DNA of 64,000 nt from Thermodesulfovibrionales bacterium (GTDB lineage: Bacteria > Nitrospirota > Thermodesulfovibrionia > Thermodesulfovibrionales > SM23-35): NCBI GenBank assembly GCA_031082155.1, contig JAVHLL010000013.1:1-64000 (forward strand), given 5' to 3'. The number at the start of each line of letters is the position of its first letter. The first letter of the stretch is position 1. A program made the translations under genes and the position numbers. This document shows, piece by piece, positions 1 to 64,000 of this stretch. Under the pieces are notes generated by a model, which was given only the letters and a program-made list of their open reading frames with translations, was not told where the DNA came from and did no database searches.

Positions 1-126
1 AATATCAAAGGCTCTATAAATTCAGTAGCGATATGCAATTGTGACACAGTCTGTTGTCGGGAATGACATGCATATTTTTTCTGTCGTTCTGTAGAAAAGT
101 TGCATGGACTTTACCATGGAGGAGTT

Positions 127-519
127 ATGGTCAGACATTTAAATGTAAAAACCAAATCCCGCAATGAATTCGTTGATATCACCGACATAGTCCAGGAAGC
201 AGTAAAAGATGCGGGGGTTACGAAAGGAATCTGTTTCCTTTATGTCCCGCATACCACCGCGGGGATTACTATCAACGAAGGGGCGGATCCGAGTGTGCAG
301 CGTGACATCATGAATGCCCTCAGCAGGCTTGTTCCCCATGAAATGAACTACTCCCACAGGGAGGGCAATGCCGATGCCCATATCAAATCAACACTCGTCG
401 GAAATTCAGTGAATGTGGTCATAGACGAAGGGAAGTTGGTCCTCGGTACCTGGCAGGCTATTTTCTTCTGCGAGTTCGACGGCCCCCGGCACAGAAGGAT
501 AGCGGTCAAATTCCTGTGA
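127..519 (+). CDS. YjbQ/UPF0047 family protein
   Basis: A 130-residue protein of the YjbQ (UPF0047, secondary thiamine-phosphate synthase-like) family. The family signature is visible as HTTAGITINEGADPSVQ near residues 41-57 and the closing GTWQAIFFCEFDGPR block. Length matches the family (130-140 aa). The ATG at 127 is chosen because GGAGGAG lies at 118-124; an in-frame TTG at 100 would add nine residues with no ribosome site of its own. Some members have weak thiamine-phosphate synthase activity when overproduced, but the physiological role is not settled. The stop codon overlaps the next gene (TGATG), so the two are probably translated together. Family assignment is firm, function is not. 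Confidence 0.88.
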   Translation: MVRHLNVKTKSRNEFVDITDIVQEAVKDAGVTKGICFLYVPHTTAGITINEGADPSVQRDIMNALSRLVPHEMNYSHREGNADAHIKSTLVGNSVNVVIDEGKLVLGTWQAIFFCEFDGPRHRRIAVKFL

Positions 520-1448
520 TGTATGCCGTACAGGGAATGAGAAAAATTTGTTTGACCAGAATCTGCATATTGGATGACCCTCATTTTTGTGACAGAAAGA
601 AGAGTAAACCTTTGCCTGTAGAGAAAATACAGGATAATTCCCAGTCACTCCGTGAAGAGATAAAACGGCTCAGGAGGTCCCTTACGGAGCTCACCCCGTC
701 TCTTGACGTCCTCCTTAAACGAAGGGGGTTCAGGATATTCAAAAGAGAACCTGCAGATGATTTGCTCCTTCCCGAAGCTGCGTTTATTGACGGATTCTAC
801 GAGATGCTGAAAAAATATTCCTTCCGGCTTTTCCTCCGTGAGGTTATCAAACACCAGCGGTCCTTCGGGGTTGAACAGGTTACGCGGTATGCAACTGCCG
901 AAGTTACCCGCGAATATCTGGAGTATCTCAGACATGTCGGTCTCGTGAAAACAGCGCAGGAGGGTTTCAAACTCGCACAGGACCGGATCAAGAGCTTTGG
1001 CGAGACACTCGAATGGTTTGTGGCGGAGATATTCAGGCGGGAGTTTGAAGCCGAGGCTGTCTGGGGGATTCGGTTCAAACGGCCGAACGTAGGCGGTGAC
1101 TACGACCTTCTCGCGAAAGTAGACGGTTCCATCCTCTATATGGAGGTCAAGTCATCACCGCCGAAACAGATTTGTCAGGCCGAAATATCGGCTTTTTTTG
1201 ACCGGGTTTTGGACCTTCTTCCGGAAATAAGCGTCTTCTTTGTGGACACGGAGTTGAGGATGAAGGACAAGATCGTCCCCATGTTTGAGGAAGAATCAGG
1301 TAAACGGCATGATGCTCCGCCCCCGGCGCTCCGGCTGGAAAAAGAACTCTTCCAGATAGGGGACAGGATATTTATCATGAATGCCAAAGACAGTATCCCC
1401 GCGAATATCGAAAAGGTGCTCAGCCGGTTTTTCAGAGGCAACCGGTAA
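519..1448 (+). CDS. Putative PD-(D/E)XK-fold nuclease-like protein
   Basis: About 309 residues that I do not recognise as a named family. The first 140 residues are charged and helical (REEIKRLRRSLTELTPSLDVLLKRR). The C-terminal half carries a motif typical of the PD-(D/E)XK nuclease fold: GGDYDLLAKVDG with Asp196, then ILYMEVKSSP with Glu209-Val-Lys211. This is what is seen; nuclease activity is inference. The start overlaps the yjbQ stop by one base (TGATG), which suggests coupling; an ATG at 537 is a possible alternative and neither has a good ribosome site. No methylase or specificity gene is adjacent, so a classical restriction system is unlikely. A housekeeping repair or RNA-processing role is equally possible. 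Confidence 0.6.
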   Translation: MYAVQGMRKICLTRICILDDPHFCDRKKSKPLPVEKIQDNSQSLREEIKRLRRSLTELTPSLDVLLKRRGFRIFKREPADDLLLPEAAFIDGFYEMLKKYSFRLFLREVIKHQRSFGVEQVTRYATAEVTREYLEYLRHVGLVKTAQEGFKLAQDRIKSFGETLEWFVAEIFRREFEAEAVWGIRFKRPNVGGDYDLLAKVDGSILYMEVKSSPPKQICQAEISAFFDRVLDLLPEISVFFVDTELRMKDKIVPMFEEESGKRHDAPPPALRLEKELFQIGDRIFIMNAKDSIPANIEKVLSRFFRGNR

Positions 1449-1790
1449 GTACCGCTGCAAGCTTGAGATTGAAGCCAGGAGTAAGGTAAGAAAGGAAAGG
1501 AAGCGCAACTCCATGTCTGTCAAAGAACGCTGGAAGGGAACAACCCCTATTCACTTATATTTTTGACTCAAGCGCAAAAAAAGATACTCCTTTCTCCGAT
1601 ATCGACATCGCAATCTATACCTCAGAAGATTTTTTATGGCAAGACTATTATTTGCTTTATGGAGAATGCTCAAAAATGCTTCATTTCTCTCCCCTTCCTG
1701 TGTAAGCCGTTACATAATACTGTAACCCCAATTGCCATTTTCCCTGCCGATACCAATGAAACTATCCATAAAAATCAAATAGTTGCTAAA
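1449..1790. other. Intergenic, no gene seen
   Basis: About 340 bases between the nuclease-like gene and the pilus promoter. Short open frames exist here (for example 1563-1811 on the plus strand) but they lack a ribosome site and run across the sigma-54 promoter. No terminator hairpin with a T-run is evident. Confidence 0.5.
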
Positions 1791-1807
1791 TGGCACGTCA
1801 GTTGCAT
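1791..1807 (+). promoter_or_regulatory. Sigma-54 (RpoN) promoter for the pilus operon
   Basis: TGGCACGTCAGTTGCAT matches the RpoN consensus TGGCACG-N4-TTGCA with no mismatch in the core. The invariant GG (1792-1793) and GC (1804-1805) dinucleotides are ten bases apart as required. The start site would be near 1817, leaving an 86-base leader before the ribosome site GGAGGG of the PilY1-like gene. RpoN promoters of pilin genes need a PilR-type activator; none is encoded in this window. Confidence 0.88.
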
Positions 1808-1902
1808 TTAAAATGTCTGTATGTTTGACCAATCAGAGAAGGCTTGTCTTTTAAGGGGTATCCAAACAGTATTTTCTTTTTTGATAGAATCGGAGGGATA
1901 AA

Positions 1903-4900
1903 ATGAAAAGTTTCAGCAAATCGATAAAAATTCTGCCATTTCTGGCAATACTATTTCTCTTATGCCTATCCCCGGCGCAGGGGGCAATGAGCGATTACTG
2001 CATTACCCCTCCTTTTATTGTCGGGGGCGTCAATCCGAACCTGCTCCTGATGCTCGATAATTCAGCAAGTATGTTTGACCTTGCCTATCTTGATAAAGGT
2101 TCTGCAACCCGGGACCCCCTGTATTGCTCCGACAGGACTTATAATTACAACCAGCGTTATGCTGGATATTTTCAGGACTTTTGGCATTATTACGAATACA
2201 ATTTTTCGAATGGTTACTTTGAAGAGGTATCTGCCCCTGTTTGGACGAGTTGCAATAAATACATCCCCGGCACTTTGTGTGTCAACGGAACCAACCTCGA
2301 TAATACCAGCACTCCGAAAACAGTGACTAAATTTGTCGCAGAAGGGAATTACCTGAACTGGCTTTCTGTATCCAAATTTGACATCCAGAAGGGGATACTT
2401 ACAGGAGGAAAGTATATTGATAAGATGTGCGCATCATCAACTGAGGTAACAACCTTATCTTGTGCTACAGATGCCGACTGCCCGACTGGAGATACCTGCA
2501 TTGATGTTGCAGAGAATTATATGAAGGCAGAGACAAGGGGATGTGTCGGGAGGAGGTTTCTTAAGCTGCCACTCCAGGAACATGATGAGGTCTGGGATGA
2601 AAGTGGAACACATACACCATTAGGATTGACGTTCGCAATAAAAGGGCCTGATCATCCTTATAGTACGACATTACTCTCGCCCGGTGGTCAGACATACCTG
2701 GAAATATATGCGGGGACTTATGACATAGATGGCGATTGTGCGGATGCTATTGATGCTATTATCGACGGGGAGCACAAAAATGTCATTACAGGGTACTTGG
2801 AGCTTTGCCTGAATTACAGCAGCCAGGGCCAGGCAAAATACTGCTCTCTTGATTTCAACACGCAATGTGACGACGATACTGACTGTGCCGGAACACCAGG
2901 AACCTGCAACGTAGTCAGTGACGGAGTATGCGGGACAGTGAATAACGGAGTTTGTTCAATTACTACTACCGGAGACTGTACTCCAAATAACGGGACTTGT
3001 TCGGCGAGCAAAGTGTGTATCGGCGGAAGCGATGCCGGAACAGCCTGCAATAACAATAACAAATGTGATAGTAAACTTTGTTCCAAAATATGTCAGGGTG
3101 GAGGAAAAGATGGTTCAACCTGCACCGTCAATGCTGACTGCAATTACAGTTCCTGCACAGCAGGCAAAATCGGAAGTATCTGTATCACAGACGCGAATTG
3201 TGACGTGCAAAACTGCACCTCAGGCCTAGTTGGAAATGCGTGTGTTGCCAATTCTGACTGCAACACCAAAGAATGTACCGCAGGTCTTGTTGGAAATGCT
3301 TGCAGTTTCAACACAGATTGCAATTCGGGATTAGGCACATGCAGTGCGGGCAATATTGGTGCCCCTTGTGCTCTTGATATCGAATGCGGCATCGGCTATA
3401 AAGGATTCTGCCAGAAACCAGTGACATCGCAGATCAAGACCACTTTTACCCAGAGTGTCCATGAGTGCACCCAGTACTGGGACACTGGGGCGCTTGTTGG
3501 GAATAATTGGCTTCCTATGATAACGAATCCGGAGGGATGCAATCAGATGTACAAGGACCTTTTTACCTGCAGAGGCGGATCAAGGGATACCCAATTATGT
3601 GAAACAGACGCAGACTGCCCGAGCGGAGAATGCATCAATGGTCCTGAGGCAATACGGCCGGGGAGTCCGGTACTGATATGCAGTCTCGGGTATGCCGGAT
3701 ATTGTGCCAGCTCAACATGCAGTGGAGGAGTGAATAACGGAATGAACTGCATGGTTCCTGCAGACTGCCCGGGTGGTAAATGCTGGCAAAGCACCATCTG
3801 GAATCCAAGAGAGTATGCAACAGTCGACCTCTGCGTCCAGACAAAATTCGAAGAATACTGTGCCGGTGCACAGGAGCCGCCGGTGACTGACCCCTCTGAC
3901 GACCCATCTACTACAGAGAATTTCGATAATCTGCCTGCAATTATCGGCGATATGGCTGTCGGGTCACAACTGGGATACCCTCTTATATATGCGGGATGTA
4001 CTTCAAATTGTGCGCTGGCAGTGAAGCTGAAGGCTGCTACACCCCCCACCGGCCTGATCCAGGAATTTGAAGACCTGATCCATTTCGGGGCGATGCGGTT
4101 CAACTACTATGGCACTTCTTCCGAATGTCCCGCAAATATCCCCTGCGAAAAAATCTGCCAGAATGCCCTCACAACCTGCAGGTTGACCTCTGATTGTCCT
4201 CAGGGAGACAGTTGCGTGGCTGCTACGAATCTGGACGGCGCCCGTATCATTAATTCAGGCGCGAAAGAAGGATATATTCTGGGAAGATGTTCGACCGCGA
4301 CAACAACGACCTGTACAACCCCGGTTCATTGCCCGGCTGGTGAGGCATGTTTGTATTCCGTGGGGAATCACTCCACAGGATTTATCAAGGCTCTTGACAA
4401 CATTTTTGCGAGCACCTGGACGCCGTTTTCCGAAGGGTTCTATAATGCAATCGGTTACTTTGCCCAGAGAACCGACATACGTATAAATGATTCAGCAGAC
4501 CTCCGTTACAAAGATTTCGCCACAGAAGCAGAGAGTTCTGATTTTAAGGACCCCGTGCAGTACCTCTGTCAGAAAAACAATATCCTGCTTGTCACTGATG
4601 GTATGTCTACGGCTGATCTCCATGCGAGCGTAACTGCGCTGGTAACTACCTATAATGATGGTGACGGCCAGATCAATACGACTGCCTCTGCAACATGTCC
4701 GGAATATGCGGGTAGCAGGAACCTCGACGATTTGTCGTGGCTCGGGAAGCACAAGAATATCAATGATTTCACTGAGACGCCACTCTCGACGGACCCGGCG
4801 ATTAACAGCAAAACGATCACAACCCATGTGGTATTCAACGGAACGGCAAGCAACGACCCGGGCGAATGTAATCCTGATACCTTATTAGATCAGACGGCAG

Positions 4901-7422
4901 ACAATGGAGGAGGAACGTATCAGCGTGCTGAAGACCCTGCATCGTTACGGCAGGCGCTGCGCGAAGCATTCCTCCTGATCGCAGGGAAAGCGGCGTCGGG
5001 AACTGCAGCGTCGGTGCTCGCATCCGGGGAAGGTACAGGAGCGAACCTGGTACAGGCAATATTCTATCCTGAAAGGACTTTTGGCGCCACTGAGATAGCA
5101 TGGACAGGATCGATGAAAAACCTGTGGTATCACATAGACCCGTTCCTGGGCAACAGCACGATCAGGGAAGACACGGTACAGGACAAGACACTCAGGCTTG
5201 ACAACGACTATATCGTGAACTTCTTCTTTAATCCGTCGACCAACCTCACCGAGGCAAAGCTTTTTACGGATGCAGACGGTGACGGGGTGAAGGATTCAGC
5301 AACACCTGCCTCTACGGTTTATTTTGAGAACATAAAGAACCTGTGGGAATCGGGGCAAAGGCTTTGGGAAACCCTGCCTGCAGACCGGATTATCTACACG
5401 ACCACAGATGAAAGCACCCGTTTAAGCTTTGCGTCTACTTCTCTCGCAGGCAACCCTGCGCTTATAACTCTTCTCCAGTCTCCCAATGAAGCAGCAGCAG
5501 CAAAACTGATGAACTATGTGCGGGGTACTGATTACGGGAGCAAGTTCTGTTCTCGCGCCGTATCTACGGCCTGTACGCAGAACACCGACTGTCCTGATGT
5601 TGCTACGGGGGAAACATGCTTAGAGTACAGGAACAGGACAGTGACTATCGGAGCGACAAGCAGGCCGTGGAAGCTTGGGGACGTAATCAATTCGACGCCC
5701 CGGATAGCCTCATGGGTGCCGATGAATTTCTACTATAAAACATATCAGGACAAGAGCTATAAGGCGTTCACCGAAAGCAGTACCTACACCGACCGCGGTA
5801 TGGTATTTGTGGGCGCCAACGACGGGATGCTGCATGCATTTAATCTTGGGTACTTAAAGCTGTTTGAAGACAAGTTCAAGAAGGCGCAGTTATGTAATTC
5901 TGCGAATGACTGCACCACAGCGAATATAGGCAGGGAAGAATGGGCATTCATACCAAAGAACGCGCTTCCGTACCTTCAGTATATGGCAGACCCGGGGTAC
6001 TGTCATCTCTATTTCACAGACCTGACGCCGTATATCTTTGATGCAAGTATCGGCGGCTTGCCAAATGCAGACAAACCGGAAAACGGATCGAGCTGGAGGA
6101 CGATTCTGATTGGAGGAATGCGCCTTGGAGGAGCGTGCAAGGACGTAGCGAGCAGCCTTGGGGTGCAGGTGCCGATTGCGACCGAGGGATATTCGTCGTA
6201 TTTTGCCCTTGACATAACAGACCAGGATAATCCCCAAGTACTCTGGGAGTTTTCGAACGCGGATATCGCCGATCCTTCCGGAACGGGCAAGCTTGGTTTT
6301 GCAACAACCGGACCTGCGATACTGAGAGTCAGTGAGAAAAAAGTGGATGGCATAACTCCTAATCATACGAAAAACGGACATTGGTTTGTGGTATTCGGCT
6401 CCGGGCCGACTGGCCCGATCAATACAACTACCCATCAGTTTATGGGGTATTCTGACCAGAACCTGAAGGTGTTTGTGCTTGACCTGGCAACAGGGGCGCT
6501 TTTAAGAACATTTGATACCGCTATCCCCTATGCGTTTTCCGGTTCAATGTACCAGGCAGCGATTGATTTTGACCAGAACGACACGACAAAAAATGGGTTT
6601 TACTCAGATGATGCACTGTATTTCGGTTTCACAAGAGCGGAAACCAATCCTCCGGTTGCAACGACAAAATGGAACATGGGAGGAGTGCTCCGGCTATTGA
6701 CAAAAGATGATTCGGACCCGGCCAACTGGACCCTGAGTACCGTAATAGGATGTAATGAGAGTATCTCAGCGACGGACTGTGTAGGGCCTATCACCGCAGG
6801 TATTGCAAAGCTCCAGAATTACAAGGATGATACGGTCCGTCTCTTTTTCGGATCAGGAAGATTTTTCTACAGGGTTGCAGATGTAATTGACGATGCAGAC
6901 ATTGGGAGAAGGCTCTATGGGGTGAAGGAGCCCTGTTATTCGTCAAGCGGTGTCGAAGCGACATGTGACAATTCTGATAAAGTTGCGTGGACCGATTTAA
7001 CCGAGGCGGCTGATGCGGACGGTACATCGGATTCTGACGGTTGGTATATAAACCTTGACAGTTCTGCCGGCACATTAAAGGCAGAGCGGATGGTTACCGA
7101 CGCGCTTGCTACTGGGATCGGGGCGGTCTTTTTTACCACGACGAAGCCTTCTGCAGATGTATGCGAGTTTGGAGGGGCCTCACATCTCTGGGCGGTGAAA
7201 TACGACACGGGGGGCGCGGTAAGCAGCAACGTATTGAGAGGCAGGGCGCTGTTGCAGGTTTCTACAGGATCGATAGAGGAGGTATCGCTGAAGGAGGCGT
7301 TTACCGAGAAAGATGGCAGAAGGACCCCTGCGTTCCAGGGAGTTCCGCCGGCAGGCACACCTCCCGGCATAATGATACCGCCGAAACCAATGGACAGGAT
7401 ACTGCACATACGGGAGCAATAG
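1903..7422 (+). CDS. pilY1: PilY1/PilC-like type IV pilus tip adhesin, very large, Cys-rich
   Basis: An 1839-residue secreted protein. Residues 1-28 form a signal peptide (hydrophobic core ILPFLAILFLLCLS, then AQGA). A von Willebrand A-like domain begins with the MIDAS-type motif Asp52-Asn-Ser-Ala-Ser56 and includes NNILLVTDG near residue 893. The conserved element GKAASGTAASVLASG follows near 1028. A calcium-loop-like DADGDGVKD lies near 1123. The C-terminal PilC beta-propeller runs from about 1260 (GDVINSTPR, GMVFVGANDGMLHAF) to about 1800. The VWA region is interrupted by many cysteine modules of the form C-x(n)-DC-x(n)-C (about residues 176-510, 545-640, 745-830, again near 1220). PilY1 proteins are usually 1000-1200 residues, so this one is greatly expanded. 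The start is set by GGAGGG before ATG. First gene of the RpoN-dependent pilus operon. Confidence 0.9.
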   Translation: MKSFSKSIKILPFLAILFLLCLSPAQGAMSDYCITPPFIVGGVNPNLLLMLDNSASMFDLAYLDKGSATRDPLYCSDRTYNYNQRYAGYFQDFWHYYEYNFSNGYFEEVSAPVWTSCNKYIPGTLCVNGTNLDNTSTPKTVTKFVAEGNYLNWLSVSKFDIQKGILTGGKYIDKMCASSTEVTTLSCATDADCPTGDTCIDVAENYMKAETRGCVGRRFLKLPLQEHDEVWDESGTHTPLGLTFAIKGPDHPYSTTLLSPGGQTYLEIYAGTYDIDGDCADAIDAIIDGEHKNVITGYLELCLNYSSQGQAKYCSLDFNTQCDDDTDCAGTPGTCNVVSDGVCGTVNNGVCSITTTGDCTPNNGTCSASKVCIGGSDAGTACNNNNKCDSKLCSKICQGGGKDGSTCTVNADCNYSSCTAGKIGSICITDANCDVQNCTSGLVGNACVANSDCNTKECTAGLVGNACSFNTDCNSGLGTCSAGNIGAPCALDIECGIGYKGFCQKPVTSQIKTTFTQSVHECTQYWDTGALVGNNWLPMITNPEGCNQMYKDLFTCRGGSRDTQLCETDADCPSGECINGPEAIRPGSPVLICSLGYAGYCASSTCSGGVNNGMNCMVPADCPGGKCWQSTIWNPREYATVDLCVQTKFEEYCAGAQEPPVTDPSDDPSTTENFDNLPAIIGDMAVGSQLGYPLIYAGCTSNCALAVKLKAATPPTGLIQEFEDLIHFGAMRFNYYGTSSECPANIPCEKICQNALTTCRLTSDCPQGDSCVAATNLDGARIINSGAKEGYILGRCSTATTTTCTTPVHCPAGEACLYSVGNHSTGFIKALDNIFASTWTPFSEGFYNAIGYFAQRTDIRINDSADLRYKDFATEAESSDFKDPVQYLCQKNNILLVTDGMSTADLHASVTALVTTYNDGDGQINTTASATCPEYAGSRNLDDLSWLGKHKNINDFTETPLSTDPAINSKTITTHVVFNGTASNDPGECNPDTLLDQTADNGGGTYQRAEDPASLRQALREAFLLIAGKAASGTAASVLASGEGTGANLVQAIFYPERTFGATEIAWTGSMKNLWYHIDPFLGNSTIREDTVQDKTLRLDNDYIVNFFFNPSTNLTEAKLFTDADGDGVKDSATPASTVYFENIKNLWESGQRLWETLPADRIIYTTTDESTRLSFASTSLAGNPALITLLQSPNEAAAAKLMNYVRGTDYGSKFCSRAVSTACTQNTDCPDVATGETCLEYRNRTVTIGATSRPWKLGDVINSTPRIASWVPMNFYYKTYQDKSYKAFTESSTYTDRGMVFVGANDGMLHAFNLGYLKLFEDKFKKAQLCNSANDCTTANIGREEWAFIPKNALPYLQYMADPGYCHLYFTDLTPYIFDASIGGLPNADKPENGSSWRTILIGGMRLGGACKDVASSLGVQVPIATEGYSSYFALDITDQDNPQVLWEFSNADIADPSGTGKLGFATTGPAILRVSEKKVDGITPNHTKNGHWFVVFGSGPTGPINTTTHQFMGYSDQNLKVFVLDLATGALLRTFDTAIPYAFSGSMYQAAIDFDQNDTTKNGFYSDDALYFGFTRAETNPPVATTKWNMGGVLRLLTKDDSDPANWTLSTVIGCNESISATDCVGPITAGIAKLQNYKDDTVRLFFGSGRFFYRVADVIDDADIGRRLYGVKEPCYSSSGVEATCDNSDKVAWTDLTEAADADGTSDSDGWYINLDSSAGTLKAERMVTDALATGIGAVFFTTTKPSADVCEFGGASHLWAVKYDTGGAVSSNVLRGRALLQVSTGSIEEVSLKEAFTEKDGRRTPAFQGVPPAGTPPGIMIPPKPMDRILHIREQ

Positions 7423-7457
7423 GATGAGAATAAATTGGATAAATATTCATTAGAAAA

Positions 7458-7525
7458 TCTCTCCTTACCCCTCTTTACCACAGAGGGGTACTATGCCTCC
7501 CTTTAGCAAAGGGAGATCGGGAGGG
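7458..7525. repeat. Dispersed C-rich/G-rich palindromic repeat
   Basis: Two adjacent hairpins: CCCCTCT (7468-7474) with AGAGGGG (7482-7488), and CCTCCCTTT (7496-7504) with AAAGGGAG (7508-7515), followed by GGGAGGG. The same pattern (C-run, CTT, short loop, AAG, G-run, spacer, second G-run) occurs inside hemC and purL in this window, so this looks like an intergenic copy of a repeat family. It may also attenuate transcription between the PilY1-like gene and the minor pilins; no T-run typical of a terminator follows directly. Confidence 0.7.
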
Positions 7526-7547
7526 ATTTTATTAGAACAATGTTATT

Positions 7548-8132
7548 ATGAGACTGTTAATAAATAACATAAAGGACACCAAAGGGGTAACACTGATCGA
7601 ACTGCTGGTAGTAGTCAGTATAGTCGGTATACTGGTTATTGCCCTCGGGTTCTCCTATGAAGGATGGATCGGGAATTACCGGCTTGAGAGTGCAACAAAA
7701 GACATGTATGCTGATCTGATGGAAGCGAAGACGAGGGCACTGACAAGGACGAGGGCGCATTTCATAACTATTACCGCAACGCAATATATTATTTATGAAG
7801 ATACGAACACTGCCCCAGACGGCAACGGAACGCTTGAGACAGCTTCTGATACTGTAGTGTTGCAAAAGACAATAGCGAACAAATACGAGTTGAAGATGGT
7901 GAGCGCAGGCGCATTCCCCCAGACCATCATAATGGACACAAGGGGGATGATAACCCCTGTGATAACTTTCCGGATAGATCCCGGACACCCTGCATGTTGT
8001 CCTACTAAAACTTGTGGGGCTACTGATGCATTGAGATGTCGCTATCCTGACTACGATTGCATCTTGGTAAGCCAGATTAGGATACAGACGGGGAAATACA
8101 ATGGGACAACTACAACCTGTGATCCGAAATAA
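7548..8132 (+). CDS. FimT/GspH-like minor pseudopilin (first copy)
   Basis: A 194-residue prepilin. The class III leader is short and positively charged (MRLLINNIKDTKG), cut by prepilin peptidase before VTLIELLVVVSIVGILVIAL, with Glu at +5. The rest fits the GspH/FimT family: YRLESATKDMYADLMEAKTRALTR, then a beta-rich head with cysteine pairs near the end. FimT-type minor pilins prime pilus assembly, and some bind DNA. No good ribosome site precedes the ATG; the nearest purine tract belongs to the repeat at 7511-7525, about 22 bases off, so translation may depend on the upstream gene. A paralogue lies at 11337. Confidence 0.85.
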   Translation: MRLLINNIKDTKGVTLIELLVVVSIVGILVIALGFSYEGWIGNYRLESATKDMYADLMEAKTRALTRTRAHFITITATQYIIYEDTNTAPDGNGTLETASDTVVLQKTIANKYELKMVSAGAFPQTIIMDTRGMITPVITFRIDPGHPACCPTKTCGATDALRCRYPDYDCILVSQIRIQTGKYNGTTTTCDPK

Positions 8133-8583
8133 GAAGCAGAACTTTTTCGTCACGCAAGACGGCGTCAGCCTTGTTGAGGTGATGATTGCGCTTGTGGTGT
8201 TGCTTCTTGTGTTCATGGGGCTGTTGCAGGCTGCATTGCTGGGGATCGACAGTAATATGCGAAACATCCTGAGGGACGAGGCAGTAAATGTTGCAGCGAT
8301 GAGGATGGAAGAGGCGCGGAGCATGCTGTTTGATAATGTAGTGGATGATACTGCCGATACAATTACTGATGACACTCTTAACCTTGCTGCATGCCCTGCC
8401 GGGGACAACCCCTATCCCGTGGAGGTAGACAGGAACTTCAGGAACATACAGGATTTTCCTTTTGGCACGAACAGGACGGTGATTGATCTGAATGCGGATA
8501 CGAAGCAGATTCAGATACTGGTGAGATGGGAGTACAAGAACGAATGTTACACCCACAGCGCAACGACGTTGAGGAGAAGATGA
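8101..8583 (+). CDS. PilV-like minor pilin
   Basis: A 160-residue prepilin that overlaps the end of the FimT-like gene by 32 bases in another frame. Leader MGQLQPVIRNKKQNFFVTQDG, then VSLVEVMIALVVLLLVFMG with Glu at +5, followed by EAVNVAAMRMEEAR, typical of PilV/PulJ-type minor pilins. The ATG at 8101 is preceded by GGGG at 8091-8094. The stop overlaps the next start (ATGA at 8580). Order FimT, PilV, PilW, PilX matches minor-pilin operons such as fimU-pilVWX. Confidence 0.82.
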   Translation: MGQLQPVIRNKKQNFFVTQDGVSLVEVMIALVVLLLVFMGLLQAALLGIDSNMRNILRDEAVNVAAMRMEEARSMLFDNVVDDTADTITDDTLNLAACPAGDNPYPVEVDRNFRNIQDFPFGTNRTVIDLNADTKQIQILVRWEYKNECYTHSATTLRRR

Positions 8584-9749
8584 TCAAACGGCAGGAAGGA
8601 TTTACTCTGGTTGAGCTGCTTATCACAATGGTGATATTTGTCTTTACAATCGCAGCAGCTTCAAGCATATTTGTACCGTTATTGACGCAGTTCAAGCAGC
8701 AGAGCAAGGTGGCCGAGACCCAGATAGAAGGAGTCGTAGGACTCGACCTGCTGAGACGGGATGTCGAGCAGGCGGGGTTTGGGCTGCCGTGGAATATCGC
8801 AGCGGCTGTAACAACAGCGACATACAGTGAAGCATCCGGGAATATATCCCCCCTGACTTTCCCGCCGAGCAATTACAATGATGCGCCGAATCCTCCACGG
8901 GCTATTCTGAGTGGCGACAGCGTCGGGTTCAACGGGTCTGATTATCTGGTGATTAAGGGAACGAGTGTAGCCACCAACGATGCGGCGATGAAATGGGCCT
9001 ATGTTGTTGAGGAAGGCGGGGCTAGTGTAGTCAAGACATGGGGAGCGGGTGTGGAAGACCTCGATTCAACAGACAGGGTAATCGTGATGATCCCCAGCCG
9101 GGGAGTGAACAACCAGAAGATTCTGGTGGATAGCAGCGGTGTATTCTCGGTCCAGTTTCAAAGCGTCCCCAACAGCGCATATTCCCCTGGAATCGAGAGA
9201 GACCTTTACCTGATCTACGGCGTTGATCCAGATACAAACCTTAGGATGCCATTTAACAGGGCCGAGTATTATATCAGAGGCGCCGGGGGCGGATTTACAA
9301 TTCCACCAAGATGCGCGCCGAACACAGGGGTTTTAATGAAGTCGGTGATCAATCAGGCAGACGGTGCAAGAGGCGCCGGGATGCCGTTGCTGGACTGTGT
9401 TGCGGACATGCAGGTAGTCTATCAGTTGGACCGTGACGGTGACGGTACGCTGGATGCTGTCACGAGTGTTTTGAATGATACTACCGGTACTGCACTTACA
9501 GCCCGGCAGATACGGGAACAGTTGAAAGAAATACGGGTGTATATTTTGGCCCATGAGGGTCAAAAGGACAATACCTATAATGCGACTACTATATATCCCG
9601 CTGGCACGGTGGCTTTGCCTGCAGCTCCTGATCCTGGTTCAGTATCGGGGAGCACCTTTAACTTTACTACCAGAGGAGTGACAGACTGGAGACATTACCG
9701 GTGGAAAATATACAGGATAGTAGTCAAGCCGAATAATCTGAGGGGATAA
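8580..9749 (+). CDS. PilW-like minor pilin
   Basis: A 389-residue prepilin with leader MIKRQEG and mature start FTLVELLITMVIFVFTIAAASSIF, a textbook type IV N-terminus. It continues with VVGLDLLRRDVEQAGFGLPW, the hallmark of PilW proteins, then a long beta-rich domain. The ATG at 8580 overlaps the previous stop (ATGA) and follows GAGGAGA; a longer frame from 8526 would bury the leader peptide and is rejected. A DxDxDGT segment (LDRDGDGTLDA) near residue 285 could bind calcium. PilW is part of the tip-associated initiation complex with PilV, PilX and PilY1. Confidence 0.84.
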   Translation: MIKRQEGFTLVELLITMVIFVFTIAAASSIFVPLLTQFKQQSKVAETQIEGVVGLDLLRRDVEQAGFGLPWNIAAAVTTATYSEASGNISPLTFPPSNYNDAPNPPRAILSGDSVGFNGSDYLVIKGTSVATNDAAMKWAYVVEEGGASVVKTWGAGVEDLDSTDRVIVMIPSRGVNNQKILVDSSGVFSVQFQSVPNSAYSPGIERDLYLIYGVDPDTNLRMPFNRAEYYIRGAGGGFTIPPRCAPNTGVLMKSVINQADGARGAGMPLLDCVADMQVVYQLDRDGDGTLDAVTSVLNDTTGTALTARQIREQLKEIRVYILAHEGQKDNTYNATTIYPAGTVALPAAPDPGSVSGSTFNFTTRGVTDWRHYRWKIYRIVVKPNNLRG

Positions 9750-10414
9750 TGAAACATCTGAGGAACGAAAAAGGGATTGCATTGGTGATGGTGCTGATCC
9801 TGTCACTGATTGCTCTTGCGATTGTTGCAGCACTGGTTTATCTTGTTACTCAGGGGACGAAATTCTCAGGGGAATTCAAACGGTATGAGACGGCACGTGA
9901 GGCTGGCCTAGGGGGAGCCGAGATCGCAGGCGCCCTGGTTCACAACCGTGGAGAAATGGACATATTAGGTCTTGGCTTAACAAATAGCTGCTCCTGCGGA
10001 GACCCCGATGTAGTGGGTGACAACACATTCAGCGACGGTACTGCGATTCCGGCAGGTGATCCTTATGAATGTTTATGCGCCAAATTATGCGATCCGACGT
10101 ATACCGGCGCAACCTATAACTGGGGAGTTTGTACTGATGGAACAACCTTTGATCCAACCACTGGCGCTGATATGACCTTTCCCCTGACCGGTCTTGGTGG
10201 CATAACCTATACTGTTGATGCCAAAATCATAAATACCACGTTGGGGAACTCTGATCTGAGCGGTGAAGATCTTGGGGGTACGTCAGTAGTAAGCTCGACT
10301 GCCGGGGTTATTCCCACTCCGCCCGCCCCCTATTTATACAGGATAGAAATCAATTCACAGAATAATGCATCCGTTCTGGAGCGGTCAAGACTCTCAGTGC
10401 TCTATGCCTATTAA
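9749..10414 (+). CDS. PilX-like minor pilin
   Basis: A 221-residue protein with the PilX N-terminus: short leader MKHLRNEKG, then IALVMVLILSLIALAIVAALVYLV. It lacks the usual Glu at +5, as PilX and GspK proteins do. TAATG overlap with the PilW-like gene at 9747-9751 indicates translational coupling. The head carries two cysteine clusters (NSCSCGDP, ECLCAKLCDP) that may form disulfides. PilX-type proteins are thought to bridge the pseudopilin tip to PilY1. Confidence 0.8.
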   Translation: MKHLRNEKGIALVMVLILSLIALAIVAALVYLVTQGTKFSGEFKRYETAREAGLGGAEIAGALVHNRGEMDILGLGLTNSCSCGDPDVVGDNTFSDGTAIPAGDPYECLCAKLCDPTYTGATYNWGVCTDGTTFDPTTGADMTFPLTGLGGITYTVDAKIINTTLGNSDLSGEDLGGTSVVSSTAGVIPTPPAPYLYRIEINSQNNASVLERSRLSVLYAY

Positions 10415-11177
10415 GAAGCAAAACCTGCGATTTCTCAGTTATGCAGTATTCATCTTTCTGCTGACAGTACCGGTTGTTTGCGGCTGCAAGGGGAAAGAGG
10501 AGAGACAAGTGCCAGATACCCAGTCTGTCACGGAACAGCAGGAAACAACAGGCGAAAAAACAGAAGGCGGCTCTTCATCAGCCAAGCCGGAAATTGTCCA
10601 ACAGCCAAGAACCATAAACACAGCTCCCCGGATTACCAAATTCAATGTTGAGCCACAGACTCCGGTAGCAGGAGATACGATAAAGGCTCAGATCGAGGTA
10701 TTCGACAGGGAAGGGGACGATGTAAGAGTTCTCTATCAGTGGACGAAGAATGATATTCCCCTGGAAGAGACATCGAACAGATTGCTGTTGACCCATGAGT
10801 TCAAGCGGGGGGACAAGCTTTCCGTAAAAGCGACGCCTGATGATGAAAAAGTAAAAGGCGCGTCTTTAACTGTGGTTGTCTCTATTGCGAATGCATCTCC
10901 GGTGGTGAAAGGGGAACCTGAACCCTTCAAGCTTGACGGAAATATGTACACCTATCAGATGAAGGCAACCGACCCTGATGGAGACGAGCTTGCTTTTGCG
11001 CTGAAGGAAGCCCCTTCCGGCATGACGATAGATCCGAAAAAAGGATTTATACAATGGAAAGTTCCCCCGGATTTTACCGGCACATCCTCTCATACGGTTT
11101 CAGTGACCGACGGCCACGGGGGGGAGACTACAGGAACTTTTGCCATAGAGATTCAGGCAAAGCAGATTAGACGATAG
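10404..11177 (+). CDS. Putative lipoprotein with Ig-like (He_PIG-type) domain
   Basis: About 257 residues. The start at ATG 10404 (overlapping the PilX-like stop) is preferred because it gives a normal lipoprotein signal: basic start MPIKKQNLR, hydrophobic core, then VVCGC with the lipidated Cys near residue 29. A Glu/Thr/Ser-rich linker follows. Two beta domains come next: one about residues 70-160 (PVAGDTIKAQIEVFDREGDDVRVLYQW) and one at the C-terminus resembling a putative Ig/cadherin-like domain (ATDPDGDELAFAL, TVSVTDGHGG). Its place at the end of the minor-pilin set suggests a periplasmic or surface partner of the pilus. No specific function can be given. Confidence 0.68.
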   Translation: MPIKKQNLRFLSYAVFIFLLTVPVVCGCKGKEERQVPDTQSVTEQQETTGEKTEGGSSSAKPEIVQQPRTINTAPRITKFNVEPQTPVAGDTIKAQIEVFDREGDDVRVLYQWTKNDIPLEETSNRLLLTHEFKRGDKLSVKATPDDEKVKGASLTVVVSIANASPVVKGEPEPFKLDGNMYTYQMKATDPDGDELAFALKEAPSGMTIDPKKGFIQWKVPPDFTGTSSHTVSVTDGHGGETTGTFAIEIQAKQIRR

Positions 11178-11265
11178 CCTTTCCCCCATTTTAAAGAACT
11201 TCTTTTAACCTCCTTAGCTTAAAAAAAGCATATAACTATTTGATTAAAAATACAATATATGCATA

Positions 11266-11294
11266 TTGACTAATATTTAGCATTTGATTAAAAT
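11266..11294 (+). promoter_or_regulatory. Sigma-70-type promoter before second FimT gene
   Basis: TTGACT (11266-11271), a 17-base AT-rich spacer and TAAAAT (11289-11294). It lies 43 bases upstream of the second FimT-like gene, in the only sizeable gap of the pilus cluster, which suggests this pilin has its own promoter. Confidence 0.6.
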
Positions 11295-11336
11295 AAGCCC
11301 CTCAGCTCGAAGAATATTCAGGGAGGAACTTGCGGC

Positions 11337-11843
11337 ATGGTAAGGGAAAATGAGAGAGGGGTAACTTTATTGGAACTTCTTGTGGTCATCAGCATCATCG
11401 GTATATTGGCCATATCTCTTGGGTATTCTTTTGCGGGATGGCAGGGAAATTACAGGATTGAAAGTGAGACGAAACAGATTTTCTCTGATATCATGGACGC
11501 ACGGGTCAGGGCTCTCACTGTGCACAGGGACCACTTCATTCTCTTCGAGACTACCGGCTATGCAACCTATGATGACACCTTCCCTCCCCCGGACGGGAAT
11601 GCAACATTAGAAAAGGATCAGGATACCTGCATAAAACAAAAAACTCTGGATGAATATGAGCTGAAAAACGCAGGGGTCAGTAACCTGCCTATTACATTCA
11701 GTATCGACACAAGAGGATTGATATATCCTCAACGGGACATCCGAATTGTTCATACACAGAATCCTGACTATGATTGTTTAGCGATAACACAGGCGCGGAT
11801 ACGGATGGCCAAATTTAACGGGAGCAAGTGTATTGATAAATAG
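11337..11843 (+). CDS. FimT/GspH-like minor pseudopilin (second copy)
   Basis: A 168-residue prepilin, clearly paralogous to the one at 7548: leader MVRENERG, then VTLLELLVVISIIGILAISLGYSFAGWQGNYRIESETKQIFSDIMDARVRALT. Both copies share the GW-x-GNYR-x-ES block and an NPDYDC/YPDYDC-type C-terminus (DYDCLAITQARIRMAKFNG). The ribosome site is GGGAGG (11322-11327). It has its own sigma-70-like promoter, unlike the RpoN-driven first copy, so the two may be used under different conditions. Confidence 0.84.
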   Translation: MVRENERGVTLLELLVVISIIGILAISLGYSFAGWQGNYRIESETKQIFSDIMDARVRALTVHRDHFILFETTGYATYDDTFPPPDGNATLEKDQDTCIKQKTLDEYELKNAGVSNLPITFSIDTRGLIYPQRDIRIVHTQNPDYDCLAITQARIRMAKFNGSKCIDK

Positions 11844-11867
11844 AGGATTTGATAAAAATTCACCTTA

Positions 11868-12206
11868 TCATTGTATATGCGCAGCCTTGTCAAGGACCTC
11901 TGCAGCCCATTGGTTCAGGCTTTTCCCTGAAGCTTTCGCTGTAGTAAGAACCCTGGCGTGGGTCTCGGGAGAAACACGGAGCATGAGCTTTCCTGAGGCT
12001 GGCTTGAATGGCTTGCGCCCGGTGGCTGTACAGTCGGCGATATAGTGATTGATAGCAGCCTCAAAGTCAGTCCTAAGTTCCTTCACTGTTGCCCCGTGAA
12101 AAGTGATGCTGTCTTCAATGCCCAGGATTTTTCCGGTGAAAATAGCATCTCGCGGGTCAAAGTCGACACGGGCTACGTATCCTTTATATGTCATTACGTT
12201 TTTCAT
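11868..12206 (-). CDS. hicB: HicB-family antitoxin
   Basis: 112 residues. The N-terminal part (YKGYVARVDFDPRDAIFTGKILGIEDSITFHGATVKELRTDFEAAINHY) is the HicB partial RNase H fold that binds and blocks HicA. The C-terminal part (SGKLMLRVSPETHARVLTTAKASGKSLNQWAAEVLDKA) is a ribbon-helix-helix DNA-binding domain, so it should repress its own operon. The start is the ATG at 12206, with GGAGGT at 12212-12217 on the coding strand; it overlaps the hicA stop (ATGA). It is encoded downstream of the toxin, the usual order for hicAB. Confidence 0.9.
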   Translation of the reverse strand: MKNVMTYKGYVARVDFDPRDAIFTGKILGIEDSITFHGATVKELRTDFEAAINHYIADCTATGRKPFKPASGKLMLRVSPETHARVLTTAKASGKSLNQWAAEVLDKAAHIQ

Positions 12207-12457
12207 GGTATTACCTCCAAATATTGGAACCACTCGCGCAGTTCTTCGACTTGATATTTTTTCGCTTCCTTACCCGGGTGCGGGCGATGAAGATATCTCC
12301 TGCTCCCTTTCAGTTCAAAAACGACGCGGGAGCCTTCTCCTTCTCGTACCTCACCCCCGACTGTGGTTACCAACGCCTCTATGTCAGAGAAGACAATCCC
12401 CGCTCTCGTGGGTATTGCAAAAATCGCTTCAAGAGTGCGCCTGTGTTTTGTCTTCAC
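12203..12457 (-). CDS. hicA: HicA-family mRNA interferase toxin
   Basis: 84 residues with a GTG start. It belongs to the HicA group that reads RRTLEAIFAIP at the start and ends with RYLHRPHPGKEAKKYQVEELREWF; the His residues of HRPHP are probable catalytic candidates. HicA cleaves mRNA and tmRNA in a translation-independent way. The GTG lies where the predicted promoter would start transcription, so the message may be almost leaderless. HicA and HicB overlap by four bases. Confidence 0.88.
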   Translation of the reverse strand: MKTKHRRTLEAIFAIPTRAGIVFSDIEALVTTVGGEVREGEGSRVVFELKGSRRYLHRPHPGKEAKKYQVEELREWFQYLEVIP

Positions 12458-12462
12458 GAATT

Positions 12463-12491
12463 ATGCTATCATATTTTGCTATCATATGCAA
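12463..12491 (-). promoter_or_regulatory. hicAB promoter with direct-repeat operator
   Basis: On the coding (minus) strand: TTGCAT (12486-12491), 17-base spacer, TAGCAT (12463-12468). Overlapping it is a perfect 11-base direct repeat, ATATGATAGCA on the minus strand, at 12464-12474 and 12477-12487 (period 13). The repeat sits where a ribbon-helix-helix HicB would be expected to bind for autorepression. Confidence 0.6.
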
Positions 12492-12507
12492 GCATTATCT
12501 GATAGCG

Positions 12508-14502
12508 TTAGAGAGGCAATGTGGTAAGGATATAATTGAGTGCGCCTCCCACAAGCAGAGCAAACGGAATAATGAGAGCCATCATCAGGAAGGCCGTCCT
12601 TACCCCTCTCTCTTTCACGATCATAAAGAAATTTGCGATGCAGGGCACAAAAAGGGTCAGGGTAACCAGGCTCACTATGACCTGGTTTTCATTTAACAGC
12701 CCTTTTCTCGCCATATCAAAGAGCCCTGCCGCGCCGTAGTCCCTTCTGAGGAATCCCATGATGAAAGCCTCTGCAGTTTTTGCAGGAAGTCCGAGGAACT
12801 GGACGACAAGTGGCGATGACCCCTCGACAATACGGTTGAGCACCATGATCTTGTCAAGAAAAAAGAGGACGAGTGTGCCGAGGATAAAAAGGGGTACCGC
12901 CTCCTTCAGATACCACTCGATCCTGCTCAGGGTCTTCATAAGAATATTCCTCACGGTGGGGACCCGGAGAGGAGGCAGTTCGATAAAAAAATCCGGTCTT
13001 TCTCCCGGGAGGAACCTTGATGCGAGATAACCCGCCAGAAAAAATACGAACAGAATACACCCTGCCCACCATAAAGTCGCACGGAGGGAAAGGTTCCCGA
13101 GCATGCCGAAGATGATGCCAAGCTGTGCCGAGCAAGGGATTGCAAGGGCGATAAGAAAGGTCGCCAGCAGGCGCTCGCGCTTTGTTTCTAGTATCCGTGT
13201 GGTCATGACCGCCATGGTTCCGCATCCGAGGCCGAGGATCATGGGGAGGATAGCCTTGCCGTTCAGGCCGATGGACCGGAATACCTTGTTCGAGATCACG
13301 GCGAGCCTCGGCAGATACCCGCTGTCTTCGAGAAAACCGAATGCAAGGAAAAAGGTTGCAGTGATAGGGAGGATGATGCCCAGTGCATAGGTGACCGCCA
13401 TGGTAAAGATTCCGTAGCGGCCTATCAGCATGTCCTGGAGGAAGGGCAGGGGGACGAGAGATTCGACTGTCTTCCTTATTATGGGGTTGAGATAGGTCCC
13501 GAATATGACCTCTTCAACGAAATCGACGAGGAACCCGGCGCCGAAGTTTCCGACAAATTCATAGAAACAGAAGATAACAAAGAGCAGGACCGGAATTCCA
13601 TATACAGGGTGGATAGTCCATCTGTTCAAATGCCGCAAAAAAGCGTTTGACTGGACATTGCCGCTCTTCTGGACTTTTCCGGCGATCTCTTCCGCATATT
13701 TTATCCTGCTGTGTCCGATCATGTACGAGATCGGTTCCTTTAGCCTGGACTGCGCCTCATCCCTGAGGTCTTCGATCTGTTTGATAACCTCTGGTTTGAG
13801 GTTCGTCATGAGCCAGTCTTTGAGGCTCTCGTCACCCGAAAGGATCATAAGCGCCAGTGAACGCTTTGCGATGGGTGCGTCGGGAAGCAGCGATGCAATT
13901 TTTTCGGCATATGCTTCAATGACCCCGTGATACCGGAGCGTAAGGGAAGGCACTCGCGGCTCAAGAACTGCGTCCTTCAATCTCTGCAGGCCTTTTCTCT
14001 GGGGAGCGATTGTGCCGATTACTCCAACACCGAGGAGCATACTGAGTTCCGCGTAGTCTATCTCGATGCCCCGGGCCTTTGCCTCATCTTCCATATTCAG
14101 GTCAAGAATGCACGGGAGTTCCATCTCCGCAAGCTGAATGAGGAGCATAAGGGCCCGCTTCACATTTTTTGCATCTGCAACAAGCACCACAGAGTCGAGT
14201 TTCTCTTTCAGGAGAATGTCTCTTGTCACCTTCTCGTCCTCGCTCATGGGGGTCAGGTTATTTACTCCTGGTGAATCGATGACGAGGAGGGTCCTGTCCT
14301 TTATCGCAGCGTTGCCGTACGAAATCTCTACCGTTGTGCCTGGGTAATTCGATACCGTAACATACTGGCCTGTCAGAAGGCCGAAGATCACGCTCTTGCC
14401 GACATTGGGATTGCCGATTAATACAATCTTCCCGTCAATCTGGCCTTTCCGGTTCCGCCTCCGGCGCCGGTGCGTTAGGTCTGTTTCTTTTTCTTCTGGC
14501 AT
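12508..14502 (-). CDS. feoB: Ferrous iron transporter FeoB (variant, no FeoA)
   Basis: 664 residues. The N-terminal G domain has G1 GNPNVGKS (30-37), G3 DSPG (76-79) and G4 NMED (136-139). A helical regulatory part is followed by the membrane domain with two Gate repeats. The first Gate reads GLGCGTMAVMTTRILETKRERLLATFLIALAIPCSAQLG rather than the common GCNVPAIMATR. The N-terminus has an arginine-rich tag (HRRRRRNRKG). The start at 14502 is chosen because it follows AGGAA and keeps the overlap with fur to 28 bases; a frame from 14565 would overlap more. There is no FeoA domain or feoA gene nearby. Linkage to fur supports a role in Fe(II) uptake, though the altered Gate leaves metal specificity open. 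Confidence 0.88.
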   Translation of the reverse strand: MPEEKETDLTHRRRRRNRKGQIDGKIVLIGNPNVGKSVIFGLLTGQYVTVSNYPGTTVEISYGNAAIKDRTLLVIDSPGVNNLTPMSEDEKVTRDILLKEKLDSVVLVADAKNVKRALMLLIQLAEMELPCILDLNMEDEAKARGIEIDYAELSMLLGVGVIGTIAPQRKGLQRLKDAVLEPRVPSLTLRYHGVIEAYAEKIASLLPDAPIAKRSLALMILSGDESLKDWLMTNLKPEVIKQIEDLRDEAQSRLKEPISYMIGHSRIKYAEEIAGKVQKSGNVQSNAFLRHLNRWTIHPVYGIPVLLFVIFCFYEFVGNFGAGFLVDFVEEVIFGTYLNPIIRKTVESLVPLPFLQDMLIGRYGIFTMAVTYALGIILPITATFFLAFGFLEDSGYLPRLAVISNKVFRSIGLNGKAILPMILGLGCGTMAVMTTRILETKRERLLATFLIALAIPCSAQLGIIFGMLGNLSLRATLWWAGCILFVFFLAGYLASRFLPGERPDFFIELPPLRVPTVRNILMKTLSRIEWYLKEAVPLFILGTLVLFFLDKIMVLNRIVEGSSPLVVQFLGLPAKTAEAFIMGFLRRDYGAAGLFDMARKGLLNENQVIVSLVTLTLFVPCIANFFMIVKERGVRTAFLMMALIIPFALLVGGALNYILTTLPL

Positions 14503-14927
14503 TTCCTGCAATATCCCCTGATCTCCAGCGTGTGAGTGGTCCCCTGAAACCCCTGCTGCCTGCAAAGGTCTTCCTGCAGCCGTTCAAGCTTGTCCGAATA
14601 AAATTCGATTGCACTGCCGCATCCGATGCAGAGCATGTGGTCGTGATGCTCGTGACCAAACGAGCGTTCATACACCGTGCCGTGTTCTGTTTTTCTCACC
14701 TGTTCGATGAGGCCGCATTCACAGAGGAGGCTGATCGTCCTGTAGACAGATGCCCGTGAAGCTTTTGCCCCTGCTTTTCGTATCTCGATATAGAGTGTTT
14801 CGGGTTCGAAATGGCCGTTCCGGGACATGGTTTTTTCCAATATGGCTGAGCGCTCTTTGGTGAACCGCTGACCACGCTCTTTCAGGAATCTGCTGAATAC
14901 CTGCTTCTGTATGGGTTTCTCGCGCAT
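14475..14927 (-). CDS. fur: Fur-family metalloregulator
   Basis: 150 residues. The N-terminal winged helix (RFTKERSAILEKTMSRNGHFEPETLYIEIRKAGAKASRASVYRTISLLCECGLI) is followed by the dimerisation/metal domain with GHEHHDHMLCIGC and a second Cys pair, GYCRKC, which together form the metal sites. The C-terminus ends in a lysine run. It overlaps feoB by 28 bases, so the two are co-transcribed. A Fur-box-like palindrome sits six bases before the start, which predicts autoregulation and iron-dependent control of feoB. Fur is more likely than Zur or PerR given the feoB linkage, but this is not proven from sequence. Confidence 0.88.
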   Translation of the reverse strand: MREKPIQKQVFSRFLKERGQRFTKERSAILEKTMSRNGHFEPETLYIEIRKAGAKASRASVYRTISLLCECGLIEQVRKTEHGTVYERSFGHEHHDHMLCIGCGSAIEFYSDKLERLQEDLCRQQGFQGTTHTLEIRGYCRKCQKKKKQT

Positions 14928-14932
14928 GATTA

Positions 14933-14955
14933 TAATTGAGAATGAGTCTCAATTA
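14933..14955 (-). promoter_or_regulatory. Fur box
   Basis: A perfect inverted repeat, TAATTGAGA (14933-14941), 5-base spacer, TCTCAATTA (14947-14955). Its core TGAGAAT-G-AGTCTCA follows the 7-1-7 Fur/PerR pattern with one mismatch. It lies directly upstream of the fur start. Confidence 0.8.
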
Positions 14956-15101
14956 CAATTTTACCTGAACAGCGTGCCGGATGTCAATACTCTATGCATC
15001 GTGTCCGTTTTACATTTTTCTGCCTTTTATGCTAAGGTTGATTGTTTGGAAGCAGTATCGGTGCTTTCTTGCAGAAGAACACAATGAATGGAGGCATATC
15101 C

Positions 15102-16301
15102 GTGAAGAACAAGATAGTCCTTGCCTACTCCGGAGGACTTGATACCTCTGTCGCGATAGAATGGCTGAAAGAGAAATACGGGGCGGAAGTTATCGCATTC
15201 TGTGCAGACCTCGGGCAGGGTGAAGACCTTGAGGAAATCAGAAAAAAGGCCCTGCAGACCGGGGCATCGAAGGTATATGTAGAGGACCTCAGGGAGGAAT
15301 TCGCCCGCAATTACCTCTTTCCCATGCTCAGGGCGAATGCCGTATATGAGGGCTCCTATCTTCTCGGCACTTCAATCGCACGGCCGTTAATTGCAAAAAA
15401 GCAGATTGACATCGCAAAAAAGGAACGGGCTTATGCCGTTGCGCACGGGGCGACAGGAAAGGGGAACGACCAGGTAAGGTTCGAACTTACCTATTATGCG
15501 CTAAAGCCGGATATCAGGGTTATCGCTCCATGGAGGGAATGGCCCTTTGATTCGAGGAGCTCTTTGATAGAATACGCGCAGAAACACGGCATTCCTGTTG
15601 AGGCGACAAAGGCGAAACCCTACAGCATAGACAGGAACCTTTTCCATATAAGCTATGAAGGCGGAATCCTCGAGGACCCATGGAAAGAGCCCCCGCAGGA
15701 TATGTACACCATGATTACTCCTCCGGAAAAAGCAACAGGCAAAGCACGGTATCTTGAAATAACCTATCGCAACGGGAACCCGGTAGCTGTTGACGGCGAC
15801 CGTCTCTCACCTGCCCGCCTCCTTGCAGGGCTCAACACAATCGCAGGAGCACATGGCGTCGGAAGAGTTGATATCGTTGAAAACAGGTACGTGGGGATAA
15901 AATCACGGGGCGTCTATGAAACCCCCGGGGGCACGGTGCTTCATGCTGCGCACAGGGCGATTGAATCGCTTGTGCTCGACAGGGAGGTCATGCACCTGCG
16001 GGACACCCTAATCCCGCGTTATGCAGAGCTGATTTATTACGGATACTGGTTCTCTCCGGAGAGGGTCGTTCTGCAGAACATGATAGACGACATACAGAAA
16101 GATGTCACAGGAACCGCAAGGGTGAAGCTCTATAAAGGAAGCTGCTCTGTTGCGGGGAGAAAATCGCCGCATTCATTATACGATGCAAAACTCGCAACCT
16201 TTGAGGCCGAAGATGTTTATAATCAAAAGGATGCAGAGGGATTTATCAGGATCAACGCGCTAAGGCTGAAATTGAAGAACCCGAAACACTCAAGCAAGTA
16301 A
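15102..16301 (+). CDS. argG: Argininosuccinate synthase
   Basis: 399 residues, the normal bacterial length. It joins citrulline and aspartate with ATP in arginine synthesis. The ATP-binding motif AYSGGLDTS is at residues 8-16, and the family blocks [16 protein letters not shown] and [10 protein letters not shown] follow. The start is the GTG at 15102: GGAGG at 15090-15094 is seven bases upstream, while the ATG at 15084 would have no ribosome site. It stands alone among the arginine genes here; the next gene is seven bases downstream but unrelated in pathway. Confidence 0.97.
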
Positions 16302-16308
16302 ATACGCG

Positions 16309-17430
16309 ATGCAGGCATTACAATCTGTCATTCATTCGGACTCAATGTCGGATATTCGATACTGGATTGCATTATCTCAATTGCCCGATGTCGGACCGGT
16401 GAGAGCAAAGAACCTGCTCTCGGTATTCGGATCTCCCGAAAGGATTTTTTCTGCCGGCCCTGATTCACTGCGTGCTTCGCATGGAATCAGCAGTCGGATC
16501 GCCGGCAGTATCCGGGAATTTTCTGCCTGGGACAGGATCGAAAAACAGCTCGAAGAGATGGCGAGGCAGGATATCAGGGCAGTTCCGTATTGCGACCCCT
16601 CGTACCCCGAGATGCTGCGGGCAGTGGAAGACGCACCCGTAGTCTTCTATCAGATGGGCAGGTTCGAAACAGAGGATAAGTACGCGCTTGCAATCGTAGG
16701 GTCAAGGAGGCCGACAGACTATGGGGTATCAGTCGCGGAGAAATTATCAGAGGACCTTGCATCTATGGGATTTACCATTGTGAGCGGAATGGCACGGGGT
16801 ATTGATTCACTCTCCCACCGCGGTGCGCTGAAAGCGGGGGGGAGAACTATCGCGGTGCTCGGCTCGGGACTTGATGTCCCCTATCCTCCGGAGAACAAGG
16901 GCCTTATGGAAAAGATTTCGCGCGGGGGATCTGTCATCAGTGAATTTCCTCTGGGAACGCGTCCGGACAAGGAAAATTTTCCGAGGAGAAACAGGCTCAT
17001 CAGCGGTATTTCTCTCGGTACGCTGGTCGTTGAGGCAACATATGACAGCGGGTCCCTCATTACCGCAGAGTACGCGCTTGAACAGGGAAGAGAGGTTTTT
17101 GCAGTCCCTGGGAATGTCACTTCTCCCAATTCGCTGGGTACGAATACCCTGATCAGGAGGGGGGCGGTCCTTATCCAGAAACCCGAAGATATTGTGGAAG
17201 AACTTGCCCCTGTACTGAAAGGTTTTATAAAATCAAGAGACAAGGCAGCCATAGAGGTTGCCGGGGAGGAAAAGAACCTTTGCGATCTTCTCTCCGGTGA
17301 ACCGAAACAGGTTGACGCTATTTCACGTGAGAGCGGATTGCCGGCATCGAAGGTGCTCGGCATACTCCTCGGATTAGAATTGAAAGGCGCGGTGAAACAA
17401 ATTTCAGGAAAGAGGTTTTATCTTGCATGA
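16309..17430 (+). CDS. dprA: DNA processing protein DprA/Smf
   Basis: 373 residues (361 if the ATG at 16345, MSDIRYW, is used; neither has a clear ribosome site). DprA binds incoming single-stranded DNA and loads RecA. A helix-hairpin-helix-like N-terminus (PDVGPVRAKNLLSVFGSPERIF) precedes the Rossmann core with GSRRPTDYG, VSGMARGIDSLSHRGAL, GGRTIAVLGSGLDVPYPPEN and GTRPDKENFPRRNRLISG. The C-terminal DprA winged-helix domain (about 310-373) is present. Linkage to topA is common. Presence of DprA with type IV pilus genes is compatible with competence. Confidence 0.95.
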   Translation: MQALQSVIHSDSMSDIRYWIALSQLPDVGPVRAKNLLSVFGSPERIFSAGPDSLRASHGISSRIAGSIREFSAWDRIEKQLEEMARQDIRAVPYCDPSYPEMLRAVEDAPVVFYQMGRFETEDKYALAIVGSRRPTDYGVSVAEKLSEDLASMGFTIVSGMARGIDSLSHRGALKAGGRTIAVLGSGLDVPYPPENKGLMEKISRGGSVISEFPLGTRPDKENFPRRNRLISGISLGTLVVEATYDSGSLITAEYALEQGREVFAVPGNVTSPNSLGTNTLIRRGAVLIQKPEDIVEELAPVLKGFIKSRDKAAIEVAGEEKNLCDLLSGEPKQVDAISRESGLPASKVLGILLGLELKGAVKQISGKRFYLA

Positions 17431-19742
17431 AGACTCTGGTTATTGTTGAATCGCCTGCAAAGGCAAAGACGATAAATAAAATACTCGGGAAGGATTTTAC
17501 GGTCAAGGCATCTGTCGGTCATGTGAAAGACCTCCCCGAAAAAAAACTTGGTGTCGATGTCAAAAAGGATTTCGCACCGCAGTATGTGGTGATACCGGGC
17601 AAGGAGAAGATTATCAGGGAACTCAAGAAGGCCTCAAAAGAGGCCGACAGAATCTATCTTGCCCCGGACCCGGACAGAGAGGGCGAGGCGATTGCATGGC
17701 ACATTGCGACAGAGATCACGGATAAAAAATCCAAGACGTTCAACGAGAAAATATACCGGATTATATTTAATGAAATTACTTCGCGTGCTGTCCTTGAGGC
17801 GATTGAAAACCCTGAGAAGATAGACATGAATAAAGTCGAGGCACAGCAGGCACGGAGGATCCTTGACAGACTGGTCGGGTACGGACTCAGTCCTCTCCTC
17901 TGGAAGAAAGTGCGAAGGGGCCTGAGCGCAGGAAGGGTACAGTCTGTTGTCGTCAGGCTTGTCGTAGACAAGGAGCGGGCTATCGAGGCTTTTCAATCCG
18001 AAGAATACTGGAGTATCAATGCGGAATTTGAAGGCTCGAAACCCCCGGTATTCTGGGGGAGGCTTTTCAGGATAAACACGGGGGCAGAAACAGAAAACAA
18101 GTTTCTTGTTCCCAACGGCGACATGGCGGACCGCATCGTTGCCGATTTGCAGAACAAAAATTTTGTCCTGAGCAAGATCGACCGGAAACAGAGAAGGAGG
18201 ATGCCTTACCCGCCCTTCATCACAAGCACGCTCCAGCAGGAAGCTGCGCGCAAGCTGAGGTTCCCGGCAAAAAAGACGATGATGGTAGCGCAACAGCTCT
18301 ATGAGGGAGTGGAACTCGGCGGCGAAGGGTCTGTCGGTCTTATTACTTACATGAGAACGGATTCACACCGCCTTGCTTCGGAGGCCCAGGCTTGGGCGCG
18401 GAAGCTTATACAGGAAAAATTCGGAACGGATTACGTTCCGGAAAAACCGCCTGTTTACAAAAGCAAGGCATCAGCCCAGGAAGCCCATGAGGCGATACGG
18501 CCTACCTATCAGGATAAGCGGCCTGATGCTATCAGGCAGTTTCTTTCGAAAGACCAGTTTTCACTCTATACACTGATATGGAACCGCTTTATCTCAAGCC
18601 AGATGTCGCCTGCACAGCTTGAGCAGACAACGTTCACCATTCACAACCCCCAGGGCGACCAGTCTGCCGGCGCCTATGAATTCAGGTCCTCCGGGACGGT
18701 AGTCCGCTTCGATGGGTTCATGGCGCTCTATACTGAAGGCAAAGACGAAATTGAAGAGGAAAACGGGCTCACGCTGCCTCTGCTCCAGGAAGGAGAAACC
18801 TTGAAGCTTCTCTCCCTCCAGCCCAAACAGCATTTTACCCAGCCGCCTCTGCGGTATACCGAAGCGACACTCGTGAAAGCGCTCGAAGAGAAAGGGATCG
18901 GGAGGCCGAGTACCTATGCGGCGATTCTTTCGACGATACAGGACAGAAAATACGTCCAGAAAACAGAGGGAAAGTTTTCCCCGACGGAACTCGGTGTTGT
19001 CGTGAACGACTTTCTCGTCGAGAAATTTCCCGAGCTTATTGATGTGAGCTTCACTGCGAAGATGGAGGATGAGCTTGACCATATCGAGGATGGCAAGATG
19101 AAATGGGTGAACGTAGTGAAGGACTTCTATAAACCCTTCGACCATGATCTCACCGAAGCAACACAGACTACCGGAAAGGTAAAACCAAAGGATATACCTA
19201 CAGAAGCGCTCTGCGAAAAATGCGGGCTTCCGATGGTCATCCGATGGGGCAGGCACGGGAGATTTCTCGCATGTTCCGGGTTCCCCAACTGCAAGAATAC
19301 AAAACCGCTTCCTCTTAACGGAACTGAGCAGGGGACGGAAAGCCCTGAGAAGCCGGTGCAGGAGACAGACGAGACCTGTGAGAAGTGCGGTTCCCCGATG
19401 GTGATAAAATCCGGAAGGTACGGAAAATTCCTCGCGTGTTCAAAATACCCTGAATGCAAAAACGCGAAACCGATCGCTACAGGGATTAAATGTCCAAAGG
19501 ACGGAGGGGATATTGTAGAAAGGCGCTCGAAAAAGGGCAAACCATTCTGGAGCTGCAGCAACTATCCGGAATGCAAGTTCGCCTCATGGTATAAGCCGGT
19601 CCCCAGAAAATGTCCGAAATGCGGCGCTGATTTCCTCTTCGAGAAATACAGTAAAGGCGGAGAGGTAACATATTTCTGTCATAGGAAAGAATGCGAATTT
19701 AAGGAAGTAACGCCGCCACCGGAAGAGGGAACGACTGTTTGA
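17427..19742 (+). CDS. topA: DNA topoisomerase I
   Basis: 771 residues, a type IA topoisomerase that relaxes negative supercoils. The Toprim domain is at the N-terminus (LVIVESPAKAKTINKILG, then LAPDPDREGEAIAWHI). The catalytic Tyr308 is in GLITYMRTDSHR. Four C-terminal zinc-ribbon modules begin near residue 592: two complete C4 modules with CEKCG, one starting CPKDGG that lacks its second Cys, and one starting CPKCG. Start ATG overlaps the dprA stop (ATGA). Confidence 0.97.
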   Translation: MKTLVIVESPAKAKTINKILGKDFTVKASVGHVKDLPEKKLGVDVKKDFAPQYVVIPGKEKIIRELKKASKEADRIYLAPDPDREGEAIAWHIATEITDKKSKTFNEKIYRIIFNEITSRAVLEAIENPEKIDMNKVEAQQARRILDRLVGYGLSPLLWKKVRRGLSAGRVQSVVVRLVVDKERAIEAFQSEEYWSINAEFEGSKPPVFWGRLFRINTGAETENKFLVPNGDMADRIVADLQNKNFVLSKIDRKQRRRMPYPPFITSTLQQEAARKLRFPAKKTMMVAQQLYEGVELGGEGSVGLITYMRTDSHRLASEAQAWARKLIQEKFGTDYVPEKPPVYKSKASAQEAHEAIRPTYQDKRPDAIRQFLSKDQFSLYTLIWNRFISSQMSPAQLEQTTFTIHNPQGDQSAGAYEFRSSGTVVRFDGFMALYTEGKDEIEEENGLTLPLLQEGETLKLLSLQPKQHFTQPPLRYTEATLVKALEEKGIGRPSTYAAILSTIQDRKYVQKTEGKFSPTELGVVVNDFLVEKFPELIDVSFTAKMEDELDHIEDGKMKWVNVVKDFYKPFDHDLTEATQTTGKVKPKDIPTEALCEKCGLPMVIRWGRHGRFLACSGFPNCKNTKPLPLNGTEQGTESPEKPVQETDETCEKCGSPMVIKSGRYGKFLACSKYPECKNAKPIATGIKCPKDGGDIVERRSKKGKPFWSCSNYPECKFASWYKPVPRKCPKCGADFLFEKYSKGGEVTYFCHRKECEFKEVTPPPEEGTTV

Positions 19743-19746
19743 TGCC

Positions 19747-20280
19747 ATGATACCGGTCATCATAGGTGTCGGAGGCGCATACAGCGGCGTTGGCAAAACA
19801 ACCGTAATCTGCGAAATCCTGCAGTGCCTTGAAAATTGGGGAGCCATAAAATACACCAGGACTCCCTTCTATTCTTCAGTGACCGATGAGAGTGTAATAC
19901 TTGCAGAAGAAGGGAAGGACACGAAACGGTTTCTTGACGCTGGTGCCGCAAAGGTAGTCTGGGTGCAATCACCATATTCCGAATTACCGGTGACGCTTTC
20001 GCTCGCAACCGGGATGTTCTCTCAAGTGAAGGGAATTCTCGTTGAGGGAAACAGTGCGGTTGAAGTCATAAACCCCGACATCCTGATTTTCATCAGTGGC
20101 AGTCTGCAGGAAAAATGGAAGACAAATGCTGAGAACATTCTGGCAAAAGCAGACATTGTTCTCTGTGACAAGGAACCTTCCCCGAAATTCCCTTCAGCCC
20201 CCACATTTCACCTTGAGCAGACCACAGAGTATATGCAATGCCTGAAAACCCTCATTCGTCGAATCAGCACAGAAGGGTGA
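19747..20280 (+). CDS. MobB-like P-loop NTPase
   Basis: 177 residues. It has a Walker A motif, GAYSGVGKTT (9-18), then LAEEGKDTKRFLDAGAAKVVWV, which resembles the conserved GKDS-x-R-x(3)-AGA segment of MobB (molybdopterin-guanine dinucleotide accessory GTPase). The later part (KGILVEGNSAVEVINPDILIFIS, ADIVLCDK) also fits. It begins four bases after topA and is probably in the same transcript. MobB would help load molybdenum or tungsten cofactors onto anaerobic oxidoreductases; no such enzyme is in the window, so this stays a family-level guess. Confidence 0.6.
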   Translation: MIPVIIGVGGAYSGVGKTTVICEILQCLENWGAIKYTRTPFYSSVTDESVILAEEGKDTKRFLDAGAAKVVWVQSPYSELPVTLSLATGMFSQVKGILVEGNSAVEVINPDILIFISGSLQEKWKTNAENILAKADIVLCDKEPSPKFPSAPTFHLEQTTEYMQCLKTLIRRISTEG

Positions 20281-20296
20281 ATCCGGAAGGATGCTT

Positions 20297-20992
20297 CTAT
20301 AGTGACTGAAGGACTGTTTTTACGGTATTCGCCAGTTTTGCCGGCGTGGTGAGCATTTTGAGGAGGAATTCATTCGCGCCGGCATGAATGACCTTTTCGA
20401 TCACATCCTGCTCCCCCCGTGCAGAAAAAACAATCACCGGGAGATCTTTCCACTCAGGGGTAATTTTCAGGATCGAGAGGACTTTAAATCCGTCCATCTT
20501 TTCCATATAGAGATCGAGGATTATCAGATCAGGCTGCTGTTCTTTCAGCAGGATCAATGCTTCCATCCCGTCGCGGGCTTCAATAACGGCAAACCCCTCC
20601 TGTACCAGTTTGTTCCTGCTCATCTTTCTGGATGATTCGTTGTCCTCGATCAGGAGGATCTTTTTTCTTTTGTCCGGAGTCCGGGAGGTCTTGCGGGCAG
20701 AAGCGTCAATAATTTCATTGATCGCAGCTTTTTGTTCGTCCGACAGCTCGATAAACTGCAGACCCATCCCTATGCCGGGCTGATTATGCTGCACGCGGGC
20801 CTTGATGGTAATTTTCGCATCCTTTGCCGGGAGGGTAACCGCAACAACTCTTCCTTCAGTGAAGGAGCGGCCTGTATAGACATAGAGGCCACCCTCGCTG
20901 ATATCAATGCCTTTGAACTGCATAATTCCGTCTATCTGGATATCCTCGTGAAAGGGCACCCTTTTATATTTCCGGCGTTCTCGTCCGTTCAT
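20297..20992 (-). CDS. PilZ domain-response regulator receiver protein
   Basis: 231 residues with two domains. The N-terminal PilZ domain (1-95) has both c-di-GMP motifs: R7-K-Y-K-R11 (RxxxR) and D30-I-S32-E-G-G35 (DxSxxG). The C-terminal receiver (111-231) has the acidic pair E116-D117, phospho-acceptor Asp160 (LIILDLYME), Ser190 and Lys212. The residue after Lys212 is Met where Pro is usual. The PilZ-then-receiver order is the less common arrangement. There is no output domain, so it probably signals through protein contacts, for example to a pilus or motility motor. Single gene, convergent with the MobB-like gene. No partner kinase is adjacent. Confidence 0.85.
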   Translation of the reverse strand: MNGRERRKYKRVPFHEDIQIDGIMQFKGIDISEGGLYVYTGRSFTEGRVVAVTLPAKDAKITIKARVQHNQPGIGMGLQFIELSDEQKAAINEIIDASARKTSRTPDKRKKILLIEDNESSRKMSRNKLVQEGFAVIEARDGMEALILLKEQQPDLIILDLYMEKMDGFKVLSILKITPEWKDLPVIVFSARGEQDVIEKVIHAGANEFLLKMLTTPAKLANTVKTVLQSL

Positions 20993-21019
20993 AGGTATAC
21001 ATTATAGCATAAGAGTATT

Positions 21020-21355
21020 TTAATGATGCCCGCCGTCAGCGTGGCCGCCGGCGATGATGTAGACGGCATCACGATCACTCGTGTTGTCGAGATAACATTC
21101 ATTTTCTCCGGTGAGGTGGAATGCAGATCCCTCCCTTATGGTTCCTGTCCAGTATCCGGTGACCTCAAGGTCGCCCTTGACCGCAAGTACGATCTCTTCA
21201 TGGCCTTCCCCTGGCTTTACGAGCCTCTGTTTTTCCCTGGGGCGCAGGGCGCCGTAGATCATATAACAGGAATGACTGCCGGTATCCTCATGTCCGAGGA
21301 TATATTCTCCCTCCTCTGCTTCCAGTGCTTTGGCGCTCATATCAAATTTTTTCAT
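21020..21355 (-). CDS. Small cupin-domain protein
   Basis: 111 residues forming one cupin beta-barrel: a first motif HEEIVLAVKGDLEVTG and a second part ending NTSDRDAVYIIAGGHADGGHH. Its C-terminus is histidine-rich (GGHADGGHH), which may bind metal. Cupins of this size are often metal-binding sensors or isomerases, and no specific substrate can be inferred. Separated by 27 bases from the PilZ-receiver gene, and on the same strand, so the two may be co-transcribed. Confidence 0.65.
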   Translation of the reverse strand: MKKFDMSAKALEAEEGEYILGHEDTGSHSCYMIYGALRPREKQRLVKPGEGHEEIVLAVKGDLEVTGYWTGTIREGSAFHLTGENECYLDNTSDRDAVYIIAGGHADGGHH

Positions 21356-21458
21356 GGATCTCCTTCTGCACTATTTCCTCTTATTATATCCGACGTTTCC
21401 TTTTTCATCGATGAAAATTCTATGCTCCGGATAATTGCTGAACTCGTAAAAAGTCGTC

Positions 21459-21477
21459 ATTCCCGCTTGTCGGGAAT
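21459..21477. repeat. Short inverted repeat in intergenic region
   Basis: ATTCCCG (21459-21465), five-base loop, CGGGAAT (21471-21477), preceded by GTC. This resembles widely dispersed REP-like hairpins. The surrounding gap (21356-21640) is AT-rich and holds no gene that I can support. Confidence 0.5.
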
Positions 21478-21640
21478 CCTTAATGTATCGAGTTAAATAA
21501 ATTTTGAACAATGTCTGTATTATTTGGTTCAATTGTGTTTTTCAACGCCGATGGTGTAAAATTTGTATATAAATAGATAATTTACCAATTTTTATGTGCA
21601 CTGTTCATGGTATGCGCATGCGTGTATTGAAGGGACCTAA

Positions 21641-21811
21641 ATGCAGGACAAAATTCAGGAAGAAGTGAAAAAAAAGTCCAGGAACGGCAGGATTCCCTGT
21701 CCTGTTGCACGCAAAATAGCACAGGAGCTTTCCGTCTCCTATAAAGAGGTCGGCATGGCCGCTGATGCGCTCAAGATCAAAATAACCGACTGCGAGCTTG
21801 GTTGTTTTTAA
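21641..21811 (+). CDS. Small conserved-looking protein, 56 aa
   Basis: A short open frame with start ATG 21641 (AAGGGA at 21630-21635) and stop TAA at 21809-21811 that overlaps the next ATG (TAATG), so it is almost certainly translated. The sequence has a helix-turn-helix-like middle (CPVARKIAQELSVSYKEVGMAADALKIKI) and ends DCELGCF. Cys20, Cys51 and Cys55 could bind metal or be redox-active. I do not recognise the family. Tight coupling to the cytochrome c assembly gene suggests a role in regulating or assisting it. Confidence 0.72.
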   Translation: MQDKIQEEVKKKSRNGRIPCPVARKIAQELSVSYKEVGMAADALKIKITDCELGCF

Positions 21812-22626
21812 TGGACGTTCTGTTATTCGAATTAGCCCTCACCTGTTATTTTGCCGCAACAATGGTGAGTATTACCGAGCTTTTCAAGGAATCGAAGATC
21901 ACCATGCGCATCACTACAGCGCTTGCCGGACTGGGGTTTGCTCTCCATACGCTCACCATTATCTACCGCTATGGTATCTCCGGGCATATCCCTATAATAA
22001 ACCCGCATGAAGCGACCTCTTTTTTTGCATGGTGTGTACTATTCATTTTCTTTCTGCTCCAGTTCCGGTATAAAGTGAATCTCCTTGCCTCGTTTGTAAT
22101 GCCGATTGTTTTCATTCTCATGCTCTCCTCGTCCATGCTCCCGCGCGAGATAAAACCCCTTAGCCCGGTGCTCCAGAGCTACTGGCTTGAAATCCACATA
22201 GTCCTTGCCTTTCTCGGCAATGCCGCCTTTGCCCTTGCCTTTGGTATCGGTGTTATGTACCTTGTTCAGGAACATTATGTAAAATCAAAGCACCTTGGCG
22301 GCCTCTTCGGAAGACTGCCGAGCCTCCAGTCCCTCGATGAGATAAATTACAAGCTTATTACCATAGGGTTTCCTCTGCTCACCCTCGCGATTATCACAGG
22401 GGTATTTTGGGCTGAGAGCGCATGGGGCAGCTACTGGAACTGGGACCCGAGAGAAGTTTGGTCGCTGATAACCTGGTTTATTTACGCGATTATTCTCCAT
22501 GCAAGGCTTGTAGCCGGATGGAGGGGGAAAAGGGCCGCGCTCCTGTCGATAATAGGATTCCTTACGATTCTCATCGCCTTTTTCGGTATCAAGCTGCTTA
22601 AGAAAGGTCTGCACGTTTTTCTATGA
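21811..22626 (+). CDS. CcsA/HemX-type cytochrome c assembly membrane protein
   Basis: 271 residues with about eight membrane segments. The tryptophan-rich haem-handling motif WGSYWNWDPREVWSLITWFIYAIILHARL lies near the C-terminus, with conserved His residues before and after it (LEIHIVLAF, ILHARL). This is the CcsA/ResC/HemX superfamily, which carries haem across the membrane for c-type cytochromes. Neighbouring hemA (ATGA overlap) is typical of HemX, which can also influence glutamyl-tRNA reductase levels; both roles remain open. The ATG at 21811 overlaps the small upstream gene. Confidence 0.88.
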   Translation: MDVLLFELALTCYFAATMVSITELFKESKITMRITTALAGLGFALHTLTIIYRYGISGHIPIINPHEATSFFAWCVLFIFFLLQFRYKVNLLASFVMPIVFILMLSSSMLPREIKPLSPVLQSYWLEIHIVLAFLGNAAFALAFGIGVMYLVQEHYVKSKHLGGLFGRLPSLQSLDEINYKLITIGFPLLTLAIITGVFWAESAWGSYWNWDPREVWSLITWFIYAIILHARLVAGWRGKRAALLSIIGFLTILIAFFGIKLLKKGLHVFL

Positions 22627-23894
22627 GAATCCTTGTCGTCGGACTGAACCATAAAATTGCCGATGTAGAGGTCAGGGAAAAGCTGGCATTCAGCGGAGAG
22701 AAGCTGGAAGAAGGACTGGCGCGCTTCCGGGAACTTGCTGAAATTCAGGAGGCCATAATCCTGTCCACCTGCAACAGGGTGGAACTCTATGCAAATGTAA
22801 CAGATACAACAAAGGCGTCTGAATCTGTGAAGACATTCCTCTCGGAGTTCCATGCGATCAACAGGAATTCTCTCGAAAACTCGCTCTATATTTACGATGA
22901 TGTCACCGCGGTGAAGCATGTGTTCAGGGTTGCATCGAGTCTCGATTCAATGGTGGTCGGCGAACCACAGATCCTCGGGCAACTGAAAGATGCCTATGAA
23001 CTTGCCCTTTCCAAAAAAACTACCGGAATCCTCCTGAATAAACTCATGAAGAAAGCGATCTCGGTAGCCAAGCGGGTCAGGACCGAGACGCACATTGCAG
23101 AAAACGCCGTGTCGATCAGTTTTGCTGCCGTGGAACTTGCAAGAAAGATTTTTACCGATTTGTCGAGAAAAGTCTGCATGCTGGTCGGAGCAGGTGAAAT
23201 GGCTGAACTTGCCGCTCGCCATCTCGTCAACAATGGGATACAGGACGTCCTTGTTGCGAACAGGACATACGAACGCGCCTGCGACCTTTCAAAAGAATTT
23301 AATGGCAGGCCGGTGAAATTCGATGAATTCATCAGCGAGATGGCGCGGACCGATATCGTAATCTGTTCAACAGGATCTCCGACATATGTCGTGACAAAGA
23401 ACCAGATGCAGAAGGTGATGAAAGAGAGAAAGCAAAAACAGGTCTTCCTTATCGATATCTCGGTGCCGAGAAACCTTGACCCCGGGATAAACGAGCTGGA
23501 AAATGTGTATCTCTACAACATAGACGACCTGCAGGGAGTTGTTGACTCAAATATGTTCGAGCGGCAGAAAGAGGCTGAAAAAGCAGAAAGGATTGTCGCG
23601 GAAGAGATAGAGACATTCCTGAAATGGCAGGCTTCCTTGGATTCTGTTCCTACCATCAGGGCGCTGAGGGACAAGGCAGAGGAAATGAAAAGGGAAGAGG
23701 TCGAAAAACTGATACATAAATTGCCTTCCCTCGGAGACAGGGAGAAAGAGGCCATAGAATATATGGCTGCAGCCCTCATGAACAAGCTGATGCATCCTCC
23801 GACCGCAGCCCTTAAGGAAGGCGGGGATGACAAGGCGAGTCTGGTTGCGCTCATAAGAAGGCTCTACGGAATAAACGGAGAAGACAAAGAATAA
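22623..23894 (+). CDS. hemA: Glutamyl-tRNA reductase
   Basis: 423 residues, normal length. It catalyses the NADPH-dependent first step of C5-pathway tetrapyrrole synthesis. Catalytic Cys50 is in STCNRVELY. The NADPH domain has [14 protein letters not shown] and VANRTYERA, and the C-terminal dimerisation helix is Lys/Glu-rich. Start ATG overlaps the ccsA-like stop (ATGA). It forms an operon with hemC, 23 bases downstream. Products feed haem, sirohaem (for sulfite reductase) and cobamide synthesis. Confidence 0.97.
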
Positions 23895-23917
23895 ATAAAT
23901 ATAGAGGATATGCAGAA

Positions 23918-24952
23918 GTGAAAAAAAATAAGATCGTTATCGCGACCCGGGGAAGCAAACTGGCGCTGTGGCAGGCTGAATTTGTACAGGCTGAACTGAA
24001 GAAACGCAATCCTGACCTGAAGGTTGAACTTAACAAGATCAAGACAACAGGTGATAAAATTCTGGATGTCCCTCTTGCAAAGGTCGGCGGCAAGGGACTT
24101 TTTGTGAAAGAGATAGAAGAAGCGCTCCTGAGCAGGAAGGCCGACCTTGCAGTGCACAGCATGAAGGATGTGCCGACAGACTTCCCTCAGGGGCTCCACC
24201 TTGCCGTTATTTGTGAACGGGAAGACCCGCGGGATGCGTTTATTTCACACGTTCCGCATTTCATGGAACTTCCCATGGGAGCCAGGGTCGGAACAAGCAG
24301 CCTCAGGCGTTCCTGCCAGTTGCTTAACATCAGACCCGATTTGCTTATTCACAGTCTGCGGGGCAATGTCGAGACGAGGTTGAGGAAACTGGATGAGGGG
24401 CAGTTCGACGCTGTCATCCTGGCAACCGCAGGCGTGAAGAGGCTCGGACTGCACCACAGGATAACAGAGATGCTTTCCTTTGAGACAAGCCTCCCTGCTA
24501 TCGGCCAGGGCGCAGTTGGAATTGAGTGCAGAATTGAAGATCAGTTTATCCACACGCTTATCTCGCCTCTTGATCACCGGGAAACTTCTGTGTGTGTAAA
24601 GGCAGAACGGGCTTTTCTGAAGCGTCTTGAAGGGGGTTGCCAGGTTCCTATAGCAGCCTATGCCAAGATTGAGCAGAGGGCAGAGAGCGAAGAACAGAAA
24701 TATCAAAGATCCCCCTATAGTCCTACCCTTGGTAAGGGGGCGCGCGGGGGGGTAGTCGCAGAACTCCGAACCCAGAACTTTGAACTATTGATTATGGATG
24801 GTCTTGTCGGAAGTATCGACGGCAGAATGCTTGTCCGGGGACATAGTGAGGGAAGACCTGAAGAAGCAGAACGTATAGGGACTATGCTGGCCGAGGATGT
24901 TCTTTCACGAGGGGCAAAAGAGATACTGGACGTAGTGTATCAGAGGTCCTAG
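23918..24952 (+). CDS. hemC: Porphobilinogen deaminase (hydroxymethylbilane synthase) with repeat-derived insert
   Basis: 344 residues, about 35 longer than the usual 305-315. The core is intact: [14 protein letters not shown] at the start, [28 protein letters not shown], and the cofactor cysteine Cys241 in [12 protein letters not shown]. Between AAYAKIE and [14 protein letters not shown] the protein carries a low-complexity insert (about residues 252-290, [20 protein letters not shown] and so on). Its DNA is a C/G palindrome followed by a heptanucleotide repeat. The site lies in the C-terminal domain, at a surface loop, and the frame is kept, so the enzyme is probably active. The stop overlaps the convergent dksA-like gene by four bases. 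Confidence 0.95.
24672..24786 (+). repeat. Palindromic plus heptamer repeat inserted within hemC
   Basis: Two elements side by side inside the coding frame. The first (about 24710-24752) is a C/G palindrome of the kind at 7458: CCCCCT, then CCTTGGTAAGGGGG, then a G-run. The second (24759-24786) is a heptamer array CAGAACT-CCGAACC-CAGAACT-TTGAACT. Together they account for the extra residues in HemC. Confidence 0.78.
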
Positions 24953-25629
24953 AGAAGCCCTTCTCTGCGTTCCATTTCCTGAAACCGTTCTCTTCGTTCC
25001 TGACAGTCAATACAGTAGATGGCAAAGGGGAGGATTTTCAGCCTTTCCTCGTTTATCTCGTCTCCGCAATCTTCACAAATGCCGTAGGTGCCTTCCCTGA
25101 ATTTTCTCAGGGCTTCATCTGTTTTCTGCAGGTTTTCACGGTGTATGCCCAGCTGTCTCAGACTGATATCTTCCGAAAGGTCGACGACCGACCAGTCTCC
25201 ATCGTCGAGCGCAGTGTCAACGAGCTGTCTCGTCTCGCCTTTGATATATTTGGATATCTCGTCCCTGGCTTCCTTCAGGATCTCTTCTCTTTTTCTCAGC
25301 AGGGTCCTCCGCAGTATTTCGTTCCTCTCCTCCTCAGAAGGATGAGCCACCGGTTTTTTTACGACTTTCCTGGACTGGGCCAGCCGGGGTTTTGGGGATA
25401 TAGCGGTCTTTTCCCGGGCAGTTTCAGCTTTTGCTTTTGAAGAGGGTTTTTTCACCGGCTGTTTGGGCTTTGTTTTGACCGCAGTTTTCTTGGAGAGGGC
25501 CTTTGTTTTCACCTTTTTCACGCGGGCAGGCTTTGTCTTAATTTTTGAAGCGGGTTTCCGCAGAGAAGCGATCTGTTTTTTCGCCGCCGGTTTTGGTGGT
25601 TTTTTCTTCCTGGATTGTTTTTCTGCCAT
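24949..25629 (-). CDS. DksA/TraR-family zinc-finger protein with Lys/Pro/Ala-rich N-terminus
   Basis: 226 residues. The C-terminal 120 match the DksA/TraR/YocK fold: a helical pair ([25 protein letters not shown]), the acidic linker [17 protein letters not shown], and the C4 zinc finger [25 protein letters not shown]. Residues 1-95 are a basic tail rich in Lys, Pro and Ala ([27 protein letters not shown]), like histone H1 and not part of ordinary DksA. DksA binds the RNA polymerase secondary channel with ppGpp; the tail might add DNA binding. It is the last gene of the rpsB-tsf-pyrH-frr transcript, two bases after the 51-aa gene. Confidence 0.85.
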
Positions 25630-25631
25630 GG

Positions 25632-25787
25632 CTATTCTTCTCTCTTTTCGGTTTCCGGAGAATCGGTTTCTCCTTCACGGAAAATTTCTATGATGCTCCT
25701 CACCGTTATCCCCGCAGTCTGAAGGGCCTTCTGAATATCTGTCAGTTTTGCGCCGGTAACCTTTACAAGAAAATTGTTGTGAACCAT
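25632..25787 (-). CDS. Small protein, 51 aa, in the frr operon
   Basis: Too short for most gene finders but well placed. The ATG at 25787 is one base after the frr stop (TAA-A-ATG), with GGAAG upstream on the coding strand, and the stop TAG at 25632-25634 is two bases before the dksA-like start. The sequence opens MVHNNFLVKVTGAKLTDIQK and continues ALQTAGITVRSIIEIFREGE before an acidic tail. It predicts a compact beta-alpha-beta fold. I do not recognise it. Gene-level support is good and function is unknown. Confidence 0.68.
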   Translation of the reverse strand: MVHNNFLVKVTGAKLTDIQKALQTAGITVRSIIEIFREGETDSPETEKREE

Positions 25788-25788
25788 T

Positions 25789-27061
<1,273 letters not shown>

Positions 27062-27667
27062 TTACCCTGCTGTTTTTTCTCCGAGCTGGAATCTGGCAAA
27101 TCTCCTGATAACGATATTCTCCCCGAGTTTAGATATCTTTTCGGTAATGAGATCTTTCACTTTCTGTTTCTGTTCTGTATCTTTGATAAAGACCTGGTCC
27201 AGAAGACAGACATCTGTATAATACTTTTCGAGCTTTCCTTCGATGATTTTTTCCATAACCTGCGGCGGTTTGTCCGCTACCTGCGCACGGTAGATTTCCT
27301 TCTCCCGCTCGATAACATCCATGTGGATATCCTCTCTCGACAGGTACACGGGATTTGAGGCTGCGATCTGCATGGCGACATCCTTGACAAGTTCCCTGAA
27401 TTCCTCTGTCCGGGCAACAAAGTCTGTCTCGCAGTTGATCTCGACAAGGGTGCCGATTTTCCCCATGTGGATGTAGGACTCTATAAGGCCTTCAGATGCA
27501 GTTCTCCCTGCTTTTTTTACCGCTGTTGCAAGGCCTTTCTGCCTGAGAAAGTCGATCGCTTTTTCAAAATCTCCATCGCTCTCGGTGAGCGCCTTCTTGC
27601 ATTCCATCATCCCGACGCCGGTTTTTTCTCTCAATTCCTTGATGAGATCAGCAGATATCTTTGTCAT
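27062..27667 (-). CDS. tsf: Elongation factor Ts (short form)
   Basis: 201 residues, the short form found in Thermus, cyanobacteria and relatives, with one core subdomain, against about 283 in E. coli. It exchanges GDP on EF-Tu. The UBA-like N-terminus with [34 protein letters not shown] and the core [11 protein letters not shown] are present. It overlaps the rpsB stop by four bases (ATGA). Confidence 0.97.
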
Positions 27668-28425
27668 TCTTTTCCCTCTGCTTCTTCCTGGTGCATCTTT
27701 TCCTGCGCCTGGGCCTTCTCAGTTTCTTCCGCGAGAGTCTTGGAGAGCGTAGCTTTTCCCTCGACTACGGCATCCGCTATTTTTGAAGTGATCAATTTAA
27801 TAGCCCTGATCGCATCATCATTCCCGGGTATGACATAGTCAACTTCATCGGGGTCGCAATTCGTATCGACAATCGCGACGATGGGAACGGATAATTTCTT
27901 TGCTTCAGCGATGGCGATCCTCTCCTTCTTCGGGTCTACGATAAAGAGGGCGCCCGGAAGCGCATCCATATTTTTGATGCCGGAAAGGTTCTTTTCCAGC
28001 TTGGTTCTCTCTTTTTCGAAAGCGGCAACCTCTTTTTTGGGAAGGATTTCATAGGTCCCATCCCCTTTCATTGCCTCGATCTTTTTCAGTTTTTCGATGC
28101 TCTTTCTGATCGTTGAATAATTGGTAAGCATGCCGCCGAGCCAACGCTGATTCACGTAAAAAGCTCCGGACCTTTGCGCTTCGTCCCTGATCGCGTCCTG
28201 TGATTGCTTCTTTGTCCCGACGAAAAGGATCGGAGCGCCTGCTATGGTCGCGTTTCTTACGAAGTTATAGGCCTCCTCAAGGCCCTTGACCGTTTTCTGA
28301 AGGTCGATAATGTAAATACCGTTTCTTTCGCCAAAGATGTATTTCTTCATCTTGGGATGCCATCTCTTTACCTGATGGCCAAAATGCACGCCTGCTTCAA
28401 GAAGTTCTTTCATTCCTGCTACCAT
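27664..28425 (-). CDS. rpsB: 30S ribosomal protein S2
   Basis: 253 residues. Family blocks are [58 protein letters not shown] and [29 protein letters not shown]. The C-terminal tail is acidic ([18 protein letters not shown]). The start at 28425 is preceded by AGGAGG. First gene of the rpsB-tsf-pyrH-frr-(51 aa)-dksA-like operon. Confidence 0.97.
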
Positions 28426-28646
28426 GTTTTCTCTTTCCTCCTGTTTCCTCTACCCTCTGTTTCCTCGGAATATCGCCATACTGGCGCACAGAGGCAGAAT
28501 GTTGTATTTTCTGAAAGAAAAGAAACTCTCTTTCAGGAACAAAAGATTAACACAAAAATAGCTTTTTTTGCAAGGGGATACGGTGGTAAAATCATAAATG
28601 TCATCTGCGCATATAAACCATTCAAATATATTCAAGAGGGGGAACC

Positions 28647-29948
28647 ATGATTGCTCGTTATACCCGCCCCGATATGGGGAAGCTGTGGAGTATCGAGACC
28701 AGGTACAGGAAATGGCTCGATGTGGAAATAGCTGCCTGTGAGGCATGGGCCGAACTTGGGGAAATACCGAAGGATGCCCTGGCCAGCATTAAGAAAAAGG
28801 CAAACTTCGACATCAGAAAGATTGATGAGATCGAAAAGGTGGTCAGACATGACGTGATTGCGTTTCTGAGTTCTGTTGCCAGGAGTCTCGGCCCTGAATC
28901 AAGATTCATTCACAAAGGACTCACTTCATCTGACATCCTTGATACCGCCCTGGCTCTCCTTATGGGGGAGGCTGCCGATATAATCATCAACGATATCAGG
29001 AAGCTTATGGAGATACTGAAAAAGCAGGCATACCGGTATAAAGATACTCAAATGATAGGGAGGAGCCACGGTATTCATGCGGAACCCATGACGTTCGGCC
29101 TTAAATATGCCCTCTGGTACAGCGATATGCAGCGGAACCTTGAAAGGATGAGGCGGGCGCAGGAGGTCGTGCTGGTCGGGAAGCTTTCCGGAGCAGTCGG
29201 GACCTTTTCGAACATCCCCCCTGCAATTGAAGTTAAAGTCTGCAAAAAACTGGGCCTTAAACCCGAACCGGTCTCCACACAGGTGGTACAGAGGGACAGG
29301 CATGCGGAATATCTGACAACCCTTGCCCTGATCGCTGCGTCTGTTGAAAAAATAGCGGTAGAAATACGGCATCTCCAGAGGACTGAGGTGCTTGAAGCTG
29401 AAGAACCTTTCGTGACAGGGCAGAAAGGATCTTCAGCAATGCCGCACAAACGTAATCCCATCGGGTGTGAGAACCTCTCGGGTCTTGCCCGGCTTGTAAG
29501 GGCAAATGCAATGGCGGCACTCGAAAATATAGCCCTGTGGCACGAGAGGGATATTTCCCATTCTTCTGTGGAGAGGGTGATCATCCCGGACAGCACCATC
29601 CTTGTCGATTATATGCTCGACAGACTTGCAGGCATTCTCGATAAACTCCAGGTATACCCGAGAAGGATGAAGGAGAATATGAACAGGAGCTACGGACTGT
29701 TCAATTCCCAGCGGATCATGCTTGCGCTGATCGAGAAGGGATTGTCCCGTGACGCGGCCTATGACATGGTGCAGCGGAATGCGATGAAGAGCTGGAAAAC
29801 AAGCGTCCAGTTCAAAAAGCTGGTGCTGAAAGACAGCGCAGTCAAAAAATACCTTTCTTCGCAGGAAATAGAATCCATCTTCAATCTTGAATATTACCTG
29901 AAAAATGTGAACTTCATTTTCAAGCGGGTTTTCGGTCCGGGTAAATGA
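28647..29948 (+). CDS. purB: Adenylosuccinate lyase
   Basis: 433 residues, the Bacillus-type length. It catalyses two fumarate-releasing steps of purine synthesis. The lyase signature GSSAMPHKRNP is present, with the catalytic regions GLTSSDILDTALAL and GRSHGIHAEPMTFG. The ATG at 28647 follows GGGGGA. Divergent from rpsB across a 220-base gap. The stop overlaps purL (ATGA), so purB and purL are coupled. Confidence 0.97.
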   Translation: MIARYTRPDMGKLWSIETRYRKWLDVEIAACEAWAELGEIPKDALASIKKKANFDIRKIDEIEKVVRHDVIAFLSSVARSLGPESRFIHKGLTSSDILDTALALLMGEAADIIINDIRKLMEILKKQAYRYKDTQMIGRSHGIHAEPMTFGLKYALWYSDMQRNLERMRRAQEVVLVGKLSGAVGTFSNIPPAIEVKVCKKLGLKPEPVSTQVVQRDRHAEYLTTLALIAASVEKIAVEIRHLQRTEVLEAEEPFVTGQKGSSAMPHKRNPIGCENLSGLARLVRANAMAALENIALWHERDISHSSVERVIIPDSTILVDYMLDRLAGILDKLQVYPRRMKENMNRSYGLFNSQRIMLALIEKGLSRDAAYDMVQRNAMKSWKTSVQFKKLVLKDSAVKKYLSSQEIESIFNLEYYLKNVNFIFKRVFGPGK

Positions 29949-32900
29949 ACGGCAATCCTCTTATACATTTCTACCGTACCCCGGCGCTTTCACCGGCAAA
30001 GACGGAAGAGATTTTGTCTCTTGCCAGGACATATCTTTCCCCGGAAATCATTGCTGCAGAAACGGAGCTCTGTTTTTACATCGACACAACTTCCCCGCTC
30101 ACCAATGCTGAGTCAGGCATCCTCCGGTGGCTTCTCTCGGAAACCTTTGAGCACGAGAAATTTGGAGAGAAAAGTTTTCTGACCCCCCCTATCCCCCCCT
30201 TTCGCAATGACACCCACCTTATCATAGAAGTCGGCCCCAGGATGAACTTCTCTACCGCATGGTCGACGAACGCAGTGTCTATATGTCATGCCTGTGGTCT
30301 CACAAAGATCACGCGAATCGAACGGTCAAGAAGATACAAATTAACGGCAAATTCGCAATTCGAAATTCGCAATTCGAATTTTCTCGATTCTATCCATGAC
30401 CGCATGACCGAGTGTCAGTATCCTTATGCCTTGACTTCCTTCGAAACGGGGATGAAACCCGAATCTGTGTATATTGTCCCCCTGATCGAAGAGGGCAGGG
30501 ATGCGCTGAGGAAGATCAATTCCGGCCTGGGGCTTGGACTCGATGAGTGGGATATCGGGTATTACTATAACCTGTTTGTGAACGAAATAGGACGGAATCC
30601 CACGAATGTGGAATGTTTCGACCTGGGGCAGTCCAACAGCGAACACTCCCGGCACTGGTTCTTTCAGGGCAGACTGATCATTGACGGAGAGGAAATAGAG
30701 GATTCGCTCATACAAATTATAAAACAGCCATTGAAGCGCAGCGCCCCGAATAACAGTGTCATTGCATTCAAGGACAATTCAAGTGGCATTCGCGGCTATG
30801 AAATAATGAATATTTTCCCGGAAATTCCCGGAGGTCCTGCACGTTTTCAGGAGAGACGGGTCAATTACGATATCATTTTTACCGCGGAGACACACAACTT
30901 CCCGACAGGCGTCGCTCCCTTCCCTGGCGCTGAAACAGGCACTGGCGGGAGAATACGTGACGTCCATGCAACCGGGAGGGGGAGTCTGGTTGTAGCAGGC
31001 ACCGCCGCCTACTGTGTAGGGAATCTCAATATCCCGGGGTACTCCCTTCCGTGGGAGGACCCGTCGTTCTTCTATCCGCCGAACCTTGCTTTGTCACTCC
31101 AGATAGAGATTGAGGCCAGCAATGGGGCTTCTGATTACGGGAACAAATTCGGAGAACCATTGATACAGGGGTTCACGCGGTCGTTCGGTCTCCGGCTGCC
31201 TGACGGAGAACGCAGGGAATGGGTGAAACCGATCATGTTCACCGGTGGCATTGGGCAGATCGATGCGAGACATACCGGGAAAAAAGAACCTGAAAAAGGG
31301 ATGCTCGTGATAAAGATCGGCGGCCCTGCATACAGAATCGGCATGGGAGGAGGGGCTGCGTCGAGCATGATCCAGGGAGAGAATATCGCCGAGCTTGATT
31401 TCAGCGCGGTCCAGCGCGGCGACGCAGAGATGGAACAGAAGGTGAACAGGGTCATCAGGGCCTGTGTCGAAAAGGGAGACGGAAATCCGATCGTCAGTAT
31501 CCATGACCAGGGCGCAGGCGGGAACTGCAACGTCGTGAAAGAAATTATCTATCCGGCAGGTGCGAAAATAGAGATAAGAAAGATTCAGCTTGGCGATACG
31601 ACATTATCTGTTCTCGAAATATGGGGAGCCGAATACCAGGAACAGAATGCATTGCTTTTACATCCTCACAGGGAAGAGGAGTTTCTCTCGCTCTGTACAA
31701 GAGAGAAGGTGCCCTGTGCGGTTATCGGAAGAATAACAGGCGACGGCTTTATTGCCCTCTACGATGAAATAGACGGAAGCATGCCCGTGAATCTTGACCT
31801 TGCGAAGGTTCTCGGCGAAATGCCGCAGAAGACCTTCAAACTCGAAAGAATCAAGCCGGAACTGAAACCGCTCTCTCTTCCGGAAGACCTGACGGTGAGG
31901 GAGGCGCTTGAACGGGTACTCCGGCTCGTCTCTGTAGGATCAAAAAAATTTCTAACGAATAAAGTGGACAGGTCGGTTACGGGGCTCATTGCCCGGCAGC
32001 AATGTGTGGGGCCACTTCAGTTGCCTTTGTCGAATGTTGCGATTGTCGGTCAGAGCCATTTCGGATTGACGGGTGCAGCAATGGCTATCGGAGAACAGCC
32101 GGTAAAAGGTCTGCTCAGTCCGCAGGCCATGGCGAGGATGTCGGTCGGTGAAGCGCTGACGAACATCATATGGGCAAAGATAAGCGCCCTCGAAGATATT
32201 AAGTGTTCCGGCAACTGGATGTGGGCGGCAAAACTCCCCGGTGAGGGTGCAAAGATCTATGACGCGGCAGTCGCGTTGCGTGATGTGCTTATTGCATTCG
32301 GGATCGCACTTGACGGCGGGAAGGACAGCCTTTCGATGGCTGCAAAGGTCGAGGACCAATCGGGGACTATGGAGATCGTCAAGTCTCCCGGAACTCTTGT
32401 GCTCTCTGCATATGTGACTTGTCCCGATATCACGAAGGTTATTACCCCCGACATAAAAGCTCCCGGGGTCAGCAGACTCCTCTATATCGATATGGGGGCC
32501 TGCAAATACCGGATGGGCGGGACTTCGCTTGCCCATGTGTACGGCCAGACAGGAGATGAATCTCCTGATCTGGACGATCCCGGGCTGTTCAAACAGACAT
32601 TCAATGTCATTCAAAAGCTCATCGGTGAAGCCATGATCCTGTCGGGTCATGACAGGAGTGATGGAGGGCTTATCGTAACGCTCCTCGAAATGGCCTTTTC
32701 CGGGAACTGCGGAATTGAGGTGAATATCCTACCCTCCCATCCCCCCCTTGCCAAGGGGGGGGGTAGGGGGGGTGAAATTTCCCTGCTTTTTTCCGAGGAA
32801 CTCGGTCTCGTGATCGAATATCTTCCGGAACATGAAGAGGCCATTACCACTGCTCTCAGCGGGAGCAACATCTCCTTTCAGATTATCGGGAAAACACTTT

Positions 32901-33925
32901 CGGAGAAGCAGATAAAAGTTGAGGTGGATAAACAGCCTGTACTCAACGAAGACATGAGAGTCCTCAGGGCGATGTGGGAAGAGACGAGTTATAAACTCGA
33001 AAGGCTCCAGGCAAACCTCGAGTGTGTTGATGAAGAGAAAAAGGCAAGTTTTGAGCGAAAAGGCCCGGCATACAGAATTACGTTTACACCGGAAAAAACA
33101 CCCGAAACAATTCTCGGGAAAGACAAGAAACCAAAAATCGCAGTCATTCGGGAGGAGGGCAGCAATGGCGACCGTGAGATGACCTCAGCCTTCTACCATG
33201 CCGGGTTTGAGGTATGGGACGTGACCATGACGGATATCCTTGGCGGCAGAGTCAGTCTGGATGCCTTTAGAGGCGTGGTCTTTGTCGGTGGTTTCAGTTA
33301 TGCCGATGTCCTAGATTCAGCAAAGGGCTGGGCAGGGGTAATCAGGTTCAACAAGAGTATTTTTGAACAATTCGAGAGGTTCTCTGAAAGACCTGATACC
33401 TTCAGTCTCGGCGTCTGTAATGGTTGCCAGCTTATGGCGCTCCTCGGGTGGGTTCCCTGGAAGGGGATCCCCGATACTATTCAGCCGAGGTTTATTCAGA
33501 ACAGGCCGGGGAGGTTCGAATCCCGTTTTTCAACGGTTCGTATTCTCCAGAGTCCTGCAGTTATGCTCCGGGGCATGGAAGACTCAGTGCTTGGCGTATG
33601 GATTGCGCATGGGGAAGGAAGACTCCATTTCCCGAACCGGGAAATGATACAGGAAGTCCTTGATCAGGGCCTTGCGCCTGTCCGGTTTGTTGACGACAAT
33701 AGCGAATTCACCGAAACTTACCCGTTTAATCCCAATGGTTCTCCTCAGGGGATAACAGCGCTCTGTTCCCCTGATGGAAGGCACCTCGCAATGATGCCCC
33801 ATCCTGAACGGACTTTTCTTAAATGGCAGTGGGCATATATGCCGGAAAAGTGGAAGAGAGACATCGATGCTTCACCATGGCTGAGAATGTTCCGGAACGC
33901 ACAGGCGTGGTGTGAAAAGGGATAA
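29945..33925 (+). CDS. purL: Phosphoribosylformylglycinamidine synthase, fused large form, with repeat inserts
   Basis: 1326 residues, the single-chain enzyme of proteobacterial and eukaryotic type (E. coli has 1295), converting FGAR to FGAM with glutamine and ATP. Order: N-terminal PurS-like part, two AIR-synthase-type synthetase halves (TAETHNFPTGVAPFPGAETGTGGRIRD, then GEALTNIIWA and DGGKDSLSMA), and a C-terminal class I glutaminase with nucleophile Cys1158 in GVCNGCQLM and the HPERTF element. Three segments look foreign to the family and are made of repeat DNA: residues about 80-88, 135-144 and 929-943. All keep the frame and sit between conserved blocks. The ATG overlaps purB (ATGA). Many bacteria with the fused form are proteobacteria, so its distribution here may reflect old transfer. 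Confidence 0.95.
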   Translation: MNGNPLIHFYRTPALSPAKTEEILSLARTYLSPEIIAAETELCFYIDTTSPLTNAESGILRWLLSETFEHEKFGEKSFLTPPIPPFRNDTHLIIEVGPRMNFSTAWSTNAVSICHACGLTKITRIERSRRYKLTANSQFEIRNSNFLDSIHDRMTECQYPYALTSFETGMKPESVYIVPLIEEGRDALRKINSGLGLGLDEWDIGYYYNLFVNEIGRNPTNVECFDLGQSNSEHSRHWFFQGRLIIDGEEIEDSLIQIIKQPLKRSAPNNSVIAFKDNSSGIRGYEIMNIFPEIPGGPARFQERRVNYDIIFTAETHNFPTGVAPFPGAETGTGGRIRDVHATGRGSLVVAGTAAYCVGNLNIPGYSLPWEDPSFFYPPNLALSLQIEIEASNGASDYGNKFGEPLIQGFTRSFGLRLPDGERREWVKPIMFTGGIGQIDARHTGKKEPEKGMLVIKIGGPAYRIGMGGGAASSMIQGENIAELDFSAVQRGDAEMEQKVNRVIRACVEKGDGNPIVSIHDQGAGGNCNVVKEIIYPAGAKIEIRKIQLGDTTLSVLEIWGAEYQEQNALLLHPHREEEFLSLCTREKVPCAVIGRITGDGFIALYDEIDGSMPVNLDLAKVLGEMPQKTFKLERIKPELKPLSLPEDLTVREALERVLRLVSVGSKKFLTNKVDRSVTGLIARQQCVGPLQLPLSNVAIVGQSHFGLTGAAMAIGEQPVKGLLSPQAMARMSVGEALTNIIWAKISALEDIKCSGNWMWAAKLPGEGAKIYDAAVALRDVLIAFGIALDGGKDSLSMAAKVEDQSGTMEIVKSPGTLVLSAYVTCPDITKVITPDIKAPGVSRLLYIDMGACKYRMGGTSLAHVYGQTGDESPDLDDPGLFKQTFNVIQKLIGEAMILSGHDRSDGGLIVTLLEMAFSGNCGIEVNILPSHPPLAKGGGRGGEISLLFSEELGLVIEYLPEHEEAITTALSGSNISFQIIGKTLSEKQIKVEVDKQPVLNEDMRVLRAMWEETSYKLERLQANLECVDEEKKASFERKGPAYRITFTPEKTPETILGKDKKPKIAVIREEGSNGDREMTSAFYHAGFEVWDVTMTDILGGRVSLDAFRGVVFVGGFSYADVLDSAKGWAGVIRFNKSIFEQFERFSERPDTFSLGVCNGCQLMALLGWVPWKGIPDTIQPRFIQNRPGRFESRFSTVRILQSPAVMLRGMEDSVLGVWIAHGEGRLHFPNREMIQEVLDQGLAPVRFVDDNSEFTETYPFNPNGSPQGITALCSPDGRHLAMMPHPERTFLKWQWAYMPEKWKRDIDASPWLRMFRNAQAWCEKG
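30182..30208 (+). repeat. Partial C-run repeat within purL (site 1)
   Basis: Two C7 runs, each ended by T (30183-30190 and 30193-30200), followed by TTCGCAATGAC, encoding TPPIPPFRND between GEKSFL and THLIIEVGPRMNF. It looks like half of the palindromic repeat seen at 32732 and 7458. Confidence 0.6.
30349..30376 (+). repeat. Perfect 14-base tandem (heptamer) repeat within purL (site 2)
   Basis: AAATTCGCAATTCG occurs twice in tandem (30349-30362, 30363-30376). Each copy is itself two 7-mers of the form NAATTCG. It encodes residues inside TANSQFEIRNSNFLDS, between the conserved ITRIERSRRYKL and MTECQYPYALTSFE blocks. The heptamer periodicity is shared with the hemC insert. Confidence 0.8.
32732..32772 (+). 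repeat. C/G palindromic repeat within purL (site 3)
   Basis: C7TT (32741-32749), three-base loop, AA followed by G9, T, A and a G7 run, with a CCCTCCC arm before it. It encodes PSHPPLAKGGGRGGE between GNCGIEVNI and SLLFSEELGLVIEY. This is the clearest coding copy of the family also present at 7458 and in hemC. Confidence 0.8.
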
Positions 33926-33979
33926 AATAAATTCATTCGCAAAATTTAAAATACTCGCAGGCGAGCGCATAGGTCCTCT

Positions 33980-35101
33980 CTACTCAAAAAGCACATAGCC
34001 CCTGATCTGGTCGAGCCTTTTCCCTTTTACCCCGAGGTCTTCCGGTTGGGTGATTTTTTTCTCCCGGCGTACTTTGAGAATCCTCATGACGGTTTCCGGC
34101 CCCAGTCCGGGTACTCTCAGCAGGGATTCTTTTCCCGAGGTATTGATCCTCACAGGATAGTATTCGGGATGGGTGTCCGCCCAGATCTGTTTGGGATCCC
34201 TGTCCAGGCTCAGATTTCCGCTCGCGTCGACAAGGAGATCTTCACGGTTGAACCCGTATTTCCGGATCAGAAAATCAGACTGGTACAGGCGGTGTTCACG
34301 CAGGAAAGATTTTTCAGGGTCTGCAAGGAAGTTTCTTTCGCCGGGGATATCAGGGTGTCCGAGGCCTTTCTGGTACGCGGAAAAATAAACCCGCTTGAAG
34401 TTGAGACGTTTATAAAGCCCGAACATATACTGAATGATTTCCGAATCGGTCTCATCGGAAGCCCCGACAATAAATTGGGTGGTGCATTTGACTCTCGAAA
34501 ACCTCATGCCTCTTGCGGTGAGTTTCCCCATCAGCTTCAATGGCCGGATTATATCTCCCTCGTAGTCTTTTCTCTCCGATAGCACGGAAAAATGCTTCCC
34601 GCCGGGCGTCTCGATATTGAGAGACACGGCGCTCGCAAGCGAGAGCGCGTCTTCAACTGCCGCATCCGAAGCTCCGGGTATTATCTTCAGATGGATATAC
34701 CCCTTGAAATTATGTTTGTATCTGAGAAGCCTTGCGACCGCATTGATCTTATCCATGGTATGGTCGGCATTCTGAATGACCCCGGAACTCAGGAACAGGC
34801 CGAAGACCTTCCGCCTTCTCTGATATTCCATGAACACCCGGGAAATCTCTTCAGGCTGAAGGGTGCAGCGTTTTATGTCCCTGTCGGAACGGAGGGGACA
34901 GTATTTGCAGTCGTTTTTACAGGTGTTCGAAAGCAGGGTCTTCAGCAGAACGGTAGAGCCGCCCTGCGGGAGGACTACCGGATAAAGCCATTTTCCGTCC
35001 GACCCTCTCCTGCGGTGTTCGTCCCTGCCGGTGCCGCACGCACAGGCCAGATCATACCGCGAATCTTCCGAGAGCATGTTCAGTTTTTCGATGGTGTCCA
35101 T
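33980..35101 (-). CDS. Radical SAM protein with C-terminal helix-hairpin-helix (putative DNA modification/repair)
   Basis: 373 residues. The radical SAM cluster motif CxxxCxxC is Cys61, Cys65, Cys68 (TCKNDCKYCP). The barrel follows with FLSSGV, GYIHLKIIPGAS and SLNIETP. The C-terminus has a helix-hairpin-helix (LLRVPGLGPETVMRILKVRREKK), which suggests nucleic acid binding. This layout matches the family annotated as putative DNA modification/repair radical SAM proteins, which is often next to a second conserved protein; none is found here. Upstream Cys20 and Cys22 (ACACGTG) may hold another metal. The gene is ten bases downstream of xseB and may belong to the xse operon. Reaction unknown. Confidence 0.83.
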   Translation of the reverse strand: MDTIEKLNMLSEDSRYDLACACGTGRDEHRRRGSDGKWLYPVVLPQGGSTVLLKTLLSNTCKNDCKYCPLRSDRDIKRCTLQPEEISRVFMEYQRRRKVFGLFLSSGVIQNADHTMDKINAVARLLRYKHNFKGYIHLKIIPGASDAAVEDALSLASAVSLNIETPGGKHFSVLSERKDYEGDIIRPLKLMGKLTARGMRFSRVKCTTQFIVGASDETDSEIIQYMFGLYKRLNFKRVYFSAYQKGLGHPDIPGERNFLADPEKSFLREHRLYQSDFLIRKYGFNREDLLVDASGNLSLDRDPKQIWADTHPEYYPVRINTSGKESLLRVPGLGPETVMRILKVRREKKITQPEDLGVKGKRLDQIRGYVLFE

Positions 35102-35110
35102 AGAGAATCT

Positions 35111-35365
35111 TCAGACTAAAAAATCTCTATCGTCGGATGTTTCCGGTCCCTCTCCAGCGGATTTCTCCTCGATCTCTGACAGGGCCTTCTTTACCGCTTC
35201 TTCTGTGGTTCGCAGATTTCCCTTGCAGAACTTGATGAGATGGGTAGCCCTCTTCACTTTTTCCGTAAGGACATCAACGTTGATGCTCTCTGATTCTATC
35301 TCGTTGATGATCCGCTCAAGCTCCCCGATGGCCTGAGAATAGCTAAGCTTCTTCTTGTCAGTCAT
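35111..35365 (-). CDS. xseB: Exodeoxyribonuclease VII small subunit
   Basis: 84 residues, the usual size. Start at MTDKKKLSYSQAIGELERIINEIES (ATG 35365), which overlaps the xseA stop by eight bases; an upstream in-frame start would overlap xseA further and has no support. The two-helix coiled coil (LEKVKRA-type, here LTEKVKRATHLIKFCKGNLRTTEEAVKKAL) is intact. It binds XseA to form the single-strand exonuclease. Confidence 0.93.
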   Translation of the reverse strand: MTDKKKLSYSQAIGELERIINEIESESINVDVLTEKVKRATHLIKFCKGNLRTTEEAVKKALSEIEEKSAGEGPETSDDRDFLV

Positions 35366-36743
35366 TTCTTTTGTCCCCCTCAATATTTTCAACAACACTG
35401 GTGAGAGAACCACTGCTCAGCCTGGTATTTATTATATCATCCTTCCTGACGATGCCCGCATCCTTCAGGACTTGCCCATTCAGACAGGTGATGCTGTACC
35501 CACGGTCCAGAACGTTCTGCGGATCAAGGAGACTGATTTTGGCCTCGCAGTTTTCCAGCTTCTGTGTCTGCATGGAGAGCATGTGAGCCGGATACACCCG
35601 AAGGACCTTTCTGAAATCCTTCATCTTCTGAAGGTTATTCCTTATCAAACCTTCAGTGGAATTCCTGAGCTTTCCCTCGCATTCCCTGATTCTGACAGAA
35701 GGGGTCTTCAGTGCGGTGAATGCCCTTGTCTGAAGTTCCCGGATATCCTCTCTTAAATCAACTTTCGCAGTTTTGAGATAATCCCGGGCAGATGTCAGGA
35801 AGCTGTCGACCGATGTCCTGAGAGAATGTTTTTCACTTTCAATAAATTCCTTTGTTCTGCGTATAAGCCTGTGTTCCAACTCATGAATGCTATCTTCGAA
35901 CTCCCTTGATCTGGCGATAAGAAACTCTGCGACTGCTGTAGGAGTAATAAGGCGTCTGCTGGCAACATGGTCAGCTGCAGTCTCATCCCTTTCATGCCCT
36001 ATGCCGGTGAATACAGGAAGCGGAGAAAGAGCGATTGCTTTTGCCAGAGGATAGCTGTCGAAACAGTGCAGGTCCACCACTGACCCGCCGCCTCTGATGA
36101 TCACGACAGCATCAAAACGTTCCCGGAGTTTGATACAGCTCTCCATGGCGTCTAGTATCGAGGGCTCGGCTCTCTCTCCCTGCATAGAGGCCTGAAACAG
36201 CCTGTGATGGAATGTATACCCGAAGGGATTGTTGTCCAGTCTGTTGACGAAATCACCATAGCCTGCAGCGGCCTCGGAAGAGATGACTGCAATTCGTTGA
36301 AGAACAGGGGACAGTTCCAGGAGTTTGTTTCTGGCAATGATCCCCTCTTTTGTGAGGCGCTCGATAATCTCTCTTCGTTTGAGCATCATCTCACCGAGGG
36401 TATAGCGGGGATCGACCTCCCTGATGTTGAGCGCCAGGCCGTGCACCTCGTGATATGTTACTTGTGCGAGCATGAGGATTTTCATGCCCGGCTGGAGGGC
36501 CTGTCCTGTCAAAGCCTTGAAGTTAGGGCTGATCCGGCTGAAATTACGTGCCCAGATTGTGGCCCGCATCTTCGCCATTATCAAATCATCCTTCTTTTCG
36601 ACCAGATCCAGATAACAGTGACCTGAATTGTAGTGGTAGTTGACCTGGGCTATTTCAGCGATGACCCAGTAGTCATCAGAAAGCGTTGACTGAATTGCTG
36701 ATTTCACCAGATAGGCAAGTTCGCTCAGGGTAAGGTATTCCAT
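35358..36743 (-). CDS. xseA: Exodeoxyribonuclease VII large subunit
   Basis: 461 residues. An N-terminal OB fold (YWVIAEIAQVNYHYNSGHCYLDLVEKKD) is followed by the catalytic domain with VIIRGGGSVVDLHCFDSYPLAKAI and FTGIGHERDETAADHVASRRLITPTAVAEFL, then a long coiled-coil region and a C-terminal segment LDRGYSITCLNGQ. It degrades single-stranded DNA into oligonucleotides. Operon with xseB and probably the radical SAM gene. Confidence 0.95.
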   Translation of the reverse strand: MEYLTLSELAYLVKSAIQSTLSDDYWVIAEIAQVNYHYNSGHCYLDLVEKKDDLIMAKMRATIWARNFSRISPNFKALTGQALQPGMKILMLAQVTYHEVHGLALNIREVDPRYTLGEMMLKRREIIERLTKEGIIARNKLLELSPVLQRIAVISSEAAAGYGDFVNRLDNNPFGYTFHHRLFQASMQGERAEPSILDAMESCIKLRERFDAVVIIRGGGSVVDLHCFDSYPLAKAIALSPLPVFTGIGHERDETAADHVASRRLITPTAVAEFLIARSREFEDSIHELEHRLIRRTKEFIESEKHSLRTSVDSFLTSARDYLKTAKVDLREDIRELQTRAFTALKTPSVRIRECEGKLRNSTEGLIRNNLQKMKDFRKVLRVYPAHMLSMQTQKLENCEAKISLLDPQNVLDRGYSITCLNGQVLKDAGIVRKDDIINTRLSSGSLTSVVENIEGDKRND

Positions 36744-36839
36744 CTGTTAAGTATATGACACCAATGTAAATTTTTCACAGGTAGGCAATGAGGATTACGC
36801 ATGGGCAAAGGGAAAGGCTACTTTTTTGTCGTGCACGTT

Positions 36840-37061
36840 CTATTCTTTCTTGAGCAAACGGTACGTTGCCTCGTATATCCGCTCACGGGGGCCGATGGCG
36901 ACGATCTCAATGTGTTTGCCTGAAGATGTCCTGAAGATTATTCTGAAACGGCTCAACCGGAAACTCTTCAATCCTGAAACCTCATCTTTTAGTGATTTCC
37001 CTGCGTGTGGAAATGAAGAAAGGCAATCCCCTGCAAATATCCCTTGACTTGCGGTACCGAT
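36840..37061 (-). pseudogene. RelE/ParE-family toxin remnant, N-terminally truncated
   Basis: An open stretch on the minus strand with no usable start codon before the upstream stop at 37062-37064. Reading in from about 37020 it gives a RelE-type C-terminal two thirds: LSSFPHAGKSLKDEVSGLKS, then FRLSRFRIIFRTSSGKHIEI, then VAIGPRERIYEATYRLLKKE, ending at TAG 36840-36842. The YRVGDYRIIY-like and IEIVAIGxRxxIY elements are characteristic. The first 25 or so residues and any antitoxin gene are missing, probably replaced when the efflux/TetR cluster arrived. Not in any standard gene call. Confidence 0.7.
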
Positions 37062-37072
37062 TTATTTAAACT
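37044..37072 (+). promoter_or_regulatory. Promoter of the tetR/efflux cluster
   Basis: TTGACT (37044-37049), 17-base spacer, TAAACT (37067-37072). Predicted start near 37079, only about eight bases before the tetR ATG. It is directly followed by the tandem operators. Confidence 0.6.
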
Positions 37073-37101
37073 GAACATAGGTTCACATGAACAAACGTTC
37101 A
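37072..37101 (+). promoter_or_regulatory. Tandem TetR-type operators covering the start codon
   Basis: Two palindromes with the same arms and a 16-base period: TGAACATAGGTTCA (37072-37085) and TGAACAAACGTTCA (37088-37101). The first overlaps the last base of the -10 box and the predicted start site; the second overlaps the tetR ATG (37087-37089). The arms are identical (TGAAC/GTTCA), the centres differ. Confidence 0.75.
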
Positions 37102-37668
37102 GGTATAGAGTCGAAGAAGAAGATCATCAAGGCTGCAATGGATGTATTCTCCGTGAAAGGCTATGCAAAAACCAGCATCAGGGAGATTGCCAGGGCTGCG
37201 GGTATCAGCGTCGGTGGTGTGTACCTCTACTTCAGGAATAAAGAGGAACTCTACAAAAGCCTTATCAACGAAAAGATGCGGGACATCGGCGCGAGTCTCA
37301 GGCTTGCCGCAGGAGACACGGAATCTCCTGCTGAAGCATTATCCAATCTCCTCAAAATGCATCTTGAGCATGCCCTGAAACATAAAGAGTTTATTCTTGT
37401 CCATATCAGGGAGCACGGGTTTGCGTTCGGCGTTCAGGAAAAAAGGAAATTCTTCAAAGAACAGAGAGCGCTGATCGGCCACATTATTCAGAGAGGGATT
37501 CAGTCGGGAGCATTCAGGGAATGCAACCCGGAGGATATGGCTACGATCATCTTGGGATCATTGAGGGGCATTCTTCTCTCGATTGCCTTGGACCAGGATG
37601 TTCATATCACCCCGGAGATGCTCAATGAGTTTATTTTCAAGGGTCTGCTGAAGACAAAGAGCTCGTAG
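37087..37668 (+). CDS. TetR-family transcriptional repressor of the efflux cluster
   Basis: 193 residues. The N-terminal helix-turn-helix reads KKKIIKAAMDVFSVKGYAKTSIREIARAAGISVGGVYLYFRNKEELYKSL, a strong TetR match. The C-terminal ligand domain is divergent (helical, about 60-193), as usual. It is the first gene of the efflux cluster, 46 bases before the adaptor, and its start codon lies within a likely operator, which predicts autorepression. The initiation site could also be ATG 37138 if the first is blocked. The inducer is unknown. Confidence 0.88.
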   Translation: MNKRSGIESKKKIIKAAMDVFSVKGYAKTSIREIARAAGISVGGVYLYFRNKEELYKSLINEKMRDIGASLRLAAGDTESPAEALSNLLKMHLEHALKHKEFILVHIREHGFAFGVQEKRKFFKEQRALIGHIIQRGIQSGAFRECNPEDMATIILGSLRGILLSIALDQDVHITPEMLNEFIFKGLLKTKSS

Positions 37669-37714
37669 GCAGGCCCCCCGCTCTTTACTAAAGAGAATGT
37701 AGGAGAATCGAAAG

Positions 37715-38857
37715 ATGAATATGCTGAGCACTGCTTTTGTAAGGCCCGTGAAGTCTGTCCGTCTCGTTTTTTTGTCTGCGGTATTGATATCCATCCTCTC
37801 TGCCTGCTCCGGGAAAGAGGCGCAACCTTCTAAAAAGCCGTCTGTTCCGGTTTCTGCCGCCGAAGTGGTCCAAAAGACTGTCCTGGTGCAGGTCAGGGCG
37901 GTCGGCAATGCAGAACCATATTCCACGGTATCGGTGAAATCACAGGTGGGAGGCATCCTTACCCGTGTCCATTTCAGCGAAGGACAGGACGTAAGGAAAG
38001 GCGATCCCCTCTTCACCATCGATCCCCGTCCTTATGAGGCTGCACTCAAGCAGGCCGAAGCGAACCTCGCAAAAGATACCGCACAACTGGAGAATGCACG
38101 GGTTGAAGTACGCCGTTATGAAGAGCTCGTCAGGAAAGGCTATGTGGCACAGGAACAGTACGACCAGATCCGCACCAACGCTGCCACCCTGGAAGCGGTA
38201 GTAAACGCTGACAAGGCACTGGTAGAAAATGCACGGTTGCAGCTGCAATACTGCTCCATTCATTCCCCCATTACCGGAAGGACCGGAAATCTTATGGCCA
38301 ACCAGGGAAATCTTATCAAGGCAAATGCTGATACTCCCATGGTTACTATCAATCAGATACAACCGGTGTATGTGACCTTTTCCGTGCCTGAGCAATACCT
38401 TGGAGAAATCAAGAAATATATGTCTTCAGGAAGGCTGAAAGTTGAAGTGGTCATCGGAAAGGATGAGAAATATCCTGAGCAGGGGGCGCTCACTTTTGTG
38501 GACAATGCTGTGGACACTGCTACGGGTACCATAAAGCTCAAGGCGACATTTCCCAATAGTGACAGGCGGCTCTGGCCGGGTCAATTCGTCGATGTGTCGC
38601 TGACGCTCACTGCGAAGCCGAATGCAATAGTAGTTCCCTCGCAGTCGATTCAGACCGGACAGAAGGGGGATTATGTCTACATCATAAAGAACGATTTCAC
38701 TGTCGAAGACCGTCCTGTCATTGCAGGCAGAACACTCGATGGGGAAACCGTTATCGAAAAAGGGCTTCAAGACGGAGAAAAGGTTGTCACGGACGGTCAA
38801 CTGCGGCTTGTACCCGGCGCAAAAGTGGAAATAAAAAACAAGGGTGAGGCCAAATAG
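37715..38857 (+). CDS. RND efflux membrane-fusion (adaptor) lipoprotein
   Basis: 380 residues. A lipoprotein signal ends with ISILSAC (lipid-modified Cys near 31). Then come the biotinyl-lipoyl halves (VSVKSQVGGILTRVHFSEGQDVRKGDPLFTIDPRPYEAAL, and IHSPITGRTGNLMANQGNLI), a coiled-coil hairpin and the beta-barrel (TGTIKLKATFPNSDRRLWPGQFVDVSL). This is the AcrA/MexA family, which links the RND pump to TolC. It ends three bases before the pump gene. Confidence 0.92.
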   Translation: MNMLSTAFVRPVKSVRLVFLSAVLISILSACSGKEAQPSKKPSVPVSAAEVVQKTVLVQVRAVGNAEPYSTVSVKSQVGGILTRVHFSEGQDVRKGDPLFTIDPRPYEAALKQAEANLAKDTAQLENARVEVRRYEELVRKGYVAQEQYDQIRTNAATLEAVVNADKALVENARLQLQYCSIHSPITGRTGNLMANQGNLIKANADTPMVTINQIQPVYVTFSVPEQYLGEIKKYMSSGRLKVEVVIGKDEKYPEQGALTFVDNAVDTATGTIKLKATFPNSDRRLWPGQFVDVSLTLTAKPNAIVVPSQSIQTGQKGDYVYIIKNDFTVEDRPVIAGRTLDGETVIEKGLQDGEKVVTDGQLRLVPGAKVEIKNKGEAK

Positions 38858-38860
38858 CAT

Positions 38861-41800
38861 ATGAACGTCTCGGAGCTTTTTATCCGGAGGCCAATCATGA
38901 CTTCGCTGGTTATGCTGTCGATTCTGGTCTTCGGGATAGCTGCATACAGTCTCCTCCCGGTGAGCGACCTGCCGAATGTCGATTTCCCAACTATTCAGGT
39001 AAGCGCCGGACTGCCCGGCGCCAGTCCGGAGACTATGGCATCGGCTGTGGCGACTCCTCTGGAGCGACAGTTTTCGACTATTGCGGGGCTCGACTCCATG
39101 ACTTCAACGAATGCCCTCGGAAATACCCGTATCACGCTGCAGTTCAACCTCAGCCGGGACATCGACGCCGCCGGGCAGGACGTTCAGGCAATGATTGCAA
39201 AGGCGTCGAGGCAGCTCCCGCAGAATATGCCGGCCCCTCCCACCTATACCAAGGTGAACCCGGCTGACCAGCCTGTTCTCTACCTTGCATTGAGTTCACC
39301 CACACTTCCCATTTCTACCGTCTATGAATATGCGGATACCTTCATCGCCCAGCGTATTTCGATGATCAGCGGCGTTGCCCAGGTGCAGGTCTTCGGCTCT
39401 CAGAAATTTGCGGTACGGGCACAGCTCGACCCCCGGGCCCTCGCACACAGAAAAATCGGAATTAATGAAGTGGGAACCGCACTTGCGATGGGAAATGTGA
39501 ATTTGCCCACAGGCACTCTCCAGGGCGAAAAGCAGGCTTTTACGATTCAGGCTACCGGTCAGCTCTACAATGCCGCAGACTATCGTCCTCTGATTGTGGC
39601 CTACCGGGACGGTTCTCCTGTGCGTCTTGAAGAACTCGGCAGGGTTATCGATAGTGTAGAAAATGACAAGACGGCGAACTGGTATAAGAATGAACGCGCC
39701 GTGGTTCTGGCAATCCAGCGTCAGCCCGGTACGAACACCGTGGAAGTGGTGGACAGCATCAAGAAACTCCTGCCCGGCTTCAGGGCCCAGATACCGCCTT
39801 CGGTCAAGCTGGATACCCTTTACGACCGCTCGGTGTCTATTCGCGAATCGGTCAGGGACGTCAAGTTCACACTTTTCCTTGCGCTGTGTCTTGTTGTTCT
39901 GGTTATTTTTCTCTTTCTGCGAAATATTTCCGCGACCATTATCCCGAGCCTTGCGCTGCCTTTCTCCATTGTCGGCACCTTTGCTGCGATGTACCTGATG
40001 GGGTTCAGCGTAAACAACATCTCTCTTATGGCCCTTACTCTGTCAGTCGGGTTTGTAGTGGATGACGCTATCGTAATGCTCGAAAATATTATGCGCCATA
40101 TCGAAAAGGGTGAACCGGCCTTACAGGCCGCTCTCGCCGGTTCAAGAGAAATTGGCTTTACTATTTTATCCATGACCCTTTCTCTTGTTGCAGTTTTTAT
40201 CCCGGTGCTCTTCATGGGGGGGATCCTCGGCAGAATCCTTCATGAATTTGCGGTGACCATAAGCATGGCTATCCTGATATCGGGTTTTGTCTCTCTGACG
40301 CTCACCCCGATGCTCTGCAGCCGTTTCATCCGTCCGCACGCTGCGGTGCGGCACGGCCGCTTTTATCTTTTCACAGAACACTTCTTTGAAGGGATGCTAC
40401 ATACCTATGAAAGGACCCTGAAACTCGTCCTCCACTACCGCCGGACTGTCCTTGCGGTCACCATCGTTCTTACTGTAGTGACCGGTTTTTTATTCACAAA
40501 AATTCCGATGGGATTCCTCCCGTCAGAGGATACCGGCCAGATATTTGCCTTTACCGAAGCAGCACAGGGAATCTCCTTTGAAGATATGGTGAAGCACCAG
40601 AAGGCGCTGGCTGCAATAGTTTCAGAGAACCCCAACATCGATGCCTTTATGTCCGCTGTCGGCGCCAGCGGAATAAGCGTTGCGAATAACGCCGGACGGA
40701 TGTTCATGCGGCTTAAACCGCGCAGCGAACGGGAATTGAGCGCAGATGAGATTATCCAGCAACTGCGGCCGAAGGTATCACAGGTGCCAGGCATCATGAT
40801 GTTCATGCAGAATCTTCCCGCTATCCGTATCGGTGGTACCTTGACCAAAAGTCAGTACCAGTTCACCCTGCAGAGTCCGGATACGGGGGAACTGTATCGA
40901 TCAGCCATGGAGCTAGAAGGCAAAATGCGGGCATTACCCCAACTGCAGGATGTGACCAGCGACCTGCAGATAAATAATCCCCAGATCAACATTGATATCA
41001 ACCGCGACAAGGCATCTGCGCTCGGTGTAACCGCACAGCAGGTAGAAGATGCCCTGTATTATTCCTATGGTTCCCGCCAGGTCTCGACTATTTATGCGCC
41101 CAACAACCAGTATCAGGTCATTCTTGAGCTGGAACCCCAATATCAGACAGACCCTTCGGCCCTTTCATTGCTTTATATCCAGTCCACTGCCGGACAACTG
41201 GTGCCGATAAACACTCTCGCAACCCTGACAAGAGATACCGGTCCCCTAACGGTGAATCACCTTGGTCAACTTCCTGCAGTTACGATCTCTTTCAACCTCA
41301 AGCCGGGTGTGGCACTGGGTGATGCTCTTACCATTGTTGAAAAACTTGCCCGTGATATATTGCCACAAACCGTCAGCACCAGTTTCCAGGGGGCTGCCCA
41401 GGCGTTTCAGTCTTCGATGAAAGGACTCTGGCTGCTCCTGATAATGGCCCTTTTGGTTATATATATCGTGCTGGGTATACTCTATGAGAGTTTTATACAT
41501 CCCTTGACCATTCTTTCAGGGCTTCCCGCTGCCGGGTTCGGTGCGCTTGTAACCCTTATGCTTTTTCAGAAGGACCTGAATATCTATGCCTTTGTAGGCG
41601 TCATTATGCTCCTGGGGATTGTCAAGAAGAACGCTATCATGATGATCGATTTTGCCCTCGAAGCACAGAGGAAGGAAGGGAAAGCGCCGATAGACGCTAT
41701 CTACGAGGGCGCCATGATACGTTTCCGCCCGATCATGATGACCACTATGGCGGCTTTAATGGGCACGCTCCCCATTGCTATTGGTTTTGGCGCAGGCGCC

Positions 41801-41977
41801 GAGTCGCGGCGTCCGCTTGGTCTTGCGGTTGTCGGCGGGCTTGTCGTTTCCCAGCTCCTGACCCTCTATATAACCCCGGTAGTGTTTTATTACATGGACA
41901 GGGTTCAGGGAAAAATCGGCATGTGGTTTGGCAAACGCAGAAAAAATAAAGAGACTGAAATTGCAAAGACACTATAG
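38861..41977 (+). CDS. RND multidrug efflux transporter (AcrB/MdtB-type)
   Basis: 1038 residues, a normal hydrophobe/amphiphile efflux RND pump with twelve predicted membrane segments and two large periplasmic loops. The proton-relay residues are present: Asp401-Asp402 in VGFVVDDAIVMLEN and Lys923 in GIVKKNAIMMIDFA. The N-terminus (MNVSELFIRRPIMTSLVMLSILVFGIAAYSLLPVSDLPNVDFPTI) is typical of the MdtB/MdtC branch. It exports drugs, bile-like compounds or solvents from the periplasm; the substrate is not deducible. Confidence 0.95.
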   Translation: MNVSELFIRRPIMTSLVMLSILVFGIAAYSLLPVSDLPNVDFPTIQVSAGLPGASPETMASAVATPLERQFSTIAGLDSMTSTNALGNTRITLQFNLSRDIDAAGQDVQAMIAKASRQLPQNMPAPPTYTKVNPADQPVLYLALSSPTLPISTVYEYADTFIAQRISMISGVAQVQVFGSQKFAVRAQLDPRALAHRKIGINEVGTALAMGNVNLPTGTLQGEKQAFTIQATGQLYNAADYRPLIVAYRDGSPVRLEELGRVIDSVENDKTANWYKNERAVVLAIQRQPGTNTVEVVDSIKKLLPGFRAQIPPSVKLDTLYDRSVSIRESVRDVKFTLFLALCLVVLVIFLFLRNISATIIPSLALPFSIVGTFAAMYLMGFSVNNISLMALTLSVGFVVDDAIVMLENIMRHIEKGEPALQAALAGSREIGFTILSMTLSLVAVFIPVLFMGGILGRILHEFAVTISMAILISGFVSLTLTPMLCSRFIRPHAAVRHGRFYLFTEHFFEGMLHTYERTLKLVLHYRRTVLAVTIVLTVVTGFLFTKIPMGFLPSEDTGQIFAFTEAAQGISFEDMVKHQKALAAIVSENPNIDAFMSAVGASGISVANNAGRMFMRLKPRSERELSADEIIQQLRPKVSQVPGIMMFMQNLPAIRIGGTLTKSQYQFTLQSPDTGELYRSAMELEGKMRALPQLQDVTSDLQINNPQINIDINRDKASALGVTAQQVEDALYYSYGSRQVSTIYAPNNQYQVILELEPQYQTDPSALSLLYIQSTAGQLVPINTLATLTRDTGPLTVNHLGQLPAVTISFNLKPGVALGDALTIVEKLARDILPQTVSTSFQGAAQAFQSSMKGLWLLLIMALLVIYIVLGILYESFIHPLTILSGLPAAGFGALVTLMLFQKDLNIYAFVGVIMLLGIVKKNAIMMIDFALEAQRKEGKAPIDAIYEGAMIRFRPIMMTTMAALMGTLPIAIGFGAGAESRRPLGLAVVGGLVVSQLLTLYITPVVFYYMDRVQGKIGMWFGKRRKNKETEIAKTL

Positions 41978-41986
41978 GAGGTCAAA

Positions 41987-43291
41987 ATGAAATGGTGTGT
42001 GTCTTTCATGCTTTTTTGCATATTTGTTTTGCCTTGTCAAGGAGAAGCAGAAGAGGTAATTAAAAAAGGTGAGTCGCTGAATCTCGAGAGATGCATCGGC
42101 ATAGCATTGCAAATGCAGCCTGGCTTGGTTGCAGCGAAAAGTTCGGTCAATGCAAGTGAGACCAGGATTAGCCAGGCAAAGGCGAATTATTACCCGCAGA
42201 TAAACTGGTCGTCAGGCTACAGCAGAATTTCACCCGCATCCGGCGGTTCCGGGAGTTCATTCACGACATCTTCAGGGAGGTCGGGTGGTTCGTTTGATCA
42301 ATATTCCACCGGATTCAGTCTGAGTCAGACACTTTACGATTTCGGGAAAACCCCGACAGAGGTGAAGATTCAGAAATTGAACCTTGATGCAGCAAAATCA
42401 GATCTCAATACTGTGACCGATCAGATTATCTTCAGTGTAAAAGAGGCTTACTACGGAGTTGTGCAGGCAAAATACAATAAGCTGGTTGCAGAAGATACAG
42501 TAAAGCAGACGCAACAGCATCTTGAGCAGGCAAAAGGTTTTTTTGAGGCGGGCACAAGACCAAAATTCGATGTGACAAAGGCTGAGGTCGACCTGAGCAA
42601 TGCAAAGCTGAATCTGATACGCAATGCAAATGCCTTCAGGATTGCGATAGTTACCCTGAATAATGCAATGGGTATCCCTGACGCTCCTGAGTATATTCTC
42701 GATGAAAACCTTTCTGTTGAAAAATATGATATAACCATCGAAGAGGCACTCTCAAGGGCATATAAAAACAGGCCCGATTTGCAGGCACTCATTGCACAAA
42801 GACAGGCGGCAGAGAGTTCTATAGACCTTGCAAAGACAGGATATTATCCTGTCTTAACCGGTAACACGGGATACAATTGGTCCGGGGAACAATTCCCGCT
42901 TGAGCACGGATGGAATGCGGGGGCAACACTTTCCTTCCCTTTATTCAGCGGTTTCCTCACAAAATATCAGGTAGAAGAGGCAAGGGCGAACCTGAATACC
43001 CTCAGGGCGAATGAAGAGTCGCTAAGACAGACGATAGCCCTGGAAGTACAAGAGGCATTCTTGACTCTTAGGGCGGCGGAAGAAGCGATTCCTACTGCAA
43101 AGCTTGGGGTGGAGCAGGCGCAGGAGAATCTGGACATTGCGAACGGCAGATATACAGCAGGGGTTGGAAATCCTATAGAAGTGACTGATGCTGAAGTGGG
43201 CCTGACGAACGCAAGGACCTACTACATACAGGCGCTCTATGCCGATAAAGTTGCCCAGGCCAGTCTTGAGAAAGCTATGGGCCTGAAATGA
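41987..43291 (+). CDS. TolC-family outer membrane efflux protein
   Basis: 434 residues with a signal peptide (MKWCVSFMLFCIFVLPCQGEA). Two OEP repeats follow, with long helices and the strand regions (LSQTLYDFGKTPTEVKIQKLNLDAAK; LSFPLFSGFLTKYQVEEARANL). The ribosome site is AGGAGG nine bases before the ATG. It sits between the RND pump and MacAB, and its stop overlaps the macA start (ATGA), so it may serve both pumps. Confidence 0.92.
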   Translation: MKWCVSFMLFCIFVLPCQGEAEEVIKKGESLNLERCIGIALQMQPGLVAAKSSVNASETRISQAKANYYPQINWSSGYSRISPASGGSGSSFTTSSGRSGGSFDQYSTGFSLSQTLYDFGKTPTEVKIQKLNLDAAKSDLNTVTDQIIFSVKEAYYGVVQAKYNKLVAEDTVKQTQQHLEQAKGFFEAGTRPKFDVTKAEVDLSNAKLNLIRNANAFRIAIVTLNNAMGIPDAPEYILDENLSVEKYDITIEEALSRAYKNRPDLQALIAQRQAAESSIDLAKTGYYPVLTGNTGYNWSGEQFPLEHGWNAGATLSFPLFSGFLTKYQVEEARANLNTLRANEESLRQTIALEVQEAFLTLRAAEEAIPTAKLGVEQAQENLDIANGRYTAGVGNPIEVTDAEVGLTNARTYYIQALYADKVAQASLEKAMGLK

Positions 43292-44457
43292 AAAAGATAT
43301 TATTCATCATTCTTATAGGGGTAGCGATTGCGCTCACCGCGTTCTTTCTGCTCAACAACAAGAACGGTGATATCAAGTTCAGAACAGAAAAGGTTGCAAA
43401 AGGTGACCTGGTAATGTCGGTCACTGCAACAGGAACGGTCAATGCAGTTACAACAGTACTTGTCGGCACCCAGGTTTCCGGTACGATCAGGAACATATCT
43501 GTTGATTTTAATTCTCCGGTGAAAAAAGGCCAAGTCATTGCGCAGATAGATCCCGCAACATTTCAGGCGCAGGTGCAGCAGGCAAGAGCAAACCTCCTCG
43601 CGGCGCAAGCAAATCTTGAAAAAGCCGGGGTAACACTGGTAGATGCGAAGCGGACCATGGAAAGAAATGCGGAATTATTCGCAAAGAATCTCATTGCGCG
43701 GAGCGAGCTGGATACGGCAGAAACAAACTACGAAACTGCGAAGGCGTCAGTGAGCGCGGTGAAGTCCCAGGTTGCCCAGACAGAGGCGGCAGTCGAGTTT
43801 GCTGAGACGAATCTCCGGTACACGAGGATACTCTCCCCTGTAGACGGGGTTGTGATATCAAGAAACGTGGATGTGGGACAGACCGTCGCTGCGAGTTTTC
43901 AGACGCCTACATTATTTACCATAGCCCAGGATCTTACAAAAATGCAGATCGATACGAATGTGGATGAGGCTGATATCGGAAAAGTGAACGTCGGGCAGGA
44001 TGTCGAATTCACCGTGGATGCCCATCCCGATCTTACGTTCAGAGGAAAGGTATGGCAGGTCAGGAATGCTCCGATTACTGTTCAGAACGTCGTAACCTAT
44101 GATGTGGTGATTCAGGTGGAGAACCCTGAACTCAAACTCAAACCCGGAATGACCGCGAATGTGGCGATCATAATTGCAACAAAAAAAGATGTTCTGAAAA
44201 TACCGAACGCAGCCCTGAGGGTCAAGCTTAACGGAGCTGAGCAAAAGAGCGTTGAGAAAAAGGCGGTAAGCGGTCCGGGAGTATGGATACTGGAACAGGG
44301 TACCCCAAAGCGTATCAATATCTCTGCCGGTATCAGCGATGGAAGTTATACGGAAATTACTTCACCTGCCCTCAGTGAGGGACAGGAGGTAATCCTTGAG
44401 TCAGTTGCCGGAGCACAAAAGAAGCAGGAGGCTCCTCCGGGCCCAAGATTCTTCTAA
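43288..44457 (+). CDS. macA: MacA-type periplasmic adaptor
   Basis: 389 residues with one N-terminal membrane anchor (ILFIILIGVAIALTAFFLL). The lipoyl parts are VLVGTQVSGTIRNISVDFNSPVKKGQVIAQIDPATF and TRILSPVDGVVISRNVDVGQTV, separated by a coiled-coil hairpin; a beta-barrel and membrane-proximal domain follow. The ATGA overlap with tolC, and macB directly behind, support a MacAB-TolC pump. Such pumps export macrolides, lipopeptides or haem-related compounds. Confidence 0.93.
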   Translation: MKKILFIILIGVAIALTAFFLLNNKNGDIKFRTEKVAKGDLVMSVTATGTVNAVTTVLVGTQVSGTIRNISVDFNSPVKKGQVIAQIDPATFQAQVQQARANLLAAQANLEKAGVTLVDAKRTMERNAELFAKNLIARSELDTAETNYETAKASVSAVKSQVAQTEAAVEFAETNLRYTRILSPVDGVVISRNVDVGQTVAASFQTPTLFTIAQDLTKMQIDTNVDEADIGKVNVGQDVEFTVDAHPDLTFRGKVWQVRNAPITVQNVVTYDVVIQVENPELKLKPGMTANVAIIIATKKDVLKIPNAALRVKLNGAEQKSVEKKAVSGPGVWILEQGTPKRINISAGISDGSYTEITSPALSEGQEVILESVAGAQKKQEAPPGPRFF

Positions 44458-44458
44458 G

Positions 44459-45151
44459 ATGACACTGATACAAACTAAAGATATCTCTAAAATATACAGG
44501 GCCGGCTCTGTCGAGGTGAATGCCCTCATGAATGTTTCTGCACGCATAGAGGCGGGAGAATTTGCTGCAATTATGGGACCTTCAGGTTCGGGAAAATCCA
44601 CGTTCATGAACATCCTCGGATGCCTTGATACTCCTTCACGCGGTCAGTATCTGCTCGATGGAACCGATGTGGGAACTCTCGACAGGGATGAACGCGCGAA
44701 CATACGAAATAAAAAGATAGGCTTTGTCTTCCAGGGATTCAACCTTCTGCCCCGGACGTCTGCCATCGAGAATGTTGAACTGCCCATGCTCTATAACGGA
44801 CTTCCCGCGAAAGACCGTAAGGGCCGTGCAGAAGAAGCGCTGAAAAACGTCGGACTTGCAGGCAGGGAAGAATCCTATCCCAGTCAGCTTTCCGGCGGGC
44901 AGCAGCAGCGGGTTGCCATAGCAAGGGCTCTTGTCAACAACGCGGCGATCATTCTTGCCGATGAACCAACGGGGAACCTCGATACAAAGACGAGCGCCGA
45001 AGTGATGGAGCTCTTTACCAGATTGAACACGGAATCCAATATCACGGTGATACTCGTGACCCATGAACAGGATATCGCTGAGTATAGCCGCAGAATAATC
45101 AGGTTCCTTGACGGCAGGATCATCAGCGATGAAAGGACAGGCAGGTCATGA
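44459..45151 (+). CDS. MacB-type ABC ATPase subunit
   Basis: 230 residues. Walker A GPSGSGKST (40-48), the signature LSGGQQQR, Walker B IILADEPTGN and the H-loop THEQD are all present. The ATG at 44459 is one base after the macA stop; a longer frame from 44396 would run back into macA and is rejected. It belongs to the LolD/MacB branch. In E. coli MacB the ATPase and membrane domains are fused; here they are two genes with an ATGA overlap. Confidence 0.93.
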   Translation: MTLIQTKDISKIYRAGSVEVNALMNVSARIEAGEFAAIMGPSGSGKSTFMNILGCLDTPSRGQYLLDGTDVGTLDRDERANIRNKKIGFVFQGFNLLPRTSAIENVELPMLYNGLPAKDRKGRAEEALKNVGLAGREESYPSQLSGGQQQRVAIARALVNNAAIILADEPTGNLDTKTSAEVMELFTRLNTESNITVILVTHEQDIAEYSRRIIRFLDGRIISDERTGRS

Positions 45152-46377
45152 TCGATATCCCGACCGCGATAAGGATTTCGTTCAGGGCCTTGAAAAGAAA
45201 TAAAATGCGCTCCGCGCTCACCATGCTCGGGATAATCATTGGCGTCGGGGCAGTGATTGCCATGCTTTCCATCGGTATGGGAGCGAGTAAAAGGATCGCT
45301 GATCAGATATCAAGCATCGGGAGCAACCTCATCATGATCCTTCCGGGTGCAACGACCTCTGCGGGCGTGAGGATGGGATCAGGCACTCAGATTACTCTTA
45401 CTATTGACGATGCAGAGGCGATACAGAACGAGTGCCCTGCTGTTTCAGATGTTGCCCCTGTTCACAACGGGGTTGCGCAGGTTGTCTTCGGCTCCCAGAA
45501 CTGGTCCACCGCGGTGACCGGAACAACACCGGGCATGTTGGCGATACGGGACTGGTCTCTTGACTCAGGAAGACCGTTTACCCAGCAGGACGTCAGGAGC
45601 GCTGCAAAGGTCTGTCTGATCGGCAGGACCGTTTCAGATAATTTATTCGGAGAAGCCGATCCGGTTGGTCAGGTAATCAGGATCGATAAAGTCCCCTTCA
45701 CCGTAATCGGGGTGCTGTCCGTGAAGGGACAGTCTCCGCAGGGACAGGACCAGGACGACTCGGTTTATGTCCCTATTACAACAGCCCAGAAAAAACTCTT
45801 TGGAACAATGTTCCCCGGGATGGTGAGGAGGATTATGGTAAAGGCAAGAAGCATGGAAGACATGGAGACAGCGGAAAAACAGATAACCGAACTGCTCAGG
45901 CAGAGACACCGTATCGGACCCAAACAGGAGAACGACTTTACTGTCAGAAACCTGACCTCTATCATGCAAACTGCTGAACAGTCAACGCAAGTCATGACCC
46001 TTTTGCTCGCTGCAATTGCATCGGTATCTCTCCTTGTGGGCGGGATAGGGATCATGAACATAATGCTCGTGTCGGTTACCGAGAGGACAAGAGAAATCGG
46101 TATACGAATGGCGATAGGTGCGAAGACCTGGGACATCAGAATGCAGTTTGTCATCGAAGCGCTTACCCTGTCAATAATCGGCGGCATAGCAGGAATAATC
46201 ACCGGCATTTCGGCATCCAAGATAATCGCAATGATCGCGGGATGGTCAACGATCGTATCCCCTCTCTCGATTTTTCTTGCCTTCGGATTTTCCGGCATGG
46301 TAGGGCTGTTCTTCGGGTTTTACCCTGCCTACAAGGCGTCTATGCTGAACCCTATAGATGCCCTAAGATATGAATAG
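45148..46377 (+). CDS. MacB-type ABC permease subunit
   Basis: 409 residues. An N-terminal membrane helix (RSALTMLGIIIGVGAVIAMLSIGMG) precedes a large periplasmic MacB_PCD domain (about 45-270) and a C-terminal FtsX part with three helices (LLLAAIASVSLLVGGIGIMNIMLVSVTERTREIGIRMAIGA). The mechanotransmission fold of MacB/FtsX/LolC is inferred. It completes the MacAB pump. No terminator is evident after it. Confidence 0.92.
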   Translation: MIDIPTAIRISFRALKRNKMRSALTMLGIIIGVGAVIAMLSIGMGASKRIADQISSIGSNLIMILPGATTSAGVRMGSGTQITLTIDDAEAIQNECPAVSDVAPVHNGVAQVVFGSQNWSTAVTGTTPGMLAIRDWSLDSGRPFTQQDVRSAAKVCLIGRTVSDNLFGEADPVGQVIRIDKVPFTVIGVLSVKGQSPQGQDQDDSVYVPITTAQKKLFGTMFPGMVRRIMVKARSMEDMETAEKQITELLRQRHRIGPKQENDFTVRNLTSIMQTAEQSTQVMTLLLAAIASVSLLVGGIGIMNIMLVSVTERTREIGIRMAIGAKTWDIRMQFVIEALTLSIIGGIAGIITGISASKIIAMIAGWSTIVSPLSIFLAFGFSGMVGLFFGFYPAYKASMLNPIDALRYE

Positions 46378-46452
46378 AAATCTTGTCGGCTACCTAAATA
46401 ACCGGACTGAAACTCTGTTTCGACAGCCTCTTTACCGCATTTCTTGCAGACG

Positions 46453-47805
46453 CTACTTTTGCGATGAAAAAGGCTGCGCTTTCATATATCTCTCAAGCTG
46501 CTCTCTCAGTTGCTCTCTCTCTCTCTTCAATTCTACCATCCTTAATTCTCTTCCGACAGCCATATCATAAAATTCTTCAAGCTCTTTGATTCGCTCTTTT
46601 AGTTCTGCCCTGCTCCTTTTCATCTCCTCTTCTGTTTTTTTACGTTCGGTAATATCACGCATTATTGTGATAACTTTGATTACGTTACTTCCCTCAAAAA
46701 TTGGTATCTTTTTTGTCTCAGTTATTACTTCACGACCAGAAATATGCATTGACTCTTCTGTCGTTATCGGAGTACCTGCCGTAAAGACACTTTCGTATTC
46801 CTCTCTCACTGAGTCTGGTAAAAAGGCATAAACCTGAAAAACATTTTTACCAATGGCATCCTCTTCGAGTCCAAACTGCTGGTGCCATTCAAGGAGTTTC
46901 TTGTTGACAAGAATAATAGTAAAATTCTTATCAGTAACATGAATGGCATCGTCTAAGAAATCAATAGTGGACCTGTATCTTTCTTCGCTATATTGCAGTG
47001 CAATCTCTGCCTGCTTGCGTTCAGTGACGTCTCTTGCTGCACCGACTATCCCAATTACATTTCCCTTAACGTCTTTGATGGGAGACTCATCGATTTCAAG
47101 CAATACCTTGCTTCTGTCCTTTTTATATAGTTCCAGCAGATAAGGGCCCTGACTTTCCCCTGTCTTCAGGGCTTTTTCTGTGACTTCAATCCCCTTTTCA
47201 TTGATCGGATTGTCAGTGGCAAGCCTCGTCCACTCAATCATCATCTCTTCAGGAGTGTAGCCAAGGATCTGCAAGGATTGCGGACTTGCATAGCTAAGCA
47301 CATGATGGATATCATGAGTATAATAAAGCTCATTGCTGTGCTCAATAATATTCTTGAGCCTCCGCTCGCTTTCTATCACGCCGGTTTCTGCCTGTTTGTG
47401 TTTAGTGATGTCTCTTATAATTTCTATTCCTGCAATGATTTTCCCTGTTTTATCTTTTAAAGGAGATGCAGTAATCTCCAAATACCTTTTTCCCGTATCA
47501 GTTTGTAGTTCTCTTCGCACTGTGTGTATTATTTCATCCCTGAATACAAGTTCTACAGGACAATCACTGCATATACTCTCTTGCTTTTTGTATGCCTTAT
47601 AGCAGTATTCACCAATATGGTCACCCATCATATTCTTATGAACCTGATTGTCATAGAGGACCATAAATGTCCTGTCCAAGATACGGATACCATCACCTAT
47701 TGCAGAAACGATTCCTTCTGCCTGTGCTATGTCTTTTAGTATTTGTGTATTGGTTTCTTTGGCAGATTCTTTTTCTTTTTTTCGGCTGGTATTTGATTTT
47801 CTCAT
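46453..47805 (-). CDS. Triple-PAS sensor protein without output domain
   Basis: 450 residues, predicted soluble. Three PAS domains are visible, each ending with the PAC motif: GIEIIRDITKHKQAE, GIVGAARDVTERKQAE and ITIMRDITERKKTEEE. The first PAS contains a Cys cluster (EYCYKAYKKQESICSDCP) that could bind a metal or cluster. The C-terminus is a long coiled coil (ELKERIKELEEFYDMAVGRELRMVELKREREQLREQLERY). There is no kinase, GGDEF or EAL domain; it may have lost its output or act through the coiled coil on another protein. Base composition is AT-richer than the neighbours. Confidence 0.85.
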   Translation of the reverse strand: MRKSNTSRKKEKESAKETNTQILKDIAQAEGIVSAIGDGIRILDRTFMVLYDNQVHKNMMGDHIGEYCYKAYKKQESICSDCPVELVFRDEIIHTVRRELQTDTGKRYLEITASPLKDKTGKIIAGIEIIRDITKHKQAETGVIESERRLKNIIEHSNELYYTHDIHHVLSYASPQSLQILGYTPEEMMIEWTRLATDNPINEKGIEVTEKALKTGESQGPYLLELYKKDRSKVLLEIDESPIKDVKGNVIGIVGAARDVTERKQAEIALQYSEERYRSTIDFLDDAIHVTDKNFTIILVNKKLLEWHQQFGLEEDAIGKNVFQVYAFLPDSVREEYESVFTAGTPITTEESMHISGREVITETKKIPIFEGSNVIKVITIMRDITERKKTEEEMKRSRAELKERIKELEEFYDMAVGRELRMVELKREREQLREQLERYMKAQPFSSQK

Positions 47806-48014
47806 TGCAATTATGGAATATCTTATTTATTCATGCTGAATATAATCTACGATATTTTTACATTTTTTTGAAGTGTCTGCTTCAGAAAGTGAGATTTTCT
47901 GGTTTATAGCTTCTCGTATTCCACGTGGAGCGTATCGAGTTGAGAGATGCTTGGTGCTCTCGCTCGAAAATAAATATGGATAATTTTCCTGTAATACATC
48001 AACCTGGTATATCT

Positions 48015-48023
48015 TGGTATAAT
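48015..48023 (+). promoter_or_regulatory. Extended -10 promoter of the methyltransferase gene
   Basis: TGGTATAAT is a perfect extended -10 element (TG-n-TATAAT), without a clear -35. It lies 36 bases before the ATG at 48059. Confidence 0.5.
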
Positions 48024-48058
48024 CATCATTTGGCAGATTGAAAATTCAGGGTACAATT

Positions 48059-48859
48059 ATGAAATACGTTCATGGATATAATCAAAGAGAAAACATTCGG
48101 TTACAGGACCAGGCGTTAACTCTTGTAGAATTATTGCATTCTGATACATTGTATCCGGCAGGGAGCCACGTTCTTGAAGCCGGTTGTGGTGTCGGCGCAC
48201 AAACCATAACCCTGGCCCATAACAGCCCTCATGCTACTATCATATCGGTTGATATATCCGACAGCTCGCTTGCTGAAGCCAGGGAAAAAATTGAAGAAGC
48301 CGTCCACACAAATGTTAGCTTTCAACAGGGTGATATTTTTAATTTACCTTTTAAACCGGAATCATTCGATCACATTTTTGTTTGTTTTGTTCTTGAACAT
48401 TTGGCACGGCCGGGTGAGGCACTCTCCTGCCTGAAAAACCTTCTCAGGGTCGGTGGTACAATCACTGTTATCGAGGGAGATCATGGATCTGCTTATTTTT
48501 ATCCTGATAGTGATGCTGCCCACAAAGCTATTCTTTGTCAGGTCGAACTGCAAAAGAGAGCTGGTGGAAATGCCAATATAGGCAGAGAGCTCTATCCTCT
48601 TTTGAACGGAGCGGGGTTCAATTCTGTCCACGTATCTCCGCGTATGGTCTATGTTGATTCGAGCAAACCTTTCCTTGTCGAGGGCTTCACAAAAAATACT
48701 TTCACGGCAATGATTGAGGGCGTTCGGCAACCCTCTGTTGAAGCTGGCTTGATTGACGAAAAAGTCTTTGATGACGGCATTAAGGCTTTGTACAGAACAA
48801 CAGAAGCAGACGGGGTTTTTTGCTATACGTTTTTCAAAGCAATTGGGAAAAAACAATGA
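48059..48859 (+). CDS. SAM-dependent class I methyltransferase
   Basis: 266 residues. Motif I is VLEAGCGVGAQTITLA; the acidic residue IISVDISDSSL and motif IV DHIFVCFVLEHL follow. The C-terminal part contains RELYPLLNGAGFNSVHVSPRMVYVD. It resembles the UbiE/COQ5-type or small-molecule methyltransferases. The ATG at 48059 is preferred to the upstream TTG at 48038 because it is closer to the promoter and follows AGGG. AT-richer than the flanking operons. Substrate unknown. Confidence 0.85.
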   Translation: MKYVHGYNQRENIRLQDQALTLVELLHSDTLYPAGSHVLEAGCGVGAQTITLAHNSPHATIISVDISDSSLAEAREKIEEAVHTNVSFQQGDIFNLPFKPESFDHIFVCFVLEHLARPGEALSCLKNLLRVGGTITVIEGDHGSAYFYPDSDAAHKAILCQVELQKRAGGNANIGRELYPLLNGAGFNSVHVSPRMVYVDSSKPFLVEGFTKNTFTAMIEGVRQPSVEAGLIDEKVFDDGIKALYRTTEADGVFCYTFFKAIGKKQ

Positions 48860-48961
48860 ATTGCCGAATTGCCTTCATACCACGCGCTGACTGTCGGATC
48901 CAAGAGCCGTGAATTCAGATAGAGGAGAACAGAGAATCAGGTCTGCAACATTATATAAGGC

Positions 48962-48991
48962 TTGGTGGCGGTACAGGGATTTGAACCCCGG
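48962..48991 (-). repeat. Duplicated tRNA 3' end (candidate attachment site)
   Basis: Thirty bases identical at 29 positions to the 3' end of the tRNA gene at 49758-49787 (T-arm, acceptor strand and encoded CCA). No 5' half of a tRNA follows, so this is not a tRNA gene. A repeat of a tRNA 3' end 796 bases from the intact gene is the classic footprint of an integrase-mediated insertion. No integrase gene is left between the two copies. Confidence 0.75.
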
Positions 48992-49044
48992 GTAGAATGT
49001 CCCTAATATTTTATTTAGAAACAAGACCTGACCCTAAATCACTC

Positions 49045-49488
49045 TTAGTTTATTGAAAAAATACCACAGTCAACTGTAAAAACGGATTTTAGCAACTGGA
49101 ATATTTCCTTTTTATTATCTGATCGTTTGACCATTATTCTGGCATCTTTCATTACAAAGGTGAGATAAAACCCGAAATTGACTTTCTTGATTTCGAGAAA
49201 CTCTCTTTCAATCGTTCCCCTCTCGTCCTGGAATACAAAGCGAATCTTACGAACATCAAAATCAAGCGTCACCTCGTTGGCAAACCGCTTTTTAAACATC
49301 AGAATCACGCCATAGAACGGCAGGACAAAAACAAGCCCATGGAAGATAGCATCCACCGTTGATAACTTCGTTATAAAAACCCCGAGTAAGCTAAACAACA
49401 GCAGGAATGCGAATATAATCCCGTGAAAATAATTAAAGAAGATACGCTCTTCACCCGGCATGTAAAAGGTATAGATATTTTTTGTCAT
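49045..49488 (-). CDS. Hypothetical membrane protein, 147 aa
   Basis: Two N-terminal membrane helices (FFNYFHGIIFAFLLLFSLLGVFI and FHGLVFVLPFYGVILMF) followed by a soluble beta-rich half (EVTLDFDVRKIRFVFQDERGTIEREFLEIKKVNFGFYLTFVMKD) that looks PH-like. I do not recognise the family. It is the only gene between the intact tRNA and its duplicated 3' end, so it is probably cargo of the former integrated element. Confidence 0.6.
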   Translation of the reverse strand: MTKNIYTFYMPGEERIFFNYFHGIIFAFLLLFSLLGVFITKLSTVDAIFHGLVFVLPFYGVILMFKKRFANEVTLDFDVRKIRFVFQDERGTIEREFLEIKKVNFGFYLTFVMKDARIMVKRSDNKKEIFQLLKSVFTVDCGIFSIN

Positions 49489-49758
49489 AACCTGTTAGTG
49501 CAGATGTACTACCCCTTTGCTGTCAGTATAGCCGTAAAAATGAAGTATACCGTAACTATGAAAAGGTTTCCACTGTTTCATGGTGAAAAAGTAAAAAAGG
49601 GATCAGCCTTGTTTATTGCAATTTAATCTTTATTGACGTTCAAAAGAAATATATTGAAATTTAGGATTAAATGAAAGTATCTGCTTCTATGAGGAAATGT
49701 CAGCGATATGTTGAATACAAGAGTATGTGTCTGGAATCTGCGCAATAAGCACAAAAAT

Positions 49759-49835
49759 TGGTGGCGGTGCAGGGATTTGAACCCCGGACACTGCGGATAT
49801 GAGCCGCATGCTCTAACCGACTGAGCTACACCGCC
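49759..49835 (-). tRNA. tRNA, anticodon CAT (Met, elongator type)
   Basis: A full cloverleaf on the minus strand: acceptor GGCGGTG pairing with CACCGCC, D-arm GCTC/GAGC, anticodon stem TGCGG/CCGCA with loop CTCATAT, T-arm CGGGG/CCCTG with loop TTCAAAT, discriminator A and an encoded CCA (49759-49761). The CAT anticodon fits elongator tRNA-Met; a lysidine-modified tRNA-Ile is possible but the body resembles Met elongators. The 3' end is duplicated at 48962-48991. Confidence 0.93.
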
Positions 49836-49911
49836 TTCTGAACAGGTTACGAGCTGAAAAGTACAAGGTTGAACGTTCGAAAGAAACTAAATTATAACAA
49901 AAGCAATATAT

Positions 49912-51042
49912 TTAATGAAAGAGTTCGAACCTTCGTGTCCGGATGTTTATGAGGATACCAATAGCGATCATGTTCGAGAGGAGTGCGGTCCCACCGTAGC
50001 TCATGAACGGCAGAGGTATCCCGACAACCGGCATCAGGCCCAGGGTCATGCCCACATTCACAAAGAAATAGATAAAGAACATCGCTGTTATCCCGAGCGC
50101 AAGGAGTCTCCCGAAGTCGTCCTTGGCCTTTCTCACCGTATCGAGCCCCCGCACTATCAGGATGAGATAGAGCAGTAAAAGTATCAGGCTCCCGAAGAAT
50201 CCCCATTCTTCGGCGAAGACGGCAAAGATAAAGTCCGTGTGTTTTTCAGGGAGAAACCTGAAGGGGCCCTGCGTCCCCTGCATATACCCTTTCCCGAAAA
50301 ATTTCCCTGAACCGACGGTAATCTTCGATTGATTGAGATGATACCCGATTCCCGTGGGGTCAATCTCCGGTTCGATGAATGCGACCAGCCGGCTTTTCTG
50401 GTAGTCTTTTAACCCATGCCAGAAGATGTTCCCCAGAAATGGGAGTGATATCAGGCCGATAATGATAAAGAGCACCGCAACTTTCCGCTGGAGACCCCGG
50501 GCAAAGAGGAGCGAGATGAAAAGCGCGATGACAATGATTCCTGTTCCGAGGTCGGGCTGTTTGATGAGAAGGATGAAGGGGAGAAAAACTATCGTGAAAA
50601 AGGTTCGGAACAGGGCAAGTGTGTCGAGAGGCGGTTTGACCAGGCTCAGATAGTGTGAGAGCATGATAACGTATATGAGCTTGAAAAGTTCCGAAGGCTG
50701 GAAGGAGAGCGGCCCGATGCTCAGCCATCTCTGCGCACCCATACCGACCCTGCCGGTGAGAAAGACCGCCATGAGAAGGAGAATGCCGAGGACATAGAAC
50801 ACCATTGCAAATCTGCTTAGCCATATGTAGTCAAAACTTACAATAAAGAACAGGGTAATGAGTCCGAGAATAAGCCATACTCCCTGTTTAAGAAAGAAGG
50901 ACGAATGTCCTTCGGCTTCGAGAGGACGTGTCGCGCTGTATATGGTGAGGATGCCGATGAGTGCAATGAGCATGGTGACGGTAAGGGTGACCCAGTCGAA
51001 ATTATTTATCAGCCTTCGGTCGATTTTAAACATAGAAAACAA
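49912..51042 (-). CDS. rodA: Rod shape-determining SEDS glycosyltransferase RodA
   Basis: 376 residues with about ten membrane helices. SEDS family features: AQRWLSIGPLSFQPSELFKLIYVIMLSHYLS, DLGTGIIVIALFISLLFARG and the C-terminal GLMPVVGIPLPFMSYGGTALLSNM. RodA polymerises glycan strands with PBP2 for lateral wall growth. It is the last gene of the mre/rod cluster, separated from mrdA by cysM. Confidence 0.95.
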   Translation of the reverse strand: MFSMFKIDRRLINNFDWVTLTVTMLIALIGILTIYSATRPLEAEGHSSFFLKQGVWLILGLITLFFIVSFDYIWLSRFAMVFYVLGILLLMAVFLTGRVGMGAQRWLSIGPLSFQPSELFKLIYVIMLSHYLSLVKPPLDTLALFRTFFTIVFLPFILLIKQPDLGTGIIVIALFISLLFARGLQRKVAVLFIIIGLISLPFLGNIFWHGLKDYQKSRLVAFIEPEIDPTGIGYHLNQSKITVGSGKFFGKGYMQGTQGPFRFLPEKHTDFIFAVFAEEWGFFGSLILLLLYLILIVRGLDTVRKAKDDFGRLLALGITAMFFIYFFVNVGMTLGLMPVVGIPLPFMSYGGTALLSNMIAIGILINIRTRRFELFH

Positions 51043-51156
51043 CAGGTATAGGAAACAGATAAAGGTAAGAACGGAAAAAATAAAAAGAAATCAAACTGGT
51101 TTTTCCCGATGATGTTTTTCTCATTCTCTGCCTCTCCCTGTACCTTTGCCTGATTT
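51043..51156. other. Gap between cysM and rodA, no feature
   Basis: A purine/pyrimidine-skewed AT-rich spacer of 114 bases. No promoter or terminator could be supported; rodA may be read from the cysM or the mre promoter. Confidence 0.4.
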
Positions 51157-52062
51157 CTACGGCGGGCATTTGGCACATACGGACACAAAGAGTGATGTGG
51201 ACAGATACCGGTCTCCCCGGTCAGGGAGAAGGACGACGATAACCCCGTCTTTCAGTTCGCTTGATTTCCTGAGTGCAATATTCATGGCAGCGCCGCTCGA
51301 CATGCCGACAAACATCCCCTCTTTGACCGCGAGTTTCCTTGTGGTATCGAATGCTTCTTCGTCGTTCACATAATAATGCTCGTCGAGCCTGCCCGGATCG
51401 AATATCTTTGGTACGATAGACTCAGACATGTTTTTGAGCCCCTGAATGCGGTGGTGGGCAATCGGTTCCACGCCGATAATTTTGATATCCTGGTTGTATT
51501 CCTTGAGTCTCTTGCTGACGCCCATGAGTGTTCCCGTTGTTCCCATGCCCGCGATGAAGTGCGTAATGCGACCTTCCGTCTGTTCGATGATCTCTTTGCC
51601 TGTAGTTTCATAATGTGCAAGGACATTTGCTTCGTTATCGAACTGGTTCGGCATGAAGTATCTCCCTCGTTCCTCGTCGAATATTTTATGGACAAGACGG
51701 ATTGCGCCGTCTGTTGCTTCCTCGGAAGGACTCAGGATAAGCTCTGCACCAAAGGCCTCGAGAATTCTCCTCCTCTCAATGCTCACGCAGGCAGGCATAA
51801 TGAGTTTCACGCGGTATTGCTTTGCGGAAGCGACCATGGCAAGACCTATCCCGGTATTCCCCGACGTTGCTTCGAGAATGATCTTGTCCTTCGTAAGGGC
51901 GCCCGATCTTTCTGCTGCCTCTATCATGGAAAGGGCGATCCGATCTTTGACAGAACCGCCGGGATTATTCCCCTCGAGTTTCGCGAACAGCTTCACCCGG
52001 GGGTTCGGGTTCATTTCTATTGCCGTTATCGGGGTATTTCCAATGCACTGAAGGATGCCCAT
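51157..52062 (-). CDS. cysM: Cysteine synthase (CysM/CysK type)
   Basis: 301 residues, a PLP enzyme of the O-acetylserine sulfhydrylase family. Lys39 in NPGGSVKDRIAL binds PLP; TSGNTGIGLA and GMGTTGTLMG are the substrate and phosphate loops, and SSGAAMNIAL closes the core. The start at 52062 opens with MGILQCIGNTPI, as expected for the family; it lies within the end of mrdA (98-base overlap). A strong -10 box just before the ATG indicates its own, probably leaderless, message. CysM-type is favoured over CysK but not certain. It consumes sulfide, the product of the sulfate pathway encoded at the right end. Confidence 0.93.
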   Translation of the reverse strand: MGILQCIGNTPITAIEMNPNPRVKLFAKLEGNNPGGSVKDRIALSMIEAAERSGALTKDKIILEATSGNTGIGLAMVASAKQYRVKLIMPACVSIERRRILEAFGAELILSPSEEATDGAIRLVHKIFDEERGRYFMPNQFDNEANVLAHYETTGKEIIEQTEGRITHFIAGMGTTGTLMGVSKRLKEYNQDIKIIGVEPIAHHRIQGLKNMSESIVPKIFDPGRLDEHYYVNDEEAFDTTRKLAVKEGMFVGMSSGAAMNIALRKSSELKDGVIVVLLPDRGDRYLSTSLFVSVCAKCPP

Positions 52063-53845
52063 TGTCTATTATACTGGAAGTTTCTCCGGAACGGTCAAGC
52101 GGCTGAAGGGATTTCATATATTCCTCGATTGCGATTTTCGCAATGGGTGCAGCAGCCCCTCCCCCGTGTCCTCCATGCTCGACAAGGACGGCGAGCGCGA
52201 TTTCGGGCTTTTCAACCGGTGCGAATGCCAGAAACCACGCATGGTCTCTGAACCGCTCAGCCTGTGAAGAGACGCCGCTTTTCATCGATACGACCTGAGC
52301 GGTTCCTGTTTTGCCCCCGACAGGGAAGGATGCTTTTGCAGCCCATCCTGTGCCGCCTGCTTCATTCACGACGCCGAAAAGACCTTTTTTTACAATCTCT
52401 ATGCTCTCGGTGCTTGCCTTCGACCGCCCTGTAAGGACCGGGGGGGAATCCTTAATTAATATGGGTTTATAAATGTTTCCCCCGTTCGCCACGGTATTCA
52501 TCATAAGCGCCATCTGGATGGGGGTGGCAGCAATGTATCCCTGGCCTATTGCAGCAATAAACGTTTCTCCCAGATACCAGGGGAGTTTCATGGTCTGGAG
52601 TTTCCACTGAGAGGTCGGTATGAGTCCGTGGTTTTCCGGTCCGAGTTCGATCCCGGTTTTTGTTCCAAGCCCCAGGTTTATTGCATATTCGGAGATTTTA
52701 TCGATTCCGAGACGTTTCCCTACTTCATAAAAAAATACGTCGCAGGATTCCACAATTGCCTTATGAAGAGAAACCACACCATGACCTTGTCTGCGCCAGC
52801 AGCCGAAACGCCAACTCCCATACTGTATTCCACCCCTGCAGGCCACTTTTGTCTCAGGGGTAATGACTTTCTGTTCAAGTCCTGCAATGGCGGTGACGAT
52901 CTTGAATGTGGAGCCCGGAGGGTACTGGCTCTGGAGCGCCCTGTTCAGCATGGGGTTTTTCTTGTCATTGATGATCTCCTGCCAGTTCTCCTGTGTTATT
53001 CCTCTCGTGAAAAGATTAGGATCGAAGGAAGGTTTGCTGATCAGGCCAAGAATCTCGCCGGTGTCCGGTTTCAGCGCGACGAGGGCCCCCGCCCTTTCTC
53101 CGAAGGCTTTCTCCGCCTCTTGCTGCAGATTAATTTCGATGCTGAGGGTGATGTCCGTACCCTTTATCGGGGGCTTCTCCTGAAGGAACCGTATCTCTTT
53201 TCCGAGGGCATTCACTTCAATAACCCGCTTGCCGGGAGTCCCCCTGAGGACCGGATCGAAAAGTTTCTCAACACCCCATTGCCCGATGAAGGTATCCGGC
53301 GATAAATCTCTGAACGCGGGATCTTTTGCCTGGGCAGGGCTCAACTTCCCAAGATACCCGATGAGGTGAGAGGCAACATTACCATATATATATTCCCTGT
53401 TCACTTCGATGTCGACAAAAAGACCGGGAAAATCAGAACGCCTCGCTTCAATGTACGCGACTTCTTCAAAAAGCAGGCCGTGTTTCAGGCGGACGGGGAC
53501 AAAAGGACTTGATCCGCTTTCACGCACTATTTCACTGATTTCTGCCGCGGGCATATTGAGAAGTGTCGAGAGCTGCTGCAGCCTGTTCCGGTCGAATTCA
53601 TTCGGAATAAGAGAAACGGAATAGTAAGGGGAGTTTTTTACGAGTGGGATCCCGTTTCTGTCAAAAATGATCCCTCGCGGCGCCGGGGTCTCAATAATCC
53701 TCATCCTGTTCGCTTCCGACAGTCTTCTGTACTCATCTCCCTGAAGGACCTGCAGTTGCCAGAGTCTCAGGATCAGAAGAAAGACCAGCACGATAACCAG
53801 ATAGCTCACGATAAGGATTCTTTCTGATGTATCTTCCCTCTGCAT
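51965..53845 (-). CDS. mrdA: Penicillin-binding protein 2
   Basis: 626 residues, a class B transpeptidase for cell elongation. An N-terminal membrane helix (ILIVSYLVIVLVFLLILRLW) precedes the pedestal (NSPYYSVSLIPNEFDRNRL...) and the transpeptidase domain with STFK (Ser312, Lys315), SCD in VESCDVFFYEVG and KTG in VGGKTGTAQ. The conserved end is near EEYMKSLQPL; about 35 more residues (rich in Pro, Glu, Asn and Arg) then run into cysM, so the tail is encoded by DNA shared with cysM. Gene order mreD-mrdA-rodA is standard. Confidence 0.94.
   Translation of the reverse strand: MQREDTSERILIVSYLVIVLVFLLILRLWQLQVLQGDEYRRLSEANRMRIIETPAPRGIIFDRNGIPLVKNSPYYSVSLIPNEFDRNRLQQLSTLLNMPAAEISEIVRESGSSPFVPVRLKHGLLFEEVAYIEARRSDFPGLFVDIEVNREYIYGNVASHLIGYLGKLSPAQAKDPAFRDLSPDTFIGQWGVEKLFDPVLRGTPGKRVIEVNALGKEIRFLQEKPPIKGTDITLSIEINLQQEAEKAFGERAGALVALKPDTGEILGLISKPSFDPNLFTRGITQENWQEIINDKKNPMLNRALQSQYPPGSTFKIVTAIAGLEQKVITPETKVACRGGIQYGSWRFGCWRRQGHGVVSLHKAIVESCDVFFYEVGKRLGIDKISEYAINLGLGTKTGIELGPENHGLIPTSQWKLQTMKLPWYLGETFIAAIGQGYIAATPIQMALMMNTVANGGNIYKPILIKDSPPVLTGRSKASTESIEIVKKGLFGVVNEAGGTGWAAKASFPVGGKTGTAQVVSMKSGVSSQAERFRDHAWFLAFAPVEKPEIALAVLVEHGGHGGGAAAPIAKIAIEEYMKSLQPLDRSGETSSIIDNGHPSVHWKYPDNGNRNEPEPPGEAVRETRGE
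52068..52098 (-). promoter_or_regulatory. Internal, leaderless-type promoter for cysM
   Basis: On the minus strand: TTGACC (52093-52098), a 19-base spacer and a perfect TATAAT (52068-52073). The -10 ends six bases before the cysM ATG, so transcription would start at or next to the start codon. No ribosome site is seen. It lies inside the mrdA reading frame. The spacer is two bases longer than ideal. Confidence 0.55.
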
Positions 53846-53856
53846 TTTCTTAGCCT

Positions 53857-54318
53857 CTAAATGTTTTGATGAAGATCCTTCGGTTTCAGGAAAATTCCTG
53901 CCGGGGCATTGATCAGGGACTGCACGAGGATGACAACGGATGCAGTCCCGGCACCTGCCGGCATCTTGTCGAAAATGCCTCTCATGAGAAATACAAGTGA
54001 CCCATCCAGAAAGGTGAGCAACGCAACACTGAGAATTCCAAGATAGGGGGTCCAGATGAAAAATCTGCTGTAGAGGAGGGAAGACAGATATCCCACGAGA
54101 CTCTTACTGAGCAAGTGCGGTCCAAGGAACGCACCGGAAAGGCTGTCCTCGACAATACCGACCAGCGCACCGTAGAGTATGCCCTTCATTTCACGTCCCT
54201 TAATGCCGGCATAACAGGCAAGGAGGACGGTCAGGTTCGGAGTTATCTGGTGGAACGAAAAGCTCCCCTGAAGCACGAACAGAAAAAATAAAATTATCGG
54301 TACAACTATGTACTTCAT
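53857..54318 (-). CDS. mreD: Rod shape-determining protein MreD
   Basis: 153 residues, about five membrane helices, low sequence conservation as usual for MreD (GIKGREMKGILYGALVGIVEDSLSGAFLGPHLLSKSLVGYLSSLLY). The ATG overlaps the mreC stop by four bases. Part of the elongasome with MreB, MreC, PBP2 and RodA. Confidence 0.85.
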   Translation of the reverse strand: MKYIVVPIILFFLFVLQGSFSFHQITPNLTVLLACYAGIKGREMKGILYGALVGIVEDSLSGAFLGPHLLSKSLVGYLSSLLYSRFFIWTPYLGILSVALLTFLDGSLVFLMRGIFDKMPAGAGTASVVILVQSLINAPAGIFLKPKDLHQNI

Positions 54319-55102
54319 CCCTTTGTGATGATTACAACAATTTCGAGATGGGTGTCCTCTACAAACGGGATGACTTCAATATCCTGAAAAAAACCTGCTT
54401 CCTTTTTGTTCACTTTTGAGACGTATCCAAGCGGGATACCCTGAGGGAAGAGGGTATCGAGCCCCGAGGTGATGATAACCTCTCCCTCTTTCACCTCATA
54501 TTCGTGCGGGATGTATTTCAGCATACACCTCCTGGATCCGGTTCCCGAAAGAATGCCTTCGATCCTGCTCTCCTGCAGTCTGGCGGCAGCAGAAAAATTA
54601 ATGTTGTGTATCAGAAGCAGGTGTGAATACGAAGTGAAAACTTCAGAGATTTTTCCTGCGATGCCCCGTTCGGTAACCGCGATCATATCTTTCTGTATCC
54701 CGTCCGAAAGCCCTTTGTCGAGCACTACTGTTTTCGACCAGAAGTCTGTGCCTCTGCCGATAACACGCGCAGCAGTTACATGACGGGGCTCATGTTCTTT
54801 GAGTGCGAGCAGCGCGCTGAGCCTTTTATTTTCCTGAATAGCTTCATGGTAAATCTGCTCTTCCTGCAGCATCCGTGCAAGCTCTTCCCTGAGCCTGATA
54901 TTTTCACTTTCTCGGATCAGCATTCTCCAGAAGGGGGCAGAGAGGGAATCTTTCAGCGATGTCTTCGCGTCATGCAACCTGTCGAGGACGGCATGGAGAG
55001 ACTTGAGCGGCAACAGATGCTGCCTGTTGCTCTGATAGGTCATCACGCTGAGTGAGAGCAAGAGAATCGCGAGGAGAATGAGAAGGAGCCACTTCTTCGG
55101 CA

Positions 55103-55103
<1 letters not shown>
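54315..55103 (-). CDS. mreC: Rod shape-determining protein MreC
   Basis: 262 residues: an N-terminal membrane helix (LLLILLAILLLSLSVMTY), a coiled coil (about 65-105, EELARMLQEEQIYHEAIQENKRLSALL), then the beta-barrel domain with VIGRGTDFWSKTVVLDKGLSDGIQKDM and VITSGLDTLFPQGIPLGYVSKV. It activates PBP2. Its start shares one base with the mreB stop (TAATG). Confidence 0.94.
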
Positions 55104-56574
<1,471 letters not shown>

Positions 56575-56880
56575 TCAAAAATCTTAACAAAGAGCAGTTT
56601 CTTTTTGCAAGGGATGAAGCATGGAAATTGCCGGGATTTCCGGTTATCGGAATATCGACAGGGCTGGGCCAATAACAGAATTTCAACGGATAATGGACAG
56701 TGACTGTTCTCCCTGGAACCTGTCGAGACCATGAATGCCCTTACTTTATAGGGAAAACGCGGCAATTTCTCTTTAGCATGTGCTGTAATATTTTTAGGGT
56801 TGTAATTTTGACCGGTGTTGGTTTAATCTTTCATATCTCATATTGTTAGTTCATCCGTAAGTTTCAGCGCGGAATTATTT
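56575..56880. other. Divergent intergenic region, no gene
   Basis: About 300 bases between the RDD gene (minus) and rdgB (plus), which must hold promoters for both. It is AT-rich near rdgB. No convincing -35/-10 pair or conserved repeat is seen. Confidence 0.4.
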
Positions 56881-57471
56881 ATGGAAATAGTCCTTGCCAC
56901 GAGAAACAGGAAAAAAGTCGAGGAAATAAGAAGAATCACCGAGGGGACCGGGATAAAAATCCTGACCATGGATGATTTTCCTGGCTGTCCGGAGACAGAG
57001 GAGGACGGCGACACCTTCGAAGAAAATGCGGTCAAAAAGGCCGTTGCTGTCGCAAAATATACCGGGAAAACTGCTCTTGCCGATGATTCAGGCCTTGAAG
57101 TTGACGCATTAGGGGGCGAACCGGGAACCAGGTCCGCACGGTATTCAGGAGAGGGTGCGGACGACAAAAGGAACGTCGGGAAATTGCTTAATGAAATGAG
57201 GGCGTTCCATGAAGGGGAAAGGGGAGGGCGTTTCGTCTGCTGTATCGCCCTTGCATCGCCTGACGGGACGATCCGGACATTTTTTGGGCATGCAGAGGGC
57301 GCCATAGGGAACGTACCAAAGGGGTTCCGTGGATTCGGGTACGACCCTGTTTTTTATCCCAGGGGGTTCCTCCAAACGTTTGGAGAAATGAGTAACGAGG
57401 GAAAAGATGCCCTGAGCCATCGGGGGAAGGCATTGGAAAAGTTAAAAAAACATTTAAAATCAATTTGTTAA
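56881..57471 (+). CDS. rdgB: XTP/dITP diphosphatase (RdgB/HAM1)
   Basis: 196 residues, normal length. It hydrolyses non-canonical purine triphosphates. N-terminal LATRNRKKVEEIRRI, the catalytic block TFEENAVKKAVAVAKYTGKTALADDSGLEVDALGGEPGTRSARYSGEGADD and GFGYDPVFYP, and the closing KDALSHRGKAL are diagnostic. The ribosome site before ATG 56881 is weak (GCGGAA). Confidence 0.95.
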   Translation: MEIVLATRNRKKVEEIRRITEGTGIKILTMDDFPGCPETEEDGDTFEENAVKKAVAVAKYTGKTALADDSGLEVDALGGEPGTRSARYSGEGADDKRNVGKLLNEMRAFHEGERGGRFVCCIALASPDGTIRTFFGHAEGAIGNVPKGFRGFGYDPVFYPRGFLQTFGEMSNEGKDALSHRGKALEKLKKHLKSIC

Positions 57472-57536
57472 TAAATATCTTGCCAAATTTAATTTGACTA
57501 ATAAGGAATTCTTATCGTTCTATGAGAAATATGAAT

Positions 57537-57565
57537 TTGACTTAAACAGAGCGGGTGCATATAGT
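57537..57565 (+). promoter_or_regulatory. Strong sigma-70 promoter of the adk-sat-apr operon
   Basis: TTGACT (57537-57542), exactly 17 bases, TATAGT (57560-57565), with an AT-rich upstream stretch. The start would be near 57572, giving a leader of about 145 bases before adk, in which the hairpin at 57619 lies. Confidence 0.68.
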
Positions 57566-57618
57566 TATATGTCTGTATTTTATTTTTTAAGCTCTGCCAC
57601 GTAATTTTTTAGTTTAAG

Positions 57619-57653
57619 AAACAAACACATTGCTTATGGGAATGTGTTTGTTT
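57619..57653 (+). promoter_or_regulatory. Perfect 13-bp hairpin in the adk leader
   Basis: AAACAAACACATT (57619-57631), nine-base loop, AATGTGTTTGTTT (57641-57653), no mismatch. A T-rich stretch follows. It is either an RNA structure (attenuator or stabiliser) or a DNA operator with 13-base arms. The position inside the leader of the sulfate-reduction operon makes it a regulatory candidate. Confidence 0.65.
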
Positions 57654-57716
57654 TGACTAATTTGTTGTTTTAGCCGTTTTTTAATTTTCATCAAAAAATT
57701 CAACGGGGGTACAACT

Positions 57717-58364
57717 ATGAGAATTGTGTTGCTTGGCGCACCAGGTGCTGGAAAAGGGACTCAGGCAAAGAAATTGATCGAGAAATATGGCATGCCGCAG
57801 ATTTCGACAGGGGATCTTTTAAGGGCAGCGGTTTCCGCAGGCACTTCCCTTGGCAAAGAGGCAAAGTCATACATGGACAAAGGCGAACTCGTTCCCGACA
57901 GTGTTGTCTTGGGTATGGTCGGGGAGAGACTCAAACAGGATGATTGCAAGAAAGGGTATATCCTCGACGGATTCCCGAGAAATACTGCCCAGGCAGAAGC
58001 ACTCGACAAAATGCTCGCTTCGCTTGATATGTCGCTTTCAGGAGCACTCAGTGTTGATGTGCCTTTTGAGGATTTAATGAAGAGACTGACCGGAAGAAGA
58101 ACCTGCAAATCATGCGGTCAGATGTACAATGTTTATTTCGGCCCGCCCAAGAAAGAAGGAACCTGCGATAAATGCAGCGGCGACCTGTTCCAGAGGGATG
58201 ACGATAAGGAAGCTACCATTAAAAAGAGGCTTGAAGTGTATACTGCCCAGACAGAACCGCTGATTGGATATTACAAGAAAAAAGGAATCCTGAAGTCGGT
58301 TTCCGGTACCGGCAGCATCGATGAGATATTCAAAAAAGTCTGTGAGACATTAGGTCTTCAGTAA
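57717..58364 (+). CDS. adk: Adenylate kinase (zinc-lid type)
   Basis: 215 residues, the long-lid form. P-loop GAPGAGKGTQ at residues 7-16; DGFPRNTAQA marks the AMP-binding and core region. The lid has four cysteines (CKSCGQMYN and CDKCSG), typical of zinc-binding adenylate kinases. Ribosome site GGGGGT before ATG. It converts AMP plus ATP to two ADP. Placement in front of sat and aprBA fits recycling of the AMP released by APS reductase. Confidence 0.96.
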   Translation: MRIVLLGAPGAGKGTQAKKLIEKYGMPQISTGDLLRAAVSAGTSLGKEAKSYMDKGELVPDSVVLGMVGERLKQDDCKKGYILDGFPRNTAQAEALDKMLASLDMSLSGALSVDVPFEDLMKRLTGRRTCKSCGQMYNVYFGPPKKEGTCDKCSGDLFQRDDDKEATIKKRLEVYTAQTEPLIGYYKKKGILKSVSGTGSIDEIFKKVCETLGLQ

Positions 58365-58413
58365 ATAAAAAATTCAAGCATTGTCTTGAAAATATAAATA
58401 AGGAGGAAGTATT

Positions 58414-59634
58414 ATGGCGTTAGTAAATCCACTTGGAAAAGAAAAGAAACTGAAACCCCTTTTACTTGAAGGGGCAGCGCTGGAAGCAGAGAAGAAAAAA
58501 GCAGCAGGACTTAAAAAAATCAATATCGGCTCGCGCGAAACCGGTGACCTCATTATGATGGGTATCGGCGGTTTTACACCGCTGACTGGCTTCATGACAA
58601 AGGCCGACTGGAAGGGTGTATGCGCAGACATGAAGATGGCTGACGGTCAGTTCTGGCCGATCCCGGTTACTGTTTCCGCATCAAAAGCCGATGCCGATAG
58701 CATTAAAGAAGGTGAGGAGATTGCACTTTTCTCCACAGAATTCAACGAGATCATGGCAACCATGAAGGTAACTGAGAAGTACACCATCGACAAAGCATAT
58801 GAGTGCCAGCAGGTTTACAGGACTACCGAGGTTGAACACCCCGGCGTCAAGATGGTTATGGATCAGCCTGAAGTGAACCTCGCCGGGCCGGTCAAGGTTT
58901 TGAGCGAAGGCACTTTCCCGACTGAATATCCGGGTCTTTATCAGCGCCCTGCCGAGACCAGAAAGTCATTCGAGGAAAAAGGCTGGAGCCGCGTGGCAGC
59001 ATTCCAAACCAGAAACCCGATGCACCGTTCACATGAATTCCTCGCCAAGATCGCAGTAGAAGTATGCGATGGTGTTTATATTCACATGCTGCTTGGCAAA
59101 CTGAAACCCGGCGATATACCGTCGGATGTAAGGCAGAAATGTATTGATGTGCTCGTAGACAAATACTTTGTCAAGAATACCGTTCAGGTTGGCGGTTATC
59201 CTCTTGATATGAGATATGCAGGCCCGAGAGAGGCCCTTCTGCATGCAGTATTCAGGCAGAATTATGGCTGCAGCCATCTTATCGTAGGCCGCGACCATGC
59301 AGGAGTCGGCGAGTATTATGGTCCTTTTGATGCCCAGCAGATTTTTGAACAAATCCCGGCTGGTTCATTGGAGACCAAGCCGCTTAAGATCGACTGGACA
59401 TTCTATTGCAACGCATGTGAAGGCATGGCTTCCCAGAAGACCTGCCCGCATGGTAAAGATGACAGGATTCTCCTTAGTGGAACCAAGCTGAGAAAGATGC
59501 TCTCCGAGGGCGAAACAGTCACAACGAAGTTCAGCCGGCAGGAAGTCCTTGATATCCTTCAAGCATACTACGCTGGTCTTACCGAGAAGGTCGAGATCAA
59601 GCTGCATAAATATGCAGAGGGCGAAAAGAAGTAG
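58414..59634 (+). CDS. sat: ATP sulfurylase (sulfate adenylyltransferase)
   Basis: 406 residues, the homo-oligomeric dissimilatory type. It makes APS and pyrophosphate from sulfate and ATP. Catalytic motifs [13 protein letters not shown] and GRDHAGVG are present, and a C-terminal zinc-like cluster [16 protein letters not shown]. Ribosome site AAGGAGG. The 49-base gap after adk is compatible with one transcript. No pyrophosphatase is next to it. Confidence 0.97.
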
Positions 59635-59851
59635 TTTTTTACAGAAAGAATTTGTTGAGATACAGGTGCATGAGTATCCCCAGATATGGAGTTGTACATA
59701 AAGAATAGCAGATAGTAATAGCACCTGTTGCAGGGTTCGTTACCATCTGCGTATTGAGTTATGAAAGGAAAGGAGGTGGAAGACAGTCTGGTTCTCAATT
59801 ATGGTTTTTCATCAATCTTTAACTGATAACAATAAAAGGAGGTGTATTTAA
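59635..59851. other. Leader between sat and aprB
   Basis: 217 bases with an 8-base inverted repeat (ACAGGTGC at 59662-59669, GCACCTGT at 59721-59728, 51-base loop) that could fold the message. A second purine tract AAGGAAAGGAGG at 59764-59775 leads no obvious gene. No clear promoter or terminator was found; the operon probably continues. Confidence 0.4.
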
Positions 59852-60271
59852 ATGCCAAGTTTTGTAATTACTGAAAAGTGTGATGGCTGTAAGGCAGGGG
59901 ACAAGACTGCTTGCCAGTATATATGTCCTCACGATCTCATGATCCTCAACAGAGATACGATGAAGGCTTACAATCAGGAGCCTGAACAGTGCTGGGAATG
60001 CTTTAACTGCGTAAAGATCTGCCCTCAACAGGCGGTTGAGGTAAGAGGCTATTCAGACTTCGTTCCCCTTGGATCACAGACTATTCCTTTGAGAGGCTCT
60101 GATAATATCATGTGGACGATCAAATTCAGAAGTGGTCTGACCAAGAGGTTCAAATTCCCCATCAGGACCACCGTGGAAGGCAGCGTTGACCCTTATGCAG
60201 GAAAGCCGGAGCCTGATTTCGCAACGATCAAGAAGCCTGGGTTTTTTAACACACCAGCAAGAACTGAATAA
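59852..60271 (+). CDS. aprB: APS reductase beta subunit
   Basis: 139 residues. It carries two [4Fe-4S] clusters: Cys10, 13, 21, 25 (CDGCKAGDKTACQYICP) and Cys47, 50, 53, 57 (CWECFNCVKICP), where the first set has the AprB-type spacing. It passes electrons to the FAD of AprA. The C-terminal tail that wraps AprA is present but short. Ribosome site AAGGAGG, 20 bases before aprA. Cytoplasmic. Confidence 0.97.
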   Translation: MPSFVITEKCDGCKAGDKTACQYICPHDLMILNRDTMKAYNQEPEQCWECFNCVKICPQQAVEVRGYSDFVPLGSQTIPLRGSDNIMWTIKFRSGLTKRFKFPIRTTVEGSVDPYAGKPEPDFATIKKPGFFNTPARTE

Positions 60272-60290
60272 TTAAGGAGGTGAATATATA

Positions 60291-62294
60291 ATGGAAAAAG
60301 AAACCTGTACATTTTCATATTGTAAGAAGCCGGATGTTACCGAAGTTGAATGTGATCTCCTGATCATGGGCGGCGGTATGGCCGGATGCGGTGCAGCTTT
60401 TGAGGCATGCCGCTGGGCAAACGCCAAAAAGATGACAGTCGTTATGGTTGATAAGGCTGCAACAGACAGAAGCGGCGCAGTCGCCATGGGTCTATCTGCT
60501 ATTAATACATACGTCGGCGAAAATAAAGTCGCTGATTACGTGAAATACGTAAGGAACGACCTCATGGGCATTATCAGGGAAGACCTCGTATTTGACCTTG
60601 GAAGGCACGTTGATGATTCCGTCCAGTGTTTTGAAGAATGGGGACTCCCGATCTGGAAAAAAGGAGATGACGGATTCTCAATGGACGGCCATCAGGCTAT
60701 CGCAGCCGGCAAGAAATCCCTGAAGGACGGCGGCACACCGGTAAGGACCGGTAAATGGCAGATCATGATCAATGGTGAGTCATACAAAGTTGTTGTTGCC
60801 GAGGCCGCAAAGAAGGCACTTGAGACGAACAGAGCTGCAACCGGTATGGCACAGAACCATTATGAAAGAGTCTTCATTGTGAAGGCTGTAATGGACAAGA
60901 ATGGCAAAAACGTAGCAGCAGCCATTGGATTTAGCACAAGAGAAAACAAGATCTATTCCTTCAAAGCAAAGGCAATGCTTTGCGCAACTGCCGGAGCGGT
61001 CAACTGCTTCAGACCGAGGTCGGTCGGTGAAGGTATGGGAAGGACCTGGTACCCGGTGTTTTGCGCCGGTTCAGGTTATGCGTTCGGCATGCAGGCAGGA
61101 GCCGAGCTGACCCTTATGGAAAACAGGTTCGTACCTGCAAGATTCAAGGACGGTTATGGTCCTGTCGGCGCATGGTTCCTGTTCTTTAAGGCAAAAGCTA
61201 CTGACAGCTATGGTGAAGACTATTGTACCAATAAAGAGTACTTTGACGATGCAATCGCAAGATACGGCGACTATGCAAAGAATTTGGGTACCGCCATCAG
61301 GAACCATCTGATGATGAGGGCCATGAGGGACGGGAAAGGCCCGATCCTTATGCAGACCCCTTCAGCGCTGGAAATAATCTCCAAGAATATGAAAGAGAAG
61401 CTCGGTGAAAAAGAAGGCGCCAAGCAGGTCAAGCACCTTGAGGCAGAGGCATGGGAAGATTTTCTTGACATGGCTATCGGACAGGCATCTCTCTGGGCAG
61501 CATGCAATATTGAGCCGGATAAGGTTGCTTCCGAGATCATGCCGACAGAGCCTTATCTCCTCGGTTCACATGCCGGCTGTGCAGGGTTCTGGGTAAGCGG
61601 TCCTGGCGATCTTCCGGGCACACCGGAACATTACACCTGGGGATATAACAGAATGACAACCGTACCCGGTCTCTTCATGGCTGGTGATGTTGTCGGCGCC
61701 TCAGGCCACAAATTCTCCTCAGGCTCACATGCTGAAGGCAGAATGGCAGCAAAGGCTGCGCTCGCATACATCCTCGACAATGCGGGCTACAAGCCGGATC
61801 CAAAACTGACCCTTGATGAGATTGCGGCTGAACTCTATCTGCCGTTCGAGATCTATGAGAAATATAAAACCTACACAACCGATCCCGTGATTAACCCCAA
61901 CTACATCGGCCCTAAGGCGCTTCAGGCAAGACTGATGAAGATCGCCGATGAATACTTTGGTGGTTGCTCTACCTGGTATATGACCTCAAAGACCATGCTT
62001 GAGGAAGGTCTCAGAAAGCTTGACATGCTCAAGGAGGATTGCAACAAAATGGCAGCAAAAGACCTCCATGAGCTCTTAAGGTGCTTTGAGAACTACCATA
62101 GAATTCTTTCAGTCGAGGCACATGCAAGGCACATCCTCTTCAGGGAAGAGTCCAGATATCCCGGCTACTACTACAGAGGTGACTTCAATAAGATTGATGA
62201 CGCCAACTGGAAATGCTTCACAAATTCCGTGTACCATGCTGATAGCAACACATGGGAGTTCAAGAAAGTACCGTACGTACAGATGTATCCATAG
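60291..62294 (+). CDS. aprA: APS reductase alpha subunit
   Basis: 667 residues. The FAD-binding N-terminus CDLLIMGGGMAGCGAAFEA and the blocks DRSGAVAMGLSAINTY, RNDLMGIIREDLV and SSGSHAEGRMAAKAAL mark the fumarate-reductase-like flavoprotein. It reduces APS to sulfite and AMP. Its length and the YPGYYYRGDFNKIDDANWKCFTN end match dissimilatory AprA. The transcript ends with a terminator 14 bases after the stop. Confidence 0.98.
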   Translation: MEKETCTFSYCKKPDVTEVECDLLIMGGGMAGCGAAFEACRWANAKKMTVVMVDKAATDRSGAVAMGLSAINTYVGENKVADYVKYVRNDLMGIIREDLVFDLGRHVDDSVQCFEEWGLPIWKKGDDGFSMDGHQAIAAGKKSLKDGGTPVRTGKWQIMINGESYKVVVAEAAKKALETNRAATGMAQNHYERVFIVKAVMDKNGKNVAAAIGFSTRENKIYSFKAKAMLCATAGAVNCFRPRSVGEGMGRTWYPVFCAGSGYAFGMQAGAELTLMENRFVPARFKDGYGPVGAWFLFFKAKATDSYGEDYCTNKEYFDDAIARYGDYAKNLGTAIRNHLMMRAMRDGKGPILMQTPSALEIISKNMKEKLGEKEGAKQVKHLEAEAWEDFLDMAIGQASLWAACNIEPDKVASEIMPTEPYLLGSHAGCAGFWVSGPGDLPGTPEHYTWGYNRMTTVPGLFMAGDVVGASGHKFSSGSHAEGRMAAKAALAYILDNAGYKPDPKLTLDEIAAELYLPFEIYEKYKTYTTDPVINPNYIGPKALQARLMKIADEYFGGCSTWYMTSKTMLEEGLRKLDMLKEDCNKMAAKDLHELLRCFENYHRILSVEAHARHILFREESRYPGYYYRGDFNKIDDANWKCFTNSVYHADSNTWEFKKVPYVQMYP

Positions 62295-62307
62295 TTATTT
62301 GGGAGAT

Positions 62308-62340
62308 GGGGGAGGGTAAAACCTCCCCCGTTTTTTTCTT
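62308..62340 (+). terminator. Rho-independent terminator after aprA
   Basis: GGGGGAGG (62308-62315), six-base loop GTAAAA, CCTCCCCC (62322-62329), then a G and seven T. A textbook terminator separating the apr message from the qmo genes. Confidence 0.9.
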
Positions 62341-62368
62341 TTTCTGTGCGGATTTTTATTGACAGTTG

Positions 62369-62377
62369 TGCTATAAT
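62369..62377 (+). promoter_or_regulatory. Extended -10 promoter of qmoAB
   Basis: TGCTATAAT, a perfect extended -10 (TG-n-TATAAT), 92 bases before the qmoA ATG. There is no good -35 at the right distance (a TTGACA sits too close, only seven bases away), as is common for extended -10 promoters. Confidence 0.62.
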
Positions 62378-62392
62378 TAGTCCCGTTTATAA

Positions 62393-62450
62393 AGTAGGTC
62401 AAAAAGAGGCGGTTATCTGATACCACGTGACACTCTCTTTGTGACTTACT
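62393..62450 (+). promoter_or_regulatory. Long stem-loop in the qmoA leader
   Basis: AGTAGGTCAAAAAGAG (62393-62408) pairs with CTCTTTGTGACTTACT (62435-62450): 16 positions with one G-U pair and one mismatch. The 26-base loop contains an internal GGTTAT/ATACC pairing. The ribosome site AGGAGG follows 9 bases later, so folding could affect translation start or message stability. Confidence 0.6.
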
Positions 62451-62468
62451 GCCCTAAAGGAGGATAGT

Positions 62469-63722
62469 ATGGCAGAGAATAAAAAAGTTCTTGTAGTCGG
62501 AGGTGGTATGAGCGGCCTTACTACCGCCATCGAAGTGGCAGAGGCGGGATTTGAATCTCATATCGTGGAGAAGAACCCCTATCTGGGCGGCAGGGTTGCG
62601 CAGATAAACAAATATTTCTGGAAACTCTGTCCACCAAACTGCGGTCTGGAGATTCAGTTTAAAAGAATCAAAAACAACCCCCGTATAAAGTTCTATACGC
62701 TGTCGGAAGTAGAGAGCATTCAGGGGGAAGAAGGGAATTTTGACGTAACGATAAATATTTACCCGAGATATGTGAATGATAAATGCGTCGGATGCAATGC
62801 CTGCGCTGAAGCGTGTCCTTCATACCGCGAAAATGATTTTAACTTCGGCATGGACAAAACAAAAGCTGCATACCTTCCCCACGAACAGGCCTTTCCGTTC
62901 CAGTATGTAGTAGACGCAAAAACCTGTTCCAAGGACTGTATGAAAGCATGCGTTGCAGCATGTAAATACAATGCGATTGATCTTGACATGAAACCGGAAA
63001 AGGTGAGCCTCAAGGTCGGTGCAGTGGTTTTTGCAACAGGATGGAATCCCTATGATATAAACAAGCTCGACATTCTCGGGTCCGGTCAGGTCAAGAACGT
63101 TGTCACAAACATGATGCTTGAAAGGCTGGCTTCCGGAGATGGGCCTACTCAGGGGAAAATTGTGCGTCCTTCTGACGGGAAAGAAGTCAAGAATGTCGCG
63201 TTCGTTCAATGCGCGGGTTCGAGAGATGAAAACCATCTCCCATATTGCTCATACATCTGCTGCCTTGCTTCATTAAAACACGCCATGTATATCAGAGAGC
63301 AGTATCCCGATGCGAAAGTGAAAATATTTTATATAGACATAAGGACGCCCGGTCTTTATGAACAAAGGTTCTACTGGAAAATAAAGGATGATCCGAAAGT
63401 ATCTTTTGTAAAAGGCAAGGTTGCAAGCATCGTTGAAGAAGCCGGGTCAAAGGACGTCACCGTCGTCGTTGAAGACATATACGGCGGCGGCAAGATCAAA
63501 GAGACATTTGATATGGTTGTCCTTGCGACAGGTATGGAATCCACTACAAAGAGTTCGAAGGTAGGGATGAATATTGCCCATACGGTCGACGGACTTGTCG
63601 ATGACGGCGCCCTGAAGAAAGGGATCTATGCGGTTGGAACCATAAAGAACCCTGCTGATGTTGCGAGATCAGTCCAGGATGCTACCGGTGCTGCGATGAA
63701 GAGCATCCGGAGCTTGAAATAG
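62469..63722 (+). CDS. qmoA: Quinone-interacting oxidoreductase subunit QmoA
   Basis: 417 residues, an HdrA-like flavoprotein. FAD motif VLVVGGGMSGLTTAIEVAEAG at the N-terminus, a cluster CPPNCGLEIQFKRI, then CVGCNACAEACP and CSKDCMKACVAACKYNAID, which can bind iron-sulfur clusters. QmoABC links menaquinol to APS reductase in sulfate reducers. Ribosome site AGGAGG. It has its own promoter, apart from aprA. Confidence 0.95.
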   Translation: MAENKKVLVVGGGMSGLTTAIEVAEAGFESHIVEKNPYLGGRVAQINKYFWKLCPPNCGLEIQFKRIKNNPRIKFYTLSEVESIQGEEGNFDVTINIYPRYVNDKCVGCNACAEACPSYRENDFNFGMDKTKAAYLPHEQAFPFQYVVDAKTCSKDCMKACVAACKYNAIDLDMKPEKVSLKVGAVVFATGWNPYDINKLDILGSGQVKNVVTNMMLERLASGDGPTQGKIVRPSDGKEVKNVAFVQCAGSRDENHLPYCSYICCLASLKHAMYIREQYPDAKVKIFYIDIRTPGLYEQRFYWKIKDDPKVSFVKGKVASIVEEAGSKDVTVVVEDIYGGGKIKETFDMVVLATGMESTTKSSKVGMNIAHTVDGLVDDGALKKGIYAVGTIKNPADVARSVQDATGAAMKSIRSLK

Positions 63723-63731
63723 GAGGTAGGG

Positions 63732-64000
63732 ATGGAAAAGAAATTCGGCGTATACATCTGCAAAGGGTGCGGGATCGGCGAATCCCTTGATATAGAGAAA
63801 CTTGCAAAGGCATCGAAGCGCGGATCTATTCAAGAGGAACATATTAAAGTCCATGAGGTATTATGCAGCCCCGCAGGAATCCAGCTTATAAAAAATGATA
63901 TTAAGGGTGGGACGAATACGGCCATAATAGTTGCCTGTTCTCCCCGTGTAAAATATGAAGAATTCGATTTCCCGGGGTGTCTGACCGAGCGGGTCAACAT
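63732..64000 (+). CDS. qmoB: Quinone-interacting oxidoreductase subunit QmoB (5' part, cut by the window)
   Basis: The first 89 residues only. Start ATG 63732 after AGGAGGTAGGG, nine bases downstream of qmoA. The sequence FGVYICKGCGIGESLDIEKL, VLCSPAGIQLIKNDI and IVACSPRVKYEEFDFPGC match the N-terminus of QmoB (HdrA-like). qmoC, if present, lies beyond the window. The frame is open to the end. Confidence 0.9.
   Translation, partial: MEKKFGVYICKGCGIGESLDIEKLAKASKRGSIQEEHIKVHEVLCSPAGIQLIKNDIKGGTNTAIIVACSPRVKYEEFDFPGCLTERVN

Follow-up and report, generated by a model that had tools for sequence, protein, structure and literature searches.

LysR-type transcriptional regulators (LTTRs) generally act through tandem promoter sites, namely a recognition site and an activation site (PMC11739112). 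One of them, YeiE, binds sulfite; its role is in the tolerance of sulfite and in assimilation rather than in respiration (PMC12880088). For sulfate reducers, a predicted regulator is HcpR of Desulfovibrio, a CRP/FNR family protein with the consensus TTGTGA-N6-TCACAA, which was predicted to be a repressor and whose predicted regulon has sites at sat and apsAB and excludes dsrAB (PMC545781). In the literature that we searched, which covered few subscription papers, we did not find any single regulator with control over sat/apr as well as dsrAB. Among LTTR systems, the half-sites of OxyR and BenM/CatM are of the ATAG/ATAC type, and a regulator gene divergent from its target is common in this family, although not defining. 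Here we describe the promoter region of an adk-led sulfate reduction operon in a Thermodesulfovibrionales bacterium, where a conserved control element can be told apart from an eye-catching, unconserved hairpin.

The adk-sat-aprBA operon and its promoter

In the window, i.e., the whole stretch of 64,000 nucleotides that was analysed, adk (57717..58364, forward strand; adenylate kinase, 215 aa) is followed on the same strand by sat (58414..59634; ATP sulfurylase, 406 aa), aprB (59852..60271; APS reductase beta subunit) and aprA (60291..62294; APS reductase alpha subunit), which is the gene order that the earlier note had given. APS reductase releases AMP, and Adk returns AMP to ADP. The order adk-sat-aprB is kept in all 30 sat loci compared (the genome itself and 29 relatives, from most families of the order), and therefore broad synteny backs the idea that the operon is arranged for AMP recycling. 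Together with the layout, this supports the co-expression that the note had proposed, and co-transcription of adk with sat-apr is supported by the arrangement of the genes. A strong intrinsic-terminator-like hairpin (62301..62336, forward strand) ends the adk-sat-aprBA unit before qmoA, so that qmoA is probably a separate transcription unit.

The sat gene (58414-59634) has 75.4% nucleotide identity to its counterpart in a same-genus relative (G001), compared with 96.6% for adk and 95.0% for aprB, while the G001 gene is 77-88% identical to sat of other genera in the family. Judged by these identities, sat of the source genome appears to have been replaced in situ.

A sigma-70-type promoter, TTGACT-N17-TATAGT, is located at 57537..57565 on the forward strand (10/12 matches), with its −35 hexamer beginning 36 nt past the start of the first of the two boxes described below. 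The strong promoter that had been proposed here is thus borne out, and an upstream alignment shows that its hexamers are conserved across other genera of the family. The alignment supports conserved control of the adk promoter.

A conserved two-box element upstream of the −35

Directly upstream of the −35 are two 15-bp boxes of the ATAA-N7-TTAT type (T-N11-A), spaced 21 bp apart. Box 1 (ATAAGGAATTCTTAT, 57501..57515, forward strand), a T-N11-A dyad centered at about −64 from the predicted transcription start, is the predicted LTTR recognition site, and box 2 (ATGAGAAATATGAAT, 57522..57536, forward strand), which lies 21 bp after box 1 and abuts the −35, is the predicted activation site. In the upstream alignment, the arrangement reads as box 1 (ATAAG-N5-CTTAT), 6 nt, box 2 and then the −35, and among 26 chosen adk/sat sites the TTG of the −35 begins 36 nt after the start of box 1 in 25. 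The outer T-A pair of box 1 is complementary in 25/25 adk, 23/26 dsrA and 26/27 dsrC sites, counts for which the sites were partly picked by matrix score. The palindrome of box 2 is clear for the most part at dsrA and dsrC, and not so in the adk class. The idea of a regulator's binding site at this operon, raised in the earlier note, is better placed at the conserved two-box site upstream of the −35 than at the leader hairpin.

A model built from 24 adk/sat sites (R1) identified the element in 54 of 61 relatives, where a genome usually has a single strong site, either at adk or immediately at sat. The element is found before adk even where Sat is of a distant type (29-37% identity). In one genome (L095), adk and sat are each preceded by the element. 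In one family (f3; L029, L030, and L033), the element is absent before adk, where other TTGACA promoters are found, and is kept before dsrC.

Target genes of the element

Weaker R1 matches first pointed to dsrA and dsrC. Using a matrix derived from adk/sat sites only, same-register sites were found in 24 of 29 dsrA upstreams and in 22 of 30 dsrC upstreams, in each case with a score that no more than 1 of 100 dinucleotide shuffles attained; box 1 is at a fixed register before adk/sat, dsrA, and dsrC. The dsr consensus is roughly ATAA-N9-AT-N6-ATAA-N7-TTAT-TTGAC, derived from sites selected for TTG and AT at fixed positions, with the register being a selection criterion. As for the suggestion that dsrAB, qmo and related genes might share the leader hairpin, dsrAB does share an element with adk, but it is the two-box site and not the hairpin, and a matrix scan found no two-box site before the qmoA of the window.

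A combined model (R2) of 59 sites was then used to scan 118 Nitrospirota genomes (E ≤ 0.01), with matches assigned by their positions relative to gene coordinates. It returned 91 matches genome-wide, 82 of which are at adk-sat, dsrA or dsrC (28 at adk-sat, 33 at dsrA, 18 at dsrC, and 3 opposite-strand reads of such sites). Outside the order used for training, in families that gave no training site, 28 of 31 matches are at these same genes. In the source genome (2.65 Mb), the two best R2 matches are the dsrC and adk sites and the dsrA site ranks sixth, while by the adk-trained matrix the dsrA site is the best in its 18-kb stretch. Among the 9 other R2 matches are weaker ones (L355, L360, and L368) upstream of a dsrEFH-like cluster, a gene resembling H+-translocating pyrophosphatases, and genes for ATP synthase subunits (named from translations), all of which are possible further regulon members. 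At three loci (L065, L066, and L076), dsrA has its site in common with a bamA-like gene that diverges from it on the opposite strand.

A candidate LysR-type regulator

The geometry of the element is of the LTTR type, and our regulator survey was confined to this family, of which the genomes encode few members. LTTR1, a protein of 302 aa encoded on another contig of the source genome (C35:7866-8774, reverse strand), is the only LTTR common to all 14 genomes checked, which represent 13 families; G056 and G021 hold a single full-length LTTR each. A second conserved LTTR group was rejected as the binder because it is absent from G056, G021, G060, and G052, all of which have the element. Of the 118 genomes, 43 have LTTR1 together with the element and 62 have neither, with LTTR1 alone in 8 and the element alone in 5 (Fisher p ~2e-18, not corrected for ancestry). 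This co-occurrence is confounded by shared ancestry, which inflates the statistics, and by dsr itself, as LTTR1 also co-occurs with dsrA (p ~1e-16).

The promoters of LTTR1 genes provide a further line of evidence. Scored with a matrix made from target sites only, a box with a score of at least 10 is present in 43 of 79 LTTR1 promoters (named genomes) vs. 14 of 773 control genes from these loci, and at a score of at least 13 the numbers are 25 of the 79 vs. none of the 773 control upstreams; no such box was found in the promoters of other LTTR genes. The single box extends over the −10 or falls between the −35 and the −10, a position from which binding would repress, and it is consistent with autorepression of LTTR1 in many relatives. 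No box was found in the LTTR1 promoter of the source genus or of neighbouring lineages.

Among named sequences, LTTR1 is closest to proteins from Thermodesulfovibrionales and other Nitrospirota MAGs, and among solved structures CbbR, YeiE and an unnamed LysR protein are some of the nearest. Its relatedness to YeiE, combined with sulfite binding by YeiE, makes sulfite or APS no more than a reasoned guess for the effector of LTTR1, for which Cbl offers a second precedent. No sat, apr or dsrAB gene is among the conserved neighbours of LTTR1, nor was any other conserved sulfate-gene link seen in its neighbourhoods. On one contig (G123:C272, L231), a dsrA gene with the site and an LTTR paralogue of 37% identity are about 11 kb apart.

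The genome sequences themselves show that the element is shared, that its geometry is fixed, which genes it precedes, that it co-occurs with LTTR1 and that LTTR1 promoters carry the box, and from this we infer both LTTR1 as the binder and activation as the effect. We consider it likely that LTTR1 binds the two-site operator at the adk-sat-aprBA promoter and activates the genes of sulfate respiration. In this model, an LTTR1 tetramer would hold box 1, the recognition site at about −64, and box 2, the activation site at about −43 against the −35, and would bring sigma-70 RNA polymerase to the promoters of adk-sat-aprBA, dsrAB and dsrC, which would raise the sulfate respiration enzymes in concert. 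In addition, LTTR1 might repress its own gene in many relatives, through the single 15-bp box overlapping its core promoter.

Alternatively, the two-box element could be a real sulfate-respiration operator with another binder, such as a CRP/FNR protein, a response regulator or a protein of some other type, and LTTR1 would itself be one of the targets. This fits with the naming of LTTR1 for an association with selenium and with the distance of its gene from the proposed targets, and the evidence for the regulon does not depend on LTTR1. However, the T-N11-A tandem geometry is of the LTTR type, and where LTTR1 promoters carry the box, its placement at the −10 or between the −35 and −10 resembles that seen in autorepression. 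Further, the HcpR-type motif that had been suggested for this promoter was not detected: known HcpR consensus sites are absent there, the nearest HcpR-like match (57679-57696, 3 mismatches) is in the leader, and the total in the window is at chance. Therefore, we regard a different binder as unlikely, though the most credible of the alternatives to LTTR1.

It is much less plausible that the element is a mere A-tract or UP-like enhancer of strong sigma-70 promoters that involves no regulator at all. The element is indeed very A/T-rich and abuts the −35, the same position that UP elements occupy. However, a general enhancer would not account for a set of genome-wide matches concentrated at adk-sat, dsrA and dsrC (82/91) instead of at other strong promoters, and the genome-wide R2 scans did not bring up the many comparable sites at promoters of rRNA or ribosomal protein genes that would favour such an enhancer. 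Box 1, at −64, is moreover palindromic and has positions that do not vary, and the register is fixed at 36 nt.

Taken together, these findings make LTTR1 a candidate for the sulfate respiration switch that has been missing for Nitrospirota, and the analysis provides a named candidate regulator, an exact predicted operator and a defined set of targets. Sulfate reducers of this phylum are widespread and mostly uncultured, and the candidate could be checked in cultured Thermodesulfovibrio. A broader hypothesis, which we advance tentatively and hold to be possible rather than probable, is that one LTTR, sensing a pathway intermediate, for example sulfite or APS, serves as a phylum-wide master activator of dissimilatory sulfate reduction in Nitrospirota, with the operator staying in place while the sat genes downstream of it are exchanged time and again.

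The leader and its hairpin

The predicted transcript has an AU-rich leader of about 145 nt (57572..57716, forward strand; start predicted); of 200 dinucleotide shuffles of this leader, 199 fold less well (z −3.0). The leader contains the perfect 13-bp stem with a 9-nt loop that had been noticed in the sequence (57619..57653, forward strand; arms 57619-57631 and 57641-57653, 13 nt each and 100% complementary), and this hairpin outscores all 40 shuffles of the leader. The T-rich RNA reported to follow it is real as a U-rich stretch, but the intrinsic-terminator scan does not list the hairpin. An Rfam scan of the window returned nothing but a tRNA, with no family matching the hairpin.

The hairpin is restricted to the genus. 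It occurs as a single copy in the whole genome, its stem has one G-U pair and a bulge in the sole same-genus relative, and the same leader stretch in other genera is AU-rich and lacks it; hairpins that beat shuffles were found in only a few relatives' leaders. We therefore rejected it as a repeated or conserved element, and its absence beyond the genus is the very result that the earlier note had named beforehand as refuting its proposal. Perfect and significant against shuffles as the stem is, control of the operon by attenuation or by a regulator bound at this place is hardly tenable for a hairpin with one copy, a damaged stem in the sister species, no counterpart in other genera and no terminator signature, the conserved leader hairpin plus terminator signature of a transcription attenuator not being found here. 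At most, this lineage-specific hairpin may have a local effect on RNA stability or translation.

A CTCTGCC-like motif is also present in leaders of the family, some 25-35 nt past the start (here 57588-57602), and could pair with the ribosome-binding site (57700-57716). Such long-range pairing was rejected, being significant in only 5 of 37 leaders.

Comparison with known systems

In its layout, the element resembles the LTTR promoters of OxyR and BenM/CatM, with a T-N11-A dyad near −65, a second site against the −35 and fixed helical spacing, and, in many relatives, with one box placed over the promoter of the regulator gene itself. Of the features that characterize LTTR promoters, we found the recognition dyad near −65, the phased second site by the −35 and, outside this genus, a regulator gene with its own site, and we did not find a divergent regulator in the LTTR1 neighbourhoods. 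Unlike in OxyR and BenM/CatM systems, the half-site is ATAA-N7-TTAT rather than ATAG/ATAC, the spacing is 21 bp, the LTTR1 gene is not divergent from its proposed targets, and these targets are genes of dissimilatory sulfate reduction.

By profile, LTTR1 belongs with the selenium metabolism-associated LysR proteins of NCBIfam NF040786 (292 bits in the source genome, with other members at 294 and 253 bits, vs. a cut-off of 250). In line with that name, LTTR1 is beside selD (named from translation) in G056. However, no selenium link was seen beside LTTR1 of the source genome, and in contrast to the family name, the evidence presented here ties LTTR1 to sulfate respiration genes. With YeiE, LTTR1 shares effector-domain blocks such as IGNYxLP, GSGTR, and EAIK, but its score of 204 bits is below the YeiE cut-off of 480. 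Finally, LTTR1 is similar to HcpR in being a predicted regulator of sat and aps/apr genes in sulfate reducers, and the regulon proposed here differs from that of HcpR in that the adk promoter lacks the HcpR consensus and the element is also present before dsrA.
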